Virus record (IMG/VR): IMGVR_UViG_3300027896_005310
Span: 1-64,000 of that record
Reading direction: 5' to 3' (one strand)
Source: a virus
DNA length: 64,000 bases
Both the position numbers and the translations under genes were made by a program. The notes beneath the pieces were generated by a model that saw nothing but the letters and a program-made list of their open reading frames with translations, searched no databases and was not told where the DNA came from. This document shows positions 1 through 64,000 of the stretch, one piece after another. Position 1 is the first letter of the stretch. Each line of letters starts with the position of its first letter.

Positions 1-157
1 AAGAGAGAAATATTAAGTACCCTTGGGATAAGGGGAATTTACGCTTGTGGAGATTCAGTAAGACCTATGACAAGCCTAAAAATGGGCAAGTCTTAGGCAA
101 GAGTCTAAGAAACAAGAAGCCCCTCCCTTCAGGGAGGGGTCATTCACTATGTTTTAA
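1..157 (+). pseudogene. 3' remnant of a TnpB-type (IS200/IS605) transposase gene with right-end hairpin
   Basis: The first reading frame gives GIRGIYACGDSVRPMTSL followed by KMGKS and a TAG at 94-96. A one-base shift near 91 continues the typical TnpB tail KKQEAPPFREG to a TAA at 155-157. TnpB C-termini commonly end in such a QEAP...REG peptide overlapping the transposon right end and omega-RNA. A perfect hairpin CCCCTCCC/GGGAGGGG lies at 120-139. The rest of the gene lies left of the window. The apparent frameshift suggests decay, but only the tail is visible. Confidence 0.65.
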
Positions 158-177
158 CTGTAATTAATAATACAGAA

Positions 178-561
178 ATGGTAGTATTATTTAATTCTGA
201 TTGGATTACCTCTATTGTAGATTTGTTTATTGTAAGAATGAACAAAGAAGCAATAGGCACAGAAAGTTCAAGAGAAAAAATAAAAATAGGTTCAGGAAAA
301 AATAAATCTTTTCATACTTTTCGACAAATAATTCATGTGCAACCTAAAAAAGACAAAGTTGCTATTAATCCTGAATCTCATAAAGAAATAGATTGGAAAC
401 AAAAGTGGATGGTAAGAGGGCATTGGAGAGATATAGGAAAAGATAAATTAGGTAAAGATAGATCTGGAATATATTGTGTAAAGGGATTAACTTGGATAAC
501 GGAGCATGAAAAAGGACCAGAAGATAAACCTTTAATTAAAAAAGTAAGAATTATAAAATGA
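178..561 (+). CDS. hypothetical phage protein
   Basis: A 127-residue protein of unknown function. The C-terminal half is rich in basic and aromatic residues (WKQKWMVRGHWRDIG, then GIYCVKGLTWI), a pattern seen in short phage proteins ending in an extended strand motif. No ribosome-binding site precedes the first ATG. The ATG at 238 (MNKEAIGTESS), behind GTAAG, is an equally good start and would give 107 residues. The stop overlaps the next start (ATGA), so the two are probably translationally coupled. Confidence 0.6.
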   Translation: MVVLFNSDWITSIVDLFIVRMNKEAIGTESSREKIKIGSGKNKSFHTFRQIIHVQPKKDKVAINPESHKEIDWKQKWMVRGHWRDIGKDKLGKDRSGIYCVKGLTWITEHEKGPEDKPLIKKVRIIK

Positions 562-803
562 AATATCCAAAAAATATGAAAAGTTGTTGGCAAGAATATG
601 GTGACAAGCGTAAAGATTTATGGTGGTTAGTTGATGCTAAAAAAGGATATTATTTAGATACTTTTACTCTTTGTTACTACGGTGTAGGACAAGAAGTACA
701 TTACAACGAATTAAAATTGCTAACAAAAAAAGAACAAAAATATGTAAATAAAGGTCAATTAGATAAATTCTATAAAATTGTTCAAAATTATGTAAAGGTT
801 TAA
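558..803 (+). CDS. hypothetical protein, Trp/Tyr-rich
   Basis: An 81-residue protein that I do not recognise. It starts at an ATGA overlap with the upstream gene and ends immediately before the CCA-enzyme ATG at 804. It is aromatic-rich in the first half (CWQEYGDKRKDLWWLVDAKKGYYLDTF) and basic at the C-terminus. No membrane segment is evident. It probably belongs to the same operon as its neighbours. Confidence 0.6.
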   Translation: MKYPKNMKSCWQEYGDKRKDLWWLVDAKKGYYLDTFTLCYYGVGQEVHYNELKLLTKKEQKYVNKGQLDKFYKIVQNYVKV

Positions 804-3056
804 ATGAAAATTTATAAAGTTGGAGGTTATGTTAGAGATATAATATTGGGACTCCCCTCTAAAGATACAGACTACATAATAGTTAATTCTTCTCCTCAAG
901 AAATGCTTGATTTAGGGTATGAATCCGTAGGTAAGGATTTCCCTGTATTTTTACATCCAGAAACAAGAGAAGAATATGCTCTTGCACGTAAAGAATTTAA
1001 GAGAGGACATGGTTATCATGGCTTCGATTTTGAAGTGTCTGACGTGACTTTAGAGGATGATTTGTATAGACGTGACCTAACTATCAATGCTATCGCTTTG
1101 GACGCTGATAACAACCTAATAGATCCTTACGGAGGGGTTTCAGACTTAAAAGAAGGTATATTACGTCATGTATCTACTCATTTCAGTGAAGATCCAGTAA
1201 GAGTTTTGAGAGTAGCTAGATTTGCCGCTAAATTAGGATTCACAGTACATCCTTACACTTTAGCATTAATGAGATACATGGTAGAAAATGGGGAATTAAA
1301 CTATCTTACTCCTGAAAGAATAAGACTTGAGTTAGAAAAGGCTTTAGCAACCTCTAAACCTTCCACTTTTTTTATCATCTTAAATGCTTGTGGAGCTTTA
1401 AAAATAGTATTTCCAGAATTATATAATCTCATGGGAGTACTACATTCTCCTGATCATCATCCTGAAGGTGACGCATATTGGCACACTCTTTCTGCTATTG
1501 ATTATGCTTGTGAATTAAGTGGTAAAATAAGTGTTAGATTTGCAACTTTATGTCATGACTTCGGGAAAGCTATGACCTTAAAAGAAGACTATCCTCACCA
1601 TTTGGATCATGACTTAAACGGAGTACCTCTAGTAGAAAAATTTTGTGAAAGACTAAAAGTGTCTAATGAATTTTCTACTTTAGCTTTAAAAGTTACTAGA
1701 TGGCATATGTTTGCTCAACATTCTTTAGAGTTAAAAGCTAAAAATATTTTAAAATTATTGACTTCTATTAACGCTCTTAGAAATCCAACTGTTCTAGAAG
1801 ACTTTTTAGTCTGCTGTCAGTCAGACAATTTGAGTAAACTTAATAAAAGACGTTTTATTCAAAAACCCTTTTTAGAGCTAGCTTTAGAAGAAATCTTAAA
1901 TTTAGATATAAAACCTTTAACAAAAAAATATCAAGGGAAAGTATTAGGGGATGAAATTAAAGCTCACAGGATATTAGCTTTAAAAAAATTTAAACAAATT
2001 TTTCATTCTAATCGTGGGGAAGAAATAGTCATTCAAAAAAATAAATTAGTAGAAAGATTTTATCAAGAATACCCCAACAAAAAAATAATTTTATTAGTTA
2101 TTGCTGGATCTCATTTTTTTGATATGGATTCAGAAAGTTCTGATTTAGATTTTAGAGGAATTTATTTATCTTACGATGAAGAAAAAAGAAATGAAATTAA
2201 TTTTGGTACAAATCAAACTAATACTCAAAGAAATACTTCGGAAGATATAGATTGTAATTTTTATTCAGTGTATAAATTTTTAGATTTATTAGCTGCTGGC
2301 GATTTTAATATGCTAGAGATGCTATTTGCTCCCACTTCTAAAATTTTAATAGACACTCCTCTTTATCAATGGTTAAGAAAAATAAGATCAATTTTTATTA
2401 CCAAGGATATTAGTGCATTCATTGGGTTTATAAAGAAAGAATTTTTTAAGCATGGTCTAAGTAAAGATAACTATAATTCTCAGGTAAGATTTTTAGAATT
2501 TTTAAAAAAATATTCTCCCGAAACAAGATTAACTGAAATATGGCAAGATTTAGAAAATTATTCAAAAGATGAAAAAAATTTAATGCGAATTACTACTAGT
2601 AAAACAGGATCTAATGTTTTAGTAAAAAGTTTTGTTATCGCTCAAAGATTATATCAAGCTACAATTTCAATTTCTTATCTTAGAGATTCTCTAGAAGAAA
2701 AAATTTCTCGATATGGGCATAGGATGAAAAATCGAGGAGAAGATGGTTTCGATTATAAAGGTCTATACCATAGTATGCGTTTAGTCATGGAAGCGAAAGA
2801 TATAATAGATAAAAATGCTTTGGAATTACCTTTTTCTCAAAAAAGAAAAGAAATTTTAAGAAAAATTAAAAATGGAGAGATTGACAAAGAAAAATTATCT
2901 AATAATATTTCAAAAGAAATTGAATATTTGAGACAATTTGATCATTCTGATGAGAAAAATAAAAGATATTTAGAAGATTTGGTAAATCGAATTAAATGGA
3001 ATTTACAAAGTGAAATAGAAATTATAAAAATTATAAATAAAAAAAGAAAAGACTAA
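804..3056 (+). CDS. cca: CCA-adding tRNA nucleotidyltransferase fused to a second nucleotidyltransferase domain
   Basis: The N-terminal ~400 residues are a bacterial class II CCA-adding enzyme. GGYVRD is at 7-12, catalytic DTD at 21-23, and RRDLTINAIA at 89-98. An HD-type phosphohydrolase region follows (WHTL near 227, HD at 251-252), as in the E. coli-type enzyme. From about residue 405 a second Pol-beta-like nucleotidyltransferase begins: GS at 435-436, SDLDFRG with Asp447/Asp449. It resembles the YcgL-type predicted nucleotidyltransferases, with a long helical C-terminus. At 750 residues it is far longer than an ordinary Cca (about 410). The first part would add or repair CCA ends on tRNAs; the second domain's substrate is unknown. 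Confidence 0.9.
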   Translation: MKIYKVGGYVRDIILGLPSKDTDYIIVNSSPQEMLDLGYESVGKDFPVFLHPETREEYALARKEFKRGHGYHGFDFEVSDVTLEDDLYRRDLTINAIALDADNNLIDPYGGVSDLKEGILRHVSTHFSEDPVRVLRVARFAAKLGFTVHPYTLALMRYMVENGELNYLTPERIRLELEKALATSKPSTFFIILNACGALKIVFPELYNLMGVLHSPDHHPEGDAYWHTLSAIDYACELSGKISVRFATLCHDFGKAMTLKEDYPHHLDHDLNGVPLVEKFCERLKVSNEFSTLALKVTRWHMFAQHSLELKAKNILKLLTSINALRNPTVLEDFLVCCQSDNLSKLNKRRFIQKPFLELALEEILNLDIKPLTKKYQGKVLGDEIKAHRILALKKFKQIFHSNRGEEIVIQKNKLVERFYQEYPNKKIILLVIAGSHFFDMDSESSDLDFRGIYLSYDEEKRNEINFGTNQTNTQRNTSEDIDCNFYSVYKFLDLLAAGDFNMLEMLFAPTSKILIDTPLYQWLRKIRSIFITKDISAFIGFIKKEFFKHGLSKDNYNSQVRFLEFLKKYSPETRLTEIWQDLENYSKDEKNLMRITTSKTGSNVLVKSFVIAQRLYQATISISYLRDSLEEKISRYGHRMKNRGEDGFDYKGLYHSMRLVMEAKDIIDKNALELPFSQKRKEILRKIKNGEIDKEKLSNNISKEIEYLRQFDHSDEKNKRYLEDLVNRIKWNLQSEIEIIKIINKKRKD

Positions 3057-3133
3057 TGAAAATTAATTTAACTGGAATTATTATATTTTTTGTAACTATA
3101 AATACAATCTTGTTTTTGAAAATTTTAAATTAA
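3056..3133 (+). CDS. possible tiny single-pass membrane peptide
   Basis: A 25-residue reading frame whose ATG overlaps the upstream stop (TAATG). It encodes MKINLTGIIIFFVTINTI followed by LFLKILN, a single hydrophobic segment. The stop-start overlap suggests coupled translation, but the frame is very short and AT-rich sequence readily produces such peptides, so this is tentative. Confidence 0.25.
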   Translation: MKINLTGIIIFFVTINTILFLKILN

Positions 3134-3237
3134 TGATAAAGAATAAAATATAATTTAAAAACGGAAATAAAAATTTATGAAATTTTTAAAAGGAACAGCG
3201 ACTAATTTTTAGATTACCTCTAACAAGGAGTTTGAAA

Positions 3238-3534
3238 ATGAGTCGTAGTTTTCGTAAAAATGTAATTGCTACAGATGGTCAAGGTAGAAGTAAGTCTCGT
3301 AAATGGAGAAGAACTAAGTCTAACCAAAAATTAAGAAGAAAGTTAAATAATTATAACTATGAAATTGCTGATGGCTGTTCTTACAAAACTTCAGTACATA
3401 GCATTAATAGTTGGGATATCTGTGACTGGAAATTTAGATTAGAAAAACCATTAAATGATAAGTTAATATGCGGTAAATATATTACAACCAAAGAAGAATT
3501 AGAAAAACATTATAATGAAATCAAAAGAAAATAA
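3238..3534 (+). CDS. small basic protein, unknown
   Basis: A 98-residue protein with a very basic N-terminus (SRSFRKNVIATDGQGRSKSR, then KWRRTKSNQKLRRK), suggesting nucleic-acid or ribosome contact by charge alone. AAGGAG at 3224-3229 lies 8 bases before the ATG at 3238. I therefore prefer this start to the in-frame TTG at 3232. No family recognised. The 100 bases upstream hold no other gene. Confidence 0.6.
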   Translation: MSRSFRKNVIATDGQGRSKSRKWRRTKSNQKLRRKLNNYNYEIADGCSYKTSVHSINSWDICDWKFRLEKPLNDKLICGKYITTKEELEKHYNEIKRK

Positions 3535-3563
3535 TTGACATTCAAAAAAAAATCTTTTATATT
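3535..3563 (+). promoter_or_regulatory. sigma70-type promoter for the winged-helix gene
   Basis: TTGACA (3535-3540), a 17-base spacer and TATATT (3558-3563) form a near-consensus -35/-10 pair. It ends 38 bases before the regulator start at 3601. A similar element sits at 30549-30577. Confidence 0.65.
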
Positions 3564-3600
3564 CAACAAAATTATAATTTAAATTGGAGAATTAAAATCT

Positions 3601-3900
3601 ATGGACACTCTAAAATATATTTTTGGAAATAACACAGCACCAAAAACTTTATTGTATCTTACTAAAAATAAAGAAACTGATGCTAGATCTATTGCTAAAA
3701 ATTTAGATATATATCCTTCTTCAGTAATAAGGCAACTTGACAGATTTGAAAATTCTGGAGTACTTAAATCTAAAAAAGTAGATAGAGTAAAACTATACTC
3801 TTTTAATAGAGAATCCTTTCTATACAAACCGTTAAACAAAATATTAAAAGATACTATTGATAATATGTCCGAAAAAGAAAAATCTAAAATTTTTAATTAG
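3601..3900 (+). CDS. winged helix-turn-helix transcriptional regulator (ArsR/MarR-like)
   Basis: A 99-residue protein that is almost entirely one winged-HTH domain. TLLYLTKNKETDARSIAKNL forms helices 1-2. The recognition helix IYPSSVIRQLDRFENSG is followed by a wing at LKSKKVDRVKLYSFN. Such proteins bind operator DNA as dimers. No metal-binding cysteines are visible, so the signal is not evident. The clean promoter just upstream suggests it starts its own transcript, and it could be autoregulated. A short C-terminal helix probably serves dimerisation. Confidence 0.75.
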   Translation: MDTLKYIFGNNTAPKTLLYLTKNKETDARSIAKNLDIYPSSVIRQLDRFENSGVLKSKKVDRVKLYSFNRESFLYKPLNKILKDTIDNMSEKEKSKIFN

Positions 3901-3914
3901 AAAAGGAAATAAAA

Positions 3915-4661
3915 ATGGGAAAATTGCACGAAATTTTAGTAGTAGAAGAAGATAAAAAAGGCATCTCTAATAAAATTAAAGAAGAAGCAATTAAAACTTT
4001 TAAAGATAAACAAGCTCATTTTGTGGAAAAAATAGAAGTTTATAAACCTTTAGCTGAAGGGGAGCAAAATATAGTTGAAAGTCATACAACTATGGTTACT
4101 ACTGTAAAAGAAAAACTTGCGTATATAAGTAATGCTGTATGTAGTCATATAGATGCATTCTATCAAAAAGAAGCTACAAATACTTATGCTAAAGCTGATA
4201 TTATGATTGGAGATCATTCTTTATTAAAAGATGTGCCAGCTACAGCGCTTTTAGCTTTAGAAAGAGAATTAAATAGTTTATTACAATTATTTGATGCTAT
4301 CCCTACTTTGGAACCAGGAATAGATTGGCAATCAGAACCACAAAGAGGAGAAAATATTAGGTCTTCTACTCAAAATAGGGGAAGAACAAAAAAGATATTA
4401 AAGCCAGTTGAATTGACGCCTGCTACTAAAGAACATCCAGCTCAATTTGAGAAAATTTATGAGGATATAACTGTAGGATATATCGAAACAAAAATATATA
4501 CATCTAAAATGTCATCAGCAGAAAAAGCAGAATTAATGGAAAGACTAAACACATTAAAAACTGCTATAAAAACTGCTCGAAAAAGAGCTAACAATGCTGA
4601 TGCAGACAAAAGAAAAATAGGTAAAGTTTTATTTGACTATATAAATGAAGGTAAATTATAG
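3915..4661 (+). CDS. conserved phage protein of unknown function (DUF7873-like)
   Basis: A 248-residue, mostly helical protein. Recognisable motifs are the start MGKLHEILVVE, TVKEKLAYISN, DVPATALLALERELN, ATKEHPAQ near 170, and a C-terminal KTARKRANNADADKRKIGK. I recall the same pattern in a family of about 250-residue phage and bacterial proteins lacking a known function, annotated as DUF7873; that name is from memory. AAAAGGAAAT precedes the ATG. It lies 15 bases after the winged-helix gene and is probably co-transcribed with it. Confidence 0.7.
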   Translation: MGKLHEILVVEEDKKGISNKIKEEAIKTFKDKQAHFVEKIEVYKPLAEGEQNIVESHTTMVTTVKEKLAYISNAVCSHIDAFYQKEATNTYAKADIMIGDHSLLKDVPATALLALERELNSLLQLFDAIPTLEPGIDWQSEPQRGENIRSSTQNRGRTKKILKPVELTPATKEHPAQFEKIYEDITVGYIETKIYTSKMSSAEKAELMERLNTLKTAIKTARKRANNADADKRKIGKVLFDYINEGKL

Positions 4662-4805
4662 TTACGAGATGAAAGTAGATTTAGATTCAGATTTAATATA
4701 GACTATGCAATCTCTCTCAGAGAGGAAGGTCTATTCAGATTTAGATTAAGAGTTGTGCTTTCAAAGTAACACAGTTAAGTAGTATCTGATTGTTAAATGA
4801 TTAAA

Positions 4806-4884
4806 TAGGCGAGGTAGGAGTTCAATTCTCCTTTTCCCCTCCATAAAATTTTATGGGGAAATAGTTTAGCGGTAGAACAAGCTA
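4806..4884 (+). tRNA. circularly permuted tRNA: 3' half precedes 5' half
   Basis: The first part (4806-4843) is a tRNA 3' half: variable loop GAGGT, T-stem AGGAG/CTCCT around loop TTCAATT (4816-4832), acceptor strand TTTCCCC (4833-4839), discriminator T, and encoded CCA (4841-4843). After only 11 bases comes a tRNA 5' half: acceptor strand GGGGAAA (4855-4861), T8-A9, D-stem GTTT/GAAC around AGCGGTA with conserved A14, G18G19 and A21 (4864-4878). The acceptor strands are a perfect 7-bp match. Neither half has a partner in normal order nearby. The anticodon arm is weak (CTA/TAG, 4882-4884 with 4806-4808), so amino-acid identity is unassigned; discriminator U73 and the D-arm look glycine-like. 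Confidence 0.6.
4844..4854 (+). other. palindromic linker between the permuted tRNA halves
   Basis: TAAAATTTTAT joins the CCA end to the first acceptor base. With its flanks it forms the perfect palindrome CCATAAAATTTTATGG. In a transcript the acceptor stem would be a hairpin closed by this loop, as expected for a permuted precursor needing trimming at both new ends. Confidence 0.5.
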
Positions 4885-4938
4885 ATAAGTAACAAATCAT
4901 TAATTAATCGATTTAATGCTACGATGAATTAATAATTC

Positions 4939-4986
4939 AAGACCTGCCTGGACTGCGGGGATGTTTGTTCAGGTTAGGTCTTTTTT
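4939..4986 (+). terminator. terminator after the permuted tRNA region
   Basis: AGACCT pairs with AGGTCT, and CCTG with CAGG inside it, and the stem is followed by six T. An alternative inner hairpin (CCTGC/GCGGG) competes with the long stem. It would end the + transcript carrying the tRNA halves. Confidence 0.55.
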
Positions 4987-5000
4987 CAGGATGAAAAATA

Positions 5001-5171
5001 GTGGTTGTCAATATAATTTTGTGGACAGGTTTATTTGCATGGCTTGTAACATGGATTATTACTTTCCTTTATGTACTTTCTTCAAAAAAAATAGTGGGAA
5101 AATTTAATTATGGTTTGATCGATTTAGTAGGAATACTATCCTTGATAGGATTGGTTATAAGATATTGGTGA
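5001..5171 (+). CDS. small two-helix membrane protein
   Basis: A 56-residue frame with a GTG start and a weak AGGAT nine bases upstream. It has two hydrophobic stretches (WTGLFAWLVTWIITFLYVLS and LIDLVGILSLIGLVI) separated by a basic KKIVGK loop, giving a hairpin-like inner-membrane protein. It ends exactly one base before the convergent gene at 5172. No family recognised. An overlapping frame from ATG 4991 has no such structure. Confidence 0.45.
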   Translation: MVVNIILWTGLFAWLVTWIITFLYVLSSKKIVGKFNYGLIDLVGILSLIGLVIRYW

Positions 5172-5426
5172 TTATTTTTTCTTTTTGTCTTTTTTAGCTT
5201 CTACTTTGTCTTCTTTTTCATCAACTTTTTTATCACCTTTTTCTACTTGTTTTTTCTCACCCTTCCAAACATCTTTTATTTTTTTGAAAAATTGTTTTCT
5301 ATCTTTTTTTTCTAATTGAAAAGGAGATTTTACTCCTTTACCATGCCATTCTTTTAATTTTTTTTGCATTAATTTAAAATATTCGCCTACTTGTTTTGCA
5401 ATTACTTCTTTTGATTGTTTATCCAT
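5172..5426 (-). CDS. Lys-rich small protein, unknown
   Basis: An 84-residue protein. The first 60 residues look folded (MDKQSKEVIAKQVGEYFKLM, WHGKGVKSPFQLEKKDRKQF); the last 25 are an almost pure Lys/Glu/Asp tail. AAGGAG sits 9 bases before the ATG. The function is unknown. The charged tail could contact nucleic acid or a virion surface. Confidence 0.6.
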   Translation of the reverse strand: MDKQSKEVIAKQVGEYFKLMQKKLKEWHGKGVKSPFQLEKKDRKQFFKKIKDVWKGEKKQVEKGDKKVDEKEDKVEAKKDKKKK

Positions 5427-5443
5427 TTTAAAATCTCCTTATT

Positions 5444-6229
5444 TTATACTATAAAAGAATAATTTAATTCATTATCAGATTCACCTAATTGATTCACCAT
5501 TGTGAAATCTTCTTCATACATTTCGACTAATCCTGTAACAGGATCAGTACCTTTAAATAAAACAAAATATCTTTCCCCCACTACATAGTTTGGTGGGATT
5601 AAATTTACATTTACATAAACATATCTTCCTGTAGAGATACGTGTAGTAGGTTGGGGGGTCATATTATACACTAGTTCTATATCATTACCATAGACGGTAG
5701 TCCCATAAGGAATCCCCAACACTCCGTTTATAGTTCCATTTCCCATTTCTATATATGCTCCTGATCCTACAAAATTAGAAGTGAGTGTAACAAAACCTTC
5801 ATTATTTGAAGCTGTAAATCCACTAGCATTTAAATTAATTACTCCAGATAATTCACACGCTGATAGAGCATATTCCATATTTCCATTTACTATTGATACT
5901 TTATTATTTGTCCCACAAACAACATAATCATTTGGAAGGCAATTAAAATCAGATAAATTAGTAACTATATAATTTAATTGTAAATAAAAATCTACATCAA
6001 TAGCATATCCCGAAGCGGGAATGACTGTACCCACATCTACTAAATCGTTTAATCCTTGGGTGATAAGGTAAGGTTCGGGGATAGTAGATATAAGTGCTCC
6101 AGCAGCTGCTCCTATATAATGATAAATTTCTATAGTAACATTATTCATATCTTTGGGTTGATGAGTATGTTTATCGACCCAAATAACTTCAAAATCTTTT
6201 AACGTACCTATTTCATTTATAGCAGACAC
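5444..6229 (-). CDS. putative virion structural protein
   Basis: A 261-residue beta-rich protein, low in charge and rich in Gly, Asn, Thr and Val, as in phage tail or fibre components. The N-terminal segment (EIGTLKDFEVIWVDKHTHQP) and C-terminal strand (RYFVLFKGTDPVTGLVEMYEED) suggest stacked beta domains. The start is GTG at 6229 behind GTGGAG. Its neighbours on this strand have a similar composition. No specific family could be named. Confidence 0.6.
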   Translation of the reverse strand: MSAINEIGTLKDFEVIWVDKHTHQPKDMNNVTIEIYHYIGAAAGALISTIPEPYLITQGLNDLVDVGTVIPASGYAIDVDFYLQLNYIVTNLSDFNCLPNDYVVCGTNNKVSIVNGNMEYALSACELSGVINLNASGFTASNNEGFVTLTSNFVGSGAYIEMGNGTINGVLGIPYGTTVYGNDIELVYNMTPQPTTRISTGRYVYVNVNLIPPNYVVGERYFVLFKGTDPVTGLVEMYEEDFTMVNQLGESDNELNYSFIV

Positions 6230-6254
6230 TAGCTACTCCACATTTATTAATATT

Positions 6255-6368
6255 TTATTTTAAACCAGATATAAATTGTGTTCTCCATTTTAAAACACTT
6301 AATATAATTAAATCTATTTTTTTAACATTTCGAGTAATACGTTTACCATTAGTTACCTTCAAACGGAT
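6255..6368 (-). CDS. possible 37-residue ORF with ATC start
   Basis: An open frame reading RLKVTNGKRITRN and then a hydrophobic stretch DLIILSVLKW lies behind AAGGAG at a 6-base spacing from an ATC codon. TTG three codons in is the alternative start. It is listed because the same unusual SD-ATC arrangement precedes the terminase gene. Coding status is doubtful. The remaining 6370-6454 holds nothing I recognise. Confidence 0.2.
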   Translation of the reverse strand: MRLKVTNGKRITRNVKKIDLIILSVLKWRTQFISGLK

Positions 6369-6454
6369 ATTGTTCTCCTTGGTCAGTCTAGTCTCTTCTT
6401 TCCCTCGTTAGTTATTGGTAGTTAATCCTTTTCTTAACAAGCTTCTTTTTTAAA

Positions 6455-6709
6455 TTAGAAGTTATCGACATTAGTAAGGGTTTTTAATGCTCTAATGTTG
6501 TCTATTAAATCTTTTGCTACAATTTTAGAGACACCATTTATATACTCTGTCTGTGCCTTAGTTATTAATCCAGTATTATCTTCAAAAACAAATAAATTTC
6601 TTTTTCCATCTGGAGATTTTACAACTTCTACTAAAAGAAACCCTGCTGTTTTTAAAAAAGCTGCAAAATAGAAATCACTTATTTTTACCGTTCTCTTAGT
6701 TATATTCAT
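6455..6709 (-). CDS. DUF5659-like small phage protein
   Basis: An 84-residue protein with the pattern KISDFYFAAFLKTAGFLLVE followed by NLFVFEDN, matching my memory of the DUF5659 family (short phage/plasmid proteins with a TSDLYLAAFL...GKKVFVF motif). Function unknown. It follows the structural gene at 6782 beyond a strong terminator, so it probably has its own promoter or relies on readthrough. Confidence 0.55.
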   Translation of the reverse strand: MNITKRTVKISDFYFAAFLKTAGFLLVEVVKSPDGKRNLFVFEDNTGLITKAQTEYINGVSKIVAKDLIDNIRALKTLTNVDNF

Positions 6710-6724
6710 TTATCTCCAAATCAC

Positions 6725-6762
6725 TTAAAAAATGAGATGAGATTAAAAAATCTCATCTCATT
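6725..6762 (-). terminator. rho-independent terminator
   Basis: A perfect 14-bp stem AATGAGATGAGATT / AATCTCATCTCATT around AAAA (6731-6762), followed on the - strand by a run of T (6725-6732). It directly follows the gene ending at 6782. Confidence 0.85.
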
Positions 6763-6781
6763 ACATTTTACACATTAATAA

Positions 6782-7048
6782 TTAAATAAATGTAATAGTT
6801 AAAACACCTGTATATGCACCAGAAGAAAATCTATTTAAAATACCTCTATCCACAGATAATAAAACTTGGCTAGTAGCTACTAGTTGAATTGTATCACCTG
6901 GATTTAAATAGCGATCTTGACCGTATTCATAAATAGATACTCCTCCACCTAAACTATTTCTACGTCCTACATCTGCTAAATAAACTTGACCTAATGTTTC
7001 TGTACCATTAGTAGTATTATGTACTATTTGTACTTTTGGAACTGCCAT
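6782..7048 (-). CDS. small beta-rich virion-like protein
   Basis: An 88-residue protein rich in beta-prone residues (VQIVHNTTNGTETLGQVYLA, NPGDTIQLVATSQVLLSVDRG). It resembles short decoration or tail-associated proteins, though no family is certain. TGGAGG precedes the ATG. It is the last gene before the terminator at 6725-6762, and lies in a run of structural-type genes on the same strand. Confidence 0.55.
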   Translation of the reverse strand: MAVPKVQIVHNTTNGTETLGQVYLADVGRRNSLGGGVSIYEYGQDRYLNPGDTIQLVATSQVLLSVDRGILNRFSSGAYTGVLTITFI

Positions 7049-7077
7049 AATATACCTCCATTTTTATTTTTAATATT

Positions 7078-7692
7078 TTAACTAGCTAAAGTAGACTCAT
7101 TATCATAAAATCCTAAAGTACTATTCGCATTACCTGTACCTATTGTAATTTTACTATTTCCCCAAAGCACCAAAAATCCTGATATAAGAGATGGGGCTCT
7201 AGGTCCATACGCGTATCCTATAGGACCTTCTTCTAAATCTAAAGGTTTCCCAGTAACAATGTCTGTATTAGAAGATCTAAAAAAACGATTACTTATTTCA
7301 GCTGTAAATCCAGTAGCTGTTAAAGTGATAGCAGATACTATTTGACTCATACTGATTGAACTACCAGAAGGTAAAGTAATACTTTGAACAGGATCAGTGC
7401 CCACTTGTACTTTAAAAGTATTATTTATACCTGTAATTTCAAAAGGTCCTACTGTTCTTCCAGTAATACTATAATAGGTAGCGATTTTACCTGCAACTCT
7501 AAATTTATTAATCTGTCCCATTGCATCACTTAATAATACTCTTTCAGTATCTAAAATATCAATAAGTCCTGATGCTGGAATACCATTGTCTGCTTTAGCG
7601 TTCCAACTCTCATAAATACTTGTATAAACTTCAAGTCCTCTGTCTATGTCTGTCAATGTTAAATTGTTCGTAGTTAAATTAACTATCCTCAT
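7078..7692 (-). CDS. putative virion structural protein
   Basis: A 204-residue protein with low charge and high Thr/Ser/Gly/Ile content. N-terminal strands (MRIVNLTTNNLTLTDIDRGL) and a mid-domain (VQSITLPSGSSISMSQIVSA, TLTATGFTAEISN) echo the GFTASNNEG segment of the 261-residue protein at 5444, suggesting related beta domains. It is preceded by GGAGG. It probably belongs to the tail or baseplate, but no specific family is recognised. Confidence 0.6.
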   Translation of the reverse strand: MRIVNLTTNNLTLTDIDRGLEVYTSIYESWNAKADNGIPASGLIDILDTERVLLSDAMGQINKFRVAGKIATYYSITGRTVGPFEITGINNTFKVQVGTDPVQSITLPSGSSISMSQIVSAITLTATGFTAEISNRFFRSSNTDIVTGKPLDLEEGPIGYAYGPRAPSLISGFLVLWGNSKITIGTGNANSTLGFYDNESTLAS

Positions 7693-7716
7693 ATTAGATA
7701 TCCTCCGTTAAATTAT

Positions 7717-8085
7717 TTAAATATTTTGTTTAACCCATTCTGGTTCTCGTAATATTCCCCAGTATTTAGAAGGTATCTTCTTAAGTACTGTTTTATCATC
7801 TATATTTCTAACAAACCAACTCTTAGATATAAAATTAATCCCTTTCTCTCCCAAATATAAAACAAGATCTATAACATTATGCCCTTCTTCAATTTCTTTC
7901 TGAACTATACTAATCAAATCTTTATCCGTAATACCCGCACTCTTTAATAAAATTATAAAATCATGTTTATTTTTAATTTTTCCTTCTTTAATATCTTTTA
8001 ACATATTAAAAATTGCTTTTCTTTTTTCCATCAAAGAAACCATAGCTAAATATTCAAAAGCAATTTTATATGCTAAATTTTCCAT
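7717..8085 (-). CDS. hypothetical helical protein
   Basis: A 122-residue, mostly helical protein (MENLAYKIAFEYLAMVSLME, LLKSAGITDKDLISIVQKEI) ending in a Trp-rich segment (KYWGILREPEWV). No motif known to me. It sits 2 bases downstream of the zinc-ribbon gene and is probably in the same transcript. Confidence 0.55.
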   Translation of the reverse strand: MENLAYKIAFEYLAMVSLMEKRKAIFNMLKDIKEGKIKNKHDFIILLKSAGITDKDLISIVQKEIEEGHNVIDLVLYLGEKGINFISKSWFVRNIDDKTVLKKIPSKYWGILREPEWVKQNI

Positions 8086-8087
8086 TT

Positions 8088-8507
8088 CTAAATTTCACCT
8101 CGAGCTAGTTTTATTTTTTTTTCTTTTAATTTATTCTGTTCCTGTTTTAAATTTTTTATTTGAGATTCATATTTTAAGGGATCTACTCCATTATTTTTTG
8201 CTATTTTTCCAGCATCTTCCCAACTTTTACAAATCTCTCCTTTATAATTAGGTTGCAATTGAGGAACATCATAATTTTGCACCATTCTTTTTCCTATCTC
8301 TTGCCTTTTTTTTAATCTATAATTCTTTTCTCTCAAATCTTTCCCTGTCCAATTATTTCCTCTTAAAACAACTTGTATATTCCTGGAGATTGCTTTCTGC
8401 ATAATCTCTCCACAATCACAAATAATCTCTGGTTTTTCATTCATTTTATGTTCTATCTCTCTCATATCATCACATTTTTCACAAAAATAATCATAAATAG
8501 GCATCAC
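8088..8507 (-). CDS. FmdB-type zinc-ribbon protein
   Basis: A 139-residue protein opening with the FmdB zinc ribbon: MPIYDYFCEKCDDM (Cys pair CEKC at 9-12) and a second ligand pair CDCGE near 30-32. After it comes a basic, helical C-terminal extension ending in a Lys-rich coiled coil. In bacteria FmdB-like ribbons are regulatory or of unknown role; in phages they recur beside head genes. The start overlaps the upstream gene's stop (ATGATG over TGA). Confidence 0.7.
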   Translation of the reverse strand: MMPIYDYFCEKCDDMREIEHKMNEKPEIICDCGEIMQKAISRNIQVVLRGNNWTGKDLREKNYRLKKRQEIGKRMVQNYDVPQLQPNYKGEICKSWEDAGKIAKNNGVDPLKYESQIKNLKQEQNKLKEKKIKLARGEI

Positions 8508-9625
8508 ATACTCCTGTAAATCTCTATCACATTATCTAAAGATGATTTCTTTCTCAGAATTTTTCTACCAAAATTATTTATATCTGTTTCTATTCTTTGT
8601 AAAATTCTCTTTTCTTTACCTGCTAATATTCTAGTTAATTCTTCTAAAGCATCCTTCCTTATATTAATTTTTCTTCTATCATTTTTTTCAAATTCATATT
8701 TTTTTAAAAATTTCTCCATTTTTAATTTTTCATCTCTTTCTAAAAATTTCAAAATTTCTTCTACATCATGCATCTCAATTTTATCTGATTCTTCCTCCAA
8801 TTTTTCCATCGTATCTACAATTTTATCTACATCTTTATATGTATCTAATTCATATTTCTTAGCAAATTTTTCAAATACTGTTCCCACGACATAAACATGC
8901 TTACAAATTTTATTCTTTCTCTCAGGATCTCTTATTTCTGGAGCTGAACCATCTGATAAAGGTTTTCCTTTTAAATAATCATTATTTTTAGCATTAAAAT
9001 CAGGTCCCCACCATTTCCAAAAAGGACAACTACATCCTAACTTTATATCTAATTTACGAAGATCTTTCTGTTCTGGATCTTTATTTAAAGTTACCGTAAC
9101 TATATGCCCTCTGGGATCACTTCCTTTCATGTAAGAAACAACCCTATAAGTAAACATAGCATTTTTAGTATCTGCTTTAAGTAATCTAGCATTACAACGA
9201 GGAGCATTTTTTCTAGAGAATTGACTAGTAGCTCTCATCAAATCTTCCATGCTAGCAGCTATTCTATTCTCCCAATCAAATAAATCCAAAGTAAACTTTA
9301 TAGGGTCATTTTCTAATCTATAACTAGAAATTAATTTTTTCGTATCATATCTTTTATAAGGATTCACTAGAGGGGGTTCTTGCTTATCCCAATTCTCAGG
9401 TCTGTGTACATATTTAAAATCATTAAATTCTTTATCTTGTATACTCTCATCATCTCTAAAATTTTTATAATAGATTTCTCCTTCTCCTGGAGCTTCATCA
9501 AAATTAAATATTTCAGGACGGGTATTATAAAATACATCCTGTAAATAATAATCAGGATTCTCCATATAATCGCTAGGTTTAGCGATACTTTGAGAATAAT
9601 CTACTTCATAGAGTGAGTGTGCCAT
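8504..9625 (-). CDS. phage protein with SWIM-like zinc finger
   Basis: A 373-residue protein. The N-terminal third is Asp/Tyr-rich and probably extended. The centre carries KLGCSCPFWKWWGPD and, about 40 residues later, KNKICKHVYVVG, a CxC...CxH pattern typical of SWIM zinc fingers that bind DNA or protein. The C-terminal 120 residues are helical and charged. Similar proteins occur near head genes of large phages. The role is unknown. Confidence 0.65.
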   Translation of the reverse strand: MAHSLYEVDYSQSIAKPSDYMENPDYYLQDVFYNTRPEIFNFDEAPGEGEIYYKNFRDDESIQDKEFNDFKYVHRPENWDKQEPPLVNPYKRYDTKKLISSYRLENDPIKFTLDLFDWENRIAASMEDLMRATSQFSRKNAPRCNARLLKADTKNAMFTYRVVSYMKGSDPRGHIVTVTLNKDPEQKDLRKLDIKLGCSCPFWKWWGPDFNAKNNDYLKGKPLSDGSAPEIRDPERKNKICKHVYVVGTVFEKFAKKYELDTYKDVDKIVDTMEKLEEESDKIEMHDVEEILKFLERDEKLKMEKFLKKYEFEKNDRRKINIRKDALEELTRILAGKEKRILQRIETDINNFGRKILRKKSSLDNVIEIYRSM

Positions 9626-9631
9626 ATTTTC

Positions 9632-10387
9632 CTAAAGAATTTGTATCCTTTTATTAATTCTTTCTACTATCTTGTCAGAAGATTCTATTTTTTTTAATTT
9701 TTCTAAAAATTTTTTATCTGCTTTTTCTATAACCTCCGCTTTTTTAGTCCAATGTAAAGTACCCCAATTTTGCATAGTATTTTCTTTATTAAAATCAGTG
9801 TATTTACTTACTTCAACAACATCCGCATCATATTGATCTTTAAATATTTCAAAATCTTTAGGAGCTATTTTATCTGTTTTATTTTGCCCTAAAGCAGATT
9901 TAAGATCTTGCACTTCTTTATTTTCTACAGACATTACTCCTGTTTTTACTACTTTAGCATCTTCCTCTAGTACCACTCCGCTAAATTTAACTCTATGAGT
10001 ACTAGCTGGTTCTAAATTAAGCGCTTTAGCAAATAACTCTGAGTTATCGTCTCTAATACATCCACCAAATCTTACTATCTCTCTTTGATCTACTGCTAAT
10101 TGCTCTTTTTCTTTCTTTGCTAATTCAGCAAATCTTTCTTTTCTTCTTCTATCTGAAGCTTCTTCTTCAGTTTCTCCTACAGGTCCCTCTAATTTAGGTA
10201 AAATACCATCTTTAGGTACTAACCACCCAGCTTTAATCGCAGCTTTAATATTTTTTACTTCATATGTCTGTGCTCCAATAGTAATCGAAGATAAACTCTC
10301 ATCATACATAATCTCTGAATTAATTTTTAATTCTTTATTCAATTCTCCTAGCCAAAAACTTTTATTCACTTTATACGATTTACTCAT
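9632..10387 (-). CDS. hypothetical phage protein
   Basis: A 251-residue protein. The N-terminal domain (KVNKSFWLGELNKELKINSE ... SITIGAQTYEVKNIKAAIKA) looks like a small beta domain. Then follow a charged helix, a Gly-containing middle (REIVRFGGCIRDD) and a Lys-rich C-terminus. Unrecognised. It is the first gene of the leftward run, with AGGTTTTTT upstream. The 10388-10515 gap to the divergent + gene presumably holds both promoters, but I see no clear consensus. Confidence 0.55.
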   Translation of the reverse strand: MSKSYKVNKSFWLGELNKELKINSEIMYDESLSSITIGAQTYEVKNIKAAIKAGWLVPKDGILPKLEGPVGETEEEASDRRRKERFAELAKKEKEQLAVDQREIVRFGGCIRDDNSELFAKALNLEPASTHRVKFSGVVLEEDAKVVKTGVMSVENKEVQDLKSALGQNKTDKIAPKDFEIFKDQYDADVVEVSKYTDFNKENTMQNWGTLHWTKKAEVIEKADKKFLEKLKKIESSDKIVERINKRIQIL

Positions 10388-10515
10388 TAAAAAACCTCCA
10401 TGTCTCTGTTTAAAAAATATAACATTCCTTATATAAATAATTGATTAATAGATTATGTGGGAATTGAAGGATAATTTAATATTAAAAAAATATAATATTA
10501 AAGGAGTAATATATT

Positions 10516-11016
10516 ATGGATTATAAAATAGCAGTACGTAATTATATTTTAAAAAAACAAGCACAAGAAAAAAACAAAGAAGATTTAAATATACAACAAT
10601 TATCAAAAGATTTAGATTTTGCTTTATCTAGAATTCACAAAGAAGCTGGAATAACTAAAAATATTTTAGTAGGATTAGCAATGGCAGCAGCACTATTTAA
10701 TTCTAATTCTGCAAAAGCAAATGCTGATCAAATGAATAAATTAATAGCTTCTTTGGACGGAATAGGAAATGGAGTCGTTAAAGTACATAATCATTTAACT
10801 GGAAATACTGGAAGATATACTATAGATGTAGGTCCATATTCTTTAGATGGTAATTATTCGTCTGTAGGTAAAGGAACAGTTAAGAAAGTAAAACATGAAC
10901 TAAAATTTACTTTAGATTCTAAAGCTGATCCCACAACAATAAAAGAGTATAAACCTATCGCTGAAAAATTAAATAAATTATTAAAAACAGAAACTATTCA
11001 TATTTTAGAGAAGTAA
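10516..11016 (+). CDS. hypothetical protein with hydrophobic/export-like segment
   Basis: A 166-residue protein whose residues 48-66 (TKNILVGLAMAAALFNSNSA) form a hydrophobic helix followed by SAKANA, like a signal-peptidase site but placed internally. The C-terminal domain is Gly/Tyr-rich (TGRYTIDVGPYSLDGNYSSV). It could be an exported or membrane-tethered protein, or a virion protein cleaved by the prohead protease. AAAGGAG sits 8 bases before the ATG. Confidence 0.55.
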   Translation: MDYKIAVRNYILKKQAQEKNKEDLNIQQLSKDLDFALSRIHKEAGITKNILVGLAMAAALFNSNSAKANADQMNKLIASLDGIGNGVVKVHNHLTGNTGRYTIDVGPYSLDGNYSSVGKGTVKKVKHELKFTLDSKADPTTIKEYKPIAEKLNKLLKTETIHILEK

Positions 11017-11043
11017 ATAATGATCTCGAACAATTTGCATATT

Positions 11044-11328
11044 TTAATTTCTTAAAAAACCTTCTTTATCTAAATAATCTTTTAAAGTTTGTTTTATTTT
11101 TATATCATGAGCAGAAAGTAATTTACTACAATTTAAAATTTTTGCTCTACATCTATTTATTTCTTCATTTAATTCAGTTTGATCTTCCTTGCCAGCATTT
11201 TCGGGAAATTTTGTCTGTTCTTCTAATCCCCATAAAGTAGCTTCTAATCTTTTCTGATGTTCTAAAATACTTTCCCCATAAGAAATCTCTTCTTTAAGTA
11301 CTAACATTAAATCTTTTAATGATATCAT
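11044..11328 (-). CDS. hypothetical coiled-coil protein
   Basis: A 94-residue protein predicted to be helical throughout, with heptad-like leucines (LKDLMLVLKEEI, LEHQKRLEATLWGLEEQ). No known family. The ATG overlaps the upstream gene's stop at 11325-11328 (ATGA), indicating coupling with that gene. Confidence 0.5.
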   Translation of the reverse strand: MISLKDLMLVLKEEISYGESILEHQKRLEATLWGLEEQTKFPENAGKEDQTELNEEINRCRAKILNCSKLLSAHDIKIKQTLKDYLDKEGFLRN

Positions 11329-11609
11329 CCTTGTTCTCCTTTTTGTTTTAATTTAGATATTTCCACCGCATCTTCTTTATTTTCTTGTAGAGTAGTTCTA
11401 ACTGGTTCAGAAAAATCTGAATACATTAATCCTCTAAAATATTTTGTATTTAATAAAACATTTCCTTCAAAACATTTAAAATCAAAAAAATCATTCTGCG
11501 TTATAAACGCTCTTCTAACACTTTTTAAATCCTCTTCCGAGACTTTAGTAAATTTAAAATTCTCTACTCCCTCTCCCACATCTATTAATTCTAAATCAAA
11601 ATATTTCAT
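11325..11609 (-). CDS. hypothetical small phage protein
   Basis: A 94-residue, acidic, mixed alpha/beta protein (KYFDLELIDVGEGVENFKFT). Unrecognised. It is coupled to the coiled-coil gene at 11044 by a 4-base overlap. AAAGGAAAAAT precedes the start. Confidence 0.5.
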   Translation of the reverse strand: MKYFDLELIDVGEGVENFKFTKVSEEDLKSVRRAFITQNDFFDFKCFEGNVLLNTKYFRGLMYSDFSEPVRTTLQENKEDAVEISKLKQKGEQG

Positions 11610-11679
11610 TATTTTTCCTTTATTAACTTATAATTATTTTATATTATAAAAGAAAAAACTATTTTATATAAGAAAAAAA

Positions 11680-12585
11680 ATGAAAATAAATTGGTATTGT
11701 CCCCCTACAGTAAATAAAGATTTTAAAGATCCAATTGATAATCCCTCTTTTCGATTAAGATGCTGGTACACTCATTTAAATTTAATAAAAGATGGACATT
11801 CCTCCTTTATTGTAGACAACATCGAAAAAATTAATAATCCAGATATAGTAATATTAATGTCTTTTGGAGAAGAAGAATATAATTTTACTAAATGGATGAA
11901 AAATCAAAATAAAACTGTCATTCATGACTATTCTGAAAATATTAGAGGGATACCTATTTTAGAACAAACAAAAGAACTTTGCAAATATATTGTTTGCTGT
12001 AGCACAGAATTAGGAAAAAAAGAATCCGAAGTATATAAAAACAAAGTAATAGTTATTAAAGATCCCTCAGAAGAATTCCCTATAAAACATAACTCAAATT
12101 ATGATCCTGAAAAATTAAAAATAGTTTGGTCGGGAATGGGAGGAAATGCAGAATGGGTGACTCAAATGCTAAAACCATTAATAGAAAATTTAGGAATGTC
12201 CTATGTAGAAATATCTAATAGAAAAGAAGCTGATATTACTTGGGATAGAAAAACTTGGTATTTTCATATAGCAGAATGTGATATATGTATCTGCCCTCAA
12301 ATACATTGGATGTTTCCAATGAAAAGTAATGTTAAAGTTACTACCGCTATGTCTCTGGGACTGCCAGTAATAGCTTCTCCTATTACGAGTTATTCAGAAT
12401 TAATTAAAAATGGAGAAAATGGATATATAGCTAATACCTTTGAAGATTGGGAAACTTATCTCAATCATTTAAGATCTAAACAAATTAGACAGACTATTGT
12501 AAAAAATGCAGAAAAAAAATTATTGCCTTATAGAATTTCTAATATATATAAACAATGGGTCACCCTTTTTAAAAAAAGCCTATGA
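11680..12585 (+). CDS. glycosyltransferase, GT4-like (GT-B fold)
   Basis: A 301-residue protein with the C-terminal Rossmann half of a GT-B glycosyltransferase: LKIVWSGMGGNAEW (donor-side start), ADITWDRKTW, and the closing motif AMSLGLPVIASPITSYSELIKNG typical of the nucleotide-sugar binding site. The N-terminal half is shorter than in cellular enzymes. It would transfer a sugar from an activated donor. The same architecture recurs in the large proteins at 60553-63992. The stop overlaps the next ATG by 4 bases. Confidence 0.75.
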   Translation: MKINWYCPPTVNKDFKDPIDNPSFRLRCWYTHLNLIKDGHSSFIVDNIEKINNPDIVILMSFGEEEYNFTKWMKNQNKTVIHDYSENIRGIPILEQTKELCKYIVCCSTELGKKESEVYKNKVIVIKDPSEEFPIKHNSNYDPEKLKIVWSGMGGNAEWVTQMLKPLIENLGMSYVEISNRKEADITWDRKTWYFHIAECDICICPQIHWMFPMKSNVKVTTAMSLGLPVIASPITSYSELIKNGENGYIANTFEDWETYLNHLRSKQIRQTIVKNAEKKLLPYRISNIYKQWVTLFKKSL

Positions 12586-13361
12586 AACTGTTAACCATAA
12601 ATACTGATTCTAAACCTTTTGAAGAAATTCAAGAACATTTTGATTGTCTTTATAGTACATCTCCTAATTTTATTATAAATAAAAAAATAAAAATACCTTA
12701 TTTCTATAATATTTATGCTGGAGAATTAGAGGGAGAACTAAATTATAATATATTCCGAGATTTTTATTCAAAACTTCAAGGAGCTAATGCTGTTTTTGTA
12801 AATGATAAAAAATTAAACAAATATGCAGAATGGTTAGATTTGAATTCTTTTTGGGTACCTAATAGTTTAATAGAAAATCAATTCATTTTTAAAAGTAAAA
12901 GATTTTTTACTCCTAAATTACATATAGGAATACTTTCCCCCACTGCTCCGGATATTCAAATCCTATTAGATAAACTTTTATTTATTAAAAAAACTAATTG
13001 GGAATTTCACATAACAGACAAAAAAGATATTCACGAAAATTGCCATATATTCTTAAATTTATCAAAAGACTACTGTTTCCCCAATAATGATAGCTTAGAA
13101 GCAATGAGGAGTGGTTGTGTGCTTATTAGCACTAATCTACACGGAAATCATACTCATATAATATTCGATGATATACACTATATCAAATTAGATTTTTTAG
13201 ATGTAAATATAATTTTAGATGCTCTACGCTATAGTGATAAACGAAGAGAAAAACTTGAGCGTATAGCTTTAGGGGGAGCAAAAATGGTAAATAAATATTT
13301 TACTTCTAAAAATTTAGATAATCAAAAATTAAATATTATTAGAAGAGAATTAGGAGGCTAA
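12582..13361 (+). CDS. glycosyltransferase-like protein (GT-B)
   Basis: A 259-residue protein, coupled to the upstream glycosyltransferase by ATGA. A GT-B-like C-terminus is visible: LEAMRSGCVLISTNLHGNHT, then an interdomain helix and YFTSKNL. The N-terminal domain (DSKPFEEIQEHFDCLYSTSP ... FVNDKKLNKYAEWLD) fits a degenerate acceptor-binding half. Catalytic ability is uncertain. It ends convergently with the ABC ATPase (4-base overlap). Confidence 0.6.
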   Translation: MKLLTINTDSKPFEEIQEHFDCLYSTSPNFIINKKIKIPYFYNIYAGELEGELNYNIFRDFYSKLQGANAVFVNDKKLNKYAEWLDLNSFWVPNSLIENQFIFKSKRFFTPKLHIGILSPTAPDIQILLDKLLFIKKTNWEFHITDKKDIHENCHIFLNLSKDYCFPNNDSLEAMRSGCVLISTNLHGNHTHIIFDDIHYIKLDFLDVNIILDALRYSDKRREKLERIALGGAKMVNKYFTSKNLDNQKLNIIRRELGG

Positions 13362-14185
13362 AGTTTACGAAATTCTTCCTTAACTTCACGCACAAAATCA
13401 GAAAATATAGAAGTGGTGATAATCTCCGGGTGCCAGCACAATCCTCTATCAATTAAATTATATTCTTTGACTATTCTAGATCCTGGAATTTTGTTACCTT
13501 CTGAATCTATATCTCTTCCCATTAACCACAAATGATCAGAAATTGATGCTGCTGCAGCAACATCATGTGTAATGACTATTATGGTGTTAAGTCCGTCCAT
13601 GTTAGCTATTCTACTCAATAAAGCACAAGTCTTTTCTATCATTAATAAATCCAATCCAGAAAAAGGCTCATCAAGAAGCAAAAAATGGTCACTGCACAAT
13701 ACTTGCTGAATAATAGCGCATCTTTGTCTTTGTCCTCCAGATAGCTGAGCGGGATAATGATTTCTTTTATCTGCTAGATCAAATTCACTTAAAAATTCAG
13801 AGACTTTTTCTTTAGCTACTTTTCGATCTTTCTCTTTTAAATAAGCTGCAAGTAAAAGATTAGAGTATACTGTACGATGCTCAAATAGGGGGTAGTTTTG
13901 AGCTACTACGCCTACTTCCCCTGGGTGTACTGGTCTATCCCATCCATTTATAGTAACTCTGCCTGAAGTAGGATGAGTAAGCCCTGCTATGACTCGGAAA
14001 AGGGATGTCTTACCGCATCCCGAAGATCCTAAAAATCCTATTACCTGTCCTATGGTGCAATCAGGGCGAATAATTTTTTTGATTTCTGTATTTACATTTT
14101 TAAGTATTATTTTACCATCATATTCAAGAGATACGTTATCAATTTTTAAAAGAGTTTTACCTACACTATACTGGTCCATTCTCAT
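13358..14185 (-). CDS. ABC transporter ATP-binding protein, NitT/TauT type
   Basis: A 275-residue ABC ATPase with every hallmark intact: Walker A GSSGCGKTS (53-61), Q-loop near AQNYPL, signature LSGGQRQ (148-154), Walker B FLLLDEP (168-174), D-loop SGLD, and H-loop His207. The sequence type matches nitrate/sulfonate/taurine importers (TauB/SsuB/NrtD). It would drive import through the permease encoded at 14823. All key residues are present, so an active enzyme is expected. Phage-encoded ABC transporters are unusual. Confidence 0.9.
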   Translation of the reverse strand: MRMDQYSVGKTLLKIDNVSLEYDGKIILKNVNTEIKKIIRPDCTIGQVIGFLGSSGCGKTSLFRVIAGLTHPTSGRVTINGWDRPVHPGEVGVVAQNYPLFEHRTVYSNLLLAAYLKEKDRKVAKEKVSEFLSEFDLADKRNHYPAQLSGGQRQRCAIIQQVLCSDHFLLLDEPFSGLDLLMIEKTCALLSRIANMDGLNTIIVITHDVAAAASISDHLWLMGRDIDSEGNKIPGSRIVKEYNLIDRGLCWHPEIITTSIFSDFVREVKEEFRKL

Positions 14186-14225
14186 ATCTTCTTATTAAGA
14201 CAATTCCAATCCCATTCTACATTCT

Positions 14226-14822
14226 TTAGCATATTTTCTCATTTCCATAAAAATTTTCTTTAATCATTTTTAATAATTGTTTATACTTCTCCCCTAAAGG
14301 ATTCTCTGCCCAATCATTATCTTCTAAATAAGTATCTGCATATTCTTCAGCGTTACTAAAATGTATTTTTTCATCTTCTTTAAGTTCTTGAGCAAAAAGT
14401 GGACATATTTCTAAAGCTAAATAATCAAAAGCTTTTAAATAAAATCCCAAAATTGTAGGGGATCTATGAGATCCAGCAGCACAATGAATATATATTGTAG
14501 GATAATTTCCAAAATCATCTATTATCAATTTATTTTCTATCCAATGTCTCAAAGTCATTAAAGAACCAAAAATTACTTCTTCGGTGGGATATTTATTTTC
14601 TGCCCAAGGGAACCAAGCTAATCTATTTGTTAAACCAGCACAATCTGTTTTGTCTAACTGGTCTAATACTGAAAGAACAGCATCAAATCGCTCTATTTTA
14701 TTAGCTCTTAATATTTTTAATTTTTCTTTAACAAAATAATCTAAACGAGGACCTACAACAAAATGGATAACTTTACCATTGCTTTCAGTGACTGTATATT
14801 TTACCTGATAAGTAGCTGCCAT
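14226..14822 (-). CDS. dual-specificity/tyrosine phosphatase-like protein
   Basis: A 198-residue protein with the Cys-phosphatase signature HCAAGSHRS (113-121: Cys114 nucleophile, Arg120) and an upstream acidic loop (LAWFPWAENKYP) where the general acid would lie. It could dephosphorylate protein tyrosines or small phosphoesters. It is placed between the transporter ATPase and permease and abuts the permease start exactly, so it is co-expressed with the transporter. Substrate unknown. Confidence 0.75.
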   Translation of the reverse strand: MAATYQVKYTVTESNGKVIHFVVGPRLDYFVKEKLKILRANKIERFDAVLSVLDQLDKTDCAGLTNRLAWFPWAENKYPTEEVIFGSLMTLRHWIENKLIIDDFGNYPTIYIHCAAGSHRSPTILGFYLKAFDYLALEICPLFAQELKEDEKIHFSNAEEYADTYLEDNDWAENPLGEKYKQLLKMIKENFYGNEKIC

Positions 14823-15626
14823 TTATTTCCTCTCCACCGTAAGATTAGCATAGGGACAAATAATATTCCGTAATAATCCTAATAAATAATCTTGTCCTAA
14901 ACCTATAATAAGAATCATCACTTGAATTGCTAGAACAGAAGATAGATGGAAGTGTTTATTCTGCGTGAGAAGAAGTGCTCCTATTCCTCCATCTGATCTA
15001 GACATCCCCTCTACTAAAGTTAATACCATCCAGGACATCGCAAAGTTCTGACGCATTACATCAAAAACTTTATCTATTTGCCCCAATATTATTACCTCAT
15101 AAACTGTGCGCCATTCTCCCATTCGTAAAGTACGAGCTAAGTCGAATTGAATTTTTGGTATAGAATTTAATACGTCAGCCATGCTAGTTATGAAAAAAAC
15201 AGAAATTGAAAAAACAAGAAGATATAATTTTAACTCATGTCCGTTATTTGCTACTAGAGTAAAAAAGAAAGTAAGTCCTACTAAAGATAGAAATCGAAGT
15301 TTACTTAAGATAGTAACTAGAGGACGAAAAAAAGGAATTACGGTAGAATAAGCTAAGAGTAAAGTCACTAAAGTAGCGACTCCCATAGCTTGAAGATTCA
15401 ATGTTAAACTAGTCATTAACTCTGTTATAACTCCTTCTGACCATAATTGAGTAAATGCTTTAAATGTCTCTGAAACAGTAGGTAAAAAAACAAATGGGGA
15501 ATATAACCACAAAATAAAAAAAGCAATTGCTTGCCCTAAAATAAGTAACAATGCTGTAGATTTTGAAATTATTTTATTGGGGAGGAAAATAGATAAAAAA
15601 TTTCTCATTTTTTCTATTCTTCCCAA
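14823..15626 (-). CDS. ABC transporter permease, NitT/TauT type
   Basis: A 267-residue membrane protein with about six hydrophobic helices (STALLLILGQAIAFFILWLY, AMGVATLVTLLLAYSTVI, LYLLVFSISVFFITSMA, VLAIQVMILIIGLGQDYLL). The cytoplasmic coupling loop DLARTLRMGEWRTVYEVIIL corresponds to the EAA loop that contacts the ATPase. This is the BPD_transp_1/SsuC-like architecture. It would form the membrane channel with the 13358 ATPase. Its start overlaps the preceding small gene. Confidence 0.88.
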   Translation of the reverse strand: MGRIEKMRNFLSIFLPNKIISKSTALLLILGQAIAFFILWLYSPFVFLPTVSETFKAFTQLWSEGVITELMTSLTLNLQAMGVATLVTLLLAYSTVIPFFRPLVTILSKLRFLSLVGLTFFFTLVANNGHELKLYLLVFSISVFFITSMADVLNSIPKIQFDLARTLRMGEWRTVYEVIILGQIDKVFDVMRQNFAMSWMVLTLVEGMSRSDGGIGALLLTQNKHFHLSSVLAIQVMILIIGLGQDYLLGLLRNIICPYANLTVERK

Positions 15627-15826
15627 GTTCTAATGTATTTTTCTTCAGGATATTCTAAAAAAAGATGCTCATCATATTTAACAGCTTCTTTTATATCATA
15701 TTTCTCATTAAGTCTTTCTGGAGGAAGCATACCTAATTCTTCAATTCTATTTAGAATAGAATAAGCTTTCTCTAAATCCAGAGAAAATTCTTTTGCTATT
15801 AATTCAACCATCTCTATTCTTTTCAT
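15614..15826 (-). CDS. small acidic protein, unknown
   Basis: A 70-residue protein with a helical N-terminus (MKRIEMVELIAKEFSLDLEK) that resembles a small HTH-like bundle, and an acidic C-terminus. It overlaps both neighbours by a few bases within the transporter operon. Function unknown. Confidence 0.5.
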   Translation of the reverse strand: MKRIEMVELIAKEFSLDLEKAYSILNRIEELGMLPPERLNEKYDIKEAVKYDEHLFLEYPEEKYIRTWEE

Positions 15827-16275
15827 TTTCTTTCAGAATTTGCTAATTCTACACCTTCATACAAAAGTCTAAAATGGATTGAATCATTTTTTGTATATTG
15901 TTCTAAATCAAAACCATAATCAAAAATATTATTCTCAAATGTTTCTTCTCCAAAATCTTCATCTTTATAATCTACATCGACTTGATCTAAAGCTTCCGTA
16001 GTAAGATTATTTAAATCTTCTTTTATTTTCTTAATATCAATCCAAAGTTCTTTAATTTTCACACCTTCATTTTTAGAGAAAGTAGAAAATTTTGAAACTC
16101 CTTTTAAAAGTTGCCTTAAAAAATTTTTTATCTCTCCTACCCAATGTTGTCTTGCAGAAGATTTTTTAAAAATATGATATTTAAGCATGTGTTCAACTAA
16201 TTTTTGAGGTAAGTTTGAATTTAAAAATTCTATAGCTTTATTTCTGGGTTTTTTAGGTAAAGCACAGACTCTCAT
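15823..16275 (-). CDS. hypothetical protein
   Basis: A 150-residue protein. The N-terminal half is basic and helical (KLVEHMLKYHIFKKSSARQH); the C-terminal half is acidic (VDVDYKDEDFGEETFENNIF). I do not recognise a family. Overlapping start/stop with the next gene suggests co-translation in the transporter operon. Confidence 0.5.
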   Translation of the reverse strand: MRVCALPKKPRNKAIEFLNSNLPQKLVEHMLKYHIFKKSSARQHWVGEIKNFLRQLLKGVSKFSTFSKNEGVKIKELWIDIKKIKEDLNNLTTEALDQVDVDYKDEDFGEETFENNIFDYGFDLEQYTKNDSIHFRLLYEGVELANSERK

Positions 16276-16372
16276 ATTAGTTTTTATCCTTTTTTAAAAA
16301 ATTATTATAGCTCTTTAAGAGTCTACAACAATAGTAACAGATCACTCTCCATGATTTTTACATAATCAAACA

Positions 16373-16401
16373 AGATATTCTCCGTTTGGGGAAATATCTT
16401 T
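16373..16401 (-). terminator. possible terminator hairpin
   Basis: AGATATT and AATATCT form an inverted repeat around a C/G-containing loop in the gap after the sigma-like gene. The trailing T-run is only moderate on the - strand and better on the + strand, so direction is uncertain. Confidence 0.35.
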
Positions 16402-16415
16402 TTAAATCCCCTCAA

Positions 16416-16667
16416 TTAAGCAATATCATCAGGAGGATCATCGTCTCTTCTTAATTTTTTAAGAGCTTTCGCCTCAATTTGACGAATTCTTTCTTTGCTT
16501 ACAAAAAAATCTTTTTCTATCTCATTAAAAGTTGCATCTTTGTTAGAATCCATTCCAAATCTTCTTCGTAAGACTTCTTTTTCTCTTGATGTAAGAGAAT
16601 TTAAAACTTTAAGTGTTTTTTCAGATAATTTTATATTTAATAAATTATCATTGTCTTTTTCTGACAT
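16416..16667 (-). CDS. stand-alone sigma70 region 4 protein
   Basis: An 83-residue protein consisting almost only of a primary-sigma region 4: LTSREKEVLRRRFGMDSNKD, then the -35-recognition helix-turn-helix VSKERIRQIEAKALKKLRR. It aligns by eye with the end of RpoD but lacks regions 1-3, so it cannot recognise -10 elements or melt DNA alone. It may bind the RNA polymerase flap and alter -35 recognition, or work with another factor. It sits within the transporter operon. Confidence 0.85.
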   Translation of the reverse strand: MSEKDNDNLLNIKLSEKTLKVLNSLTSREKEVLRRRFGMDSNKDATFNEIEKDFFVSKERIRQIEAKALKKLRRDDDPPDDIA

Positions 16668-16677
16668 TTTTTTCCTT

Positions 16678-17229
16678 TTAAAGGATTTGAAGTTTTCCAG
16701 AAAGTAATTGATTTATAATTGTATCAAATCTAGTAGTAAATATTTTATGTAACTTTGTTTTTAAGATAGAAGTTTGTTTTATTTGTTCTTTGGTAAGTTT
16801 ATATTTATTTTCTAAAAATTCTAACTGATTTATTAATCCATAAGCTTTTTCAGAAATAACTTCTAAATGACTCATTAAATTTTGCTTAAATAATTTAATT
16901 TCTTCCTTCAAATCTTCATCTTGTTCCAAAGCTTTAAGAGATTTAAATTCTTTTACAATTTCCACCCATTGTTCTGAATGATATTGCATATAAGCATTAA
17001 AATTTTCAATATATCTTTCAGCAGCTGATAAAATATTTAAAATTAATCTATCTTTTATAAAAATTTCATCAGCAGAAAGTTTTCTCACTATAATATGAGT
17101 TAATTTTTTTAAATCTGATAAAAAATCCTCAAAAAAAATATGTATTTTTTCTCTTTTATTAGCATTTCCTTTTAAAAATTTAGATACCACTCTGTCTAGC
17201 CTATTCACTATAATCCTTTTTTTAAACAT
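16678..17229 (-). CDS. hypothetical helical protein
   Basis: A 183-residue, lysine-rich, all-helical protein with extended coiled-coil character (KEFKSLKALEQDEDLKEEIK, KTKLHKIFTTRFDTIINQLL). No motif recognised. It is directly upstream of the sigma region 4 gene (gap 10 bases), so it may be a functional partner, but that is inferred from position only. Confidence 0.5.
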   Translation of the reverse strand: MFKKRIIVNRLDRVVSKFLKGNANKREKIHIFFEDFLSDLKKLTHIIVRKLSADEIFIKDRLILNILSAAERYIENFNAYMQYHSEQWVEIVKEFKSLKALEQDEDLKEEIKLFKQNLMSHLEVISEKAYGLINQLEFLENKYKLTKEQIKQTSILKTKLHKIFTTRFDTIINQLLSGKLQIL

Positions 17230-17338
17230 ACTTAGCTATTATACATAATAACACAAGTCAATATTAAATACAAGGAATTTTAAAAATTTTATTAATTTTA
17301 TTGATAAATATTTGAAATTATATGTAAATAAACAAATT

Positions 17339-19135
17339 TTATTTCCCCAAAAGTGTGATCTGTACTCTTCTATTTGAAGCTCTACCTTGAGAAGTATTAT
17401 TTGAAGCAACAGGATTTTCTGATCCCAATCCTTCTATTTTAAATCTATCATTTGGAAAGTTATCGGGAGCTTGTCTTTGTAAAAATGTCTTTATTGCAGT
17501 AGCTCTAGCTAAAGACAATGGAATATTTACCTTCTGCTCATTGCCAGTATTATCAGTATACCCCACCACCTTAATAAATAAATCTGTAATAGCAAAATTA
17601 TCCTTCAGATTCATCAACTGTTTCACACCCGATGAAGTAAGAGTAGCTTTTCCCGTCTCAAAATTAATGTTATAGTTTCTTTCTGAAATTACTGCTCCTT
17701 TAGCATTTTCTGCATATTGTGGAGCTTCTGCAGCTGATCCAGCATCATTCATTACTGCTTGCGCACCTGTAATATAAGATTTGTCCTCTATCTCTTTTAC
17801 GTCTGGAATTGGAGTATCTTTGAAAAGAGAGGGATATTGTTGGATAGCAATATTAGCAAAAAGAGTGTAAGTAGATCTAAAATTATCATTTGATCCGGGC
17901 ATCAAACCAAATAAAATAAGATTATCAGCAAGATTATTTGCAAAAGATCCCCCTAAAGACACTTTATTTCCTTGCTTATCTGTCTCTACTACTCCCTTAT
18001 AATATTTATACCAATAAGCTCCGTCTTGATCTTTATAAAGTTTGGCGGAAATATCTCCTGCTTTTTTAAGAGATTGATCAAATGCTTTCACTTGGTCTCC
18101 ACCCTCAAAAATTGCTGCTAACATTTGAGTAACCTCTGCTTTATTAGCTTCAAAAAAAGCTCTAGATCCAACAATAACTGCGGGCATCTGTGACTTATAC
18201 TCTTTAGATGATACTATTTTTACTAATCCACCTTTCTGTTGTACTACTACTACATCTCCCGGAGTCCAAGTTACTGTAGCGTTTACACACACTTTTTTAG
18301 TATCTCCAGTAAGATGCCCATCTTTAATTACTTTTCTTTCTTCACATTTTCCTGCTACATAATCAGTAGCTGCTACATTGTAATCTGAAGAATTAATCCA
18401 ATTTATAGCATCGGGGTCATAAGTCTTCTCATCTGGATTATTGGAAATTGCATTATCCGCTGCCCATTTCATAGCAATATTCCAATCCCCATCTCTTAAT
18501 ACCCCTGAAACTAATAAACCCTTTGCTTTAGAAGGATCAGTTTTAACTTCAGGAGGAGCCATAAAAGCATCTTCTCCTCTACTATATCCAACAGCTCCAA
18601 TTACTATAAGTTTATATTGATCCCCTAATTTTTGTAATTGGGGATTTACAGCAGCAGCAAATTGTCCACTTCCATCTCCCATAATCACTACAAAATTAGC
18701 TCCATTAGAGCATTGCTTAGCTCCATCTTTAATCTCTTTAGCACAAGCAATTAAATCTTCTTGCATCTTATTAGTGTCGTCTTGACGATAAAGAAAAAGA
18801 TTTACATTTCTTTTTTCCATCAAAGAATTTTTAGTAGTAGCTGCTCCTCCATTAGCAAAAATCATACCCATTTGAGCATTCCATTCCCAAATAGCTCCTC
18901 TAATAAGAGTAGTTGAAACTTCTGCTTCTTTAGTAGTGGGTCCTGCTACTGGAGCTACATTTTGTACTAAAGCATCTTTTACATCAGGCAAATTAGCTTT
19001 TTCAGGAATAAGTGCTTTCATTATTCCGACTGAGGGAATAAACCCAGTTCTTAATCCAATCTTATAAATCCCAAATAATCCTACTATAATTACAAAAACA
19101 ATGCATAACTTTGCAAACGTAGTTAATTTCTTCAT
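17339..19135 (-). CDS. ABC substrate-binding protein fused to C-terminal OmpA peptidoglycan-binding domain
   Basis: A 598-residue protein. Residues 8-26 are an N-terminal membrane anchor or uncleaved signal (KLCIVFVIIVGLFGIYKIGL). Residues ~75-450 form a periplasmic substrate-binding domain of the NMT1/SsuA-like type (FVVIMGDGSGQFAAAVNPQL, WAADNAISNNPDEKTYD, YYKGVVETDKQG). From about 480 an OmpA-like domain follows: NYNINFETGKATLTSSG, VVGYTDNTG, NIPLSLARA, IEGLGSENPVASNNTSQGRA. The OmpA part binds peptidoglycan and would tether the receptor in the periplasm. It completes a phage-encoded transporter with 13358 and 14823. Confidence 0.85.
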   Translation of the reverse strand: MKKLTTFAKLCIVFVIIVGLFGIYKIGLRTGFIPSVGIMKALIPEKANLPDVKDALVQNVAPVAGPTTKEAEVSTTLIRGAIWEWNAQMGMIFANGGAATTKNSLMEKRNVNLFLYRQDDTNKMQEDLIACAKEIKDGAKQCSNGANFVVIMGDGSGQFAAAVNPQLQKLGDQYKLIVIGAVGYSRGEDAFMAPPEVKTDPSKAKGLLVSGVLRDGDWNIAMKWAADNAISNNPDEKTYDPDAINWINSSDYNVAATDYVAGKCEERKVIKDGHLTGDTKKVCVNATVTWTPGDVVVVQQKGGLVKIVSSKEYKSQMPAVIVGSRAFFEANKAEVTQMLAAIFEGGDQVKAFDQSLKKAGDISAKLYKDQDGAYWYKYYKGVVETDKQGNKVSLGGSFANNLADNLILFGLMPGSNDNFRSTYTLFANIAIQQYPSLFKDTPIPDVKEIEDKSYITGAQAVMNDAGSAAEAPQYAENAKGAVISERNYNINFETGKATLTSSGVKQLMNLKDNFAITDLFIKVVGYTDNTGNEQKVNIPLSLARATAIKTFLQRQAPDNFPNDRFKIEGLGSENPVASNNTSQGRASNRRVQITLLGK

Positions 19136-19437
19136 TATTTTCTCCTAATCTCCTATTAATATTATACGAATTTTAAAGCATTTTTCGTATGTTATGTCAA
19201 ATAATATTCAGTATTCACGGAAAATAGTATCAATTTTTCAGCTTTTTAAAAAATTTTTGAATAAAATTATTATGGAAAATTAAAAAATGCGGTAAAATAT
19301 AGACTTTTTACAAAAGACACAAATTCTCCCTGGTGTTGAATCTAAAATTTTATTTAAAAAAACAAAAGTCCTTATTTTTCAACGAATTTTAATTCAGTAT
19401 CGATTTTTCAGCTTTTTTAAAAATAATTATGAATTAT
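19136..19437 (-). promoter_or_regulatory. intergenic regulatory region with 27-base direct repeat
   Basis: No gene is seen here. Near the SBP start it contains (- strand) TTGACA (19195-19200) and TATAAT (19161-19166), but 28 bases apart, too far for a simple sigma70 pair. A TTTAAA lies at the normal 17-base spacing. Two near-identical copies of GTATC(A/G)ATTTTTCAGCTTTTT lie at 19227-19253 and 19397-19423. Confidence 0.45.
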
Positions 19438-21396
19438 TTACAAATCGTAATAATTCTTAGCTAAAAAATTAGATAATGCATCAGAATAATTATATTCTAA
19501 AGAATTTTTTAAATCTATTAATTTCAGATTAGGTAAAAAATCTGTTGCTATATTGAAAATATCCTCAGATAAGAGTTTCTTTTTATCTAACAACTCTTTA
19601 GTGAGAATTTTAAACAATTTGTAATTTTCATTAAGAATAGAAAATGCTTTCTTTTTTTGTTCTTTTAATATTTGCTCAATAATGGGGTCTGTATCTTCTA
19701 AATTGGTTAGGGTAGTCGTTAAAGGTTCTGTCTCTGGACCTATTCTTCCAATATACTCATCCATATTATGTGCTCTTACCATATTAGAAGCTAAAGAAGT
19801 AGCTACAGTAATATCAGAACTAGATCCCGTTCCCGCATTACTTTCTCCAAAAACATATTCCTCCGCTACTTTACCTCCCAAACAAACTTGAATAAGCTTT
19901 AAAATATATTCTTTTGTGTCTCTTATCTCATGAGGCACTACAAATCCTTCAGCAAAATTAACTGCATCACAACAAACTTGTCCAGGTACTGTGTTAAATA
20001 AATGCATATAAATTACAACATGCCCTATCTCATGAGCTGAAACTAAAGATAATACATTTTTATTTATTTTATTTTTTAATATCCCTATGTCTAATTGCAC
20101 CTTTTTATAATATTTAAAGTCCCCATATTCACAAAGCAAACTACTACTCTCTTTGTGAAATGAAATATTTAGCTGAGTAACATTATCTTTAAATGCTTTT
20201 AACAAAAATTCTGGTAATGAATTTTCAATCAAATGTGTAATAGTACTAAATACAGGACGTACTCCTTGATTCGGAAATACTCCATTTTGATAAATAGTCT
20301 CATGTATATTGCTTGAAAAATTAACTTTTATATTAGATACTTTATAGAATTTGTTGACTACTTCAGCTAAGCATTTTTTTATTAAATCTTTAAAATTATT
20401 TTTATTCAAAGAAGTATAAATAATATGATTATTACCCATTCTAGCAATTTGTTCAGGTTTAAATTTTTGAAGCAAAGATTTTTTAATGTCGATTATAGAT
20501 ATTTTTTTGGTTCTTTCATATAAAATATCCGCATCAGTATCTACTTCTGATACATCAGAGGACATATTATAGGCTTTATCTAAATTACCGCAAATAAAAA
20601 TAAGCAAATTATTGTATTTTTTACAGCAACTATCTTTTTCTAAACTATCTAATTTTTCATATATAGCATCTATTTGTTCATCTAAAGAAAGTTGCATTAT
20701 CTGTTCAATAGGTAAAGCACTTTCAGTAATCATCTTAAATTTATTAGCTGCCCAAACATAATTTTTAAATTTTTTATTAGCTTTTTTAGTAGGTTTAAGT
20801 GAAGGTGTGTTTTTTATCTTTTGCATAACAACATCACCAATTTCATCTACTTCTTTATCCTCATCTTCATCTTCATCATTTTGATCTTTTTCATATAATA
20901 ATCCATATAAAAAATTCTGTAATTCATATTTTTCTTGAAAAGCATCAGAAAAACTACCATCAGATAAAAGTTCCCAAATATCAGTATAACTATTATTTCG
21001 AATCATTTCCCCTTTTTCCGTCAAACTACTAAATCTTTGTATTTCATCTAAAAGAAGAATAGCTTGTTTATTAGATGTAATATTTAATCCCGAAAGTTTT
21101 GACTGAATAGTCTCTCCCCTATCTTCTTTCGAAATTAATTGTATTTCAAGATAATTTTCTTTAAGAGATAACTTACTTACGAGTTTTCTTACTAGATCAG
21201 TTTTTCCTACTCCAGTCATTCCCCATAAATTTATAATTAAAGGATGTGTAAGTAATTCCGGAAAAGTATACCATACCTCAATTGAAGTAATTATTCTGTC
21301 TATAATTAAATCTAATCCAACAAAATCTTTCTTTAAACTTTCTCCTACTTCTATTAACTTTTGTCTTTTACTTTCTATCGCATTGACATCAATCAC
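19438..21396 (-). CDS. soluble AAA+ ATPase fused to FtsH-type M41 metallopeptidase
   Basis: A 652-residue protein. The N-terminal AAA+ module has Walker A GMTGVGKTD (59-67) and Walker B AILLLDEIQRF (112-122), closer in type to ClpA/ClpX-like modules than to FtsH. A low-complexity acidic insert lies at 170-190. The C-terminal peptidase has zinc motif HEIGH (455-459) and the FtsH-like segment LGGKVAEEYVFG...SSSDITVATSLASNMV, with Asp528 as probable third ligand. No membrane helix is present, unlike cellular FtsH. It would unfold and degrade selected host or phage proteins. It is coupled to the HAD-like gene (ATGA). Confidence 0.85.
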   Translation of the reverse strand: MIDVNAIESKRQKLIEVGESLKKDFVGLDLIIDRIITSIEVWYTFPELLTHPLIINLWGMTGVGKTDLVRKLVSKLSLKENYLEIQLISKEDRGETIQSKLSGLNITSNKQAILLLDEIQRFSSLTEKGEMIRNNSYTDIWELLSDGSFSDAFQEKYELQNFLYGLLYEKDQNDEDEDEDKEVDEIGDVVMQKIKNTPSLKPTKKANKKFKNYVWAANKFKMITESALPIEQIMQLSLDEQIDAIYEKLDSLEKDSCCKKYNNLLIFICGNLDKAYNMSSDVSEVDTDADILYERTKKISIIDIKKSLLQKFKPEQIARMGNNHIIYTSLNKNNFKDLIKKCLAEVVNKFYKVSNIKVNFSSNIHETIYQNGVFPNQGVRPVFSTITHLIENSLPEFLLKAFKDNVTQLNISFHKESSSLLCEYGDFKYYKKVQLDIGILKNKINKNVLSLVSAHEIGHVVIYMHLFNTVPGQVCCDAVNFAEGFVVPHEIRDTKEYILKLIQVCLGGKVAEEYVFGESNAGTGSSSDITVATSLASNMVRAHNMDEYIGRIGPETEPLTTTLTNLEDTDPIIEQILKEQKKKAFSILNENYKLFKILTKELLDKKKLLSEDIFNIATDFLPNLKLIDLKNSLEYNYSDALSNFLAKNYYDL

Positions 21397-21866
21397 CCCT
21401 TCCCCCTAAATAAACAAAAATGTGTTTTAAAATATTTTTGGTATCTTTCCGTATCATCTATATGCAGTAGAATGCTCTCTCGAGCACAATAATCCCCTTT
21501 AGTACGATCCCAAATCTCTTTGTCCATCCAAGGGTTGCCATTCTCGTCATAATTGATTTGCGTGCCATTTGTGACGTGATAATCCGCTATAGAAAATAAA
21601 TGTGTAAATCTAATATTCCAAAGAGAAAGCTCTTTTAGAGCCTTCTCTTTGGGGGGACCTGTCAAAATATGTACTTCCCACCCCATAAAAATTAAATCTT
21701 GTGTAAGAATAGAGAAAAATTGAGGGTCTGCATCAATCACATGGTGTATGTCTATGCCTATTTTTTTAACAAAATGAAAAGTCTTTCTACAATCTTTTGT
21801 CTCATAGATATATCCACAACCGTTCTCTATAGTGCATGTCTTACATAATTCTTTTTTAGGAATCAT
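21393..21866 (-). CDS. HAD-superfamily-like protein
   Basis: A 157-residue protein with HAD-like signatures: GIDIHHVIDADPQFF (motif I position), VHILTGPPKEKALKEL (motif II Thr), and LLHIDDTERYQKYF (motif IV acidic pair). It resembles small phage 5'-nucleotidase/phosphatase-like HADs, but motif I has DIHHV rather than DxDxT, so catalysis is doubtful. An N-terminal Cys cluster (CKTCTIENGCGY) could bind metal. It overlaps both neighbours by 4 bases. Confidence 0.6.
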   Translation of the reverse strand: MIPKKELCKTCTIENGCGYIYETKDCRKTFHFVKKIGIDIHHVIDADPQFFSILTQDLIFMGWEVHILTGPPKEKALKELSLWNIRFTHLFSIADYHVTNGTQINYDENGNPWMDKEIWDRTKGDYCARESILLHIDDTERYQKYFKTHFCLFRGKG

Positions 21867-22363
21867 TTCTTATCAAATTTCTCCATATCTTTTTGATCCA
21901 TTGCATCTTCAACTTCTTTACAGGCTCCACAATTAAAACAGTCATTTAAATCTTCATCGGATAACTCTTCTTCATCGTCTAATAAATCTTCTCCATCTTT
22001 TTCTATTATATCATCTTCCATTCCATCGTCATCATCTTCTTCAAATTCTTCAGTTTCATCATCATCTTCTTCAAATTCTTCAGTTTCATCATCAAATTCA
22101 TCTTTATCTAAAATTCCTTGCTCACAACTCTTCTTTAGACACTCAGCATCACCACTTATAGCTATATAATGTGTATCAGCTTGATCAATTGTTAATTCTT
22201 TTCTATTAAAATTTTTCACTAACTCATCTATTATGTCTGCTCCTGCTCTTAAAGACTTTGCCCAAGCTTTTAGTGCTTTTTTAGAATCTCCATCATTTAT
22301 TTCTAAAAAATGATGCAAATCATCTCCCTGTTTATAGTGTATATTTAAAGTGTATATATCCAT
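21863..22363 (-). CDS. acidic protein with tandem Asp/Glu repeat
   Basis: A 166-residue protein. The first 85 residues appear folded (MDIYTLNIHYKQGDDLHHFL). The second half is strongly acidic, with DDETEEFEED repeated in tandem, encoded by a ~30-base DNA duplication around 22026-22090. It ends with a CFNCGAC motif. The acidic stretch may mimic nucleic acid or bind basic proteins; function unknown. AAAGGAG precedes the start. Confidence 0.6.
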   Translation of the reverse strand: MDIYTLNIHYKQGDDLHHFLEINDGDSKKALKAWAKSLRAGADIIDELVKNFNRKELTIDQADTHYIAISGDAECLKKSCEQGILDKDEFDDETEEFEEDDDETEEFEEDDDDGMEDDIIEKDGEDLLDDEEELSDEDLNDCFNCGACKEVEDAMDQKDMEKFDKK

Positions 22364-22384
22364 AATATTCTCCTTTATTTAATT

Positions 22385-22729
22385 AACATTTAGAGATATC
22401 TTAAATAAAAGAAATAAAAAAATCAAGAAATTTATTCAAAAAATTTTAGACAAAGCATCTAGTTTTAATTAAACTAAATGCTTCTGCTGAGAGCTAAAAA
22501 CCGAGAGTAAAATCGACTGAGATTTGAGATCGCAATTAGGCGGACTAAAGCAGAAAAGGTGTGTCCTATGGATACGCTATTAGTTCTAGAAATCATTGTC
22601 TGTTTCCTCCATTTAATACTAGTTCTATGGTAGGTCTTTCGTAGATTTCTTAAAAAGTCCTAATTAGGATTTCAAAGGGACTAATTCTCCCTCTGTTTTT
22701 ATTATACAAATTAAATTAATAAAATATAA
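22385..22729 (-). ncRNA. non-coding stretch with RNA-like structure
   Basis: 345 bases without a gene, with more G+C and more inverted repeats than its surroundings: TTCTGCT (22481-22487) pairs with AGCAGAA about 60 bases on, AGTCC with GGACT around the palindrome CCTAATTAGG, and a - strand TATAAT just beyond at 22700-22705. It may be a structured leader or small RNA ahead of the acidic-protein gene. No known family recognised. Confidence 0.3.
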
Positions 22730-22903
22730 TCATTTATAATTTTTAGTTTCTTTTTCTCTTCTTTCAATCTCATTTTTAAATTTTGTTAATAATTTCTGAA
22801 GATGCTCAGATTCTTCTTTGAATTCATTCTCTACAGAAGTTATCACTTTGACTAATAGTGGTAAATCTTTGTCAGCTAAAAACACTTTTGATCTCTTTTT
22901 CAT
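22730..22903 (-). CDS. small charged helical protein
   Basis: A 57-residue frame starting MKKRSKVFLADKDLPLLVKV and continuing as an amphipathic, Lys/Glu-rich helix (EFKEESEHLQKLLTKFKNEI). AAAAGGA lies 7 bases before the ATG, supporting translation. Function unknown. Confidence 0.55.
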   Translation of the reverse strand: MKKRSKVFLADKDLPLLVKVITSVENEFKEESEHLQKLLTKFKNEIERREKETKNYK

Positions 22904-22982
22904 TTTTAATCCTTTTGAAAGATATAAATTTTTAAAATTTATTTAAGTTATTATATCTTTTATTTGCATTAAAATAAAAACA

Positions 22983-25130
22983 TTATTTTTTAATATAGAG
23001 CATAGTAGTATAATTTTTCAATTGATTTAAATATTTTTGTTCTGTTTTATTTTTACCTAAAACCATAACATATTTTCCCTTTAGTGGGATTTTAATTTTA
23101 GCTGATTCGTTTAATATTTTTTTTTGCCAAATCTTCCATTTTAATATAATTTCAGAAGGTATTTTACTTAAATTTTTAAAACCATTTTCTTTAAACCAAA
23201 CATCTTCAGTTTTAATATTATTTTCTTTTAACCATTTTTTTAAACCAGATGTTCTGCTTAAATATTGTCTAGAAAAAAAATCGCCCTCTTTAAAATAAGG
23301 ATGTTGATAAATAGTGTCAGCTCCAAAATTGTTACCTAAATAATCAAAATTACATGCTTGATATATAATTCCTAATTCAGAAGCTTTTGGATCAGCATAG
23401 CCTATAAAAAGTCTTTTATCTGTGTTTTTTACCATCCAATTTAAAGAAAACATAATAAAAGAACTACCTAAATTTTTAGGTGCCCAGGAAGCTGAACATC
23501 CTCTTTGTATTAAAGCTTCATATTTTTTTGTATCCTCTCCTAATAAAGTAGAATAAGCATTAGGTTCATTAATTAATACTACTCCCACAAGCATCTGTTG
23601 ATATCTAGCTGTAAAAGTCCATTTTACAGAATTTCCAACTTTTTGTAACCATTCATATTTTTCTACAAATGATCTAATTCCATCATTAAAATCTTCTATA
23701 TTATATACTATATCTGTAATTTTAATTTTTTTATAATCAAAAGATAAATCTCGAATATCATTTTTAAAATCTTTATCTTTTATTATTTTTTGATGTGCTA
23801 AATCTATTAATTTGTAATCAAATAAAGGAAGAATATATTTGGATATTAAACTTTGAAATTTTAAAGCATTTTCATATAAAAAAGTAATTCGATTTTCTCT
23901 ATTAAGTTCAAAATCAATATCCCATTTTGTTTTAAAAACTTCTTTAACTTTTTCCAAGTCTTCCTTTAAAAAAGATTCAGTACAAATAGTTAGTGTGTGC
24001 TGATCATCTTTATAACCATCATCCATATACCAAATAGCTAAACCTCTAGCATCTAATTCTTTAACTACATTAGGATTTAAATATTTTTCATAATTAGTTT
24101 TATAAAATAAAGGATAAATGTCCGTAAAAATTTTATTTTGTATCGTTTTAAATACAACTGCTTTATAAATTTGATTATTTCTTTTATCTAAACGATCTAC
24201 TATTTTAATTCCTGAATTTTGAGTATAATTTTTTAATAATTGATATTTATATTCTACATATTCTTTTTGTTTAAATCCATGTGCAATTTTTAATTGTGAA
24301 TTAGAATGACTATGTCCTAAATAACTATCTCCCAAAATAGTACCATAAATCAATTGCTTTTGAGTTTCAGAAATATAATTTAAAGGCATATCATTTTTAT
24401 CTAATAAAATTTCTGAATACAAAGAATATCTAATTAAAGTTTTTTTAATAGCATCTGCGCTTACTCTAAATAAGATTGCTATTTCTTCGATTGATTTTTT
24501 TTGATTTATATATAAATCTTCAATTTTAATTTTTTTTATATGCGCTCCATCTTCTCGTCTTAAAAATATATTAAATTTTCTTAAAGATTTATAAATAGCT
24601 GATATACCTTTATTTAAAAATTTTGTTATTTCTAAAAGAGATAACTTTTTATTAACATATAAATCATATAATTCTACTTCTGTTATTTCAGAAAAATTTC
24701 TTTTTTGTTTTTCAATATTGTGAGCTGTTTTACTTTGATTTAATCCAGAAGTAGACATTCCTATAATTTTAGAAATTTCAATATCTTTCAAACCTTGATT
24801 TTTTAAAATTTGATATTCTTCAGGATTAAATTTAACTTTTCTAAAAGAAATATTAAATTGAGCTAATCTATTAGCTAAAGCAGATCTTGATATGTTTAAT
24901 TCTTCAGCAGCTTCATCTATAGTTTTACCACTATTTGCATATTTTTGTAAAATTTCAGGAGTTATTTTTTCTAACTCTTCAAGAGTAATTCTATCCGTTT
25001 TAGCAAAAGATATGTCCAATTTTCTACAATATCTTTGTAAAGTAGATTTAGAAATAGCTAATTTTTTTGCTGCTTCTATTAAGGAATATTCATTTTTTAA
25101 TTCAAGTATAATTTGTTTAGTGATTTCCAT
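22983..25130 (-). CDS. LAGLIDADG homing endonuclease fused to Mom-like GNAT DNA-modification domain
   Basis: A 715-residue protein. Residues 1-240 are a string of small helix-turn-helix units (EAAKKLAISKSTLQRYCRKL; IDEAAEELNISRSALANRL; and more). Two LAGLIDADG helices follow (YGTILGDSYLG at 262-272; LAIWYMDDGYK at 364-374). From ~475 comes a GNAT-like domain (FVEKYEWLQKVGNSVKWTFT, GCSASWAPKNLGSSF, YADPKASELGIIYQACNFDYLG) of the type related to the Mu Mom acyltransferase that modifies adenine in phage DNA. No intein splice motifs are visible, so it is probably a true fusion. It abuts the similar fusion at 25134. Confidence 0.8.
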   Translation of the reverse strand: MEITKQIILELKNEYSLIEAAKKLAISKSTLQRYCRKLDISFAKTDRITLEELEKITPEILQKYANSGKTIDEAAEELNISRSALANRLAQFNISFRKVKFNPEEYQILKNQGLKDIEISKIIGMSTSGLNQSKTAHNIEKQKRNFSEITEVELYDLYVNKKLSLLEITKFLNKGISAIYKSLRKFNIFLRREDGAHIKKIKIEDLYINQKKSIEEIAILFRVSADAIKKTLIRYSLYSEILLDKNDMPLNYISETQKQLIYGTILGDSYLGHSHSNSQLKIAHGFKQKEYVEYKYQLLKNYTQNSGIKIVDRLDKRNNQIYKAVVFKTIQNKIFTDIYPLFYKTNYEKYLNPNVVKELDARGLAIWYMDDGYKDDQHTLTICTESFLKEDLEKVKEVFKTKWDIDFELNRENRITFLYENALKFQSLISKYILPLFDYKLIDLAHQKIIKDKDFKNDIRDLSFDYKKIKITDIVYNIEDFNDGIRSFVEKYEWLQKVGNSVKWTFTARYQQMLVGVVLINEPNAYSTLLGEDTKKYEALIQRGCSASWAPKNLGSSFIMFSLNWMVKNTDKRLFIGYADPKASELGIIYQACNFDYLGNNFGADTIYQHPYFKEGDFFSRQYLSRTSGLKKWLKENNIKTEDVWFKENGFKNLSKIPSEIILKWKIWQKKILNESAKIKIPLKGKYVMVLGKNKTEQKYLNQLKNYTTMLYIKK

Positions 25131-25133
25131 ATA

Positions 25134-27608
25134 TTATATATCCTCATCAGAAAAATTCAATTCTAACCAATTATTAAATATAATATCTGAACAAAAAACA
25201 TAATTTTTTAAATCATCTTTTAAATGAAAATAAGGTTTTGTTTTATTAAACATTCTTTTATATCTAGTAGAAGGTATATTTTCTAATCTATCAAGTTCAT
25301 AAAAAGAAAGTATTCTACCATATTTTAAACAAACACTTCTATAATCTATTATTTTTTGCTTTGAACTATTAAATTCTTTATTCAAAGGCAATCCCGCAAA
25401 AATTAAAAAATTATTCCAAGAATCAAATTTTTTTTCTATTGTAGAAGTACTATATGGAAATAAATCAAAATTCTTTTTAAGAAATTTTCGACTAGTGTTA
25501 ATTTTTTGATTATATAAAGCATTTATTTTTTTAACACAATCATCTATATTAAAAAATAAATAATCTTTATTAAGCGATTTTTTTATTATTTTTTCTTCAA
25601 TTTTTCTAGAAATTTTATCAATACTGTTTTTTTGAAGAATAAATAAATTCTCATATTTTGTAATATGTTTGTTTTCTTTTTTATTATAAATACTGCCTAA
25701 AGGAATATAATATTTAGCAACAAGTCCAAATTTATTATCACATAATATAAAAAAATCTTCTATAAGATTATAATTCTCATAATTATTTAAAACTATAGCA
25801 TAATATCCTTTATCTACTAATAAATCATAAATATTCTCAATAGTTTTTTTCAAAAAATTTTCACGCCAAATCTCATATAAAGGATATTGTTTAATACTTT
25901 GAGTTTGTTCTTCAGAATATTTTTCTAAATCAAAATAAGGAGGACAAGATAAAACTAGCCCTATTTTGTTTTTTAATTCTAAAGGACAATATTTTTCAGA
26001 ACAATTTTTAATAATTTGAATATTTTTATTAATATTAATTTTTTCAATCATTTTTAATGAAGCTTCAAAAGTTTCTGAATTAGGATCTAAAGATATAATG
26101 TTATTTATTTTTGAAAATAAAGTACCTAATAATTTACCACCATATCCCGCATCGGGAAGATAAACATAATCATTTATGTCAAAATTATCACAAATCCATC
26201 TAGCAACCATTGGTTTAAAGTTAGCAACTGTTCTAAACATTAAATCAATACCTGTACGCATAGGAGAATGATTAACGCCTTCTGCATAATTAAATCTATT
26301 TAATATTAATTTTTTTAAATTTAAATCATCTAACCAAGAATTAAAAGGAGAAGCATAATTTTTATAATTAGCTTTATAAATATGAGGCATAAAAAATTTA
26401 CAAATATCTAAACCTTGAGTTTTAAATTCCAAAATTCCATTTATTTCTTTTATTGTAGCTTTTTTAAAATTATTTAATTTATAATCCCATTGTTCATCAT
26501 ATATTTTTATATAAGGAAAACCAACAGTTCGATAATATTTAAAAACTTGATCTATCCAAAGTTCTTTTTCATCTTCAGACAAAAGATGAAAAAGTCTAGA
26601 TTTATATTTTTTTATATTAAAATCATAACCTAAAATAGCTCTATTTCTAAATTCTTTTAATGTTTCTTCAGAGATTTGATTCAAAAATTCTATAGGAATT
26701 TTGTATAACATATCTGGGGTAATATACTTTTTTATTATATTAAAAAAATTATCTTTATTTCTTATTCTTAAAAAATTCATACCAGTCATAGAGGGGTAAT
26801 TCTTTATTACAATATCTAAATTTTCTTTTTCATTTAAAAAATTTACAAATTCTTTTAAATTTTCATTAAAAGCAGTGTTTATTATAGGATAATTATCCTT
26901 AAGTTCTCCATCCCCAAAATACCAAAAAGCTATATAACCATTATTCCAATTATTTTTTAAATAACTTAAAGGTATTATTTTTTGATTATCAATATAAAAA
27001 ATATCGCGCATAATTTTAAATTCTTTTGTAGCTTTTGTTTTAAACCCTATTTCTTTTTCTCCTTTTTTAGGAAGATCATAAAATATTTTAAGAGATAAGG
27101 GCAATAAATCAATATATATTTTTTTAAGATATAAATCTTGAGAAATAGCGTGACTTTCTTTATAAAAAGCTGTTTCTTTACCAGAAAAATATACACCACC
27201 ATCACCTAATAAACTGCCTGTTACAATTATTTTTTGATATTCAGTTAAAGAAGCGATTGATCCTTGTTCTATAAGAATTTTAGATTTTAAACCTCTTTTT
27301 TTTCTATCATTTTTTATTTTTAAAGTAGAACAACCAAATTTTAATGCAAATTCTTCAAGAGTATTATTTAAATAATATTGATTGAATTCTTCATCAGTTA
27401 ATTGATTAATATTAGGATAACTTTTATTTTTAGATTGAAGTAACCTATCAAATTGAGATTTTGTCTTAATATTATATCTTTTTCTTAAATTTGAAATAGT
27501 AACATCTGAACAATTATATAAATCACCTATTTCTCTATCACTCAAATTTTTTGTTACATATAAAGAATAAAGCAATTCTGAAGATAATTTTTTTTCAATT
27601 CCTAGCAT
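25134..27608 (-). CDS. LAGLIDADG homing endonuclease fused to adenine-specific DNA methyltransferase-like domain
   Basis: An 824-residue protein. Residues 1-115 hold helix-turn-helix units. LAGLIDADG helices are TGSLLGDGGVY (130-140) and AFWYFGDGELK (227-237). From ~350 begins a methyltransferase of the phage N6-adenine type: SAM-loop PDAGYGGKLLG (485-495) and catalytic SCPPYFDLEKY (554-564, the DPPY-equivalent). The last 130 residues form another small-domain repeat (TSRKFLKKNFDLFPYSTSTI). It would methylate phage DNA and also spread its gene by site-specific cleavage. It shares this architecture with the downstream fusion, 4 bases away. Confidence 0.8.
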   Translation of the reverse strand: MLGIEKKLSSELLYSLYVTKNLSDREIGDLYNCSDVTISNLRKRYNIKTKSQFDRLLQSKNKSYPNINQLTDEEFNQYYLNNTLEEFALKFGCSTLKIKNDRKKRGLKSKILIEQGSIASLTEYQKIIVTGSLLGDGGVYFSGKETAFYKESHAISQDLYLKKIYIDLLPLSLKIFYDLPKKGEKEIGFKTKATKEFKIMRDIFYIDNQKIIPLSYLKNNWNNGYIAFWYFGDGELKDNYPIINTAFNENLKEFVNFLNEKENLDIVIKNYPSMTGMNFLRIRNKDNFFNIIKKYITPDMLYKIPIEFLNQISEETLKEFRNRAILGYDFNIKKYKSRLFHLLSEDEKELWIDQVFKYYRTVGFPYIKIYDEQWDYKLNNFKKATIKEINGILEFKTQGLDICKFFMPHIYKANYKNYASPFNSWLDDLNLKKLILNRFNYAEGVNHSPMRTGIDLMFRTVANFKPMVARWICDNFDINDYVYLPDAGYGGKLLGTLFSKINNIISLDPNSETFEASLKMIEKININKNIQIIKNCSEKYCPLELKNKIGLVLSCPPYFDLEKYSEEQTQSIKQYPLYEIWRENFLKKTIENIYDLLVDKGYYAIVLNNYENYNLIEDFFILCDNKFGLVAKYYIPLGSIYNKKENKHITKYENLFILQKNSIDKISRKIEEKIIKKSLNKDYLFFNIDDCVKKINALYNQKINTSRKFLKKNFDLFPYSTSTIEKKFDSWNNFLIFAGLPLNKEFNSSKQKIIDYRSVCLKYGRILSFYELDRLENIPSTRYKRMFNKTKPYFHLKDDLKNYVFCSDIIFNNWLELNFSDEDI

Positions 27609-27681
27609 TTATAATTCTCCATATTATTATTTTAATAGATTATAAAATAATTTAAAAATAAAGTAAAGGAGAATTCTAAAA

Positions 27682-27789
27682 ATGTTTATTAAATTGTCTG
27701 CTAATGAACTTAAAAAATTAGGATATTTGATTTTGAAAAAATTAGAAATGAAAAGCTTCTTAAAAAAGAAACTTTTCATTTCTAAATAA
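27682..27789 (+). CDS. possible 35-residue basic peptide
   Basis: A short + strand frame with AAAGGAG 10 bases before the ATG, encoding MFIKLSANELKKLGYLILKK and a basic tail. Its 3' part coincides with a perfect hairpin that probably serves as the - strand terminator of the capsid gene, which lowers confidence that it is a real gene. Confidence 0.3.
   Translation: MFIKLSANELKKLGYLILKKLEMKSFLKKKLFISK
27736..27783 (-). terminator. terminator after the major capsid gene
   Basis: AGAAATGAAAAG (27744-27755) pairs perfectly with CTTTTCATTTCT (27772-27783), with further pairing inside, and the - strand continues with AATTTTTTC. It lies 16 bases past the capsid stop. Confidence 0.7.
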
Positions 27790-27798
27790 AACTAAATA

Positions 27799-28579
27799 TT
27801 ATCTAGCAATAATCATACGACTTAATGCTCCTGGGTTATGACATCCCAAGCCAAGATTTTCAAAAATACTGAATCCAATAGTTCTAGCTTTGGGATCATC
27901 TGCACTTAAAACGGTAAGTTCCGTTCTCACAGGTATCCTGCCTAGAAATTCGGCCTCAGCACAAATGTAAGCATATCCTACTGGAACTTTTCTAGAAACG
28001 ATAATTTGAGCACCCCAAAGATAAGCCATAAGACCTGTTTTTAATAAAGATGCTTGAGTTTCAATATCTAATATGTCGCGTCCCCATTTTCTAATATCCG
28101 TATAATCTTTAGGATTCATGAAAATTCTAGCTACTCTTAAATCATGTCTTTCAACATCAGCAAAAGAATCAGCAAAGAAAGAAGCAGTAATAGGAGCTGC
28201 TACGTTAATATCAGGATTTGTTAATCCGTCATCAGCAGCTGCGCCAGCTACAGCATCAAAAATAGCAAAAATTCTACCATCTTCTTCGGCTTGAATTTCA
28301 GCTTTCGCTAGATCTTGCGCTCTTTCAATTAAGTCAAAGCGTCTTTCTTTTACTTGTGTCAATGGAATAGTAGGGTTTGAACTTAATTCAAACAATGGGA
28401 AAATTACTCTTCTTGGTTTTTGAATTGCAAGAATGTTTTCACCCTCTTCTCCGATTACATAAGCAACAGCTCTTGGATCTTTATCATAAATTGGTAAAGC
28501 TCCATCAGGCAATTGTTCAACTAAAAAGGCCCTACGTCCAATTGACGTATAGTCTCGTCTGAAGCGCAATGGTTGAATC
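27799..28579 (-). CDS. major capsid protein, 3' exon
   Basis: The second exon supplies residues 34-293 of the capsid protein. Characteristic segments are RFRRDYTSIGRRAFLVEQLP, RVIFPLFEL, VERHDLRVARIFMNPKDYTD and LLKTGLMAYLWGAQIIVSRKV, typical of HK97-fold capsids in this jumbo-phage type. Splicing 29707-29807 to 28579-27799 gives exactly 882 bases (294 codons) and joins the peptide KLAASM to IQPLRFRRDY without a gap. Without splicing a TAG stops the first exon after 35 codons. Confidence 0.85.
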
Positions 28580-29706
28580 CATTTTGTTACTTAAACCTCT
28601 GTTAGAGGCGAATGAGCTTTTCAACTCATTTCTCATAGTTACCTATGAGTTCAGACTGTATCACCATTTCTGTTATTAAAACAGAAAGCCCGGCATGTCT
28701 TGAGAAATTACTTTCTCAAAATGGGAGTTATCATCATGCTCTATATAAATAGAGTTTAGATTTTCCCCAGTCGTTGAACCTTCAATGCTATTTCTAGCAA
28801 AGCTTGGCTGCTGATTGTCCTTACAAAATCTTTTTGGAATTTTATGATATAAATCTTCAGTAATTTCAGATTGAATATATTCCCAAGCTATATTATGACT
28901 TTCCTTTAAAACATGAATGTTTCCTTCACCTTCAGAATTCCAAGTAATAGAAACTTTAAGATTTAAAACATCTGCTAAAACATTAATCGCTTCTTTTGTT
29001 TTAAAAAAAGGATCAAAAGTGCAAATATCAAAACCATAACCAGTAGTACTTCCATCATCAAGGAACCAAAAAGCAAATCCTGAAGGAGTTAATTTTTGTA
29101 ACCATTGTGTAGAAATTATTTTTATACCTTCTGGATAAAGTTCTTTACGAAATTCTGTAAATTGAGGTAAAGCAAAACTTCTAGCGTCAACATAAGGAAA
29201 TAATTCTCCCCCTTCTTCAAAAGCTCTTTCACCATAAAATACTTTTGCAGTAAAGGGTTTCATAATTTCAGCTTGTTTTAACAAATACTTTTCTTGTTTG
29301 GTAGTATGTTGGCATAACCAATATCCTGTTCCTGATTTTTGAACAGCAATACAAGAATCACCTAATAAAGAACCATATAAAAATTGTTTTTGTCGATCTG
29401 AAAGAGGTACAAATCTTAAAGGGTTTCTTCGTAATCTATAATTAGGATCTGTTTTAATCCCATATATTTTACGTAATTTTCTAACCCAACTTCGAGAAAT
29501 ACCATGCTCATTAGAAATTTCGGTATCACTAAATCCAATATACTCATATTGTTCACGAAGAAAATCTTCAGACAATATAGAAGATAAAGAATTTAATTTT
29601 TTTTGACTTATTATGATACCATTTATATTCATTAATTTTTTCCAAAAATCTTATAAATTGGAGTTTCCAGCAATTTACCGAGTTTAACGTCCACTGATTC
29701 TAGTTA
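28580..29706 (-). other. group I intron in the major capsid gene
   Basis: All core elements are readable on the - strand. P1 CGTCCAT/GTGGACG has a U.G pair at the 5' splice site (29707-29713 with 29688-29694). P is AATTGCTGGAAA (29660-29676), Q CAATCAGCAGCCAAG (28802-28817), R GGTTCAACGACTGG (28767-28780), and S GATACAGTCTGAACTC (28647-28662). P7 pairs GACTG with CAGTC. The intron ends in G (28580). Q and R lie inside the 3' end of the endonuclease reading frame. Spliced exons restore the capsid frame. Length 1127 nt. Confidence 0.9.
28676..29632 (-). CDS. intron-encoded LAGLIDADG homing endonuclease
   Basis: A 318-residue protein with a helix-turn-helix N-terminus (FSDTEISNEHGISRSWVRKL) and two LAGLIDADG helices (LYGSLLGDSC at 85-94; FAFWFLDDGS at 187-196). 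It would cut intronless capsid genes and promote intron homing. Its last ~50 codons double as the intron's Q, R and P8 elements (DNQQPSFARNSIEGSTTG encodes Q and R), so RNA structure constrains the protein end. The ATG follows the P segment closely. Confidence 0.9.
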   Translation of the reverse strand: MNINGIIISQKKLNSLSSILSEDFLREQYEYIGFSDTEISNEHGISRSWVRKLRKIYGIKTDPNYRLRRNPLRFVPLSDRQKQFLYGSLLGDSCIAVQKSGTGYWLCQHTTKQEKYLLKQAEIMKPFTAKVFYGERAFEEGGELFPYVDARSFALPQFTEFRKELYPEGIKIISTQWLQKLTPSGFAFWFLDDGSTTGYGFDICTFDPFFKTKEAINVLADVLNLKVSITWNSEGEGNIHVLKESHNIAWEYIQSEITEDLYHKIPKRFCKDNQQPSFARNSIEGSTTGENLNSIYIEHDDNSHFEKVISQDMPGFLF

Positions 29707-29807
29707 ATGGACGCGGCCAGTTTAGCTCTGCCAGCAGCTGTTTTAATATACTCTGAGATAACTTGTTCTTTTACCTCATTACTGGCGGGTTGATTGTTTG
29801 TTAACAT
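29707..29807 (-). CDS. major capsid protein, 5' exon
   Basis: Encodes residues 1-33 plus two bases of codon 34: MLTNNQPASNEVKEQVISEY, then KTAAGRAKLAAS. AGGAGGAA lies 8 bases before the ATG, one of the strongest ribosome-binding sites in the window, as expected for the most abundant virion protein. The exon ends at the U of the P1 stem; the unspliced frame ends two codons later at TAG. Confidence 0.85.
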
Positions 29808-29864
29808 AAAAAATTCCTCCTAAAAATATTAATATTTTCTGATACCATTTCCTTAAAGGCAGTA

Positions 29865-30431
29865 TCAGATTCTCATTATAAATCTCATATAAGGGTTAGC
29901 TGGAGTTGGAGATTGAGTAATAATACCAATTATTGTAGAAGCACCAGGAGCTTGTCCCCCGTTTAAACCAGCAGCAATAGTCAATAGACCATTTTGTGAA
30001 CAATAAAGTGGCAATCCATAAGCATAATTAGGTAAAATTGAATTAATTCCATTAAAATCACTTGTTTCATAAAGATTTACTTCATAAACTCCCATACCCA
30101 TTACGAAGACACCTTTTTCAGAAGCAGCAGCAGAAGATGATTCATAAGCGTTTCCAGCTAAATCATTAACATATAGTCCTACGATTGAATCAGTTGGTCC
30201 TGAACCAGCTCCTACAAGTCCTTCAGCTTTAATCGCAGCAACTGAACCAGCTAAACAACCTAATTTTGTAATTCCAGCTGTAGTAGTATTAGCTACTAAT
30301 TGAGCAGTCCCTGTAGTATTTGATTTTGTGAAAGCAGCACTTACTAGACCCTCAATTGAATTTCGAACACCTAAATAAAGAATCCTTAAAATTCCACCGC
30401 CTTCTACAAGAAAACCAGTTGTACTTGACAT
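29865..30431 (-). CDS. putative head decoration or structural protein
   Basis: A 188-residue protein rich in Ala, Gly, Ser and Thr with few charges (LVSAAFTKSNTTGTAQLVAN, AGSVAAIKAEGLVGAGSGPT), ending in a beta strand (NPYMRFIMRI). It is directly upstream of the capsid gene, behind AGGAGGAAT. Composition and position suggest a head decoration or accessory capsid protein. Confidence 0.6.
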   Translation of the reverse strand: MSSTTGFLVEGGGILRILYLGVRNSIEGLVSAAFTKSNTTGTAQLVANTTTAGITKLGCLAGSVAAIKAEGLVGAGSGPTDSIVGLYVNDLAGNAYESSSAAASEKGVFVMGMGVYEVNLYETSDFNGINSILPNYAYGLPLYCSQNGLLTIAAGLNGGQAPGASTIIGIITQSPTPANPYMRFIMRI

Positions 30432-30548
30432 AAATTATTCCTCCTAAAAAATTAATAATAAAATCACCATTTTCCTATTTAAATAAGACAGTGATTATTT
30501 TTTTAAACAAAAGATGCGCAATATTAATTGATTATTTTTAAAAAAACT

Positions 30549-30577
30549 TTTACATTCAAAAAATAAATTAGTAATAT
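30549..30577 (+). promoter_or_regulatory. sigma70-type promoter for the small + genes
   Basis: TTTACA (30549-30554), a 17-base spacer and TAATAT (30572-30577). It shares the string ACATTCAAAAAA with the promoter at 3535-3563. It precedes two small + genes in a region otherwise transcribed leftward. Confidence 0.5.
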
Positions 30578-30636
30578 TTATATAGATTTGATTTTCAAAA
30601 TTATAGAATTAATTAATTTTTAAAGGAGAATACAAA

Positions 30637-30825
30637 ATGAGTACTTTTATTTTTACAGGAAAACCTACTTATGGTCTGACCACTAAAGATATTAAAGTTC
30701 CAAATGGAACAGGTTTTACTATCTATGCTGGTGTTATTCCATTTACTACACAAATTAAAACAGATAATGCTGTTGAAATAGCTTATTTTAAATCTAATGT
30801 TCAAATATTTAAGGCAATATTATAA
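30637..30825 (+). CDS. small beta-rich protein, unknown
   Basis: A 62-residue protein (FIFTGKPTYGLTTKDIKVPN, GFTIYAGVIPFTTQIKTD) with beta-strand character. AAAGGAG precedes the ATG. With the next gene it forms a two-gene + island inside the leftward head module. The function is unknown; size and composition would fit a decoration or tail-associated protein. Confidence 0.55.
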   Translation: MSTFIFTGKPTYGLTTKDIKVPNGTGFTIYAGVIPFTTQIKTDNAVEIAYFKSNVQIFKAIL

Positions 30826-30837
30826 GGAGGTTTTTAT

Positions 30838-31035
30838 ATGGCACTTTTTAAATACATAGGATCATATGCTAAGGAAAATGGAAAAGTAGATGTGAACGTA
30901 GGCAGATATAGTTTTTTAAACATTACTCCAAACAATTTTGAAATTGAAGTTCCTGATGATTCAACAGAAGCTACTTGGTTAAATGTAGCTATAGATCCAT
31001 TTGAACAATCTTATTTATACGAACAACAAGTATAA
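30838..31035 (+). CDS. small acidic protein, unknown
   Basis: A 65-residue protein (MALFKYIGSYAKENGKVDVN, TPNNFEIEVPDDSTEATWLN) behind AAGGAGG, 12 bases after the previous gene, and followed by a strong bidirectional terminator. Probably co-expressed with 30637. No family recognised. Confidence 0.55.
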   Translation: MALFKYIGSYAKENGKVDVNVGRYSFLNITPNNFEIEVPDDSTEATWLNVAIDPFEQSYLYEQQV

Positions 31036-31054
31036 TTTTCTTTAACATTATAAA

Positions 31055-31086
31055 ATAAAAAAGCCCCAAATTTTGGGGCTTTTTTA
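31055..31086. terminator. bidirectional terminator
   Basis: AAAAAAGCCCCAAA / TTTTGGGGCTTTTTT forms a G+C-rich stem flanked by A and T runs, between the + gene ending at 31035 and the - gene ending at 31118. It can end both convergent transcripts. Confidence 0.9.
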
Positions 31087-31117
31087 TTTTTAGCATTTAG
31101 ATTGTATTAATTAATTT

Positions 31118-32287
31118 TTAATCCTTACGCCACAAGCTAGATAATTTTTCTATTTCGCTATTACCTTTAGAAGCAGTTACATTTTTCAATGTTTTAATTT
31201 TAGCTTCTACTTTTTGTTCAGGTTTTACTTCTTCTTTTTCTTCTTCTTCTTCCTCTTCTTCTGCAGCTTTAAAAAGTTGAGCTAAAATAGCTTCATCTTC
31301 TTTAGATGCCATAACTTCATTAAGATCATCAAAAGAGATATCTAAATTACCTTTTTTCTCTTCTACTTTCTCAGTAATTTCATCAATTTTCTCTTTTGGT
31401 TCTTCTTCACTTTTTTTTACTTCAGAAGATTCTTTTTTATCATATTCTGGTTTTTGTTCTTGTTGTGCAGGCAAAGGCAAAGGTTTAACTTCTTCAGCTT
31501 TTACTTCTGGAGGAGTCATTTGTTTTTCTTCAACCTTAGTAGTATCTTCTTTTTTTTCTTCGGGTTTTACTTCTTCTTCAGCTTTTTTTCCTTTTTCTTC
31601 TTCTTCTTCTTCTTCTTCAGTTGCTATTGCATCTAAAACTGCTTCTACAATCGCAGCAATTTTATCTTTACTCATTTCATTTTTTTTATCTTCCTCTTCT
31701 TCCTCTTCTTCTTCAGCTTTTTTTCCTTTCCCTTCCTCTTCTTCTTCCTCTTCTTCAGCTTTTTTTACTTTTTCCTCTTCTTCTTCTTCCTCTTCTTCTT
31801 CAGCACATTTTTTCTTTGTTTCCTCTTCTTCCTCTTCCTCTTCTTCACTTACAACATTTAAAACAGCATCAACGATTTTTGCTATTCTAGCTTCATTAAT
31901 ATTATCTTCGAATTCACGAATTCTACGTAAAGTAGAAAGAACAGATTTATTTGACATAGTCATATAATCTACTGCTTGTCTTTCAATAACATCTACTGGA
32001 GCTTCTGGAAGCATAAGTTCTGCCATTTTTAAACAACGTAAAGCTTTTGCTTCTAATTCTTTTGCTTCATGTACCATATGAGCATATGTTTTCATTTTAG
32101 CATGTCCTGATGGTTCACGACCAGCAGCATTTTCTTCATCCCATGGACGATTCATGTTTGGGGTTTCAGCCCAAGAATCTGGATTTCCAGTTTCATATTT
32201 TTCTACTGGTGGGTTTGGATGTGGAGCAGTCATAGTAGTAGGACTGTCATTTAAACCCATTGATTTCTTTGTTAATCGATCTCTCAT
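31118..32287 (-). CDS. Glu-rich protein, probable prohead scaffold/core
   Basis: A 389-residue protein. The first ~145 residues are helical and ordinary (AKMKTYAHMVHEAKELEAKA). The centre has four or more blocks of 8-10 glutamates separated by KKxEE (DNA: TTC/CTT microsatellite), and the C-terminus is another acidic helix. It lies beside the protease-like and capsid genes, where phages encode the internal scaffold that is degraded during maturation. The acidity fits that role but is not proof. A frame on the opposite strand is only an artefact of the repeat. Confidence 0.6.
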   Translation of the reverse strand: MRDRLTKKSMGLNDSPTTMTAPHPNPPVEKYETGNPDSWAETPNMNRPWDEENAAGREPSGHAKMKTYAHMVHEAKELEAKALRCLKMAELMLPEAPVDVIERQAVDYMTMSNKSVLSTLRRIREFEDNINEARIAKIVDAVLNVVSEEEEEEEEETKKKCAEEEEEEEEEEKVKKAEEEEEEEEGKGKKAEEEEEEEEDKKNEMSKDKIAAIVEAVLDAIATEEEEEEEEKGKKAEEEVKPEEKKEDTTKVEEKQMTPPEVKAEEVKPLPLPAQQEQKPEYDKKESSEVKKSEEEPKEKIDEITEKVEEKKGNLDISFDDLNEVMASKEDEAILAQLFKAAEEEEEEEEKEEVKPEQKVEAKIKTLKNVTASKGNSEIEKLSSLWRKD

Positions 32288-32305
32288 TATAACCTCCTAA
32301 ATAAA

Positions 32306-32656
32306 TTATTTATTCTTTTCCAAAATTTTATTTATAAAATATATTGATTCTTCTTTTCCTAATTTACCAAAATTTTTTTTAATAGTTTTGTATATAGCTA
32401 TCACATCTTTATCTTTTTTCTGTACTATTAAATCCGTTAATTTATTTTCGTTTTCTACTAAAAATGCCATTTTTTCTATATAATTATCTAAAATCTTCTT
32501 ATCTACTTTAGCTAAAGGTCCTGTTTTATTTTGAAATTCTTCTAACTCTTGAGCAATTTTATCCAATTTCCAAACCATATTAAATGCCCAAAGATGATCA
32601 AAATCTTCTAAATCTTTAGCTATTTTATCTATTTCAGTAATAACTTTTTTTAACAT
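32306..32656 (-). CDS. hypothetical helical protein of the head module
   Basis: A 116-residue, all-helical protein (MLKKVITEIDKIAKDLEDFD, WAFNMVWKLDKIAQELEEFQ) with internal similarity between these two helices. No family recognised. It sits between the basic 68-residue gene and the acidic scaffold-like gene, and could be a scaffold or head accessory factor. Confidence 0.5.
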   Translation of the reverse strand: MLKKVITEIDKIAKDLEDFDHLWAFNMVWKLDKIAQELEEFQNKTGPLAKVDKKILDNYIEKMAFLVENENKLTDLIVQKKDKDVIAIYKTIKKNFGKLGKEESIYFINKILEKNK

Positions 32657-32657
32657 A

Positions 32658-32864
32658 TTACTTTTTCATTCTTTTAAGATGTTGTCTTCTTTTTAAAATT
32701 AATCTATTTTTCTGTCGCCATTTTCTATTGTACATTTTAATTTTAAATTTATTCTTTTTGTAGCGTAATTTATTTTTCATTTTTGTACGAAAATCAACTA
32801 GCTTTTTTCTCTTAAATAATCTTGGTTTGTAACTAATTATCTCCATTCCAATTATACCAACCAT
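32658..32864 (-). CDS. small very basic protein
   Basis: A 68-residue protein with about half its residues Lys or Arg (SYKPRLFKRKKLVDFRTKMK, KWRQKNRLILKRRQHLKRMK). Its start overlaps the protease-like gene's end. AATGG-type ribosome-binding signal is weak; an internal Met (MEIISYK) could be the true start. The charge suggests DNA contact, possibly inside the head. Confidence 0.45.
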   Translation of the reverse strand: MVGIIGMEIISYKPRLFKRKKLVDFRTKMKNKLRYKKNKFKIKMYNRKWRQKNRLILKRRQHLKRMKK

Positions 32865-34393
32865 TTTTTAGCTAATTTGTTGATTTCTACTTTTTCTAAT
32901 ATCTTCAATTCTCTATTTAATTTAGATTCAATAGCTTTTGTATATCTTCTAAAAGAAGGAAAATCCTTAATATTTAAAGCATTTATCACTTTAAATACAT
33001 CCATATTAATAGAGTATTCTTTAGATATATAAGCAATTTTTAATATATCTGATGAAGAATATCCATTTTTCAATAAAGAACTAACTCCTTCTTTTCTTAT
33101 TAATTCTTTTGCTTTCTTTACTTTTTTTACTAAGTTAGATTGTATTATACTGTCATTTAAATTAACATCTTCTAAAGTATTTTTAAAATCTTCAGGTTTT
33201 AATCCCATTTCTTCAACTAATTCTTTTTTGATTTGATTCATCAAATTTTCCTTAAGTTGTTTTTTTAAAACATCGTAAGGAACTTTTTCTACTTTCTCTA
33301 ATTTATCATCTCCTACATCTTCTTCCATAGGAGCAGGAAGAGCATCTGATTCGGGAGGTTCTCCCAATTCTTTTAATTCTTCTGGAACGGGTTCTGAAGT
33401 TTCCTCTGGAGTTTCCTCTGGAGGAGTTTCCTCTGGAGGAGTTTCCTCTGGGGGAGTTTCCTCATTTTTAGCAAAAACTTTTTTCACTTTGTCTATTAAA
33501 AGACATGCAGAAATTACTCTTTGGGCAATATCTTTTAATTCCATAGATTGAATATTCATTATTGGTTCATATTTTTCAATAAAAGATTGTTTATCTATAG
33601 ATTCTATCTCTAATTCATTTCTTAAAACAGCTCCCTTAAAAGCAGGGGTTTCCACCCAAGATCCTTCAATAAATTTATTAGAATCTGGGTACAAATAATG
33701 CCCACATAATTCAGCTACACTTCTTTTCTTCCCGTCATTTTCACTTATAAAAGAATTTCTTTTAAGATATTGAATGTGGTCGCATAATTCAGTACTATCT
33801 GTTGCTACTCTTCCACATTCTGTACAAATAGTGAAACCCACTACTGCACCCATGCTTAAAGTAGTTAGTTTACCCGAAGTAATCTTTCTTACTAGATCAT
33901 CATGCTTTTTATTAGTAGCTACTAAAATATCTACGAATAAAGATTTGCCACCATCTACTTCTCTTAAAGCTGCATCTAATATTTTACCTTTAGATAATTT
34001 TGGATCTTGAACATGTTCTACATAATTTTCTGACCCAATAAAAGTTTTATAACTTTGCTTTAATAATTGTTTCGACCACGCATCTCCATTAGAATTAATA
34101 TATTTAGTAGTTTCAGGAGTAATATAATAATCTTTACATCCTTCTAATTTTTCAAATTCTTTTCTCGTTTTTTCGGATGTAAAATGTACAGGTTTAGGAG
34201 CATCTTCTACTTCTACTGAAGCTATAATAGTACAATGTGTAAGTAAATAATCATTGGGATTAAAATCAGAAATAATTTTTTTAAAATCTACAATTTTATC
34301 TGATGCTGTTTTAATTGTTCCTTTATTTAACCAAGAATCAATTTTTATTTCCGATTTTTCTATTTTTAGAGATGCTTGTTTTAAAAATGCCAT
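32852..34393 (-). CDS. probable prohead maturation protease with acidic tail
   Basis: A 513-residue protein. The central domain (NYVEHVQDPKLSKGKILDAA, FVDILVATNKKHDDLVRKI, GKLTTLSMGAVVGFTICTEC) resembles S80/U9-type phage prohead proteases: a His (VEHV) upstream and a Ser in LSMGA are candidate catalytic residues. Cys and His residues after it (CTEC, LCDH) suggest a metal site. An EETPP repeat then leads to a helical C-terminal domain. It would process scaffold and capsid precursors. The assignment is by pattern and position only. Confidence 0.5.
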   Translation of the reverse strand: MAFLKQASLKIEKSEIKIDSWLNKGTIKTASDKIVDFKKIISDFNPNDYLLTHCTIIASVEVEDAPKPVHFTSEKTRKEFEKLEGCKDYYITPETTKYINSNGDAWSKQLLKQSYKTFIGSENYVEHVQDPKLSKGKILDAALREVDGGKSLFVDILVATNKKHDDLVRKITSGKLTTLSMGAVVGFTICTECGRVATDSTELCDHIQYLKRNSFISENDGKKRSVAELCGHYLYPDSNKFIEGSWVETPAFKGAVLRNELEIESIDKQSFIEKYEPIMNIQSMELKDIAQRVISACLLIDKVKKVFAKNEETPPEETPPEETPPEETPEETSEPVPEELKELGEPPESDALPAPMEEDVGDDKLEKVEKVPYDVLKKQLKENLMNQIKKELVEEMGLKPEDFKNTLEDVNLNDSIIQSNLVKKVKKAKELIRKEGVSSLLKNGYSSSDILKIAYISKEYSINMDVFKVINALNIKDFPSFRRYTKAIESKLNRELKILEKVEINKLAKKWLV

Positions 34394-34394
34394 T

Positions 34395-35129
34395 TTAAGA
34401 TTTCCTCATCTCTCCGAGAACTTTTTTTACAATTCCCGCATAATCTATTTCAGAGGTATATCCCTTAATAATATTTTTATAACTATTAAATTTTTCTGCT
34501 GCATGTACAATATTATTGTATAAATAAGTTTTCTTTTGTTTATCTGAAAAGATCGTTAAACCAAATCCCTGCTCACTATTTCCAGCTAATCTTAAAGAAT
34601 AATTTTTTTTATCTCCATCTATAATTACTTCTCTTGCATATTTAACATCTACTCTGTCTGAATAAATTCTATTAATACCTTCTTGTACTAATTCTTTATT
34701 ATCAAATGCTGTGATAGTTTTTTTAAAAGCGCCTGCTTTTGAATATCCTCGATTATAAAGATTTGAAATGTGTACAATTATGGGATTTAACTCTTCTTTA
34801 ATAAAATCTTCTAATACTCTGTGGGGTTTTATTTTTTCAAAATAACGATGACTTAATTCATTTTGAAATGAAGGATAAGCTTTATCTTGATTTACCACAG
34901 GAGGTTCTAGAATAGGATTTATTTTAATAAGATCCCAAGGATCTTCATATCCCTCACCGTTAGGCCATTGTACTATCACTTTATTAGTTGAGGGTATGAC
35001 TGCTATTACAATTCCAGTATAGGGAGTTTTAATGTTATCTGTGATAACTTTTTTAACTACATCTCCCTTACTGAAATTAAATGGGTTGACCCTCATAGGG
35101 TATAGGTCAGAAGAAAAAATTCTGTTCAT
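34395..35129 (-). CDS. phage protein with SH3-like N-terminal domain
   Basis: A 244-residue protein. Residues ~20-70 (SKGDVVKKVITDNIKTPYTG, VIAVIPSTNKVIVQWPNGEG, DPWDLIKINP) look like a small SH3/KOW-type beta barrel. The rest is mixed, ending in a basic helical region. It abuts the protease-like gene (1-base gap). Probably a head or neck component. Confidence 0.5.
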   Translation of the reverse strand: MNRIFSSDLYPMRVNPFNFSKGDVVKKVITDNIKTPYTGIVIAVIPSTNKVIVQWPNGEGYEDPWDLIKINPILEPPVVNQDKAYPSFQNELSHRYFEKIKPHRVLEDFIKEELNPIIVHISNLYNRGYSKAGAFKKTITAFDNKELVQEGINRIYSDRVDVKYAREVIIDGDKKNYSLRLAGNSEQGFGLTIFSDKQKKTYLYNNIVHAAEKFNSYKNIIKGYTSEIDYAGIVKKVLGEMRKS

Positions 35130-35163
35130 TTAAAAAACCCCAATAAAATATTAAAAAATCAAA

Positions 35164-36039
35164 TTATTTCTTTAATTTTGCAGCTACCATACTTTTAATA
35201 GTATTTCGCAAATTTTGGGCTACTTCAGCTTCATTATAATTATCGGAAGGCTGAGGTACTTTTTGTCCATCTTGGCGAATTTCAGTAGGTTCGTGACGAG
35301 TGATTACTTCTTTATGGTCTCCACCGTCTTGATCTGCAGTAAATTTATCCATATAAGGTTCGTCTGGATCACGTTTTAAAGCTCCTGTACCTCCAAAAGA
35401 ACTCATATAACGAGCTTCATCTTCATCATATGCCCAAGATCCACTACCAATTCCCATAGCTTCTTTTTCTATAGCAGCAGTTTTCTCTTCTTTAAGAGCT
35501 GAAACTTCGATTAGATCAGATAAACGATCTATACGATATGCTAAATGTTGTTTCATTTCTGGTGCGATACCTTCAATTTGTTCAATCTCACTAGCTAAAC
35601 TGTCTAAATGAGCTGTAAAACTTCTTGCTTCTTTAATTGTCTTAAACATATCTCCTCCAATTTTTACATTATTTTCATTATTTATATATGTAGGAATAAC
35701 TTTATAAATAAAACCTTCTATATCAATATTTAATTTTTTACCAAATGTTTTGAATTTTCTTTCTAAATTAGTAATAAACCTACTCATATCTCTATCAGAA
35801 ATTTCACTATTTTTTTCAAATTTTTCTGTTAATTCTTCTAAAAGATTTTTTTGAATAATACCTTTAATAGAATTTTCATTTACATGTATAGGAAAATTAT
35901 GTCCATGAGATAATTCCATATAAAGAGTATCTATCATTTCTTCATCTATAAAATCTTTTAAAGATTTATAAGTAGTTATTTCCTTATCATCTTCCATTTC
36001 TATAACTTTTTTACCATCATATCTGTATACTTTACTCAT
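35164..36039 (-). CDS. hypothetical head-module protein
   Basis: The likely start is ATG 36039 (MSKVYRYDGKKVIEME), placed 9 bases after GGAG; the GTG at 36054 would add five residues. About 291 residues: helical N-terminal two-thirds, then a low-complexity Gly/Asp-rich linker (GIGSGSWAYDEDEARYMSSF) and a short basic helix. Linker and tail resemble those of scaffold or minor capsid proteins. Function unknown. Confidence 0.55.
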   Translation of the reverse strand: MSKVYRYDGKKVIEMEDDKEITTYKSLKDFIDEEMIDTLYMELSHGHNFPIHVNENSIKGIIQKNLLEELTEKFEKNSEISDRDMSRFITNLERKFKTFGKKLNIDIEGFIYKVIPTYINNENNVKIGGDMFKTIKEARSFTAHLDSLASEIEQIEGIAPEMKQHLAYRIDRLSDLIEVSALKEEKTAAIEKEAMGIGSGSWAYDEDEARYMSSFGGTGALKRDPDEPYMDKFTADQDGGDHKEVITRHEPTEIRQDGQKVPQPSDNYNEAEVAQNLRNTIKSMVAAKLKK

Positions 36040-36043
36040 CTTC

Positions 36044-36415
36044 TTAAACTCCACTTTTTACTTTAGAACTTAAAACCTTATATAATACTTCATAAGTAGG
36101 GCTGTTTATTTTTGATTGAAACTTCCCATTATCTAAAGTATGAATAGTATATTGCAAAGCTGCATTTAAAGCAGTACTGGGAATTATTGTATAAAGATCT
36201 TTATCTAAAGAAGAATGCGCTGCTGTTACGATATTCTTTAAATCTTCTTTAGTAATATCTCTAACATCCGCATAATTCCATCTTTCAGGTCTATCACTCA
36301 TAGGTCCATATAGATTACGAGGTTGTTTGACTTGATCTTCTATAATTCTCTGTGTATGAAAATATCCCTCAGAGGAATTTAAAAAAGAAGTGACGATTCT
36401 TTTAACTTGGTCCAT
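36044..36415 (-). CDS. hypothetical protein
   Basis: A 123-residue protein with mixed helices (KRIVTSFLNSSEGYFHTQRI, DITKEDLKNIVTAAHSSLDK). No family recognised. It precedes the 291-residue gene with no gap. The 36416-36514 stretch upstream is AT-rich and holds nothing I recognise. Confidence 0.5.
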   Translation of the reverse strand: MDQVKRIVTSFLNSSEGYFHTQRIIEDQVKQPRNLYGPMSDRPERWNYADVRDITKEDLKNIVTAAHSSLDKDLYTIIPSTALNAALQYTIHTLDNGKFQSKINSPTYEVLYKVLSSKVKSGV

Positions 36416-36514
36416 TAATAAAATCCTTAGCTTTTACATCTGTAAATACTAGAAAAGAATAAATATTAGTAAAATAATTATTTTTACAGAATAATGTGAT
36501 ATATTAGTAAAAAA

Positions 36515-37306
36515 TTATACTTTTTTCCAAGCATCAATTTCATAACTTAATTTGAAATTATTATTTCTGACAAAATTAGCAGTATCTAATATACTATCAA
36601 AAATGCCCATATCTGTCCAAAAAGAATTTATTTTATAACCTATGCATTTATTTTCTTTCACATAGGTCATATTTAAATCGGTTACTTCTAATTCTCCTCT
36701 AGTTGAGGGTTTTAAAGTTTCAATTCGATCAAATAAAGTATTGTCATAAAAATATAATCCAGTGACAGCTAAATTAGTGGGGGGATTTTTAGGTTTTTCT
36801 ATAATATTGTTTATTTTTAAACCTGAATTAAGAATATCTAATTCTAAATCAACAAAATCTACTTCTGCTACCCCAAATCTTTCAGGATCAGATACTTCTT
36901 TTAAAAAAAGTCCACAACCTAAATTATTTTGAGATTCAAATTCTTTTACTTGTTTGGATATGTCTTCCTCAAAAAAATTATCTCCCAAAATCACAGCACA
37001 TTTATCATGAATGCTGCCTTTAGCTTGATAGATTGCATGAGATATTCCTTTGGGTTCATTTTGATGGACATAAGTAAGTTTTTTAATTTCAAATTCTCTA
37101 CCGTCACCTAAAACTGAAACCACTTGTCCATTATATCTTCCCCCTAAAATACAAACTATGTCTGTAATTCCAGCTTTTACTAATGTATTTAAAGGATATT
37201 CCAATACTAAACGATCATAAACTAAAGCTAATGCTTTATTTGTAACACGTTTTGTGAATAAATTTAAACGAGTTCCAAGGCCACCTAAAATTAATACTCC
37301 CTGCAT
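36515..37306 (-). CDS. sugar-1-phosphate nucleotidyltransferase (RmlA-like)
   Basis: A 263-residue NTP_transferase protein. LILGGLGTRLNLFTKRVTNK (5-24) is the nucleotide-binding loop with the catalytic Lys. VILGDNFFEED supplies the Mg-binding Asp, and the VTGLYFYDN and TDMGIFDS segments are typical of glucose-1-phosphate thymidylyl/uridylyltransferases. It would make an activated sugar such as dTDP-glucose for the phage glycosyltransferases. Its ribosome-binding site lies inside the end of the upstream endonuclease gene. Confidence 0.85.
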   Translation of the reverse strand: MQGVLILGGLGTRLNLFTKRVTNKALALVYDRLVLEYPLNTLVKAGITDIVCILGGRYNGQVVSVLGDGREFEIKKLTYVHQNEPKGISHAIYQAKGSIHDKCAVILGDNFFEEDISKQVKEFESQNNLGCGLFLKEVSDPERFGVAEVDFVDLELDILNSGLKINNIIEKPKNPPTNLAVTGLYFYDNTLFDRIETLKPSTRGELEVTDLNMTYVKENKCIGYKINSFWTDMGIFDSILDTANFVRNNNFKLSYEIDAWKKV

Positions 37307-38604
37307 AAATTTTTTTCTCCTAAATTACGTTTTATTTTTAATCGACTAGCTTTATCTTGAATACTTTTCCAATTTTTATTTTTTATTTTTTCTAAAATAT
37401 ATTCTTTACTTTCAAAAGAATATATTTTTTCTAATAATAAAATTTCATCTTCAGTCCATTTATTTTTGGTTTTAAGTAATTTAAAAAAAGATAATCTATG
37501 TTTTATACTTTTTTTTGATCTATTAGGTAATAATATATATAAATTTTTTATATTTTTATAATATTTTTTTAAAATTATATCTTCATTTTCAGTCCAATAT
37601 ACAGGCGTTTTGTATTTATTTAAATTTATTTTTAAATCTAAATCTTTTATTAAAAAAGAAATTTTATGATTTTTATATACTTTATATAAAATAGCTGGAA
37701 ATTTAGGATAAAAATTTTTAAATTCTATATAAGTAGAATATTTCTTAAATTTACTAATAAATTCTAAAAATTTAATTTTTAATTTTTCTTTATCTATTTC
37801 TCTTAATTTTTCTTGATTTTCAATTTTTAAAGACTCCATAGAACCAAACATTTTTTCTATAGTTCTTTGATGTATTCCGATTTTTTTCATAAAAATACTA
37901 ACAGATAAAAAACTTTCTTCCTCGGAATATAATTTTAAAAAAAGATTATTAACTTCCTCTTTTGTAAAAAAAGTATCATTGTCTTCTATTATTATTTTAT
38001 TTGAAAATAATTTAATTAATTTATTGTAAAATTTTTCATTTATTATAACAATTTTGATATTTGGATTTTCTTTTATAAAAGAAAGATATTTATTATTTCT
38101 TGCATATCCTTTTATCTCATAAAATTTATTCTTATTTGGAATATAAAAATCAGGAGTATAAGAATGTCCATTTTTTAAAAAAAAAGTATATTTTTCATAT
38201 TCATAATAAATATTTAAATATTTTAATATTCTAGCAAAATTAGCTTCCCAACTAGATCGTACATAATGATTTAAATCTTTTCTAAAACCTGCTTTACTAT
38301 GAGGAGGAGGTTTTCCAAACATAGCATTATTATATCCTTTTGATTTACCATTTATTTTTTGAGTTTCAGAACCTTTTTGAATAGATTTTTTTATTTTAGG
38401 GTGATTTTTAGTTAAACCTTTATTCCAAAAATGTATTATAGAAATATTATTTTGAATCATAATTTTTCTTAAAGTTTTTGGATTAATTTTAAATTTAAAA
38501 TGATTTAAAATATCTTTAAGAGAACTACCTTTTTGATAAAAATTTCTAATTTCTTCTATTTTAGAAATTACTTCTTGAATATTGTTATGTTGATCTTTTG
38601 TCAT
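37291..38604 (-). CDS. PD-(D/E)XK homing endonuclease with NUMOD3 motif and Myb-like repeats
   Basis: A 437-residue protein. A NUMOD3-like DNA-contact motif (NNAMFGKPPPHSKAGFRK, 92-109) precedes a very-short-patch-like nuclease core: Glu120, YTPDFYIP (Asp152), YEIKGY (Glu163, Lys165). The C-terminal half carries SANT/Myb-like helices (WTENEDIILKKYYKN; WTEDEILLLEKIYS) for DNA recognition. It is free-standing, inserted between the RmlA-like gene and the 38667 gene, overlapping the former's start by 16 bases. Lower G+C than neighbours. Confidence 0.8.
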   Translation of the reverse strand: MTKDQHNNIQEVISKIEEIRNFYQKGSSLKDILNHFKFKINPKTLRKIMIQNNISIIHFWNKGLTKNHPKIKKSIQKGSETQKINGKSKGYNNAMFGKPPPHSKAGFRKDLNHYVRSSWEANFARILKYLNIYYEYEKYTFFLKNGHSYTPDFYIPNKNKFYEIKGYARNNKYLSFIKENPNIKIVIINEKFYNKLIKLFSNKIIIEDNDTFFTKEEVNNLFLKLYSEEESFLSVSIFMKKIGIHQRTIEKMFGSMESLKIENQEKLREIDKEKLKIKFLEFISKFKKYSTYIEFKNFYPKFPAILYKVYKNHKISFLIKDLDLKINLNKYKTPVYWTENEDIILKKYYKNIKNLYILLPNRSKKSIKHRLSFFKLLKTKNKWTEDEILLLEKIYSFESKEYILEKIKNKNWKSIQDKASRLKIKRNLGEKNLCREY

Positions 38605-38666
38605 ATAAATTTTTCCTTTTATTTGAAATTATACAATAAAAGAAAAAATTTATAAAAAATCAAATA

Positions 38667-39329
38667 TCATTCTGTTTTATTATTTTCTAAACCTTCTTCT
38701 GCTTGATTAATAATATCATCTGCTTCTTCTACTGTTTTTTGAAAAGATTCCATTTCTTCTGTTTGTTTTTTCCAATGAGGAGAATTAATTTCATCATAAA
38801 AAGTATCTAATAATTCACTTACTACATTTACAGTATTAGATAAAGCTGCTCTAATATCTTTGATCCCTTTGACAAATCCAATTCCCCCCATACGTCCATC
38901 TGGAGATATTTGTGAAGATTTAATTTTTGCAAAAATATTGTTAGCTTTTACCATATTTTGAAAAGCTGTGCCCAAACATTTATATGTTGCTGCAACAGAA
39001 TTCATGCCTTCTTCTTTAAGAGGAAATCCTTTAATATATTGTCTATTAACATCTGTGTCAGATGTATCTTTAATATGTTTTATTTCGCCAGCAGTTCTAA
39101 TTCTTTTAAGAGCTATTTTTTTAGCTAATATAATTTCTTCTTCTTCAGACAATTTTTTTATATCAATTTCTTCAGAAAGTTTCATATCATTTTCCTCTTT
39201 TGAACGATCTTTTTTATCTAGCGGATCGTCTAATGTTTTATGTTTTCTCCTCAAATCATAACGAGGTGGTTTTTCTTGAGGAGCAGAATATTCATTTCCC
39301 CCATCGGGATTATATTTTTTTCTAGGCAT
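38667..39329 (-). CDS. hypothetical portal-proximal protein
   Basis: A 220-residue charged, helical protein with a basic N-terminus (PRKKYNPDGGNEYSAPQEKP) and long C-terminal helices. It is 4 bases from the next gene and in line with the portal gene, so probably a head-assembly factor. No family recognised. Confidence 0.5.
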   Translation of the reverse strand: MPRKKYNPDGGNEYSAPQEKPPRYDLRRKHKTLDDPLDKKDRSKEENDMKLSEEIDIKKLSEEEEIILAKKIALKRIRTAGEIKHIKDTSDTDVNRQYIKGFPLKEEGMNSVAATYKCLGTAFQNMVKANNIFAKIKSSQISPDGRMGGIGFVKGIKDIRAALSNTVNVVSELLDTFYDEINSPHWKKQTEEMESFQKTVEEADDIINQAEEGLENNKTE

Positions 39330-39333
39330 TTTA

Positions 39334-39975
39334 TTATCCGTAAATTACTTTACCAAATATTATATATTGTACATAAGCAGAAATTGCTTCAGCATCAAAA
39401 GATCCTGTTGTAGATTTTTCATTGAGATGCAATCCAGGTAATTTATGTGATTTTAAAGCAGTTATAAATTTGTCCAACCCATGCAATGCTTTTTCTTTAT
39501 TTATTTTATACTCTTTTCCTTCTTCTTCATCTTCAATATGAAATTCTAAACTTTCATAATTCCAAGAAATAGGTCTTAACCCCGAACCAGATAAAGCTTC
39601 AGGAATGTTCTCTAACAATTCTTTTGCTACCTGTAATTTTTCTTTTGGATTTAATTTTTCAGCTAAAGGATATATTTCTTTTTCAGCTGATTTTTTATTT
39701 AAATCTTCATTCGCTTTATCTTCTAATTCTTCTAATCTATTTGTCCCATCAGGAGCTATATAATATAATGGAGCTTCGTTAAGATGATCGAGGGAAATTC
39801 CTTTATAATACTCATTTAAAGATTTTATATCTTCTTTTTTAACATCCTCTATAATTCTTTCTATTGTCTTTTTATGTTCTTCTTCTATTTCAATGCCCTT
39901 CTCAATTTGTTTTGGGTCAAATTTAGTATCTTCTTCTATTATAGCTAATACTTTTTTCAAAAAATTTTTATTCAT
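39334..39975 (-). CDS. hypothetical portal-proximal protein
   Basis: A 213-residue acidic protein; helical first half (KKVLAIIEEDTKFDPKQIEK) and a more globular second half (SGSGLRPISWNYESLEFHIE). Lies directly downstream of the portal gene behind AGGAG. Function unknown. Confidence 0.5.
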   Translation of the reverse strand: MNKNFLKKVLAIIEEDTKFDPKQIEKGIEIEEEHKKTIERIIEDVKKEDIKSLNEYYKGISLDHLNEAPLYYIAPDGTNRLEELEDKANEDLNKKSAEKEIYPLAEKLNPKEKLQVAKELLENIPEALSGSGLRPISWNYESLEFHIEDEEEGKEYKINKEKALHGLDKFITALKSHKLPGLHLNEKSTTGSFDAEAISAYVQYIIFGKVIYG

Positions 39976-39990
39976 AATAAATGACTCTCC

Positions 39991-41637
39991 TTATTTAAAA
40001 CGTTCTTCGCCAGGTACAGGTTCTTCTCCTGCTTCTGGAGCTTTCCATCTTAGCTTCATGTAATTAGCTACCCTTTCTGCTAAATCTGTATTTTCTACTA
40101 CCTGATCCGCTATAGGTTGTGCTAAAGCATTCAAAATATCATTAAATCGAGAGTCATTTACTGTCAGCATATCTTTTTCCATCTCTTCTTTAGCAGAAAT
40201 TGCATCCAAACCTAATAAATCTAAAATATAAGATAAAGGTAATGATCCCTTCTGATATAAATCGAATAATTGATTAAAAATAGCATCATTATCTCTAATT
40301 GCTAATCGAGTAAAAGATAATTTAGGATATAATAATTGTTTGTTGCCAAATTTATCATATTCCCAAAAACCTTTTTTAAGTGCTACTGGTTTAAAAATAT
40401 GATTCTCTACAAAATCCTGAATTACTTCTCTAAAAAGCATATATTGCGTATTAATAATCTCTAAAGAAATTTTTTCTCCTCCATAAGTTGCTTCTCCAGT
40501 CAAAAGTCCTACCGTGACACCTAATCCAGCTGATAAACGCTTTTCTAATTCAGCATATTCATCTGCTAAATGTAAAATACGTCCATCAGATCCCATCTCA
40601 TTCCATATAATTTCATAGTTAGCAATAATAGAATAATCAGGATCTACTAATGAAGCATCTACTTGCTCTCTCAATGAGTCTATATCATCCCACGATGCTT
40701 TAGGAGCAGATACTACCCTCATAGGAGTCATATGCCTTGATGCAATTTGTGACTGGGCCTGTCTGTATTTATCCATCAATAGCAAGGATCTCAAACAAGA
40801 ATCTAAGATAGAAGATCCAGCCTCTTCATAATCTCCAGTCTTTCGCATTAATTCTACTAAATGAGATCCCTTATAGGGATCTGTTTCAAAGAATAGGGGT
40901 TGAGCAGACTCTAAACTTTCTTTTAAATCAATTGGCATATCTTTTAAAATTTCTTCCATATCTTTTTCCATATATGGATTAGTCGCCATTTGTCTAATAA
41001 TATTTCTAGTGTCAGTAGGGACTACTAATTCTGCTTTAATTTTATCTGTAAACTGCCATCTAGTAATTTTTACCATATCAGGAGGAAGAATTTGTATTCT
41101 TTCTAGACCTTGGTAATCGGGTAATTGACTATCGTATTTTTTTCTTAATTCTTTAGCTGCATTAGACATTTGTAGAACAGAATCAATATTGAAAAGAGGA
41201 TCATTTTGAGGACCATTTTCGGAACCATCTTCTAAAAAAATATAACAAACTCCCATCAAATAATATTCATGCGAAAGAGCTAATAATTTTTTAAATAGTT
41301 GTAGTCTATCAGACATACTTTGAAAAAAAGTTAAAATATATTGAGATTTTTCTGTATCTTGACATTTAGGCGGTATGAGTCTAATTCGAGATAGAGGAAG
41401 TTCACTATGTAAATCTATTGATCTACGTACCATTTCATTATAAGCATAAAAAAATCTATACCAAGCTCTACGTTCTTTTAAGTTTTGTGGAAGTTCGAGG
41501 AAATCTTTAGACAATATTGGTGAATAAAAATCACTAAACATCGCCTCATGAATATTTTCGCCTCCTCCAGCACGTTTTTTAAATCCTGTAGAAACAGTAG
41601 CATATCTTTTATTTTTAAAAGTCGGATTTTTGTTCAA
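39991..41637 (-). CDS. portal protein
   Basis: A 548-residue protein with the pattern of jumbo-phage portals: N-terminal wing (RRAWYRFFYAYNEMVRRSID), central stem/clip (QILPPDMVKITRWQF, SHLVELMRKTGDYEEAGSSI), and crown-side motif GLLTGEATYGGEKISLEIIN followed by YMLFREVIQDFVENHIFKPV. Portals form the dodecameric DNA channel at the head vertex. The order terminase, small gene, portal is the expected packaging order. Confidence 0.8.
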   Translation of the reverse strand: MNKNPTFKNKRYATVSTGFKKRAGGGENIHEAMFSDFYSPILSKDFLELPQNLKERRAWYRFFYAYNEMVRRSIDLHSELPLSRIRLIPPKCQDTEKSQYILTFFQSMSDRLQLFKKLLALSHEYYLMGVCYIFLEDGSENGPQNDPLFNIDSVLQMSNAAKELRKKYDSQLPDYQGLERIQILPPDMVKITRWQFTDKIKAELVVPTDTRNIIRQMATNPYMEKDMEEILKDMPIDLKESLESAQPLFFETDPYKGSHLVELMRKTGDYEEAGSSILDSCLRSLLLMDKYRQAQSQIASRHMTPMRVVSAPKASWDDIDSLREQVDASLVDPDYSIIANYEIIWNEMGSDGRILHLADEYAELEKRLSAGLGVTVGLLTGEATYGGEKISLEIINTQYMLFREVIQDFVENHIFKPVALKKGFWEYDKFGNKQLLYPKLSFTRLAIRDNDAIFNQLFDLYQKGSLPLSYILDLLGLDAISAKEEMEKDMLTVNDSRFNDILNALAQPIADQVVENTDLAERVANYMKLRWKAPEAGEEPVPGEERFK

Positions 41638-41642
41638 GTTAA

Positions 41643-42110
41643 TTAATCCTTTTTCGTATCAACAATCTCATTGATATCTAATCTTTTAAGACAATCAGAA
41701 CCCAATCTTAAATTATCTAAATTACTTTTAAGAGATCCTACATAATTATTTGTTTTATTAAAATTTTCTAAATTATATAACTTAAATATTTTGTCATCTA
41801 AAATAGAAATATCTTTACAAATTTTAGTATATAAATCTTTTATTTCTTTATCTAATTCTATAGGGTCTTCTTTTTTTTCAAGCCTCAAAGATAATATATA
41901 TCTAGAAGCAGAATTTAATTTATCTATACCCCTCTTAATAAATATAAGTTTATTATTATTAGAAAGTTCATTCTCTTTATATATAGAATAAAAAATTTCT
42001 TGCAATTCTTTTATTCCTTTCTTTAATATATTAATTTTAGAATCTATGTTAGAAAATTTTTCATTGTTTTGTTTTCTTTTATTTATAGAAGAAATATTCT
42101 TATCTACCAT
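41643..42110 (-). CDS. hypothetical coiled-coil protein
   Basis: A 155-residue, helical protein rich in Lys, Asn and Ile (SKINILKKGIKELQEIFYSI). It overlaps the terminase stop by 11 bases and precedes the portal by 5. Unknown; position suggests a packaging or neck role. Confidence 0.5.
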   Translation of the reverse strand: MVDKNISSINKRKQNNEKFSNIDSKINILKKGIKELQEIFYSIYKENELSNNNKLIFIKRGIDKLNSASRYILSLRLEKKEDPIELDKEIKDLYTKICKDISILDDKIFKLYNLENFNKTNNYVGSLKSNLDNLRLGSDCLKRLDINEIVDTKKD

Positions 42111-44958
42111 TTTTAGTCATCCAATTATTAGCACGTTGACGACGTGAATTTCTTTTAGTATCAATTACATTATGTAATTTATTTTTCATCACTTGATATT
42201 GTGTAGTTGTTTGCATATAAGTATGCCTATTACTAGAAGTAGACATATTTCCAGAGACTAATCCTTTTCTCAAAGCATCAGATGCTAACCAAACGCTTCG
42301 AGCTAAAGCATCAGATAAATCATCATGACTTCCTTTCATTCTAGGGGATTCTACTTCAATTACATTTTTAGAATGTTGTTTTACTTGTAATTTAAGTAAT
42401 TCGCTTATAAGAGCACCATCTGTATATTCATCAGGTTTTACATTATACAATCTTAATTTTCTGTCGATTATTAACATCATTAAATTTTGATAAATTTCAG
42501 AATTAAAATTTCTAGTGTGATATATAAGATCAAATTGAGGTAATCGTCTCTTACTCAAATTTTGAGCTACTACTATACCATTATGTTGATCTAAAAGACC
42601 TTTTACCACATGAAATTTAGAACAAATTTCTGATATCCAATCAGCAATAGATTCAAAATCTAATATATCTAAATTTTCATACGGAGCAACGCCTGCTTGT
42701 CTAGATTCAATATAATCTAACTCTATTTTATCTACTTTTTTTCCTTCCTCATCAGTTATTTGTGTAATATGGGTAACAGCTATAGCAGTACCATCTTCTT
42801 TGAATCCTACATCTAATCCTAAAAAATGAGGAGTCCTAGATAATCCTACTTTTTTTGGTCTTAATTCAGGAACGATTACTTTTCTTAAATATTCTTCGGG
42901 CAACCAAGATCTTATTCTGTCTGAAAATTCTGCTCCAAATTCACACTCATAAACTAAAGGATCAGCTTTATATCTAGATTTAAAAAATTCTGGAGTTAAA
43001 TAAGGATTAATTTCCCAACTAGGAGCTTTTACCAACAAAAGATGTTCAGCTCCTTCCAAGGCTAAATTATGTAAATCCCACAACACTCCTGATTTAGTCA
43101 AAGGAGAAGAAATATTTATAATTCTTCCTTCTGATTTAAAAGTAGCTACCGAAGGAGTAATAGCATCATATACTGCTTTGTCTGATTTATTAGACTGTGT
43201 CTTTTCATCTACAAAGTGAGCTTGTTCGTCCATTATAACTAATAAATTACCCACCCCTCTCATAGCTCTAGCAGAGCAAGGAGATGATCTTACTATAATA
43301 GAAGATTTTCCCTCATCTCCATATTTTTCTATATCTCTTCTACTTCTAATTAAAACTTTATCTGCTAGGGGTTTTCCCATGTATCTATGAAAATAATTAC
43401 ATTGTGAAAAATGTCCTAAAATTACTCTAAATAGAGTATTAGCTTGATCTTCCGTAGTAGCAATAGTAGTTAATTGAATTTCAGCATCAGGAAGTAATCC
43501 AAAATATTTTTGAGGATGATATATTTTTAATATTCTATAAGTCTCATAAGCAGCTATCCAAGAAGATATGGTAGAATTATGAGAAATAATATCATTGCCT
43601 ATTATATTTGTTCCTTTTACTTCCAAAGAAACTGTTGGCATTCTTCCTACATCTTTAACTTCTTTTATTGTATCCCAATATACTTTTGCATTAACCAAAT
43701 TTAGCATTAACTCATCTTTAACTTTGTGTACTTTTCCTACAGAAAATCTTCTACTTCCAAATCTTGTGTATTTTGCTCTCAAATAAGCACCGGGAGGTAA
43801 TCCACTCCACGCATTAAATTGAGCTGTACTCCTTTTTGCACTTCCTGCTAATACACTCAATTCTTTTTCTTTTTTAAATATACCTATTTCTTTTTCAAAT
43901 CTAAGAACATTTTCTTTATTAGCTATAGCAAGAGACCAAAAAGATAAATTACTTTTTGGAGGGCGTATTAATGTTATAATTCCAAATTTTAAAAGTTCTC
44001 TTTGTATATCTTCTACAAATTCTTTAAAAGGATAATAAAAATATAAAAATCCCCTATCTGTATTTTTTCTCATTTCTATTTGAGTAGTATAATAAAAAAT
44101 TATATTTAAAAATTTTTTTAATTCATTTTTGGGAGATTTTTTAATTACATCTGGAATTTTTCTATGTCTATAAGAATTTTTTTCTATACCATATTGATGA
44201 GCAAGCATTTCTGCTCTAATTTCTCCAATAGATGCTGTACCAAATAAATCTTGAGAAGAAGCTATTGCAACAAAATCTCCTTTTTTTAAATTACTAGCTT
44301 CTACCCATCCTGGTTCTTCCTGCTCATTCTGCCACACTAAATAGGGATGATTTTTAGTTACTATTTCGCTTCTACCTAAAGTAGTAGTAACTTTCACTGT
44401 TTCCTGTATCCCATTATTCTCTGCTAATATATCATAAGTTATTTTTTTATTCCAATTCTCATCGTAAGTGAATATTCCTATTTTCTCACCTTTTTTTAAT
44501 CTATCTAAAAGTTCTCGATAATTTAATGTACCTTCCGTAGTAGTAATTTCAGAATATTCCCAAACACATTTAGTTCCTCGTCTTCCTATTATTAGTACTA
44601 GTTCATTCCTAACCTTATCATCTATATATCTTATATTACATCTACCCTCATTATATAAATAATTTAAATACTCTTGTTCGGTAAATTCATATAAGATATG
44701 CTCATTAAATTTATCTCTTACTATTATTGTTTTTATCTTATCATTTAAAGGTATTTTATAATATAACTTCAAAATAAATTTTTGACCGGGCATTAGAGGA
44801 AGAGTTTTTTCATTAAGATTAAGTCCCCAAGGCGCTTCTAAAAAAGTAATAATATCTTTAATATCAGATTCATTTCCTGCATCTTTTGCAAAATTAGAAG
44901 CTAATCTACTTATTGAATTAGAATTGAAATTAGTAGTAGGAGGATAATTAGGTTTGAT
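42100..44958 (-). CDS. terminase large subunit, interrupted by an intein
   Basis: The packaging ATPase-nuclease. Walker A GRRGTK^S is split by an intein after Lys. Walker B is LLVIMDEQA, and the nuclease domain begins HFLGLDVGFKEDGTAIAV. The frame is open 55 codons above the first ATG (44793), and that extension contains the conserved terminase N-terminus (DIKDIITFLEAPWGLNLN). No ATG, GTG or TTG occurs in it. AAAGGAG lies 6 bases before an ATC codon at 44956-44958, which I take as the start. Precursor 952 residues, spliced 621. Confidence 0.85.
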   Translation of the reverse strand: MKPNYPPTTNFNSNSISRLASNFAKDAGNESDIKDIITFLEAPWGLNLNEKTLPLMPGQKFILKLYYKIPLNDKIKTIIVRDKFNEHILYEFTEQEYLNYLYNEGRCNIRYIDDKVRNELVLIIGRRGTKCVWEYSEITTTEGTLNYRELLDRLKKGEKIGIFTYDENWNKKITYDILAENNGIQETVKVTTTLGRSEIVTKNHPYLVWQNEQEEPGWVEASNLKKGDFVAIASSQDLFGTASIGEIRAEMLAHQYGIEKNSYRHRKIPDVIKKSPKNELKKFLNIIFYYTTQIEMRKNTDRGFLYFYYPFKEFVEDIQRELLKFGIITLIRPPKSNLSFWSLAIANKENVLRFEKEIGIFKKEKELSVLAGSAKRSTAQFNAWSGLPPGAYLRAKYTRFGSRRFSVGKVHKVKDELMLNLVNAKVYWDTIKEVKDVGRMPTVSLEVKGTNIIGNDIISHNSTISSWIAAYETYRILKIYHPQKYFGLLPDAEIQLTTIATTEDQANTLFRVILGHFSQCNYFHRYMGKPLADKVLIRSRRDIEKYGDEGKSSIIVRSSPCSARAMRGVGNLLVIMDEQAHFVDEKTQSNKSDKAVYDAITPSVATFKSEGRIINISSPLTKSGVLWDLHNLALEGAEHLLLVKAPSWEINPYLTPEFFKSRYKADPLVYECEFGAEFSDRIRSWLPEEYLRKVIVPELRPKKVGLSRTPHFLGLDVGFKEDGTAIAVTHITQITDEEGKKVDKIELDYIESRQAGVAPYENLDILDFESIADWISEICSKFHVVKGLLDQHNGIVVAQNLSKRRLPQFDLIYHTRNFNSEIYQNLMMLIIDRKLRLYNVKPDEYTDGALISELLKLQVKQHSKNVIEVESPRMKGSHDDLSDALARSVWLASDALRKGLVSGNMSTSSNRHTYMQTTTQYQVMKNKLHNVIDTKRNSRRQRANNWMTKNGR
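43576..44568 (-). other. intein in the terminase Walker A motif
   Basis: A 331-residue in-frame insert from Cys (CVWEYSEITTTEGTL, block A) to the terminal HN (block G: GNDIISHN), followed by Ser as the +1 residue. Block B is TKNHPYLV, and block F lies around VKDVGRMPTVSLEVKGTN. A LAGLIDADG endonuclease domain is recognisable in the middle (KIPDVIKKSPKNELKKFLN, RELLKFGI), but its acidic motif reads FYYTTQ where an Asp-Gly is expected, so cleavage is probably lost. Splicing residues look intact. Confidence 0.88.
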
Positions 44959-44973
44959 GAGTTTCTCCTTTTT

Positions 44974-45477
44974 TCACGATTCTTTTAATCTTTGTTCTGC
45001 TTCCTCTTCAAAACCTTCTAAATTTTTTTGGAGAGATTGAAAAAATAATTCTATTTGTTCGGTATTATAATTTAAATCCAAAAAAGTTTGTCGAATTTTA
45101 AGCATTAAGTGACTAAAAATTATTTGCCATTGAGGAGATTTTAAATTAATAAAATCATTTAAAGCTATATTTCTTCTTTGTACAAGAGCATCCATCACCA
45201 TTTTCAAAACTTGTGCTCTTCTTACCGAAATAGTGCCCGTAGATTGATCTCTTTCTTCTAATTTTATTCTTTCAAATTTAAGAGAAGCGGTTTCTTCTGC
45301 TAACTCAATTAAAACAGTATTTACTAAATCATAAATATTCTCATCCCCAAGAAGACCTTTTATTAAAGCATCATTTCTTACGATATCTTCTTTTTTAGGA
45401 AGAGTTCTTAAAGTTTTAATTTCTGTAAGTTTTGAATTAGTAACTAAATCTTTCTGCAAAGATTGATCTTTGGTCAT
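44974..45477 (-). CDS. hypothetical protein upstream of terminase
   Basis: A 167-residue helical, charged protein (ELAEETASLKFERIKLEERD, VRRAQVLKMVMDALVQRRN). Its position immediately before the large terminase gene would suit a small terminase subunit, but no DNA-binding motif is clear. Stop and terminase ribosome-binding site are adjacent (TGA, then AAAAAAGGAG). Confidence 0.5.
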   Translation of the reverse strand: MTKDQSLQKDLVTNSKLTEIKTLRTLPKKEDIVRNDALIKGLLGDENIYDLVNTVLIELAEETASLKFERIKLEERDQSTGTISVRRAQVLKMVMDALVQRRNIALNDFINLKSPQWQIIFSHLMLKIRQTFLDLNYNTEQIELFFQSLQKNLEGFEEEAEQRLKES

Positions 45478-45509
45478 TAAATACTCCAGTCACTTTTAAA
45501 TCTTCTCTT

Positions 45510-47294
45510 TTAATCAATTGAAAATTGATTTAATCCTGTAATCTCTAAATCTTTTTTCTTTTTATGAAATTCACCCACATCTAAAGTAGATGCTTGCAAA
45601 TTCATACTAGCTAACAAATTATCTGTAGGAGCAGATGAAGAATTAACTTTAGAATCTAAAATAACTTCAAAAGATTTTTTCATATCAATAGATATATCTT
45701 TTTGAGTAGTTACTATTTTTAAATTTTTAGGCATAAGCACAGGTACATCTAATTGATATTTCTTAATAAAATCTAAATTAGATAAAGCTTTTTTTATTTT
45801 TTCTAATAAAATTTCTTCACTCATTCCAATTTTCTTTCCCATATTCATTATACTAGAAATTTTGAAACCTTTATTCAAAGCATTAGCAATTTTATTAGAA
45901 GTTAATATAATTTTTTCGGAAGATTTAGGAGTATAACTAGTATTGTCTAAACAAGAGGATAATTCATAACTTTCTACAATTTTTGAATTATTTGTAATTG
46001 TTAACCCATTAGATAGAAAAGCTAATCGCAATCCCTGTATTTTATCCTTTTCAAAAATTGAAGATACTTTTTCTGCTATAACTTCAGGATATTTATTTAA
46101 TTCTTTTACCCAAGCTTGAGCAGGAATACTATTCACATCAGGCACTATTGTTTTATTTAAATTTCGACAAAGTGTCCCCGACGGAGAATGATTTTCTCTA
46201 CAATTACAAAAAGGTTTTTGTGGAGAAACAACTATATACTTTACATCTGAAGCATTTTGTTTTACATAATCTTTAGCTGCAGCACAATTCTCTTGTGGAA
46301 TTAAATCTGATTCAATATATACTCTACCTAAAGATCCTTGCTTTAATAAAATATTATCAAAAGTTTTTTTATTTTTTTTAAATTCTTCTTCAGAATATCT
46401 TTCTCTTATATAACTTTTAATTATCTTGCCTGAATATCCCTTAATAAGGAGATTAGCTATATCTTTACTGATTTTATCAGTAGGAAAATTAGATAATTGC
46501 TTCTCTAAATCTTTATATTGTTCTTCAAATTCTTTCTTTTTGTCTTCTAAAGTTTTTTCTTCTGATTTTTCGATTGGTTTATTTTCAGCAATTTTTACTT
46601 TTACTACAATCTTTTCTAAAAAAGCTTTTTTTAATTCTTCTTTAGAATTAATTACAATTTCTTTTCCTCGAAGATTACTTAAATGTTTAGCATAAAAGGA
46701 TAATAAATTTTCATCATATTCAATATCAGAAGCAATGGTTTTTTTATATACTTCGCAACGTTCTTTTTTGTTAAAAATACAATCAGAACAAGCAGATATT
46801 TCCTTTACGTATCTTGCAGTTTTATTTCTCTTGTCTGTAAAATTAGCTCCTTCTACACATTTAGAAAAAGGAGTAGGATCTACATAAATGTTCCCTAAAA
46901 GACCTTGTTCTTTGAGCAATTCTGTTATTTTCCCCATAGCAGCTTTAATAACTTTAAGATCAGCTCTAGAATAGATATCTTCTACTAATTCTTTCCCCGT
47001 TCTCCCAGACATCATTTGTTTTTTAATATGATCTAAAAGATCTTTTGTGTCGTTATTAGTTTTATCGGGTATTTTATTATTATAATTTAAATCCATATTA
47101 GGTGTTAAATTAGGATTATTATGTTTATCTTTTAGATGCTTCCATTGCTCTTCCAATTTAGGAATAGCAATATATTCAGGAATAGAATTAAAAGGTATAT
47201 TTTTATAATCTTTTGGATCTATATCTAACCAACTATAATCAGATATTTTTCCTGACTCATTTAAATACTTATCTAAATCGCCCATATTTGCCAT
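45510..47294 (-). CDS. phage protein with two duplicated Cys-containing domains
   Basis: A 594-residue protein built from an internal duplication. Segment 1: MMSGRTGKELVEDIYSRADL ... LLGNIYVDPTPFSKC, with CSDCIFNKKERC. Segment 2: LLIKGYSGKIIKSYIRERYS ... LGRVYIESDLIPQENC, with CNC and LC. The Cys sets suggest two metal sites. The C-terminus is a helical region. No known family, but its place just above the terminase suggests a packaging or head function. Confidence 0.55.
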   Translation of the reverse strand: MANMGDLDKYLNESGKISDYSWLDIDPKDYKNIPFNSIPEYIAIPKLEEQWKHLKDKHNNPNLTPNMDLNYNNKIPDKTNNDTKDLLDHIKKQMMSGRTGKELVEDIYSRADLKVIKAAMGKITELLKEQGLLGNIYVDPTPFSKCVEGANFTDKRNKTARYVKEISACSDCIFNKKERCEVYKKTIASDIEYDENLLSFYAKHLSNLRGKEIVINSKEELKKAFLEKIVVKVKIAENKPIEKSEEKTLEDKKKEFEEQYKDLEKQLSNFPTDKISKDIANLLIKGYSGKIIKSYIRERYSEEEFKKNKKTFDNILLKQGSLGRVYIESDLIPQENCAAAKDYVKQNASDVKYIVVSPQKPFCNCRENHSPSGTLCRNLNKTIVPDVNSIPAQAWVKELNKYPEVIAEKVSSIFEKDKIQGLRLAFLSNGLTITNNSKIVESYELSSCLDNTSYTPKSSEKIILTSNKIANALNKGFKISSIMNMGKKIGMSEEILLEKIKKALSNLDFIKKYQLDVPVLMPKNLKIVTTQKDISIDMKKSFEVILDSKVNSSSAPTDNLLASMNLQASTLDVGEFHKKKKDLEITGLNQFSID

Positions 47295-47323
47295 TTGATT
47301 TGCTCCTAAAATCCTTTAAAAAT

Positions 47324-47869
47324 TTACTCGCCTATTAATTCCCCATCAAAAAGTCTTTTAATGTAAGTATTATTATCAGCATCTTTAAATACTCTCCAAA
47401 GATCTTTTTTACTCCTATGTATAAGCGTATCCTCAGATAATCTCATAAAATCAGAAAGATCCATAGCTGAAGATATTTTTATAATCTCTTCTTTCGGAGA
47501 TAAAAAATTATCTACCGCACTCGATTTTGAATGCCCTAAATCTGTTATCTCTGAAGAAGTCAATTGTAATAATACATTATCATTGGGTGTTCTAGTCATA
47601 TTAGTTAAATCATTTTTGTAAGGAGATAAAAAATTACCGCCCGCCCACTCTGGATTCGACCATTCCCCCGGATAGACTAATTTATATCTCTCGTTAAAAG
47701 TTAATTCTCCATGCGGAGAATCCAAAGTTTGCAAATCTGTGTACGACTGTTCTTGATCCGGGTAGTATTGTTGCTGTAAATCCGGGTACATGTTATAGTC
47801 TATCGGAGTTACATAATTAGACGTATACGCATTAATTATATTTTCAAGACGTTTCTTGCTGTTTTTCAT
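47324..47869 (-). CDS. hypothetical protein
   Basis: A 181-residue protein: a Tyr/Gln/Pro-rich N-terminus (YNMYPDLQQQYYPDQEQSYT), a middle with GEWSNPEWAGGNFLSPYKND, and a compact C-terminal part (SKKDLWRVFKDADNNTYIKR). No family recognised. Probably structural, from composition and neighbourhood. Confidence 0.5.
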   Translation of the reverse strand: MKNSKKRLENIINAYTSNYVTPIDYNMYPDLQQQYYPDQEQSYTDLQTLDSPHGELTFNERYKLVYPGEWSNPEWAGGNFLSPYKNDLTNMTRTPNDNVLLQLTSSEITDLGHSKSSAVDNFLSPKEEIIKISSAMDLSDFMRLSEDTLIHRSKKDLWRVFKDADNNTYIKRLFDGELIGE

Positions 47870-47916
47870 ATTTAAACCTCAGAAGAAGCGTAAATATTAA
47901 TTAATTATTTGAAATT

Positions 47917-48510
47917 TTAACAAACATCAATATAAGATAAATTTTTTGTGGCCCATTTTGGTAAACGGATCTCTCTGAGAATATTAAAATTATTTTGACT
48001 TATAAGTTTAAAAGCTTTATAATATTTTTTATATGAATAATTATCTTTTACTTTTTCTAAACATTCTAAATTTTTCATGAAGCGGTGTCTTATGCGACTT
48101 TGAGTCATATTTACTTGTTTTGCTACTTCACTTTGACAGGTAGTTTCATACAAGCCCCAAAGAATTTTTAAGTCCAAATCATTAAAAATAGTTTTTAGAT
48201 CCATTTTTAATTCTTCTTCAGTAAATTTGGGTACTTTTACTAAAAATTTCAATCGAGCTTTAGCTCTACTAATTCTATGTGAGACACCTCCTTGAGTAAG
48301 TCTTAAAATTTTAGCAATTTGTTTTTGTTCTTTTCTTAAAATGTAATACATTATGATAAGATCGTATTCTTTTTTAGGGAGCATTTCTAAGTATGGTTCT
48401 AAATCTTTAAAAGTATATGGAAAACTATCCTCTAAATATCCCATTTTATTTTCATTCGAGAATCGATTTTCCAACTCGCTAGAATCTATACTTTTTATAT
48501 AGATCGACAT
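47917..48510 (-). CDS. sigma factor-like protein (region 4-type HTH)
   Basis: A 197-residue protein with a sigma70 region 4-type unit: LPKKEYDLIIMYYILRKEQK, then the helix-turn-helix IAKILRLTQGGVSHRISRAK. A second HTH-like unit lies at VAKQVNMTQSRIRHRFMKNL. No region 2 is apparent. It could be a phage sigma-like late transcription factor. It lies just before the head operon and after the NusG-like gene. Confidence 0.7.
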   Translation of the reverse strand: MSIYIKSIDSSELENRFSNENKMGYLEDSFPYTFKDLEPYLEMLPKKEYDLIIMYYILRKEQKQIAKILRLTQGGVSHRISRAKARLKFLVKVPKFTEEELKMDLKTIFNDLDLKILWGLYETTCQSEVAKQVNMTQSRIRHRFMKNLECLEKVKDNYSYKKYYKAFKLISQNNFNILREIRLPKWATKNLSYIDVC

Positions 48511-48534
48511 GAATTACCCCCATTTGAAATTAGT

Positions 48535-49296
48535 TTAATTTTTAATTAAAAATACATAATGATTTGCTTCATTCAGTTTGGAAAATAATTGTTCTTTCTG
48601 TACTGCTCTAGTTAAACAAGTTGATAGTCGTAATTTTTCTTTTTCTTCTAATGTCAAATGGTGGATAATCTCTTTTCTAGTCAAACCTTTTGAAAATTCT
48701 CTCAATAACTCAAGCACCTTCTCTTGTAAAGAGTCTTTATTTTTTTCCTCTTTGCTTAAATTCTTTAAATTCACAATTGGAATTCTTGGAACAATTATAT
48801 TCATACATTTTAACTCAATAGCTAAATCTGCTTCTTTTTCTTTCTTATAATACTCCGATACAGTAGCTTCTAAATTTCTATACTTTCCATCTAAAATTTT
48901 TACTTTATCTCCTATTTTTATTAAAGGTCTTATTAAACGGGTCATTTGCCTTTTCATTTTTTTTATTTGTTCTTCAGGAAGTAAATGCATTTTTTTATTA
49001 ACTACTAAAGGACCAATGAAATAAGGACTTTGTGTCAGACGACTATAAGCATTTAGATTACTTTCTATATATTCTATAAAAATATATCCCTTAAAAAGGA
49101 AAATTTTGTTATCATAGTTTTTAGTTTTGTCATAATAAAGAGGCAAAAAATAAGTGGGTCCTACTAATCTTTTAAGAAGATTTTCAATAATAAAAGGTTC
49201 TTCTTCTAAAATGATCTCTCCTTTTTCACTCAATTGCATTATTATCCAATTCTTAGTAGTATTATTATTATGTGTGAAATTTGAAGTCATATTCAA
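48535..49296 (-). CDS. NusG-like transcription elongation factor
   Basis: A 253-residue protein. The N-terminal NGN-like domain contains FLFKGYIFIEYI. The KOW unit is IKIGDKVKILDGKYRNLEAT, followed by VNLKNL. A C-terminal extension of ~70 residues has winged-helix character (LLREFSKGLTRKEIIHHLT). NusG-type proteins bind RNA polymerase and promote elongation or antitermination. It would help transcribe long phage operons. Starts within the clamp-loader stop (ATGA). Confidence 0.75.
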   Translation of the reverse strand: MNMTSNFTHNNNTTKNWIIMQLSEKGEIILEEEPFIIENLLKRLVGPTYFLPLYYDKTKNYDNKIFLFKGYIFIEYIESNLNAYSRLTQSPYFIGPLVVNKKMHLLPEEQIKKMKRQMTRLIRPLIKIGDKVKILDGKYRNLEATVSEYYKKEKEADLAIELKCMNIIVPRIPIVNLKNLSKEEKNKDSLQEKVLELLREFSKGLTRKEIIHHLTLEEKEKLRLSTCLTRAVQKEQLFSKLNEANHYVFLIKN

Positions 49297-50633
49297 GATG
49301 TTGACCTTTTTGAATTAATAAAAGTTTTTATATCTTTTTTAGACAAATTTGATTTAAAATCTTTTGTCTTTTTTAATTCTACAGTCGAAAGTGAATTTAC
49401 TGAATTGGAATTTTTGCTTCTCTCCATCATCATTGCTAGAGATTCAGAATAAGATTTATATCTATTTAAAATAGCAGATGTTTTTTCTATATTTTCAGGT
49501 TCCTCCTTTTTATTTATTTGTTTATTTTCAATTTTAGGCAAAGCAATTATAGGCATCTCTTTAAATTGTATGCAACATCCATTCAATTTTTTATGCAAAA
49601 TCATTAAATCTGCTTCTAAATTTAATGCATCAGCAGAATGAGTATAATTCAAAATATCATCTAATATTTTTGAAATCTCTTCCCCGTAATAATTTTGTAA
49701 TTGCTTACCTAAATTTAATTCTTCTGGATTATTAAAAGTATCTACCCCAAAATTTAATTTATAAATTTTTATAAGAGTTTCTACTAATCCCTTGTAAATA
49801 TCAGGAATACTTCTTTTTAAAATTAAATTATAGAGAATATTAGACATCTCCAAAAAATTATCTTTTAAATGTAATAGTATTTTCAGATACTCTATTTGGG
49901 TAGACAAATTAAAATAATTAGAAACGACAGAATCAGTAATTTCCCCAAAATTAGATAAATAGTCTAAATGTTTCAAAGCATCTCGAACATGGGGAGCATC
50001 TATAGAAGCTATAGTTTTTAAAGAATTTTCTGTATAGAGTATATTTTCTTTTTGACAAACTAATTTTAATCTATTAAAAATAGATTCTTTAGAAATTTGA
50101 TTTAAATTGAATTCGAAGCATCTTGATCTTACAGCTTCATTCATATTTTCGGGAGCAGTAGTACAAAAAATATAAATTTGATTATCTATATTGTCCTCCA
50201 ACTGCTTTAAAAGAGCTTCATTACCCATTCTACTAATAGAATGACACTCATCAATAACTAAGACTCTATTTTTATACCCGCCCAGAACTCTAAAATTAGC
50301 ATCATTTCGCAGTTTTCTTATATCCTCTACTCCGCCATTACTAGCAGCATCGATCTCTGTATAAGCAGGATTAGACCCTTCTAGGAAGGTTCTACAACTA
50401 GTACACTCATTACAAGGTTCTATATCTGGAGTCAAATGCTCACATAATATAGCTCGTCCAAAAATTCTAGCTAAAGAAGTCTTCCCCGTTCCAAAACATC
50501 CCCCAAACATAAAAGGCATTGAAAATTTATTCGCTTTCAACAAACCTTTTAAAACTCTTATAATCCCTTCTTGATCTAAAATGTCTTTAAAAATTAATGG
50601 ACGATATTTCTGAGTAAGTGCGTAAATCCCCAT
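49293..50633 (-). CDS. dnaX: DNA polymerase III gamma/tau-like clamp loader ATPase
   Basis: A 446-residue DnaX-type protein: start LTQKYRPLIFKDILDQE, Walker A GGCFGTGKTS (44-53), zinc ligands C64 and C74xxC77xxC80, Walker B VLVIDECHS (124-132), and sensor SRC (170-172, arginine finger). It would load the phage beta clamp encoded just upstream. The C-terminal tail is Ser/Lys-rich and shorter than bacterial tau, so it resembles gamma. No delta subunits are visible in this window. Confidence 0.9.
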   Translation of the reverse strand: MGIYALTQKYRPLIFKDILDQEGIIRVLKGLLKANKFSMPFMFGGCFGTGKTSLARIFGRAILCEHLTPDIEPCNECTSCRTFLEGSNPAYTEIDAASNGGVEDIRKLRNDANFRVLGGYKNRVLVIDECHSISRMGNEALLKQLEDNIDNQIYIFCTTAPENMNEAVRSRCFEFNLNQISKESIFNRLKLVCQKENILYTENSLKTIASIDAPHVRDALKHLDYLSNFGEITDSVVSNYFNLSTQIEYLKILLHLKDNFLEMSNILYNLILKRSIPDIYKGLVETLIKIYKLNFGVDTFNNPEELNLGKQLQNYYGEEISKILDDILNYTHSADALNLEADLMILHKKLNGCCIQFKEMPIIALPKIENKQINKKEEPENIEKTSAILNRYKSYSESLAMMMERSKNSNSVNSLSTVELKKTKDFKSNLSKKDIKTFINSKRSTS

Positions 50634-50654
50634 TTTCAGTCCTAAATTAATAGA

Positions 50655-51746
50655 TTATCTCGTAGAAAGTACGTAACGATAATTTTCTTTATCAAAAATT
50701 AAGCATTTGTTTTCAATGACTTTAAAATTTACTATAGAAGCAGATTCTGTGGAAAGATAATCTAAAATAAAATCAATATTACAATCAAAAGTAGCGTTTA
50801 TTTCAGATTGTATATTTAAAGATTCTTTACCTTTATTTAAATTATTTAAAGTAGATAAATTCATTTTATTATTATTTATGCTTATAGATCCCACTCTTTT
50901 TATTTTATCAGAGATGAGTTTAATTCTTTTTAAAGAATCAATAAAATTATTTTTGTCTACAGTTATTGTTTTAACATTATCAAAAGAATCTTTCAGGTAA
51001 GCATAAATATCAGGATATTTAGCATTAGTTAAATTAGTTTGAAAAATTAAGTTGCCTCCAAAATCTATTTCTGGTTTGAAATAAATTTTATAAGAATTTT
51101 CGTTATAAAGTAAGGTGGAGGGTTCTAATTTAATTAATTCTAATACCGAACTTTTAGGAATAATAAATTGTAAAGAATCCTCTGTCTCAATTTTAGCACT
51201 AACACAACTTAATCTAATCCTATCAGTAGCAACTAATCTTAATCCTGCATAAGAATTTTTATTTATATCCATACAAAGACTGTTCAAATCCATCATCTTT
51301 AAATCATCAGATATTGAAAAAGCTACATTTTTTAACAATGTAGAAAAATTAGAAGGTAGTTTAATTTCTTTTAAATTTTCGGGGATCTCTATTTTAGGAT
51401 AATCAGATACTCTACCCGAAACAGTTTCCCATTCATAATTATCTGAAATTAATTTTATTTCTAATGTACTAGGATTAAAATCTAAAGTGATCTCTTCTTT
51501 ATCTAAAGATCCTATTAATCCTAATAGAATCAAACCCGGCAAAGTAAAGGAAAAATCTTCTTCATTCTCTATATTATCAGTCCAAATCGTAGCTATCTGT
51601 GCGTTAGTGGACTTAATAGTAAGCATTTTATTTTTTATTTCAAATAAGAAATGGTCTAATAAAATATTTATTTTAGAATCCCCTAACCCAATTCGCATCA
51701 AAGTCAAAATTCTCTTTAATTTAACTCTATCTAATTTTAATTGCAT
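50655..51746 (-). CDS. dnaN: DNA polymerase III beta sliding clamp
   Basis: A 363-residue protein, normal DnaN length, with three-fold beta-clamp organisation: LLDHFLFEIKNKMLTIKSTN, GRVSDYPKIEIPENLKEI, LVATDRIRLSCVSAKI (equivalent to the ATDGHRL segment), TNAKYPDIYAYLKDSF, and the terminal YRYVLSTR. It tethers polymerase to DNA. It forms an operon with the clamp loader. Confidence 0.85.
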   Translation of the reverse strand: MQLKLDRVKLKRILTLMRIGLGDSKINILLDHFLFEIKNKMLTIKSTNAQIATIWTDNIENEEDFSFTLPGLILLGLIGSLDKEEITLDFNPSTLEIKLISDNYEWETVSGRVSDYPKIEIPENLKEIKLPSNFSTLLKNVAFSISDDLKMMDLNSLCMDINKNSYAGLRLVATDRIRLSCVSAKIETEDSLQFIIPKSSVLELIKLEPSTLLYNENSYKIYFKPEIDFGGNLIFQTNLTNAKYPDIYAYLKDSFDNVKTITVDKNNFIDSLKRIKLISDKIKRVGSISINNNKMNLSTLNNLNKGKESLNIQSEINATFDCNIDFILDYLSTESASIVNFKVIENKCLIFDKENYRYVLSTR

Positions 51747-51749
51747 CCC

Positions 51750-51899
51750 TTATCTCCCCCATTTTCTTTTCTCGCTCCACATATTAAGCAAAATTAAAAG
51801 CACTATAATTAAAAATAATACAAAAAAAATGCCCAAAGAAATACCTAAAGTCTCCATTAAATAAATCATAAAAATTTTAAAAAAACCTAATTCACTCAT
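51750..51899 (-). CDS. small single-pass membrane protein
   Basis: A 49-residue protein whose ATG overlaps the RdgC-like stop (ATGAGTGA) behind AGGAGGT. It has a long hydrophobic stretch (GISLGIFFVLFLIIVLLILL) followed by NMWSEKRKWGR, giving a positive-inside anchor. It sits between the RdgC-like and clamp genes. The function is unknown; the strong ribosome-binding site argues it is made. Confidence 0.65.
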   Translation of the reverse strand: MSELGFFKIFMIYLMETLGISLGIFFVLFLIIVLLILLNMWSEKRKWGR

Positions 51900-52812
51900 T
51901 AATACCTCCTAAAAAATCTGTAACAAAAGTTTTTATCTTTTCTTGTATTTGTTGTATCCGATCCAAATTATCTAATATAGCTGTTTCCACAGATTCATGT
52001 TTAATTTTTTCAACCAATTTAACTGTCAAAATCAAATTTTTACTATTAAAACTAATTCTATAAGCATCTTCATCAATAAGCATAGTAGTACTTAATTTTT
52101 TAAATGATTTACTATTTTTTATAGATTCTATCTCTGATAAATAAAGCTCCAAAGTAGGTCCATTAAATTTAAAAAGAGTCTTATCCCCTGTATCTAATAT
52201 TATATCATCATCAATTTCAAAATCTTTCTCTTTTTTCTCTAGTTTTTTCCATAACCACTCTAAAAAATTTTCTAATTGATCTTCCTCTAATCCCATATTA
52301 AATAAGGTAAGAGGAATATTATCAAAAGCATCAGAAAACAAAGCTAAAAAATTATCTATCACCTTAATATTTTTTGTATCTAAATATAACTTATAGTTAG
52401 ATAAATCCCAAATCCAAGAAATTAAATTAGGTTTGGGGAAAGCTTTCATAATTAATTGAGCTTTACACTCTTCTTTTAAGATTTTTTTGTCCACTTTATT
52501 TAATTTTTCACCCTGACTCTTTTTTTCTCTTAATTTTTCTAGATATAATTTTTTTACTAGTACATTAGGCACCATTTTTTTATCGTAACGATATCCCCCG
52601 TAGATACATTTGTCTCCTATTGAATCTGCAAATTCAAAATTAGTTTTAAATATATCTTTTATGTCTATAAAACCGTGCCCGAACTCTTGTGCTGGGGTGA
52701 GTTCTCTAAATCTATTTTCAACCAACTTTTGATAAATATCTTTAGCTGTAATATTAACATCTTCAGACATCTCCAATATACAAACATTAAATGTACTTTT
52801 TAAATAAGACAT
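51892..52812 (-). CDS. RdgC-like recombination-associated protein
   Basis: A 306-residue protein that follows the E. coli RdgC pattern by eye: MVPNVLVKKLYLEKLREKKS, KKILKEECKAQLIMKAFPKP, ISWIWDLSNYKLYLDTKNIK, DAFDNIPLTLFNMG, and the C-terminal TDFLGG. RdgC forms a ring on DNA and limits RecA filament formation. In a replication operon it may protect phage DNA or control recombination-dependent replication. Confidence 0.75.
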   Translation of the reverse strand: MSYLKSTFNVCILEMSEDVNITAKDIYQKLVENRFRELTPAQEFGHGFIDIKDIFKTNFEFADSIGDKCIYGGYRYDKKMVPNVLVKKLYLEKLREKKSQGEKLNKVDKKILKEECKAQLIMKAFPKPNLISWIWDLSNYKLYLDTKNIKVIDNFLALFSDAFDNIPLTLFNMGLEEDQLENFLEWLWKKLEKKEKDFEIDDDIILDTGDKTLFKFNGPTLELYLSEIESIKNSKSFKKLSTTMLIDEDAYRISFNSKNLILTVKLVEKIKHESVETAILDNLDRIQQIQEKIKTFVTDFLGGINE

Positions 52813-52826
52813 AATCCTCTCCTCGT

Positions 52827-53615
52827 TTAAAAAAATCTTGTAATCTTATCTTCTATAATTAATTTTAATTCCTTCACTCCATTTTTTAAAATGGTCTCAT
52901 TAATATCTTTATTCTTTAAAGGAATCGAATATAAATTTAAATCTTTACCTAAAAAATTTTTAATTTTTTCTATAGATTCTTGTCCTTTTTCATCCATATC
53001 AAAAATTAAAATTACTTTTTTTGCATATCTTCTTAACCACATTGCTTGTAATTTATTTAAATTAGCAGTTAAAGAAGAAATACAATTGGGATATATCTTC
53101 AACAAAGATAAACAATCAAATATTCCCTCAGTTAAAAATATCGTTTTTTCTTTCCAAATATCTTCTAATGTATAAGGCACCCCAAAAAAACATGCAGAAT
53201 ATTTACTTCTATTCAAATAAAATTTCTTATATCTAATCTCATTAGAGAACAAATTAGAATCTTTAAGAAGGTGTATATATTGGGGTAGTAGAACACTCAT
53301 AGATTTTTGATCCAATGCCCTAGTCTCAATACCCTTTATACTTTCTAATTCATCGTAAATAGGAAAAATTATTCTTTGCGCTACAAATTTGCCTTTATAC
53401 CCCAACCATTTATTAAAATTTTCCTCATCTTCATTTTGGGGAGATTTCAAATTATCAAAGCTAGTACCTAAATATCCTATTTGATATTTTTTAATTTCAT
53501 CAAAAGATATCCCTCTAGATACTAAATATGCTAACGCTAAGCGAGAGTTTTTTTGTAGTAAATTAGAATGACATTTCTTGACCACTTCATTCAAGAATAA
53601 AGATTCCTCACCCAT
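52827..53615 (-). CDS. DnaG-like primase with Toprim domain, no zinc domain
   Basis: A 262-residue protein. The RNA-polymerase N-subdomain (YLVSRGISFDEIKKYQIGYL, GRIIFPIYD-like RIIFPIYDELESIKGIETRA) is followed by Toprim: TEGIFDCLSL (Glu163) and IFDMDEKGQESIEK (Asp206, Asp208). The N-terminal CHC2 zinc finger and C-terminal helicase-binding domain of bacterial DnaG are absent (about 600 residues normally), so priming specificity must come from elsewhere. Confidence 0.8.
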   Translation of the reverse strand: MGEESLFLNEVVKKCHSNLLQKNSRLALAYLVSRGISFDEIKKYQIGYLGTSFDNLKSPQNEDEENFNKWLGYKGKFVAQRIIFPIYDELESIKGIETRALDQKSMSVLLPQYIHLLKDSNLFSNEIRYKKFYLNRSKYSACFFGVPYTLEDIWKEKTIFLTEGIFDCLSLLKIYPNCISSLTANLNKLQAMWLRRYAKKVILIFDMDEKGQESIEKIKNFLGKDLNLYSIPLKNKDINETILKNGVKELKLIIEDKITRFF

Positions 53616-53671
53616 TAGTTTAAGATACTATATAGATTTTAAAAATACAATAAAAAATTCATATGAATTTT

Positions 53672-53968
53672 TCAAACGATGTCTTGGATAATAGTATCAT
53701 ATCCTTTGCGAGACAATTCGACTATAAGTTGAGTTTTTAACTCCCTTATTAATAATTTATAAACCTCGCCATTCATGATCTCTTTAATCAACCAATTATT
53801 TAGATAATCTAATATGCTATTAACAATATCATTTTCTTCTTTTGTGCATTCCTCTAAAGCTTGATAAGTACCTCTTTTCTTTTTTTTAACTAAAACTCCA
53901 GTCATTCTTTCTTTTAATTGATATTTAGATGCTTCATTTTTTACTATGTTTTCTAATATAATTCTCAT
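53672..53968 (-). CDS. hypothetical helical protein
   Basis: A 98-residue charged helical protein (IILENIVKNEASKYQLKERM, IKEIMNGEVYKLLIRELKTQ). Its start overlaps the next gene upstream by 4 bases. No family recognised; it lies in the replication operon. Confidence 0.5.
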   Translation of the reverse strand: MRIILENIVKNEASKYQLKERMTGVLVKKKKRGTYQALEECTKEENDIVNSILDYLNNWLIKEIMNGEVYKLLIRELKTQLIVELSRKGYDTIIQDIV

Positions 53969-54489
53969 TTCTTTTTCATCCCCCGTTCCTTACATCCCTC
54001 ACTACAATATTTTGCCCAGCGTCCCTTATGTGCAAAAAAACTATTGCAAATAGGACATCTTTTAATTATATTCACTCCAAAATAATTAAAGGTCATAATA
54101 AAATTATAACAGACAATAGATTCAAACCATCGTCCTTCAGAATTTTTTATTTTTATTTTTCTTATTTCTTCTTTAGCTAAATATGTCACACTTTCTTCTA
54201 CATATTTAAAAGCATTATTTAACCATATTAAAAATTCTTCACTTATATTTTGAAAAGCAATTGTTTTAATAACATATTCTTTAAAATTTTTTTGAAAATC
54301 TGTAAGAGAATTTAAATAAAAATCATCTAAATTTTTAATTTTTTCTTTTACAATTTGTCTACTAAAAATATCATCCTCAAATAAATTTTCCATCCAAAAC
54401 TCAATGCTATATTTATCTCCCTTCCAATTTAAAAATTTTATAAATAAGGGATTATAATTAAGCTTGTTGGTCTTTATTTTTGGTTTCAT
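53965..54489 (-). CDS. protein with C-terminal treble-clef zinc finger
   Basis: A 174-residue protein: helical body, then [20 protein letters not shown] and SEGCKERG, a CxxC...CxxxC finger like those in HNH-associated or DNA-binding proteins. The nuclease His residues are not obvious. Its start overlaps the DnaJ-like gene by 32 bases in another frame. Confidence 0.6.
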
Positions 54490-55270
54490 TTAAGATAGTC
54501 TCTAGCATTCGTTTATGTTCGGGGGTTAAATTTTCGGGCAGATATAATTTAAATTTGACAATATGATCTCCCCCCAATCCTCCATCTTTTAAAATATAAT
54601 TAAAATTCTCAACTTGATTAGGAGATATCTCTAGGTCTATTATGCCTTGAGGTGTTTTTACGGGGATAATCCCTCCCATAATTCCTTGAAATACATTTAA
54701 TTGTTCTTCTGATTCTATAATTTTACCTTTTACTTTAAAAACATTATCTAAAAGAATATTTATTTTTATAACTAAATCAATATTTTCATAAAAATCTTTA
54801 TAAAAAAACATTTGATTTTGATATATTTTTTCAGGAAAAGTAAAAATTTCTTTTTTATTTTTCTTTATAAAACCTACCCCGTTACATATTCTGCATTCTT
54901 TTCGAGTTATAATGCTACAATTTGTACAGGGAACATCTAAAAAAATATTTAAAGTTTTTTTAAAACCATAAAAAGCTTCTTCAAAAGATATATCTAAATT
55001 TAAAAATTGTTTAGCTTTTACTTTTTTATTGGAACGAAATATTTCTGAAAACATTTCAGAAAATAAATTATTGAGATATTCCTTTCCAGTATTAGGTTCG
55101 TGGTTTTTAGAAAGAAAATCGTAAGCTTCATTAATTAATTTGAAATATTCTTCTTCCCCAGGATTTATATCAGGATGAAATTGTAAAGCTAATTTTTTAT
55201 ATGCTTTTTTAATATCTTCTAAGGAAGAACTGGGAGTTACATTTAAAATTTTATAATAATCATTAATCAT
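54458..55270 (-). CDS. dnaJ: DnaJ-like co-chaperone
   Basis: A 270-residue protein. A J domain lies at 1-60 with HPD at 32-34 ([20 protein letters not shown]). A shortened zinc region has only one CxxC pair set ([20 protein letters not shown]) instead of four repeats. C-terminal peptide-binding domain follows ([34 protein letters not shown]). It would recruit a DnaK, probably the host's, for phage protein folding or replisome remodelling. Shorter than bacterial DnaJ (about 375). Confidence 0.85.
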
Positions 55271-55482
55271 CAGTCACATTCTAAATCTCTTAAAAATTTC
55301 TCTTTATTAAATTTTCCTTCTTTCCATCTTTCAGAATTTATATAGATACGACATATGTGCCCTGCTGGGACTTTATAATAAAAATAGTCGCCTTGTTGTC
55401 CTACTAATTCATAGCCCATATAGTCACAAAAATCTTTTCTATATCCCGTAACGGGAATGGAAGCAAATCTTCGGGTTTCCAT
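55270..55482 (-). CDS. hypothetical small protein
   Basis: A 70-residue protein ([40 protein letters not shown]). The stop and the DnaJ start are adjacent. Compact alpha/beta, no family recognised. Confidence 0.5.
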
Positions 55483-55484
55483 TG

Positions 55485-56171
55485 TTATCCAGCTACAAAA
55501 ACTCGAACTGTTGCATCATTATTTGTAGAATTGTTAAAATAAATTTTTTCTACAAAAAGTTCGCCTCGAATTAAATGAAAATCATTAGGAATACTTCCCC
55601 TAATACTTCTCGCGTCATTACCAAAAGCGTTAAACTTAACCCAAACATCTGATCCCGTTGCGTCAATTTTAATCTCTTTAGCTGGACGTCCTAATAAAGT
55701 AGTAACATTTAAATACCTATTTACATCCCATCCAGACATAGGCCATAAATCAAATTCAAAATTTCTATAAACTATATTGACGGGTTGTCCTGCTTCATCT
55801 ACATAGTAATCATCTCCATAAGGAACACTGTGTAAATTATCTACTTCTAATGCAGACTCTACGTTATTTTCATCTATAGAAGTAAGCAAAAAATAATAGG
55901 GATCATATTTATCTATTCCCATTAAAGTACGGGGTATTTTAAGATATACTGATCCTGGAGTAATTGCGTTAGCTGAATTGGAGATGCCAGACCAAATTTT
56001 AGTAAATGATCCTGGGAGTACTAATCCACTATTTGGGGGGATAAAATTTATTAAAGTAGAAGGGGACCCATATAAGTTCCATTTTTTAATGTTAGAGTTT
56101 GGAGAAGCTTTCCAAAATAATTCAATATTTCCTTCATCTAGACTAAATGTATTAATTGTAGGTAATGCCAT
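55485..56171 (-). CDS. putative virion protein with fibronectin III-like N-terminus
   Basis: The likely start is ATG 56171 (MALPTINTFSLDEGNIELFW), 9 bases after GGAG; an upstream TTG (56186) would add five residues. About 228 residues, beta-rich: the first part reads like an Fn3-type domain (KKWNLYGSPSTLINFI, YYFLLTSIDENNVES), and the second half is a separate beta domain (GRPAKEIKIDATGSDVWVKF). Such proteins occur in tails or baseplates and bind surfaces. Confidence 0.6.
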   Translation of the reverse strand: MALPTINTFSLDEGNIELFWKASPNSNIKKWNLYGSPSTLINFIPPNSGLVLPGSFTKIWSGISNSANAITPGSVYLKIPRTLMGIDKYDPYYFLLTSIDENNVESALEVDNLHSVPYGDDYYVDEAGQPVNIVYRNFEFDLWPMSGWDVNRYLNVTTLLGRPAKEIKIDATGSDVWVKFNAFGNDARSIRGSIPNDFHLIRGELFVEKIYFNNSTNNDATVRVFVAG

Positions 56172-56301
56172 TCTGTGTAACTCCAAGTTTTATTATGCAA
56201 AAATCAAAATAAGTTAAATTATTAATTAATTATTGACTTGACCTCCTTTGTTCATTTATTATTTAGAAGAAGCTAACTTTTTTGCTTCATAGGTTTCCTC
56301 C

Positions 56302-56336
56302 CTCCCATCTCATATTTCAGGGATGGGAGGTTTTTT
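56302..56336 (+). terminator. terminator-like hairpin
   Basis: CCTCCCATC pairs with GATGGGAGG and is followed by TTTTTT on the + strand. It lies in a 320-base gap without genes (56172-56492), next to an IS200/IS605-like right end, so it may be a transposon end hairpin rather than a working terminator. Confidence 0.5.
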
Positions 56337-56449
56337 ACTTATCAAATTTTTAATATTTTTAAATAGATGAAATGGTCTTAAATACATAGTTTTAATTACT
56401 TTGAATCCTTTATTTTTTAAAATTTTTTTAATTCCTTTTATCTTTCCGG

Positions 56450-56488
56450 CGCAGAAAACCTCGTCCTTTAGGGAGGGGTAATTGACTC
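56450..56488 (+). repeat. IS200/IS605-like right-end remnant (second copy)
   Basis: AGGGAGGGGTAATTGACT (56470-56487) matches 16 of 18 bases of the right end at 131-148. The + frame across it reads AQKTSSFREG then TAA, like a TnpB tail (compare QEAPPFREG at the window's left edge). No other TnpB sequence is recognisable upstream, so only a decayed end remains. Confidence 0.5.
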
Positions 56489-56492
56489 TTCA

Positions 56493-56825
56493 TTATTTAT
56501 ACCATTTTTTTTCAAATGCTTCTCTAATCTCATCATCTATTTCATTTCCTGCAATTTCATCATCTTTTAAATGCATTTTTTCCCACATCTCTTGTATCAT
56601 CTCAACTTCAGCATACTCGCCTTCAAAACATCTGTTATCGTTACAATGCAAACTATCCGGAGTTAATTTGGTTGAAGGATGCAAAAAACGAATCACTCCA
56701 CTCGGCACTTCTGCTACATACTGAGAAATTTCATGTATTGCTTTTCTTTGAGCACTTTCCATATTTTCAGCATCTACTTCAATATCAGCACTCATTTTCC
56801 AAATTACTTGTATTGTGTATTTCAT
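56493..56825 (-). CDS. hypothetical acidic protein
   Basis: A 110-residue protein: N-terminal strand-helix (YTIQVIWKMSADIEVDAENM) and an acidic helical C-terminus. The start overlaps the ADP-ribosylglycohydrolase stop by 4 bases. Function unknown. Confidence 0.5.
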   Translation of the reverse strand: MKYTIQVIWKMSADIEVDAENMESAQRKAIHEISQYVAEVPSGVIRFLHPSTKLTPDSLHCNDNRCFEGEYAEVEMIQEMWEKMHLKDDEIAGNEIDDEIREAFEKKWYK

Positions 56826-57586
56826 AAAAATTTCTCTTCAAATCTTAATAATATTTCTACAAGTTCAGGAAGCAATCTTTCTAAACATTTCTTTCTTATT
56901 CCATCAGGGATTTCATATTCAGCTTGAGCAATAGATCCTGCGATCGCTGCTAAAGTATCACTATCTCCACCTAAAGAGATTGCTTTCCTTATACAATCTT
57001 CAAAATCATTAGATTCGAGATAAGCTATAATTGCTTCGGGGACAGTGCCCTGACAAGACGCATCAAAGCTATATAAAGGTCTAATTTCGTCTAAGGTACG
57101 ATTAAGATTATATCCAAATAAATCTATTATTTTTTCTTTTAAAGTTTTTTTATCTGTTTTGTTTCTTACCAAATAAATAGCTGCAGCAGTAGCTTGTGCT
57201 CCTTTAATGCCTTCAGGATGATTGTGGGAGCATTCTGCACTTCTCTTAGCTAAATTCATAGTCTCATCAAAAGAGTTACAACACCACCCTACTGGGCTTA
57301 CTCTCATAGCACTTCCATTTCCCCAACTATTATATGGTATTTTTCTATGATTTTCTGCCCATTGTTCAAATCCTGAACCATATCCGTAACGGGGATATTT
57401 CATATAAAAATTTTGATATGCCATAGAAAAAGAGTAATTATTTAAAATAGCATCTGCTGTAGCTACAGTAAGAATAGAATCATCTGTAATTTGACTATAT
57501 TTTTGAAAAAGTTCAAAAGATGTTGTTTTAATATTATTCCATTCGTATGGAGATCCTATTATATCTCCTGCAATTGCGCCTAACAT
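56822..57586 (-). CDS. ADP-ribosylglycohydrolase (DraG/ARH family)
   Basis: A 254-residue protein of normal family length: start MLGAIAGDIIGSPYEW, Mg-binding TDDS (34-37), GNGSAMRVSPVGW, CSHNHPEGIKGAQATAAAIY, and the second metal motif LGGDSDTLAAIAGSIA. These enzymes remove ADP-ribose from proteins or nucleic acids. In a phage it could reverse host ADP-ribosylation defences or regulate polymerase. It lies beside other nucleoside-processing genes. Confidence 0.9.
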   Translation of the reverse strand: MLGAIAGDIIGSPYEWNNIKTTSFELFQKYSQITDDSILTVATADAILNNYSFSMAYQNFYMKYPRYGYGSGFEQWAENHRKIPYNSWGNGSAMRVSPVGWCCNSFDETMNLAKRSAECSHNHPEGIKGAQATAAAIYLVRNKTDKKTLKEKIIDLFGYNLNRTLDEIRPLYSFDASCQGTVPEAIIAYLESNDFEDCIRKAISLGGDSDTLAAIAGSIAQAEYEIPDGIRKKCLERLLPELVEILLRFEEKFL

Positions 57587-57595
57587 AAAAATCTC

Positions 57596-58453
57596 CTATA
57601 TTGATAAAAGAATTTCAAAAAATAAATTTTTATTACAGTCAATACTTATAAAAGTATTAGTTCCTTTTTTTAATTTAGATCCCCATTCGCCTTTTTCCCT
57701 ATAAACTTCCACTTCTTCAAAAGAACAAATATCATTATTTAAAGCTACTGTTGCTGCTAAAGGATCATGTAATTTTTTATGATCATTTTTTTGTAAATAT
57801 ATTTCCATAATCTTATAAAAAAGTTCCATACCTTTAGTGAAAGGAATAAAACTATTATGATGAGATTTATCATAATAAACATCGTGGCAAACATTTTTTG
57901 ATACTAATAATATTTTCTTAATACGATCACTACTTAATAAAGCTAAAGCAGCTTGAGGATCTCCATTAAAATTAAAAGTAGGACATGTAACCTTTCCTTT
58001 AAATTTTTTCAAAATAAGATGTTCTGGGACTACTCCTACTCCAGCAAAGCCTCCTTGTCCCACCCAACAAGCAATTGATTTTTTACTAAGTTTAAGAAAT
58101 TTTCCAAGATTTTTAAGAGGCGCTCCAGTCACTACTATAGTATCTTCTTCTAAATTATCTTCAATAACTCTCCATCCTTCTCCGTCCGCTTCTTCTTCTA
58201 TAAAATCCATAATTTTATTATAAAAAGTGGAGACACATTGTTTAGGGTGATCTATATTAAAAGCTCCTACAGGTACAGGTACATGTGCATGATCTAATAG
58301 TCTCAAAGTACTTTTCACTAAACCTATTTGCAATTTAGTACCTGGAGTTATTGTAACTGCTTTTAAATCTATTTCTTTATGCGAACAAAGCCAGCAAAGT
58401 GTGAGTAAATCATCAGGATCTGCTGTTTCCATATCAAAAATTATTTTTTTCAT
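57596..58453 (-). CDS. nucleoside hydrolase-like (inosine-uridine type)
   Basis: A 285-residue protein with the family start IIFDMETADPDDLLTL (Asp7, Asp12, Asp14/15 as calcium-binding cluster, though the usual DxD spacing has a Glu), TPGTKLQIGLVKSTLRLLD, and the C-terminal KLHDPLAAT with a ligand Asp. It would cleave the N-glycosidic bond of nucleosides or NAD-like compounds. Probably active, substrate unknown. It is 9 bases from the ADP-ribosylglycohydrolase gene. Confidence 0.8.
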   Translation of the reverse strand: MKKIIFDMETADPDDLLTLCWLCSHKEIDLKAVTITPGTKLQIGLVKSTLRLLDHAHVPVPVGAFNIDHPKQCVSTFYNKIMDFIEEEADGEGWRVIEDNLEEDTIVVTGAPLKNLGKFLKLSKKSIACWVGQGGFAGVGVVPEHLILKKFKGKVTCPTFNFNGDPQAALALLSSDRIKKILLVSKNVCHDVYYDKSHHNSFIPFTKGMELFYKIMEIYLQKNDHKKLHDPLAATVALNNDICSFEEVEVYREKGEWGSKLKKGTNTFISIDCNKNLFFEILLSI

Positions 58454-58501
58454 TTTATTTTCTACTAATCCTTAACACAAATGACATCTTCACCATGATC
58501 C

Positions 58502-58972
58502 CTATTTAGGGACTGAAGCACATAGCCCCTTTTTGATTATATAATCAACAGTGTCCTCCAGAGAATTATATACGGGAATATGATACTCTTTAGCTTTATA
58601 TTCTAAATACCTCATATGTTCAGCTTCTTTTGGAAAACCTAGTATAACTTTATTAGATTTCATCCATTCCCCAAACTCTACATTCGTTGTCAATCCAGGA
58701 AGAGTTTGCATATTTCGAGGTATCCAAAACATTATATAATTAGATTTGTCTAAATATTCCTCTTCCCATCTAATTTGTTTTTCATAATATCCTTGAAAGG
58801 GTTCAGGAATAAAAAGAGTACCCTCAAAATTTTTATTAGAAAATAATTTAATAGTTTCTTCTCTCCAAGGAGTAAAATCTTTAGGATTATTTCTAAGAGT
58901 AGGACCAGCTAAAAAAATGGTAGGTTTTGTATGCGTAATAGGAAAAACGTGTTTAGGAGTTATTATTTTCAT
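58502..58972 (-). CDS. nucleoside 2-deoxyribosyltransferase-like protein
   Basis: A 156-residue protein with the family's nucleotide-binding start TIFLAGPTLRNNPKDFTPWR, a middle QIRWEEEYLDKSNYIMFWIP, catalytic-type NVEFGEWM (Glu), and VILGFPKEAEHMRYLEY. It could exchange or hydrolyse bases of deoxynucleosides. It is coupled to the next gene by ATGA. Fits the neighbouring nucleoside-metabolism cluster. Confidence 0.75.
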   Translation of the reverse strand: MKIITPKHVFPITHTKPTIFLAGPTLRNNPKDFTPWREETIKLFSNKNFEGTLFIPEPFQGYYEKQIRWEEEYLDKSNYIMFWIPRNMQTLPGLTTNVEFGEWMKSNKVILGFPKEAEHMRYLEYKAKEYHIPVYNSLEDTVDYIIKKGLCASVPK

Positions 58973-59577
58973 ATCAATCCTATAATTTTATAGATAAATT
59001 TTACTTGAGTTGGACTAAACATCCATCGAACATTAATATTTTTATCTGCCCAATCTTTCGCACTATATCTTTCCGAATTTTTATCTTTATTTTTTTCTTC
59101 ATTCATAGCGGTCCAATCCGCTACCATTTGAGCAACGTGAGTAAGAGGCATCTTAGTAGCGTTTACCATTTTTTCTGGAGCAGAATCTCTATCTTTAGGA
59201 TTAATACTCTCAAGGGTTGCAGTATCATCCCAAAATTCAGGATGATGTTTGTTGTGTTTAACATGATGAAAAGTTGCTATAAGCATATTTTCTTCAATTT
59301 CTTTTGAAGGAGTGTAAATTTTTCCCTCATCTTTTAATTTATTTTTCCAATTTACGTGAAGGTATGGAGTATACTCAGGTTCTTCAAATTTACTTTTGTC
59401 ATGTGAATCTCTTTTTAAAAGATCATTATCAATTTCAGGAAAATGTAAATCTGCAATTTTGTCTAAATATTTATTTACCAAATTAATGTGATATTGAGTT
59501 CTTTTCTTAAAATGTTTTTTCATTTTAGTATCGTCTGCACTTAATATTTTTCTTACTATTTCTTTAATCTTTTCCAT
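58969..59577 (-). CDS. DUF5662-like His-rich protein
   Basis: A 202-residue protein with the DUF5662-like signature RDSHDKSKFEEPEYTPYLHV, ATFHHVKHNKHHPEFWDD, and MPLTHVAQMVADWTAMNEE. The His/Asp layout resembles an HD-type metal-dependent phosphohydrolase, but that is inference. It is next to the deoxyribosyltransferase-like gene, so a nucleotide substrate is plausible. Confidence 0.65.
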   Translation of the reverse strand: MEKIKEIVRKILSADDTKMKKHFKKRTQYHINLVNKYLDKIADLHFPEIDNDLLKRDSHDKSKFEEPEYTPYLHVNWKNKLKDEGKIYTPSKEIEENMLIATFHHVKHNKHHPEFWDDTATLESINPKDRDSAPEKMVNATKMPLTHVAQMVADWTAMNEEKNKDKNSERYSAKDWADKNINVRWMFSPTQVKFIYKIIGLI

Positions 59578-59586
59578 AAAATTTCC

Positions 59587-59643
59587 TTATTGTATCTCTT
59601 CCCACTTACTCTCAATAAAATAAGTTGACCATTGTTTATTCAT
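59587..59643 (-). pseudogene. displaced 3' tail of the upstream glycosyltransferase gene
   Basis: An 18-codon frame MNKQWSTYFIESKWEEIQ ending in TAA, right after the endonuclease stop. It resembles the present end of the glycosyltransferase before the endonuclease (FHTFFEKGIWNEIQ), sharing T-F, W-E-IQ and the stop. It is best read as the original gene end left behind when the endonuclease gene inserted and supplied a new one. Confidence 0.5.
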
Positions 59644-60566
59644 ATTTTTAATTTATTTAAAATATATTCTTCTAAATTATTTTTTTCAGTATAAGGAATT
59701 CGTATTAATTTAACTCCATTTTCTACACATTTATTATTTTTAAAAGAATCATTTTCTTTTTGTTTTTCTAAATAATTATCATTTTTAAAATGACCTTTAA
59801 AATGAAATTCTCCATCATATTCAAAAGCTATTTTTAAATTTTCATTATAACCATCTAATTCTAAACCCTCCAACCATTTTGGTCTTTTTGTAGGAAAAGG
59901 AACTTTAAAAATATTTATAAAAATAATTCTAACTTTATTTTCAGTTTTTTTATAACAATTTGGGCATCCTGTATTACCTAAATTTCTACTACTAGGAGAA
60001 GTTTGATAGCTATGTCCTTTTTCACACAACCACCATACTTTTTTTCCAGAACCAAAAACAATATCTTTTGGAGTTAAAAGATTATTTTTAGTAGGATGCC
60101 ATTCTTTTGCTATTTCAGGAAATTTTGTTTCTAAACAATTATTTTCATCCACTTTTACATTAATACAATAAGGACATCTTGTTTTTGAATAATATTTATG
60201 ATCTATTCTTGCTTGATAAGAATGACCTTTTTCACATAACCACCAAGCTATTTTTCTACTTCCACGCATAATATTTTTTGGATTTAATTTATTTTTGTTA
60301 GGATGCCATTCCTTCATTAATTGAGAATCATTTGCTAAAGAATTTTCTTCTGTAACTCTATGTCCACTACAATAAGGACAGCCTAGTTTTGAATTTACTC
60401 TATGAGATATTCTTAATTTATAAGAATGTCCCTTTTCACATAACCACCAAACTTCTTTTTTCATACCAAAAGAAACATCTTTTAGTGTCAAATCTTCATT
60501 TTTAGTAGGATGCCAAAATTTACAAATATCTGGATGAGTCTCTAATAAAGATTTATTGAATCTCAT
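59640..60566 (-). CDS. zinc-ribbon homing endonuclease (VSR/PD-(D/E)XK-like)
   Basis: The start is best at ATG 60566 (MRFNKSLLETHPDICKFWHP), 8 bases after AAGGA. About 308 residues. There are three tandem zinc-ribbon repeats of the DUF4379 type, each EWHPTKN...WWLCEKGHSY...CPYC. A nuclease core follows (KWLEGLELDGYNENLKIAFE, YDGEFHFKG, VKLIRIPYTEKN) as in very-short-patch-like endonucleases. It overlaps the glycosyltransferase stop by 14 bases and is probably mobile. Confidence 0.8.
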   Translation of the reverse strand: MRFNKSLLETHPDICKFWHPTKNEDLTLKDVSFGMKKEVWWLCEKGHSYKLRISHRVNSKLGCPYCSGHRVTEENSLANDSQLMKEWHPNKNKLNPKNIMRGSRKIAWWLCEKGHSYQARIDHKYYSKTRCPYCINVKVDENNCLETKFPEIAKEWHPTKNNLLTPKDIVFGSGKKVWWLCEKGHSYQTSPSSRNLGNTGCPNCYKKTENKVRIIFINIFKVPFPTKRPKWLEGLELDGYNENLKIAFEYDGEFHFKGHFKNDNYLEKQKENDSFKNNKCVENGVKLIRIPYTEKNNLEEYILNKLKI

Positions 60567-62337
60567 TCCAAATTCCTTTTTCAAAAAAAGTATGAAATTG
60601 AAATGCTACATTTTCCCATGTAAATCGAGTTATTCTTTCGAAACTTTTTTCGCTCCATTCTTTATAATACTCTTTATCTGTTAGAAGTTTTTCAGATTCA
60701 AATAAAAATTTATCTAAATATTCTTTTGATCTATTATAAAACCAAGATCCATCATAAGGAACTAAAATACCAGATTGTTTCACAGTATCACGCAAACCCC
60801 AATAATTTGAAGTAATAATTGGTAATGAAGATGCCATTGCTTCTAATGCACTGATACAAAATGTTTCGGAAAAATGGGTTGGAAAAAACCAATAAGAAGA
60901 AGATTGATATTCTTTAGCTAAAGTTTGTTGGTCTACTTTTCCTTTAAAAATTATATCTTTTTGTTTTAATCCTTTTTGTACTCTATCAAATAATTCAATT
61001 TCCCAATCAGGTAATTGATTATTTTCTTTTTTCCATTTTATAGCTTCTATCCATCCTTCAATACCATAAAAAACATATAATTTTAATTTTGGATCAATTT
61101 TTTTTAATTTAGGAAAAATATCTAAAGCTAATACATCAAAACCTCGATCCAAACTAGAAGAATAGATTAATTTATGGGGATTCTTTTTTACTTTTTTAGA
61201 AAATCTCGATAAATCTAAACCATTAGCTGATATTAAAATTTGTTCTTGAGGAATATTATGATAAGAACTTAAATATTTTTTATGCTCAGTAGATAAAGCT
61301 AGATATTTATCCACTTTATCTTTAAAAACATTATTCTTATCCCCCTTAATAAATACATCATGAGCTAACAAAAATTTTAATTTTGCTTTTATTTCATATT
61401 GAAAAGGATAAGACCATCTACTTGAAACAAAAAAATCTATATTATTATTTTTAATATAATTTAAAAAATTATTATGATTTATATATTCTACATTATCATT
61501 TTTATAATCAAAATGCTGATTAGAACAATTATTAAAAACTTTTACATTATAACCTAATTTTGCCATCTCTCTTGCTATATTAATTGTATGAGTTTCACTA
61601 CCTCCAATCCCTTGTTCTAAAGCTCTTTCATCCCAAAAAATAGAATCAAATCCAGTAAAAATTACAAAACTAGGTTTATCTTTAAAACCACTATCATCAT
61701 CTATCATCACTAAATCTTTAGTTTGTCCTCTAAGCGGTTTATTCCACTTACTGTTAAAATATTCTAAATTATGTTTACAGTCTTCATCATGTTTTAAACC
61801 TAATTCCTGATGTTTTCTTTTTCTGGAAACTCCTCCAAAATGAAAGCAATAACTAGAGAATATTTGGTGAAATTTTTTACCTTTTTCTTTTGCTCTAATG
61901 CAGATATCAAGATCTTCCCTGTCATAAATATAATTTTCATCCATATAACCGACATCTTCAAAGAATTTTCTAGTCATCATCACAGCAAAGAATGCTAACC
62001 AGTCCCGAGATATAATCTCTTTCCTAATTACTTCAATAGTATAAATATCTGGAATTATCTCCCTAACTTGCTCTAGAGTCATCGCGGGTACTAATTTTAT
62101 ACCTTTAACAGTATAAGCGTAATCAGTCTGAAATCCCAAATTACAATTAGAATCAGGACCTACCACTGTATTATCATCTACATTTTTAGCTAATTCTTCT
62201 ATCGTATTTTTAGAAATAATTACATCATCATTTAGTATGACTATCTTTTCATTCTTAGAATTCTTTACCCCTACATTACAACTTTCACTAAAATTTAAAG
62301 CTCTTTTTGGTTTTAAAATTATTATTTTTTTTATCAT
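60553..62337 (-). CDS. GT2 (C-terminal part) plus GT4 glycosyltransferase
   Basis: A 594-residue protein. It opens inside a GT2 domain (LNFSESCNVGVKNSKNEKIV, LNDDVIISK with the DxD-like site, YMDENYIYDREDLDICIRAK). From ~210 a GT4 domain follows (EQGIGGSETHTINIAREMAK, LIYSSSLDRGFDVLALDIFP, PTHFSETFCISALEAMASSL with the E-x7-E-type donor site). The beginning of GT2 lies at the end of the preceding gene. ATGA overlap couples the two. An endonuclease has invaded its 3' end. Confidence 0.85.
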   Translation of the reverse strand: MIKKIIILKPKRALNFSESCNVGVKNSKNEKIVILNDDVIISKNTIEELAKNVDDNTVVGPDSNCNLGFQTDYAYTVKGIKLVPAMTLEQVREIIPDIYTIEVIRKEIISRDWLAFFAVMMTRKFFEDVGYMDENYIYDREDLDICIRAKEKGKKFHQIFSSYCFHFGGVSRKRKHQELGLKHDEDCKHNLEYFNSKWNKPLRGQTKDLVMIDDDSGFKDKPSFVIFTGFDSIFWDERALEQGIGGSETHTINIAREMAKLGYNVKVFNNCSNQHFDYKNDNVEYINHNNFLNYIKNNNIDFFVSSRWSYPFQYEIKAKLKFLLAHDVFIKGDKNNVFKDKVDKYLALSTEHKKYLSSYHNIPQEQILISANGLDLSRFSKKVKKNPHKLIYSSSLDRGFDVLALDIFPKLKKIDPKLKLYVFYGIEGWIEAIKWKKENNQLPDWEIELFDRVQKGLKQKDIIFKGKVDQQTLAKEYQSSSYWFFPTHFSETFCISALEAMASSLPIITSNYWGLRDTVKQSGILVPYDGSWFYNRSKEYLDKFLFESEKLLTDKEYYKEWSEKSFERITRFTWENVAFQFHTFFEKGIWNEIQ

Positions 62338-63992
62338 AAGTCTCTCACTTCATAGGGCAATTGATATTTTTTTGCTATTTCTTCTACAGAATTATCATCT
62401 CCATTATCTACAATGTACACTTCTTCTAACATAGAACTATTAGAAAAAGATTTTAAACATTCCTCTAAAATTTCTTTATTATTTTTAGTTGGAATTATTA
62501 CATCTATTATTTCTTTTGAAATTGATTTATCTAAGGATAATAGAACATTTAACCACTGCTCAGATATATTTTCTAAACTATATTCTTTCGCTTTTTTAAA
62601 TCCATTACTTGCTAATTTTTTACGTAAAAAACTATCATCTCTTAATCGAAGTAAATCTTTTCTCCATTCAGCATCCATTCCTGAGCTAAGAATTAGTCCA
62701 TTTATATTATTAGCTACTATAGATTTATAAGCTGGTAATGGTTCACAAATAATTGGTTTCTTTAATGCTAACGCTTGAGTCAATCTATTATTAGACTTAC
62801 AGGGCTGTCGCTTATAATTAGCCGGCACTATAATTATATCTGCCTTTTTTAATTCTTCATAAACAGTATCTAAATTCCAAGGAATATCTGCGTTAGGATG
62901 CTCATGAATAGTATATAATTTCATATTCAATTCATCTTCAATTATATATCGTAATTTTTCCGCTTGCCAAGAATGCCCTCCATACCCAAACCAAAAAATC
63001 TTCAAGTCATCATTACTCTTGTAAAATTTTTCATCTATTTCCAATTCTTCATAATATTCTACAGCATCTTCTATCGTGATAGTATTTGAATTATATAAAG
63101 CTGCTTTTTTTCTTAACTCCTCTGAACAACAAATTACTAAATCACTTTCTTTTATTATAGTTACTACATAAGGATATTCTAAAATATCTTCACTCAGATC
63201 GCAAATTACTTTCTTATTTTCTTCTTTTAATTTTCTAATAAGATTTATATCAAAATCATTAAAACTTTTCCCCACTACTACACAATCATAATAAAAAGCT
63301 GTCTCATAATTGCATAATTCTGAAATATATCCCTCTTTTTTTAATTGCTTACAAACATTTAAAGCACGAATTCTAATCGTTCCTGCTTTAGAATCATTAG
63401 GCACACACCATCCTAATTTTTTGTCAAATTTAGGAGGTAATATTTCTACTGGAGTTTCTAACTCTTTTATAGCTTCCTTTAAAGCATCTTGTAATATTTC
63501 TTGTTTAAGAGGAGCAACATTTGAATAAATTTCATAAATATTTTTCAAAACATTTACATCATCAAAAATAAAATCTTTGCCCATATTTGCTCTAAAAATA
63601 TTTTTATTATTTATTACTCTAAGATCTTGGGGTTGATGTTTTAAAGCAATCTCATTATGTAAAGCTGCTTCTTTAATTTTACCCACATTATTGTAAGCTA
63701 CACATAATTGCAAATGAGGCAACCAGGTATAATATTTTGGTTCTATTATATCTAAAATATGCTCAGGACGTTCCATATTAGACGCTATTTTATACCAATG
63801 AATCGCAAGTTTCCAATTACTCTCATCCATTGATAATTCACCTAACTTGCAATAAACATCTGATTTTTGAGACTCTATTTTTATCGCATCAAAACAATGA
63901 TTTTTAGCTTTAAAAAAATCTTTTTCTGTCTGATAAATAGCAGCTAATTTTAAATGAGCATTATAAATATTTTCTATCCATGCTCCTTTCAT
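62334..63992 (-). CDS. TPR-GT4 glycosyltransferase ending in the start of a GT2 domain
   Basis: A 552-residue protein. Tetratricopeptide-like repeats occupy 1-130 (LKLAAIYQTEKDFFKAKNHC, LGELSMDESNWKLAIHWYKI). GT4 runs ~190-480 (CVPNDSKAGTIRIRALNVCK, LKIFWFGYGGHSWQAEKLRY, RLTQALALKKPIICEPLPAY). The last 55 residues (EIIDVIIPTKNNKEILEECL) are the first strand and helix of GT2, cut off by TGA. The rest continues in the next gene. Related to the 11680 glycosyltransferase. Its start is near the window edge and a longer upstream frame cannot be excluded. Confidence 0.8.
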   Translation of the reverse strand: MKGAWIENIYNAHLKLAAIYQTEKDFFKAKNHCFDAIKIESQKSDVYCKLGELSMDESNWKLAIHWYKIASNMERPEHILDIIEPKYYTWLPHLQLCVAYNNVGKIKEAALHNEIALKHQPQDLRVINNKNIFRANMGKDFIFDDVNVLKNIYEIYSNVAPLKQEILQDALKEAIKELETPVEILPPKFDKKLGWCVPNDSKAGTIRIRALNVCKQLKKEGYISELCNYETAFYYDCVVVGKSFNDFDINLIRKLKEENKKVICDLSEDILEYPYVVTIIKESDLVICCSEELRKKAALYNSNTITIEDAVEYYEELEIDEKFYKSNDDLKIFWFGYGGHSWQAEKLRYIIEDELNMKLYTIHEHPNADIPWNLDTVYEELKKADIIIVPANYKRQPCKSNNRLTQALALKKPIICEPLPAYKSIVANNINGLILSSGMDAEWRKDLLRLRDDSFLRKKLASNGFKKAKEYSLENISEQWLNVLLSLDKSISKEIIDVIIPTKNNKEILEECLKSFSNSSMLEEVYIVDNGDDNSVEEIAKKYQLPYEVRDL

Positions 63993-64000
63993 ACTAATGT

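Follow-up and report, generated by a model that had tools for sequence, protein, structure and literature searches.

Circularly permuted tRNA genes have been described in red and green algae and in crenarchaea (PMC3978253, PMC3218864). In these genes, the 3' half comes first, a short intervening sequence lies at the acceptor end, the acceptor strands are complementary, and the terminal flanks have to be removed. The phage class described here resembles them in all of these features. Two other RNAs have a permuted order. The bacterial Y RNA YrlA (RF02553), like the locus studied here, presents a T-arm, an acceptor-like part and a D-arm in permuted order together with an end-to-end stem, and the permuted two-piece tmRNA (RF04321) shares with it the T-arm, CCA, an intervening loop and a GGGG 5' end. 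Among phages, Lak megaphages have tRNAs with unclassified introns that were called enigmatic; these tRNAs have the normal order, unlike the permuted class, and the likeness is one of description (PMC6784885). Theta ribozymes adjoin phage tRNAs and are thus a precedent for RNA-catalyzed processing of phage tRNAs, but they are HDV-like and cut tRNA 3' ends, with no permutation or joining, unlike what we propose (PMC10879173). We found no report of permuted tRNAs in phages in the open-access literature, and an earlier description elsewhere is possible. On balance, we think that the locus analyzed here belongs to a class of circularly permuted phage tRNA genes that have intron-like flanks and whose halves would be joined to a circle.

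A permuted tRNA core in a viral contig

The DNA analyzed, called the window here, is the first 64,000 nt of a 70,304-base viral record, and all coordinates below are window positions. A first-pass annotation had proposed a permuted tRNA near 4.8 kb, with the CCA-bearing 3' half placed before the 5' half. On direct reading, the elements were found where proposed, in the order T-arm, acceptor 3' strand, U73, CCA, linker, acceptor 5' strand, U8 and D-arm (4816-4879; Table 1). The two acceptor strands (4833-4839 and 4855-4861) pair 7/7 in Watson-Crick fashion, as had been claimed. All 16 core pairs of this copy, in a low-GC phage, are intact (15 Watson-Crick pairs and 1 GU pair), as are CCA, T8, G18G19 and A21. 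An order finder requiring the T-arm, acceptor pairing, T8 and the D-arm gave a single match in the window, against a chance expectation of 0.017 per 64 kb computed on both strands with first-order Markov sequences. ARAGORN called no tRNA in the window and none in record bases 60001-70304, in agreement with the claim that a normally ordered partner is absent, and Rfam at the gathering threshold had no match anywhere in the window.

The linker had been described as a palindrome. The palindrome, CCATAAAATTTTATGG, is present and spans 4841-4856, so it extends past the linker and includes the CCA plus acceptor bases 1 and 2. The minimum-energy fold of the isolated window locus favored this palindrome over the acceptor stem. 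An 8-base direct repeat, AAGTAACA, was also found in both of the places given for it (4764-4771 and 4887-4894); it may have arisen by chance in AT-rich DNA and is not common to the class. The terminator said to follow the unit is there as a terminator-like hairpin. Upstream of the unit, a strong hairpin with repeated AGATTTAGATT arms was seen at 4677-4745, with no homologue seen.

Table 1. Features of the permuted tRNA locus and of the upstream fusion gene (window positions)
Feature	Position	Strand	Description and basis
CCA-adding enzyme fused to RlaP-like nucleotidyltransferase	804-3056	+	PF01743, PF12627 and HD in first half; PF10127 (RlaP) at residues 416-556
5' flank strand of predicted closing helix	4779-4802	+	22 bp with bulges, formed with 4895-4922; fold
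Spacer, flank helix to T-arm	4803-4815	+	any remnant of an anticodon stem is limited to 3 bp (TAG 4806-4808 with CTA 4882-4884)
T-arm	4816-4832	+	AGGAG 4816-4820 pairs with CTCCT 4828-4832, loop TTCAATT; sequence and model R1 match 4816-4879
Acceptor 3' strand, U73, encoded CCA	4833-4843	+	TTTCCCC 4833-4839, U73 4840, CCA 4841-4843; sequence
Linker, 11 nt, TAAAATTTTAT	4844-4854	+	part of palindrome 4841-4856; sequence
Acceptor 5' strand, T8, A9	4855-4863	+	GGGGAAA 4855-4861, T8 4862, A9 4863; sequence
D-arm	4864-4878	+	stem GTTT 4864-4867 with GAAC 4875-4878 (one GU); loop AGCGGTA with G18G19 and A21
A-rich spacer, D-arm to flank helix	4879-4894	+	resembles 5' intron start of relatives; inferred from L075, L066 and L048 flanks
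3' flank strand of predicted closing helix	4895-4922	+	same fold as 4779-4802
Intrinsic terminator-like hairpin	4940-4986	+	core 4943-4959; by reading of the sequence, a T-run and longer arms (AAGACCT/AGGTCTT)

Recurrence of the permuted order in viral contigs

IMG/VR was scanned with a pattern consisting of a T-loop, four acceptor pairs, CCA, a linker of 4-34 nt and TA. The retrieved loci contained 95 matching rows, of which 75 were not flanked by a normal tRNA; these 75 include the window itself and a few rows that duplicate one locus. ARAGORN, run on both sides, showed that the pattern does not stem from tandem normal tRNAs. Although the pattern imposed only four pairs, the acceptor paired 7/7 in 68 of the 75 partner-less rows, and chance pairing at all three free acceptor positions is expected in about 5% of cases. 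The identical pattern was applied to cellular genomes, with one genome per species. Only 1 of the 118 cellular matches listed was 7/7 without a normal partner, and those listed were mostly normal tandem tRNAs. By this test, therefore, it is viral contigs that are characterized by the permuted order (68/75 viral rows versus 1/118 listed cellular matches). The single cellular unit of this kind among the matches listed (L222, 3170-3216) possibly lies in a prophage.

A general finder returned 80 non-redundant units at 58 loci, 64 of them with an encoded CCA; because this finder demands pairing, covariation among its units is partly selected. A model (R1), made from 30 other units with the window left out, matched the window at 4816-4879 with 58.3 bits (E=6.4e-17), where core matches, like the T-stem/acceptor covariation (A1), are partly built in by unit selection. 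R1 had no second match in the window and none in record bases 60001-70304. A blastn search of phages with the window locus gave short chance matches only. Relatives carrying two unrelated decayed tRNA pieces, with no conserved acceptor complementarity, would have counted against the first-pass annotation; what we found was the identical order with acceptor complementarity in many viral contigs. As judged from its sequence, the permuted unit of the window belongs to this recurring phage class, and for its core this assignment is firm.

tRNAs predicted from the joined halves

When the halves of each unit were joined, the anticodon arm was significant in 54 of 79 units (p≤0.05 versus shuffled flanks). 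In one group, the 3' half contains the anticodon arm, and the halves meet near position 29/30; in another, the 5' half contains the arm, and the halves meet within the variable loop. Many relatives would give canonical tRNAs on joining. L075 reads CGUCC-AUGAAAA-GGACG and corresponds to Phe (GAA) with A73, L066 and L071 read ACGGC-AUGUCAA-GCCGU and correspond to Asp (GUC) with G73, L033 and L103 correspond to Asn (GUU) with G73, and L048 corresponds to Ile. The discriminators fit the isotypes, with G73 for Asp and Asn and A73 for Phe. As a possible sign of function, the absence of the permuted isotype from the normal tRNA set was considered, with a mixed outcome.

In several units whose arm lies in the 5' half, U33 is replaced by A or G, for example, CAGUAAA and CGUUUAA; units of this kind were seen in L095, L089, L097, L086, L035, L081, L088 and L014. 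This replacement perhaps confers resistance to anticodon nucleases. Stop-codon anticodons (CUA and UUA) occur in permuted units of L069 (5564), L104 and L044. L069 is a phage contig that also carries a normal-order tmRNA gene (4121-4529, 84.8 bits). On the reverse strand of L014 (about 1380-1860), Gly- and Asp-like permuted units lie apart from the phage's array of 30 tRNAs, and a repeat, GUCCACYGACAUGC ... GCGGACGUACACGC, is found between them.

The flanks as a possible intron-like element

The upstream and downstream flanks of the units pair with each other. Among 62 units with dissimilar flanks, the best flank helix had a mean score of 20.6 for native pairs versus 16.1 for mismatched pairs, and none of 20,000 permutations reached the native mean (p≤5e-5). 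In 31 of 62 units, the motif UACA(N)G occurs within the 50 nt that precede the T-arm, where 5.5 such units would be expected, and it is present in the downstream flanks of only 3 of the 62; in many units it comes directly after the flank helix. This combination of a helix and UACA(N)G sets the class apart from the algal and crenarchaeal genes.

Searches by blastn led to Vibrio phages KVP40 and phi-Grn1. Here, the KVP40 genes "tRNA-Pseudo-4" and "-5" and tRNAs of phi-Grn1 have the normal order plus a hairpin insert, the loop of which is CUGAUAAG, CUGUUAAG or CUGACAAG; after the hairpin comes UCUGCA or GCUGCA. The insert is small and appears to be located in the anticodon arm (KVP40, L122 1433-1680 and 805-1300; phi-Grn1, L124), and the tRNAs bearing it are annotated as pseudo or as tRNAs of 114-122 nt. 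In BUCT194 (L247, 120-360), a phage that, like KVP40, can be grown in laboratory Vibrio, a 3' half is followed by a whole tRNA with an insert (AACAGCAAACC) and then by the matching 5' half. We infer that a single intron-like element is split between the two flanks of a permuted unit, half in each. In our judgement, the elements of normal-order and permuted tRNAs would be identical, on the basis of short motifs rather than a formal alignment. Because of the recurrence, the canonical tRNAs, the flank pairing, UACA(N)G and the inserts in KVP40 and phi-Grn1, the phage class appears to be broken at a small intron-like element.

Proposed joining mechanism

The transcript would contain the 3' half, the short linker and the 5' half, in this order. 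Its flanks would zip together beside the anticodon region, as the two halves of the small intron-like element. Excision of the element and joining of the exon ends would then produce a circular precursor, which, as in algae, RNase P and 3' processing would open at the linker. The cleavage, the joining and the circle are predicted from the observed core, recurrence, flank pairing, motif and canonical joined tRNAs.

Algal and crenarchaeal permuted tRNAs depend on a BHB motif and the tRNA-splicing endonuclease, whereas this endonuclease family (PF01974) was found in 0 of 26 records carrying phage permuted tRNAs, some of which may be fragments. The joining machinery should therefore differ from that of algae and archaea, as the first-pass annotation had anticipated. 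Among the same 26 records, many of which are fragments, RtcB was found in 6 and RNA_ligase was above the cut-off in 6, and neither was found in the complete 73-kb BUCT194 genome. A ligase was therefore rejected as the common partner. Joining by host enzymes or by RNA catalysis is possible. More broadly, we tentatively propose, at somewhat short of even confidence, that phages of many kinds have tRNAs, of normal or permuted order, that are interrupted by an element of about 40-60 nt (helix plus UACA(N)G) that is spliced without the tRNA-splicing endonuclease, by the RNA itself or by an enzyme. If true, permuted copies would give rise to circular tRNA precursors, and bacteria and their viruses would have a new type of tRNA splicing, with tRNA joining in bacterial cells independent of the known endonuclease. 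It would also account for the "pseudo" tRNAs in phages like KVP40, and standard tRNA finders would be missing many phage tRNAs.

The window copy and alternative explanations

The window copy is an outlier within the class, having neither a significant anticodon arm nor UACAG. The rotated copy had been expected to form a complete tRNA, but joining its halves did not give a significant anticodon arm (p=0.42 for class I and 0.23 for class II), in contrast to the majority of the units. It also differs in this respect from the algal and crenarchaeal genes. The 75 nt preceding its T-arm do not contain UACA(N)G. With the flank helix, the window fold had a z value of -2.83, and 0 of 200 shuffles were equally stable; when the core was fixed and the flanks alone were shuffled, 21 of 500 were as stable as the native fold (p about 0.04). 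The best ungapped flank helix was no better than that of mismatched flanks (0.525). Among the units with U73, the window included, 5 of 13 had a significant anticodon arm versus 36 of 49 others (Fisher p=0.025, a post hoc comparison). The window copy may be a tRNA mimic that lacks an anticodon, or else a member of the class that has diverged or decayed. From the sequence, we prefer to read it as a divergent tRNA-like product that possibly has no anticodon and whose acceptor resembles that of tRNA-Gly (U73 and a short D-loop).

A stable permuted tRNA mimic of the YrlA type, with a long end-to-end stem and never spliced, would explain the nonsignificant anticodon arm and the lower frequency of significant arms among U73 units (again, post hoc). 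The long predicted flank stem, which closes the T-arm, acceptor and D-arm, agrees with such a mimic, as does the element order, which is identical to that of YrlA, and several relatives match RF02553 below the cut-off. The window, however, had no RF02553 match even at E≤10, and assignment to the YrlA family was rejected on this ground. In addition, a TROVE/Ro60 gene (PF05731) was absent from the 70,304-base record, possibly a fragment, and the locus has an encoded CCA together with a complete 7-bp acceptor, neither of which is required in a Y RNA. We consider such a mimic somewhat unlikely. Decay of a functional permuted tRNA, with loss of about 25 nt comprising the anticodon loop and the 3' part of the intron, is compatible with the absence of UACAG and with the short distance between flank helix and T-arm, 13 nt in the window versus about 25-40 nt in relatives whose 3' half carries the anticodon. 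Against this stands the preservation of every core pair and base listed above in a low-GC phage. Because the core is intact, the copy is likelier maintained than decayed, and we regard decay as unlikely.

It could also be that no joining takes place in the whole class, and that linker processing gives two RNAs held together by the acceptor and flank helices. The order and the end-to-end helix are indeed like those of the permuted tmRNA, and RF04321 gives a weak alignment (15.6 bits, E=0.16) that covers the T-arm and acceptor. This score is far from the cut-off of 47, the D-arm is that of an ordinary tRNA, and ARAGORN called no tmRNA in the window; a permuted tmRNA was thus discarded as an identification. 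For joins near 29/30, the clamping helix would fall inside the anticodon stem, the common flank motif suggests more than a clamp, and normal-order tRNAs have a similar insert. A two-piece tRNA is improbable in our view. A permuted group I intron around the tRNA was suggested by a hairpin at 4698-4734 that looks P7/P8-like by eye. RF00028 had no match near 4.8 kb, its weak matches being at 28632-28919 and 50239-50355 only (a split intron could escape the model), the class flanks are far too short, and this hairpin is not common to the class. Such an intron is highly improbable, and we rejected it.

Genomic setting

The record contains portal and terminase genes, in line with its being a phage genome. 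Its terminase is closest to that of a 485-kb uncultured phage (35.6% identity). Upstream of the permuted unit is an operon encoding the fusion of a CCA-adding enzyme listed in Table 1 and a DUF7873 protein, with a stop codon ending at 4661. The first-pass annotation had pointed to this fusion as possibly relevant. The fusion is real: its second half matches RlaP, a family of RNA-repair nucleotidyltransferases, and it also matches phrog_2244 and phrog_388. Its relevance to the permuted RNA is a matter of conjecture; speculatively, it could be an accessory for this RNA. As a probe for relatives among viral contigs, the fusion led to none that were confirmed. Homologues, as fused or adjacent genes, were seen in Rheinheimera, Vibrio and Alishewanella phages. 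Elsewhere in the window, a single protein encoded at 22983-25130 matches the HNH, LAGLIDADG and Mom-like families.

Follow-up and report, generated by a model that had tools for sequence, protein, structure and literature searches.

A probable soluble AAA+ protease joining a Clp/Hsp100-type ATPase to an FtsH-type M41 peptidase in a phage window, with relatives in viruses and bacteria

What kind of protease is encoded by a viral gene whose peptidase motif resembles that of FtsH, while the rest of its product does not? The gene lies at 19438..21396 (-) in the window, the stretch of 64,000 nucleotides analysed here, which forms positions 1 to 64,000 of IMG/VR virus record IMGVR_UViG_3300027896_005310 (70,304 bases). 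The contig has matches to a major head protein, head maturation protease, portal, large terminase, clamp loader and sliding clamp; host contamination as the origin of the window was considered and is ruled out by the head, portal, terminase, sliding clamp and clamp loader matches. A scan of the window found no Rfam families and no tRNAs. The gene starts with GTG and encodes 652 amino acids in two domains, an ATPase (residues 1-435) followed by an M41 peptidase (residues 436-652), with the catalytic residues intact. Profiles for both M41 and ClpB_D2-small exceed their Pfam cut-offs in this single chain, together with weaker AAA matches around the Walker A motif, and the NCBIfam models for FtsH (residues 445-613) and ClpB (residues 293-415) both match far below their cut-offs. 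None of the PDB profile matches was to a solved structure spanning both halves, with FtsH covering the peptidase and Clp covering the ATPase. The original prediction had read the product as a soluble, phage-specific machine in which an FtsH-like peptidase is paired with a Clp/Hsp100-like ATPase in a layout other than that of FtsH, and we examined its two halves separately, cutting a 31-member family alignment at residue 435 and comparing each part by hhalign with E. coli domains, each template being a single E. coli sequence.

The peptidase half (19441..20091, -) is of the FtsH type, as had been predicted from its HEIGH motif. Pfam Peptidase_M41 (PF01434) matches residues 450-614 (E 1.3e-17; 64.8 bits versus a cut-off of 29.9) and was found in all 31 family representatives. 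In the hhalign comparison, its score is 143.5 with the FtsH M41 domain (99.5%, 169 columns) and 127.1 with a phage FtsH, versus at most 18.1 with all remaining templates. When residues 430-652 were modelled alone (pLDDT 88), the best 22 rows of the structure comparison were all FtsH/M41 or FtsHi, with Z of 15.1-21.3, after which Z dropped to 9.9. The zinc-binding motif HEIGH occupies residues 455-459 (20020..20034, -), and Asp 528 (19813..19815, -), which aligns with the third zinc ligand of FtsH, presumably plays the same part here.

The ATPase half (20092..21396, -) has a different affinity. By hhalign it scores 90.7 against ClpB D2 (97.6%, 281 columns), followed by ClpA D2 (72.9), Lon (62.3), HslU (51.8) and ClpX (51.2), versus 46.6 over only 62 columns against the FtsH AAA domain and 54.7 over 71 columns against a whole phage FtsH. 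Structurally, the AlphaFold2 model of the window protease (pLDDT 84.7, pTM 0.77) gave the same order in a VIA comparison: the best 43 rows were all Clp/Hsp100 proteins, with Z of 20-22.8 to Skd3, ClpA, ClpB and ClpC (Skd3: Z 22.8, rmsd 3.1 Å, 295 aligned residues), and the first FtsH model stood at row 44 (Z 20.5, rmsd 7.2 Å). In a plain Foldseek search with the model, Clp did not lead by itself: FtsH and Clp chains were mixed among the top matches, which is what a protein composed of a part of each should give. The half contains a Walker A motif, GMTGVGKT (residues 59-66; 21199..21222, -), a Walker B motif, ILLLDE (residues 113-118; 21043..21060, -), and Asn 271 (20584..20586, -), which we take to be sensor 1. 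Arg 319 (20440..20442, -) lies in FKPEQIAR, which aligns with FRPEFINR of ClpB D2, and is likely the arginine finger, a role that we assume from the known families. A ClpB_D2-small lid (PF10431, E 8e-8) spans residues 330-400 (20197..20409, -) and includes the sensor-2 motif GVRPV (20251-20265, -); Pfam detected this lid in 20 of the 31 representatives. By profile and predicted fold, then, the motor belongs with the D2 modules of ClpB and ClpA and not with FtsH, as the original prediction had proposed.

The protein also differs from FtsH in its relation to the membrane. Hydropathy over 19 residues peaks at only 1.29, on the HEIGH helix, and the window protease is predicted to have no membrane helix. 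The frame is closed by a stop three codons ahead of the GTG (open frame of 655 amino acids), so no N-terminal membrane segment has been missed in that frame. Both the predicted solubility and the predicted departure from the FtsH layout are thus upheld, the latter by the missing membrane segment together with the Clp-type ATPase profile and fold, and a classic FtsH with an overlooked membrane segment, named beforehand as the case that would overturn the prediction, is ruled out by profile, fold and in-frame stop. More broadly phrased, an ordinary FtsH that has lost or hidden its membrane part, of the kind known from PA5oct-like phages, would account for the clearly FtsH-like peptidase half and has precedents in the genuine FtsH with membrane helices of Pseudomonas phage 30-3 and in the FtsH of phage MIJ3, reported in PMC6892783. 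We nonetheless regard it as highly improbable: the ATPase is of the Clp D2 and not the FtsH type, the stop precedes the start codon, the 100 members caught by profile A2 score at least 407 bits against at most 102 for FtsH-type proteins, and five of six bacterial genomes encode, at a looser limit, not only the hybrid but another M41 protein whose score falls within that of the FtsH-type proteins. A membrane-like segment is present in 72 of the 78 lower-scoring, FtsH-type proteins.

Is this a single unusual gene, or a family? A first scan of viral contigs with the single sequence returned no relatives; an IMG/VR scan led by the conserved M41 columns gave 4 among the best 80 loci, and the next scan gave 35, all full-length and on other contigs of up to 379 kb. 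A collection of bacterial genomes yielded 210 relatives, the best 80 being kept, and the bacterial loci number more than 100 in total, with Acidovorax, Variovorax, Chryseobacterium and Comamonas among the named carriers. In an alignment of 137 members (116 loci plus 21 further Bacteroidota loci), ten catalytic positions, K65, D117, E118, N271, R319, R380, H455, E456, H459 and D528, are invariant (137 of 137); T66 is kept in 126 and replaced by S in 10 and by K in 1, and G524 is kept in 135 and replaced by S in 2. The window protein is similar to the family over its full length and has all ten of these residues. A 19-residue hydropathy of at least 1.8 is reached in only two of the 137, L196 (1.82) and L108 (2.74, with a start that looks over-long). 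Of 23 tested viral records, some of them near-copies (L109/L111, L113/L117), 12 have a hallmark gene: in 9 it encodes a large terminase, and in 3 a major head protein belonging to the same family as that of the window. By these measures the hybrid is a real family, and its two-domain architecture is not a product of chance, since both halves are common to full-length relatives on independent contigs.

The annotated phage and plasmid collections contained no full-length relative. Partial matches occurred in 14 phage and 88 plasmid records, covering at most 26% of the query among the matches listed; those in records H2, H5, H6, H7 and H18 were considered as relatives and on inspection proved to be FtsH, and three other family members used as probes returned nothing or only FtsH-type partial matches. 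Records H2, H5 and H6 (unannotated "phage" entries of INPHARED) carry a bacterial-type ftsH beside ordinary chromosomal genes and are probably host contamination. In an Acidovorax-family genome (G936:C22:21507-23364), the hybrid gene is present as two adjacent pieces, perhaps frameshifted or decaying.

Among known proteases, the hybrid shares with FtsH and the m-AAA and i-AAA proteases the M41 domain, with HEXXH and a third Asp, and the placing of ATPase before peptidase in one chain; it differs from them in having no membrane anchor and an ATPase of the Clp D2 type with a ClpB_D2-small lid. With the D2 modules of ClpB, ClpA, ClpC and Skd3 (mitochondrial CLPB) it shares the fold, the D2-small lid and the motifs GxTGxGKT, LLxDG, FxPE...R and GxRP, and differs in its single ATPase module, its approximately 100 extra residues before sensor 1 and its own peptidase. 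Lon, whose ATPase scores next after the Clp D2 domains, is likewise a soluble single chain with ATPase followed by peptidase, but its peptidase is a serine enzyme rather than a zinc M41. To our knowledge, the M41 peptidase of FtsH is known only with its own membrane-bound motor. The FtsH of the PA5oct-like jumbo phages (MIJ3 gp107 and that of Pseudomonas phage 30-3) is a phage-encoded M41 protein like the hybrid, whereas the phage 30-3 protein (PA5oct genus) has hydrophobic N-terminal segments and an FtsH-type ATPase. FtsH itself is defined, in PMC9020784, by one or two N-terminal membrane helices, an AAA module and M41; because the helices are absent and the AAA module is of another type, we do not file the hybrid as FtsH, which it resembles only in uniting both activities in a single chain. 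The conflict systems described in PMC7159879, which have FtsH-type ATPases, are different from the hybrid. We found no description of a Clp-type ATPase fused to an M41 peptidase in the open-access literature, and our best reading is that the hybrid is a previously undescribed domain combination within the AAA+ proteases.

The motor has two peculiarities of its own. Between the LLSDG motif and sensor 1, where Clp D2 modules have a short hairpin, the window protein has an insert of approximately 100 residues (residues 148-263; 20608..20955, -) composed of helices and an acidic, low-confidence stretch. The spacing from G147 to N271 is 124 residues in the window protein, with a median of 102 across the 137 members, versus 22 in E. 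coli ClpB; it ranges from 27 to 147, the value of 27 coming from an ORF (L251) shortened inside the insert. Sitting at the position of the Clp pre-sensor hairpin, the insert could alter the pore. The position of pore loop 1, as placed by alignment only, is residues 87-96 (LISKEDRGET; 21109..21138, -), where the window protein and seven others have no aromatic residue and 129 of 137 members do; the segment from E84 to D117 has a median length of 36 residues, about 10 short of the distance that separates the end of that strand from Walker B in ClpB. The missing aromatic is evidence against canonical gripping in the window member, in which substrate pulling may be weak or achieved in another way.

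In its genomic context, the protease gene belongs to a head-to-tail overlapping run on the minus strand, preceded by a gene for a 157-amino-acid protein (phrog_13623; 21393..21866, -) that reads like a small HAD-type protein, and before it by a gene for a 166-amino-acid acidic protein with a CxxC pair (21863..22363, -). The junctions, ATGA and GTGA, overlap by four bases each, and the three genes are for this reason probably translated together; the two small proteins are possible operon partners of the protease. Adaptors had been suggested among the small neighbouring genes at 21863 and 22730, a suggestion that gains nothing from the comparison: the ten genes nearest the window protease, up to five positions away, were compared with the genes at 115 other loci, and not one of them clusters with any of those. 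The gene 22730-22903 lies outside the overlapping run. The search beside the relatives likewise gave no conserved adaptor, and no conserved partner gene points to the role of the enzyme.

A specialised reading of this arrangement is that the enzyme unfolds and cleaves one or a few specific proteins in a processing step, for example in head maturation or host takeover. It draws on the strand and contig part that the gene shares with the major head protein (27799-28569), portal and terminase, on the two small genes in its overlapping run and on the missing pore aromatic; the contig has a separate head maturation protease match at 32852-34393, however, and relatives occur in many other contexts, including bacterial chromosomes among ordinary genes, such that we consider this reading distinctly unlikely.

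Several further genes around the protease deserve description. Directly downstream, 17339-19135 (-) encodes a protein of 598 amino acids that has a membrane helix at its N terminus and an OmpA domain at its C terminus, with a long uncharacterised region between them. The single ORF at 22983-25130 (-) combines HTH repeats, a LAGLIDADG domain (residues 259-419) and a Mom-like DNA-modification part (residues 485-705), which suggests a homing endonuclease that either sits within a mom gene or is joined to one by read-through. At 27799-28569 (-), the match to the major head protein begins at profile position 72 of 318, with a second LAGLIDADG ORF (28676-29632, -) immediately upstream; an intron or a mobile endonuclease may interrupt the head gene, though no Rfam match in the window marks an intron there. 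At two viral loci (L007:12015-15030 and L008:5355-8005), the genes after that of the protease encode a NUDIX-domain protein and one resembling nicotinamide phosphoribosyltransferase (Pfam NAMPT_N and NAPRTase in L007), perhaps an NAD-salvage pair, and a gene of the latter kind also lies near the protease at L103:6909-8435.

The claim that the enzyme is specific to phages did not survive the wider search, as the same architecture occurs in bacterial chromosomes (210 relatives, with the best 80 kept). Among sampled genomes, in counts that each include the centre genome and hence are not unbiased rates, the hybrid was present in 2 of 398 in the phylum of the Acidovorax genome and 16 of 150 in its family, in 5 of 395 in the phylum of Chryseobacterium, in 7 of 296 in one Bacteroidota order, and in 1 of 4 and 16 of 196 in two families; it is a rare, patchy bacterial gene. 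With neighbourhood genes called by custom scripts rather than an annotation pipeline, and named from our reading of their sequences, an HrpA-like helicase gene was found within three genes on the opposite strand at 40 of 80 cellular loci; at 34 of 80, an ArgA-like gene lies equally close but on the strand of the protease gene. These loci are mostly from Comamonadaceae, in many of which the site is conserved; at the remaining cellular loci the hybrid sits among ordinary, varying chromosomal genes, and viral neighbour genes are common to close viral groups only.

In a quick tree of 52 members (no bootstraps, midpoint root, 14 of 49 inner branches open; L238, L243 and L250 left out), the separation of viruses and cells takes four changes. 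Two cellular clades, each with a support of 100, are placed among viral branches, one from Comamonadaceae/beta-proteobacteria and the other a mixture of Bacteroidota, Thiotrichales, Methylophaga, Actinomycetes and Planctomycetota, and the window protease groups with viral contigs L098 and L087-L089 at a support of only 79. Transfer from phages to bacteria is suggested by these placements, with the midpoint root leaving the direction unset.

One bacterial branch has a distinctive neighbour. In three divergent Bacteroidota members that came up in a random draw, a WYL-type regulator adjoined the protease or was one gene off (Pfam WYL confirmed for L206 and L236), and a profile built from three of the loci and then used for counting placed such a regulator within three genes at 12 of 21 divergent Bacteroidota loci, 18 having been added to the first three, or 10 of 19 after merging two pairs more than 95% identical. 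The WYL-linked loci are L206, L207, L208, L234-L238, L240, L242, L243 and L251; a match at L245, 5.5 kb away in an odd 578-amino-acid ORF, was left out of the count. The regulator gene is mostly divergent in orientation, at 130-470 b from the protease, and the profile matched 0 of 2152 proteins at 116 other loci. The tree group that holds these loci also contains two viral rows. Genes for GmrSD, PD-(D/E)XK and AbiEii lie nearby in single loci of this subclade, and WYL regulators are reported, in PMC9122601, to co-localise with phage defence systems. Given this linkage, these neighbours and that reported co-localisation, a defence role for the WYL subclade is a fair hypothesis, one that does not extend to the window's branch. 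The idea that the protease itself belongs to a known defence family was rejected, PADLOC giving only weak P-loop matches.

It is tempting to see the whole family as a weapon of phage-host conflict, in which the phage copies would eliminate defence or stress proteins of the host and the WYL-linked bacterial branch would defend. The WYL contrast between the 12 of 21 loci and the other 116, the single-locus defence genes and the NAD-salvage-like genes adjoining the phage copies at L007 and L008 speak for it; the stable chromosomal site of the Comamonadaceae copies near HrpA-like and ArgA-like genes, as for a housekeeping gene, the position of the window's branch outside the WYL link and the weak PADLOC matches speak against it, and we think it unlikely, if less so than the processing role. 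In a wider scenario, an undescribed class of soluble AAA+ protease would have been traded between giant phages and bacteria: the phages would clear away host proteins with it, defences among them, both the Comamonadaceae and the mixed Bacteroidota/Thiotrichales group would have acquired it from phages, and a Bacteroidota branch would keep it under WYL control for antiviral defence. This scenario is slightly more plausible to us and still speculative as a whole.

Functionally, we consider it likely that the window gene encodes a soluble, self-contained ATP-dependent zinc protease. What was observed is two domains, a predicted fold, complete catalytic residues, no membrane anchor and family-wide conservation; the structure models are of single chains and describe the fold, not a ring. 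By analogy with the known families, the Clp/Hsp100 D2-type module would probably form a hexameric ring that unfolds substrate proteins and draws them in, passing them to a peptidase ring made by the C-terminal halves of the same chains, so that the enzyme would work much as FtsH does, but unanchored in the cytosol and driven by a Clp-type motor. In the phage, our guess is that it would remove host or phage proteins during infection. The conserved pairing of M41 with a Clp-type motor shows that motor and blade are interchangeable, and the family provides a natural soluble M41 protease for biochemistry. Because Acidovorax, Variovorax, Chryseobacterium and Comamonas carry the hybrid, the question of its substrates can be tested in named bacteria without the uncultured phage. 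The hybrid is thus a little-known type of enzyme rather than a phage speciality, with relatives in other giant phages and a sparse presence in bacterial chromosomes.
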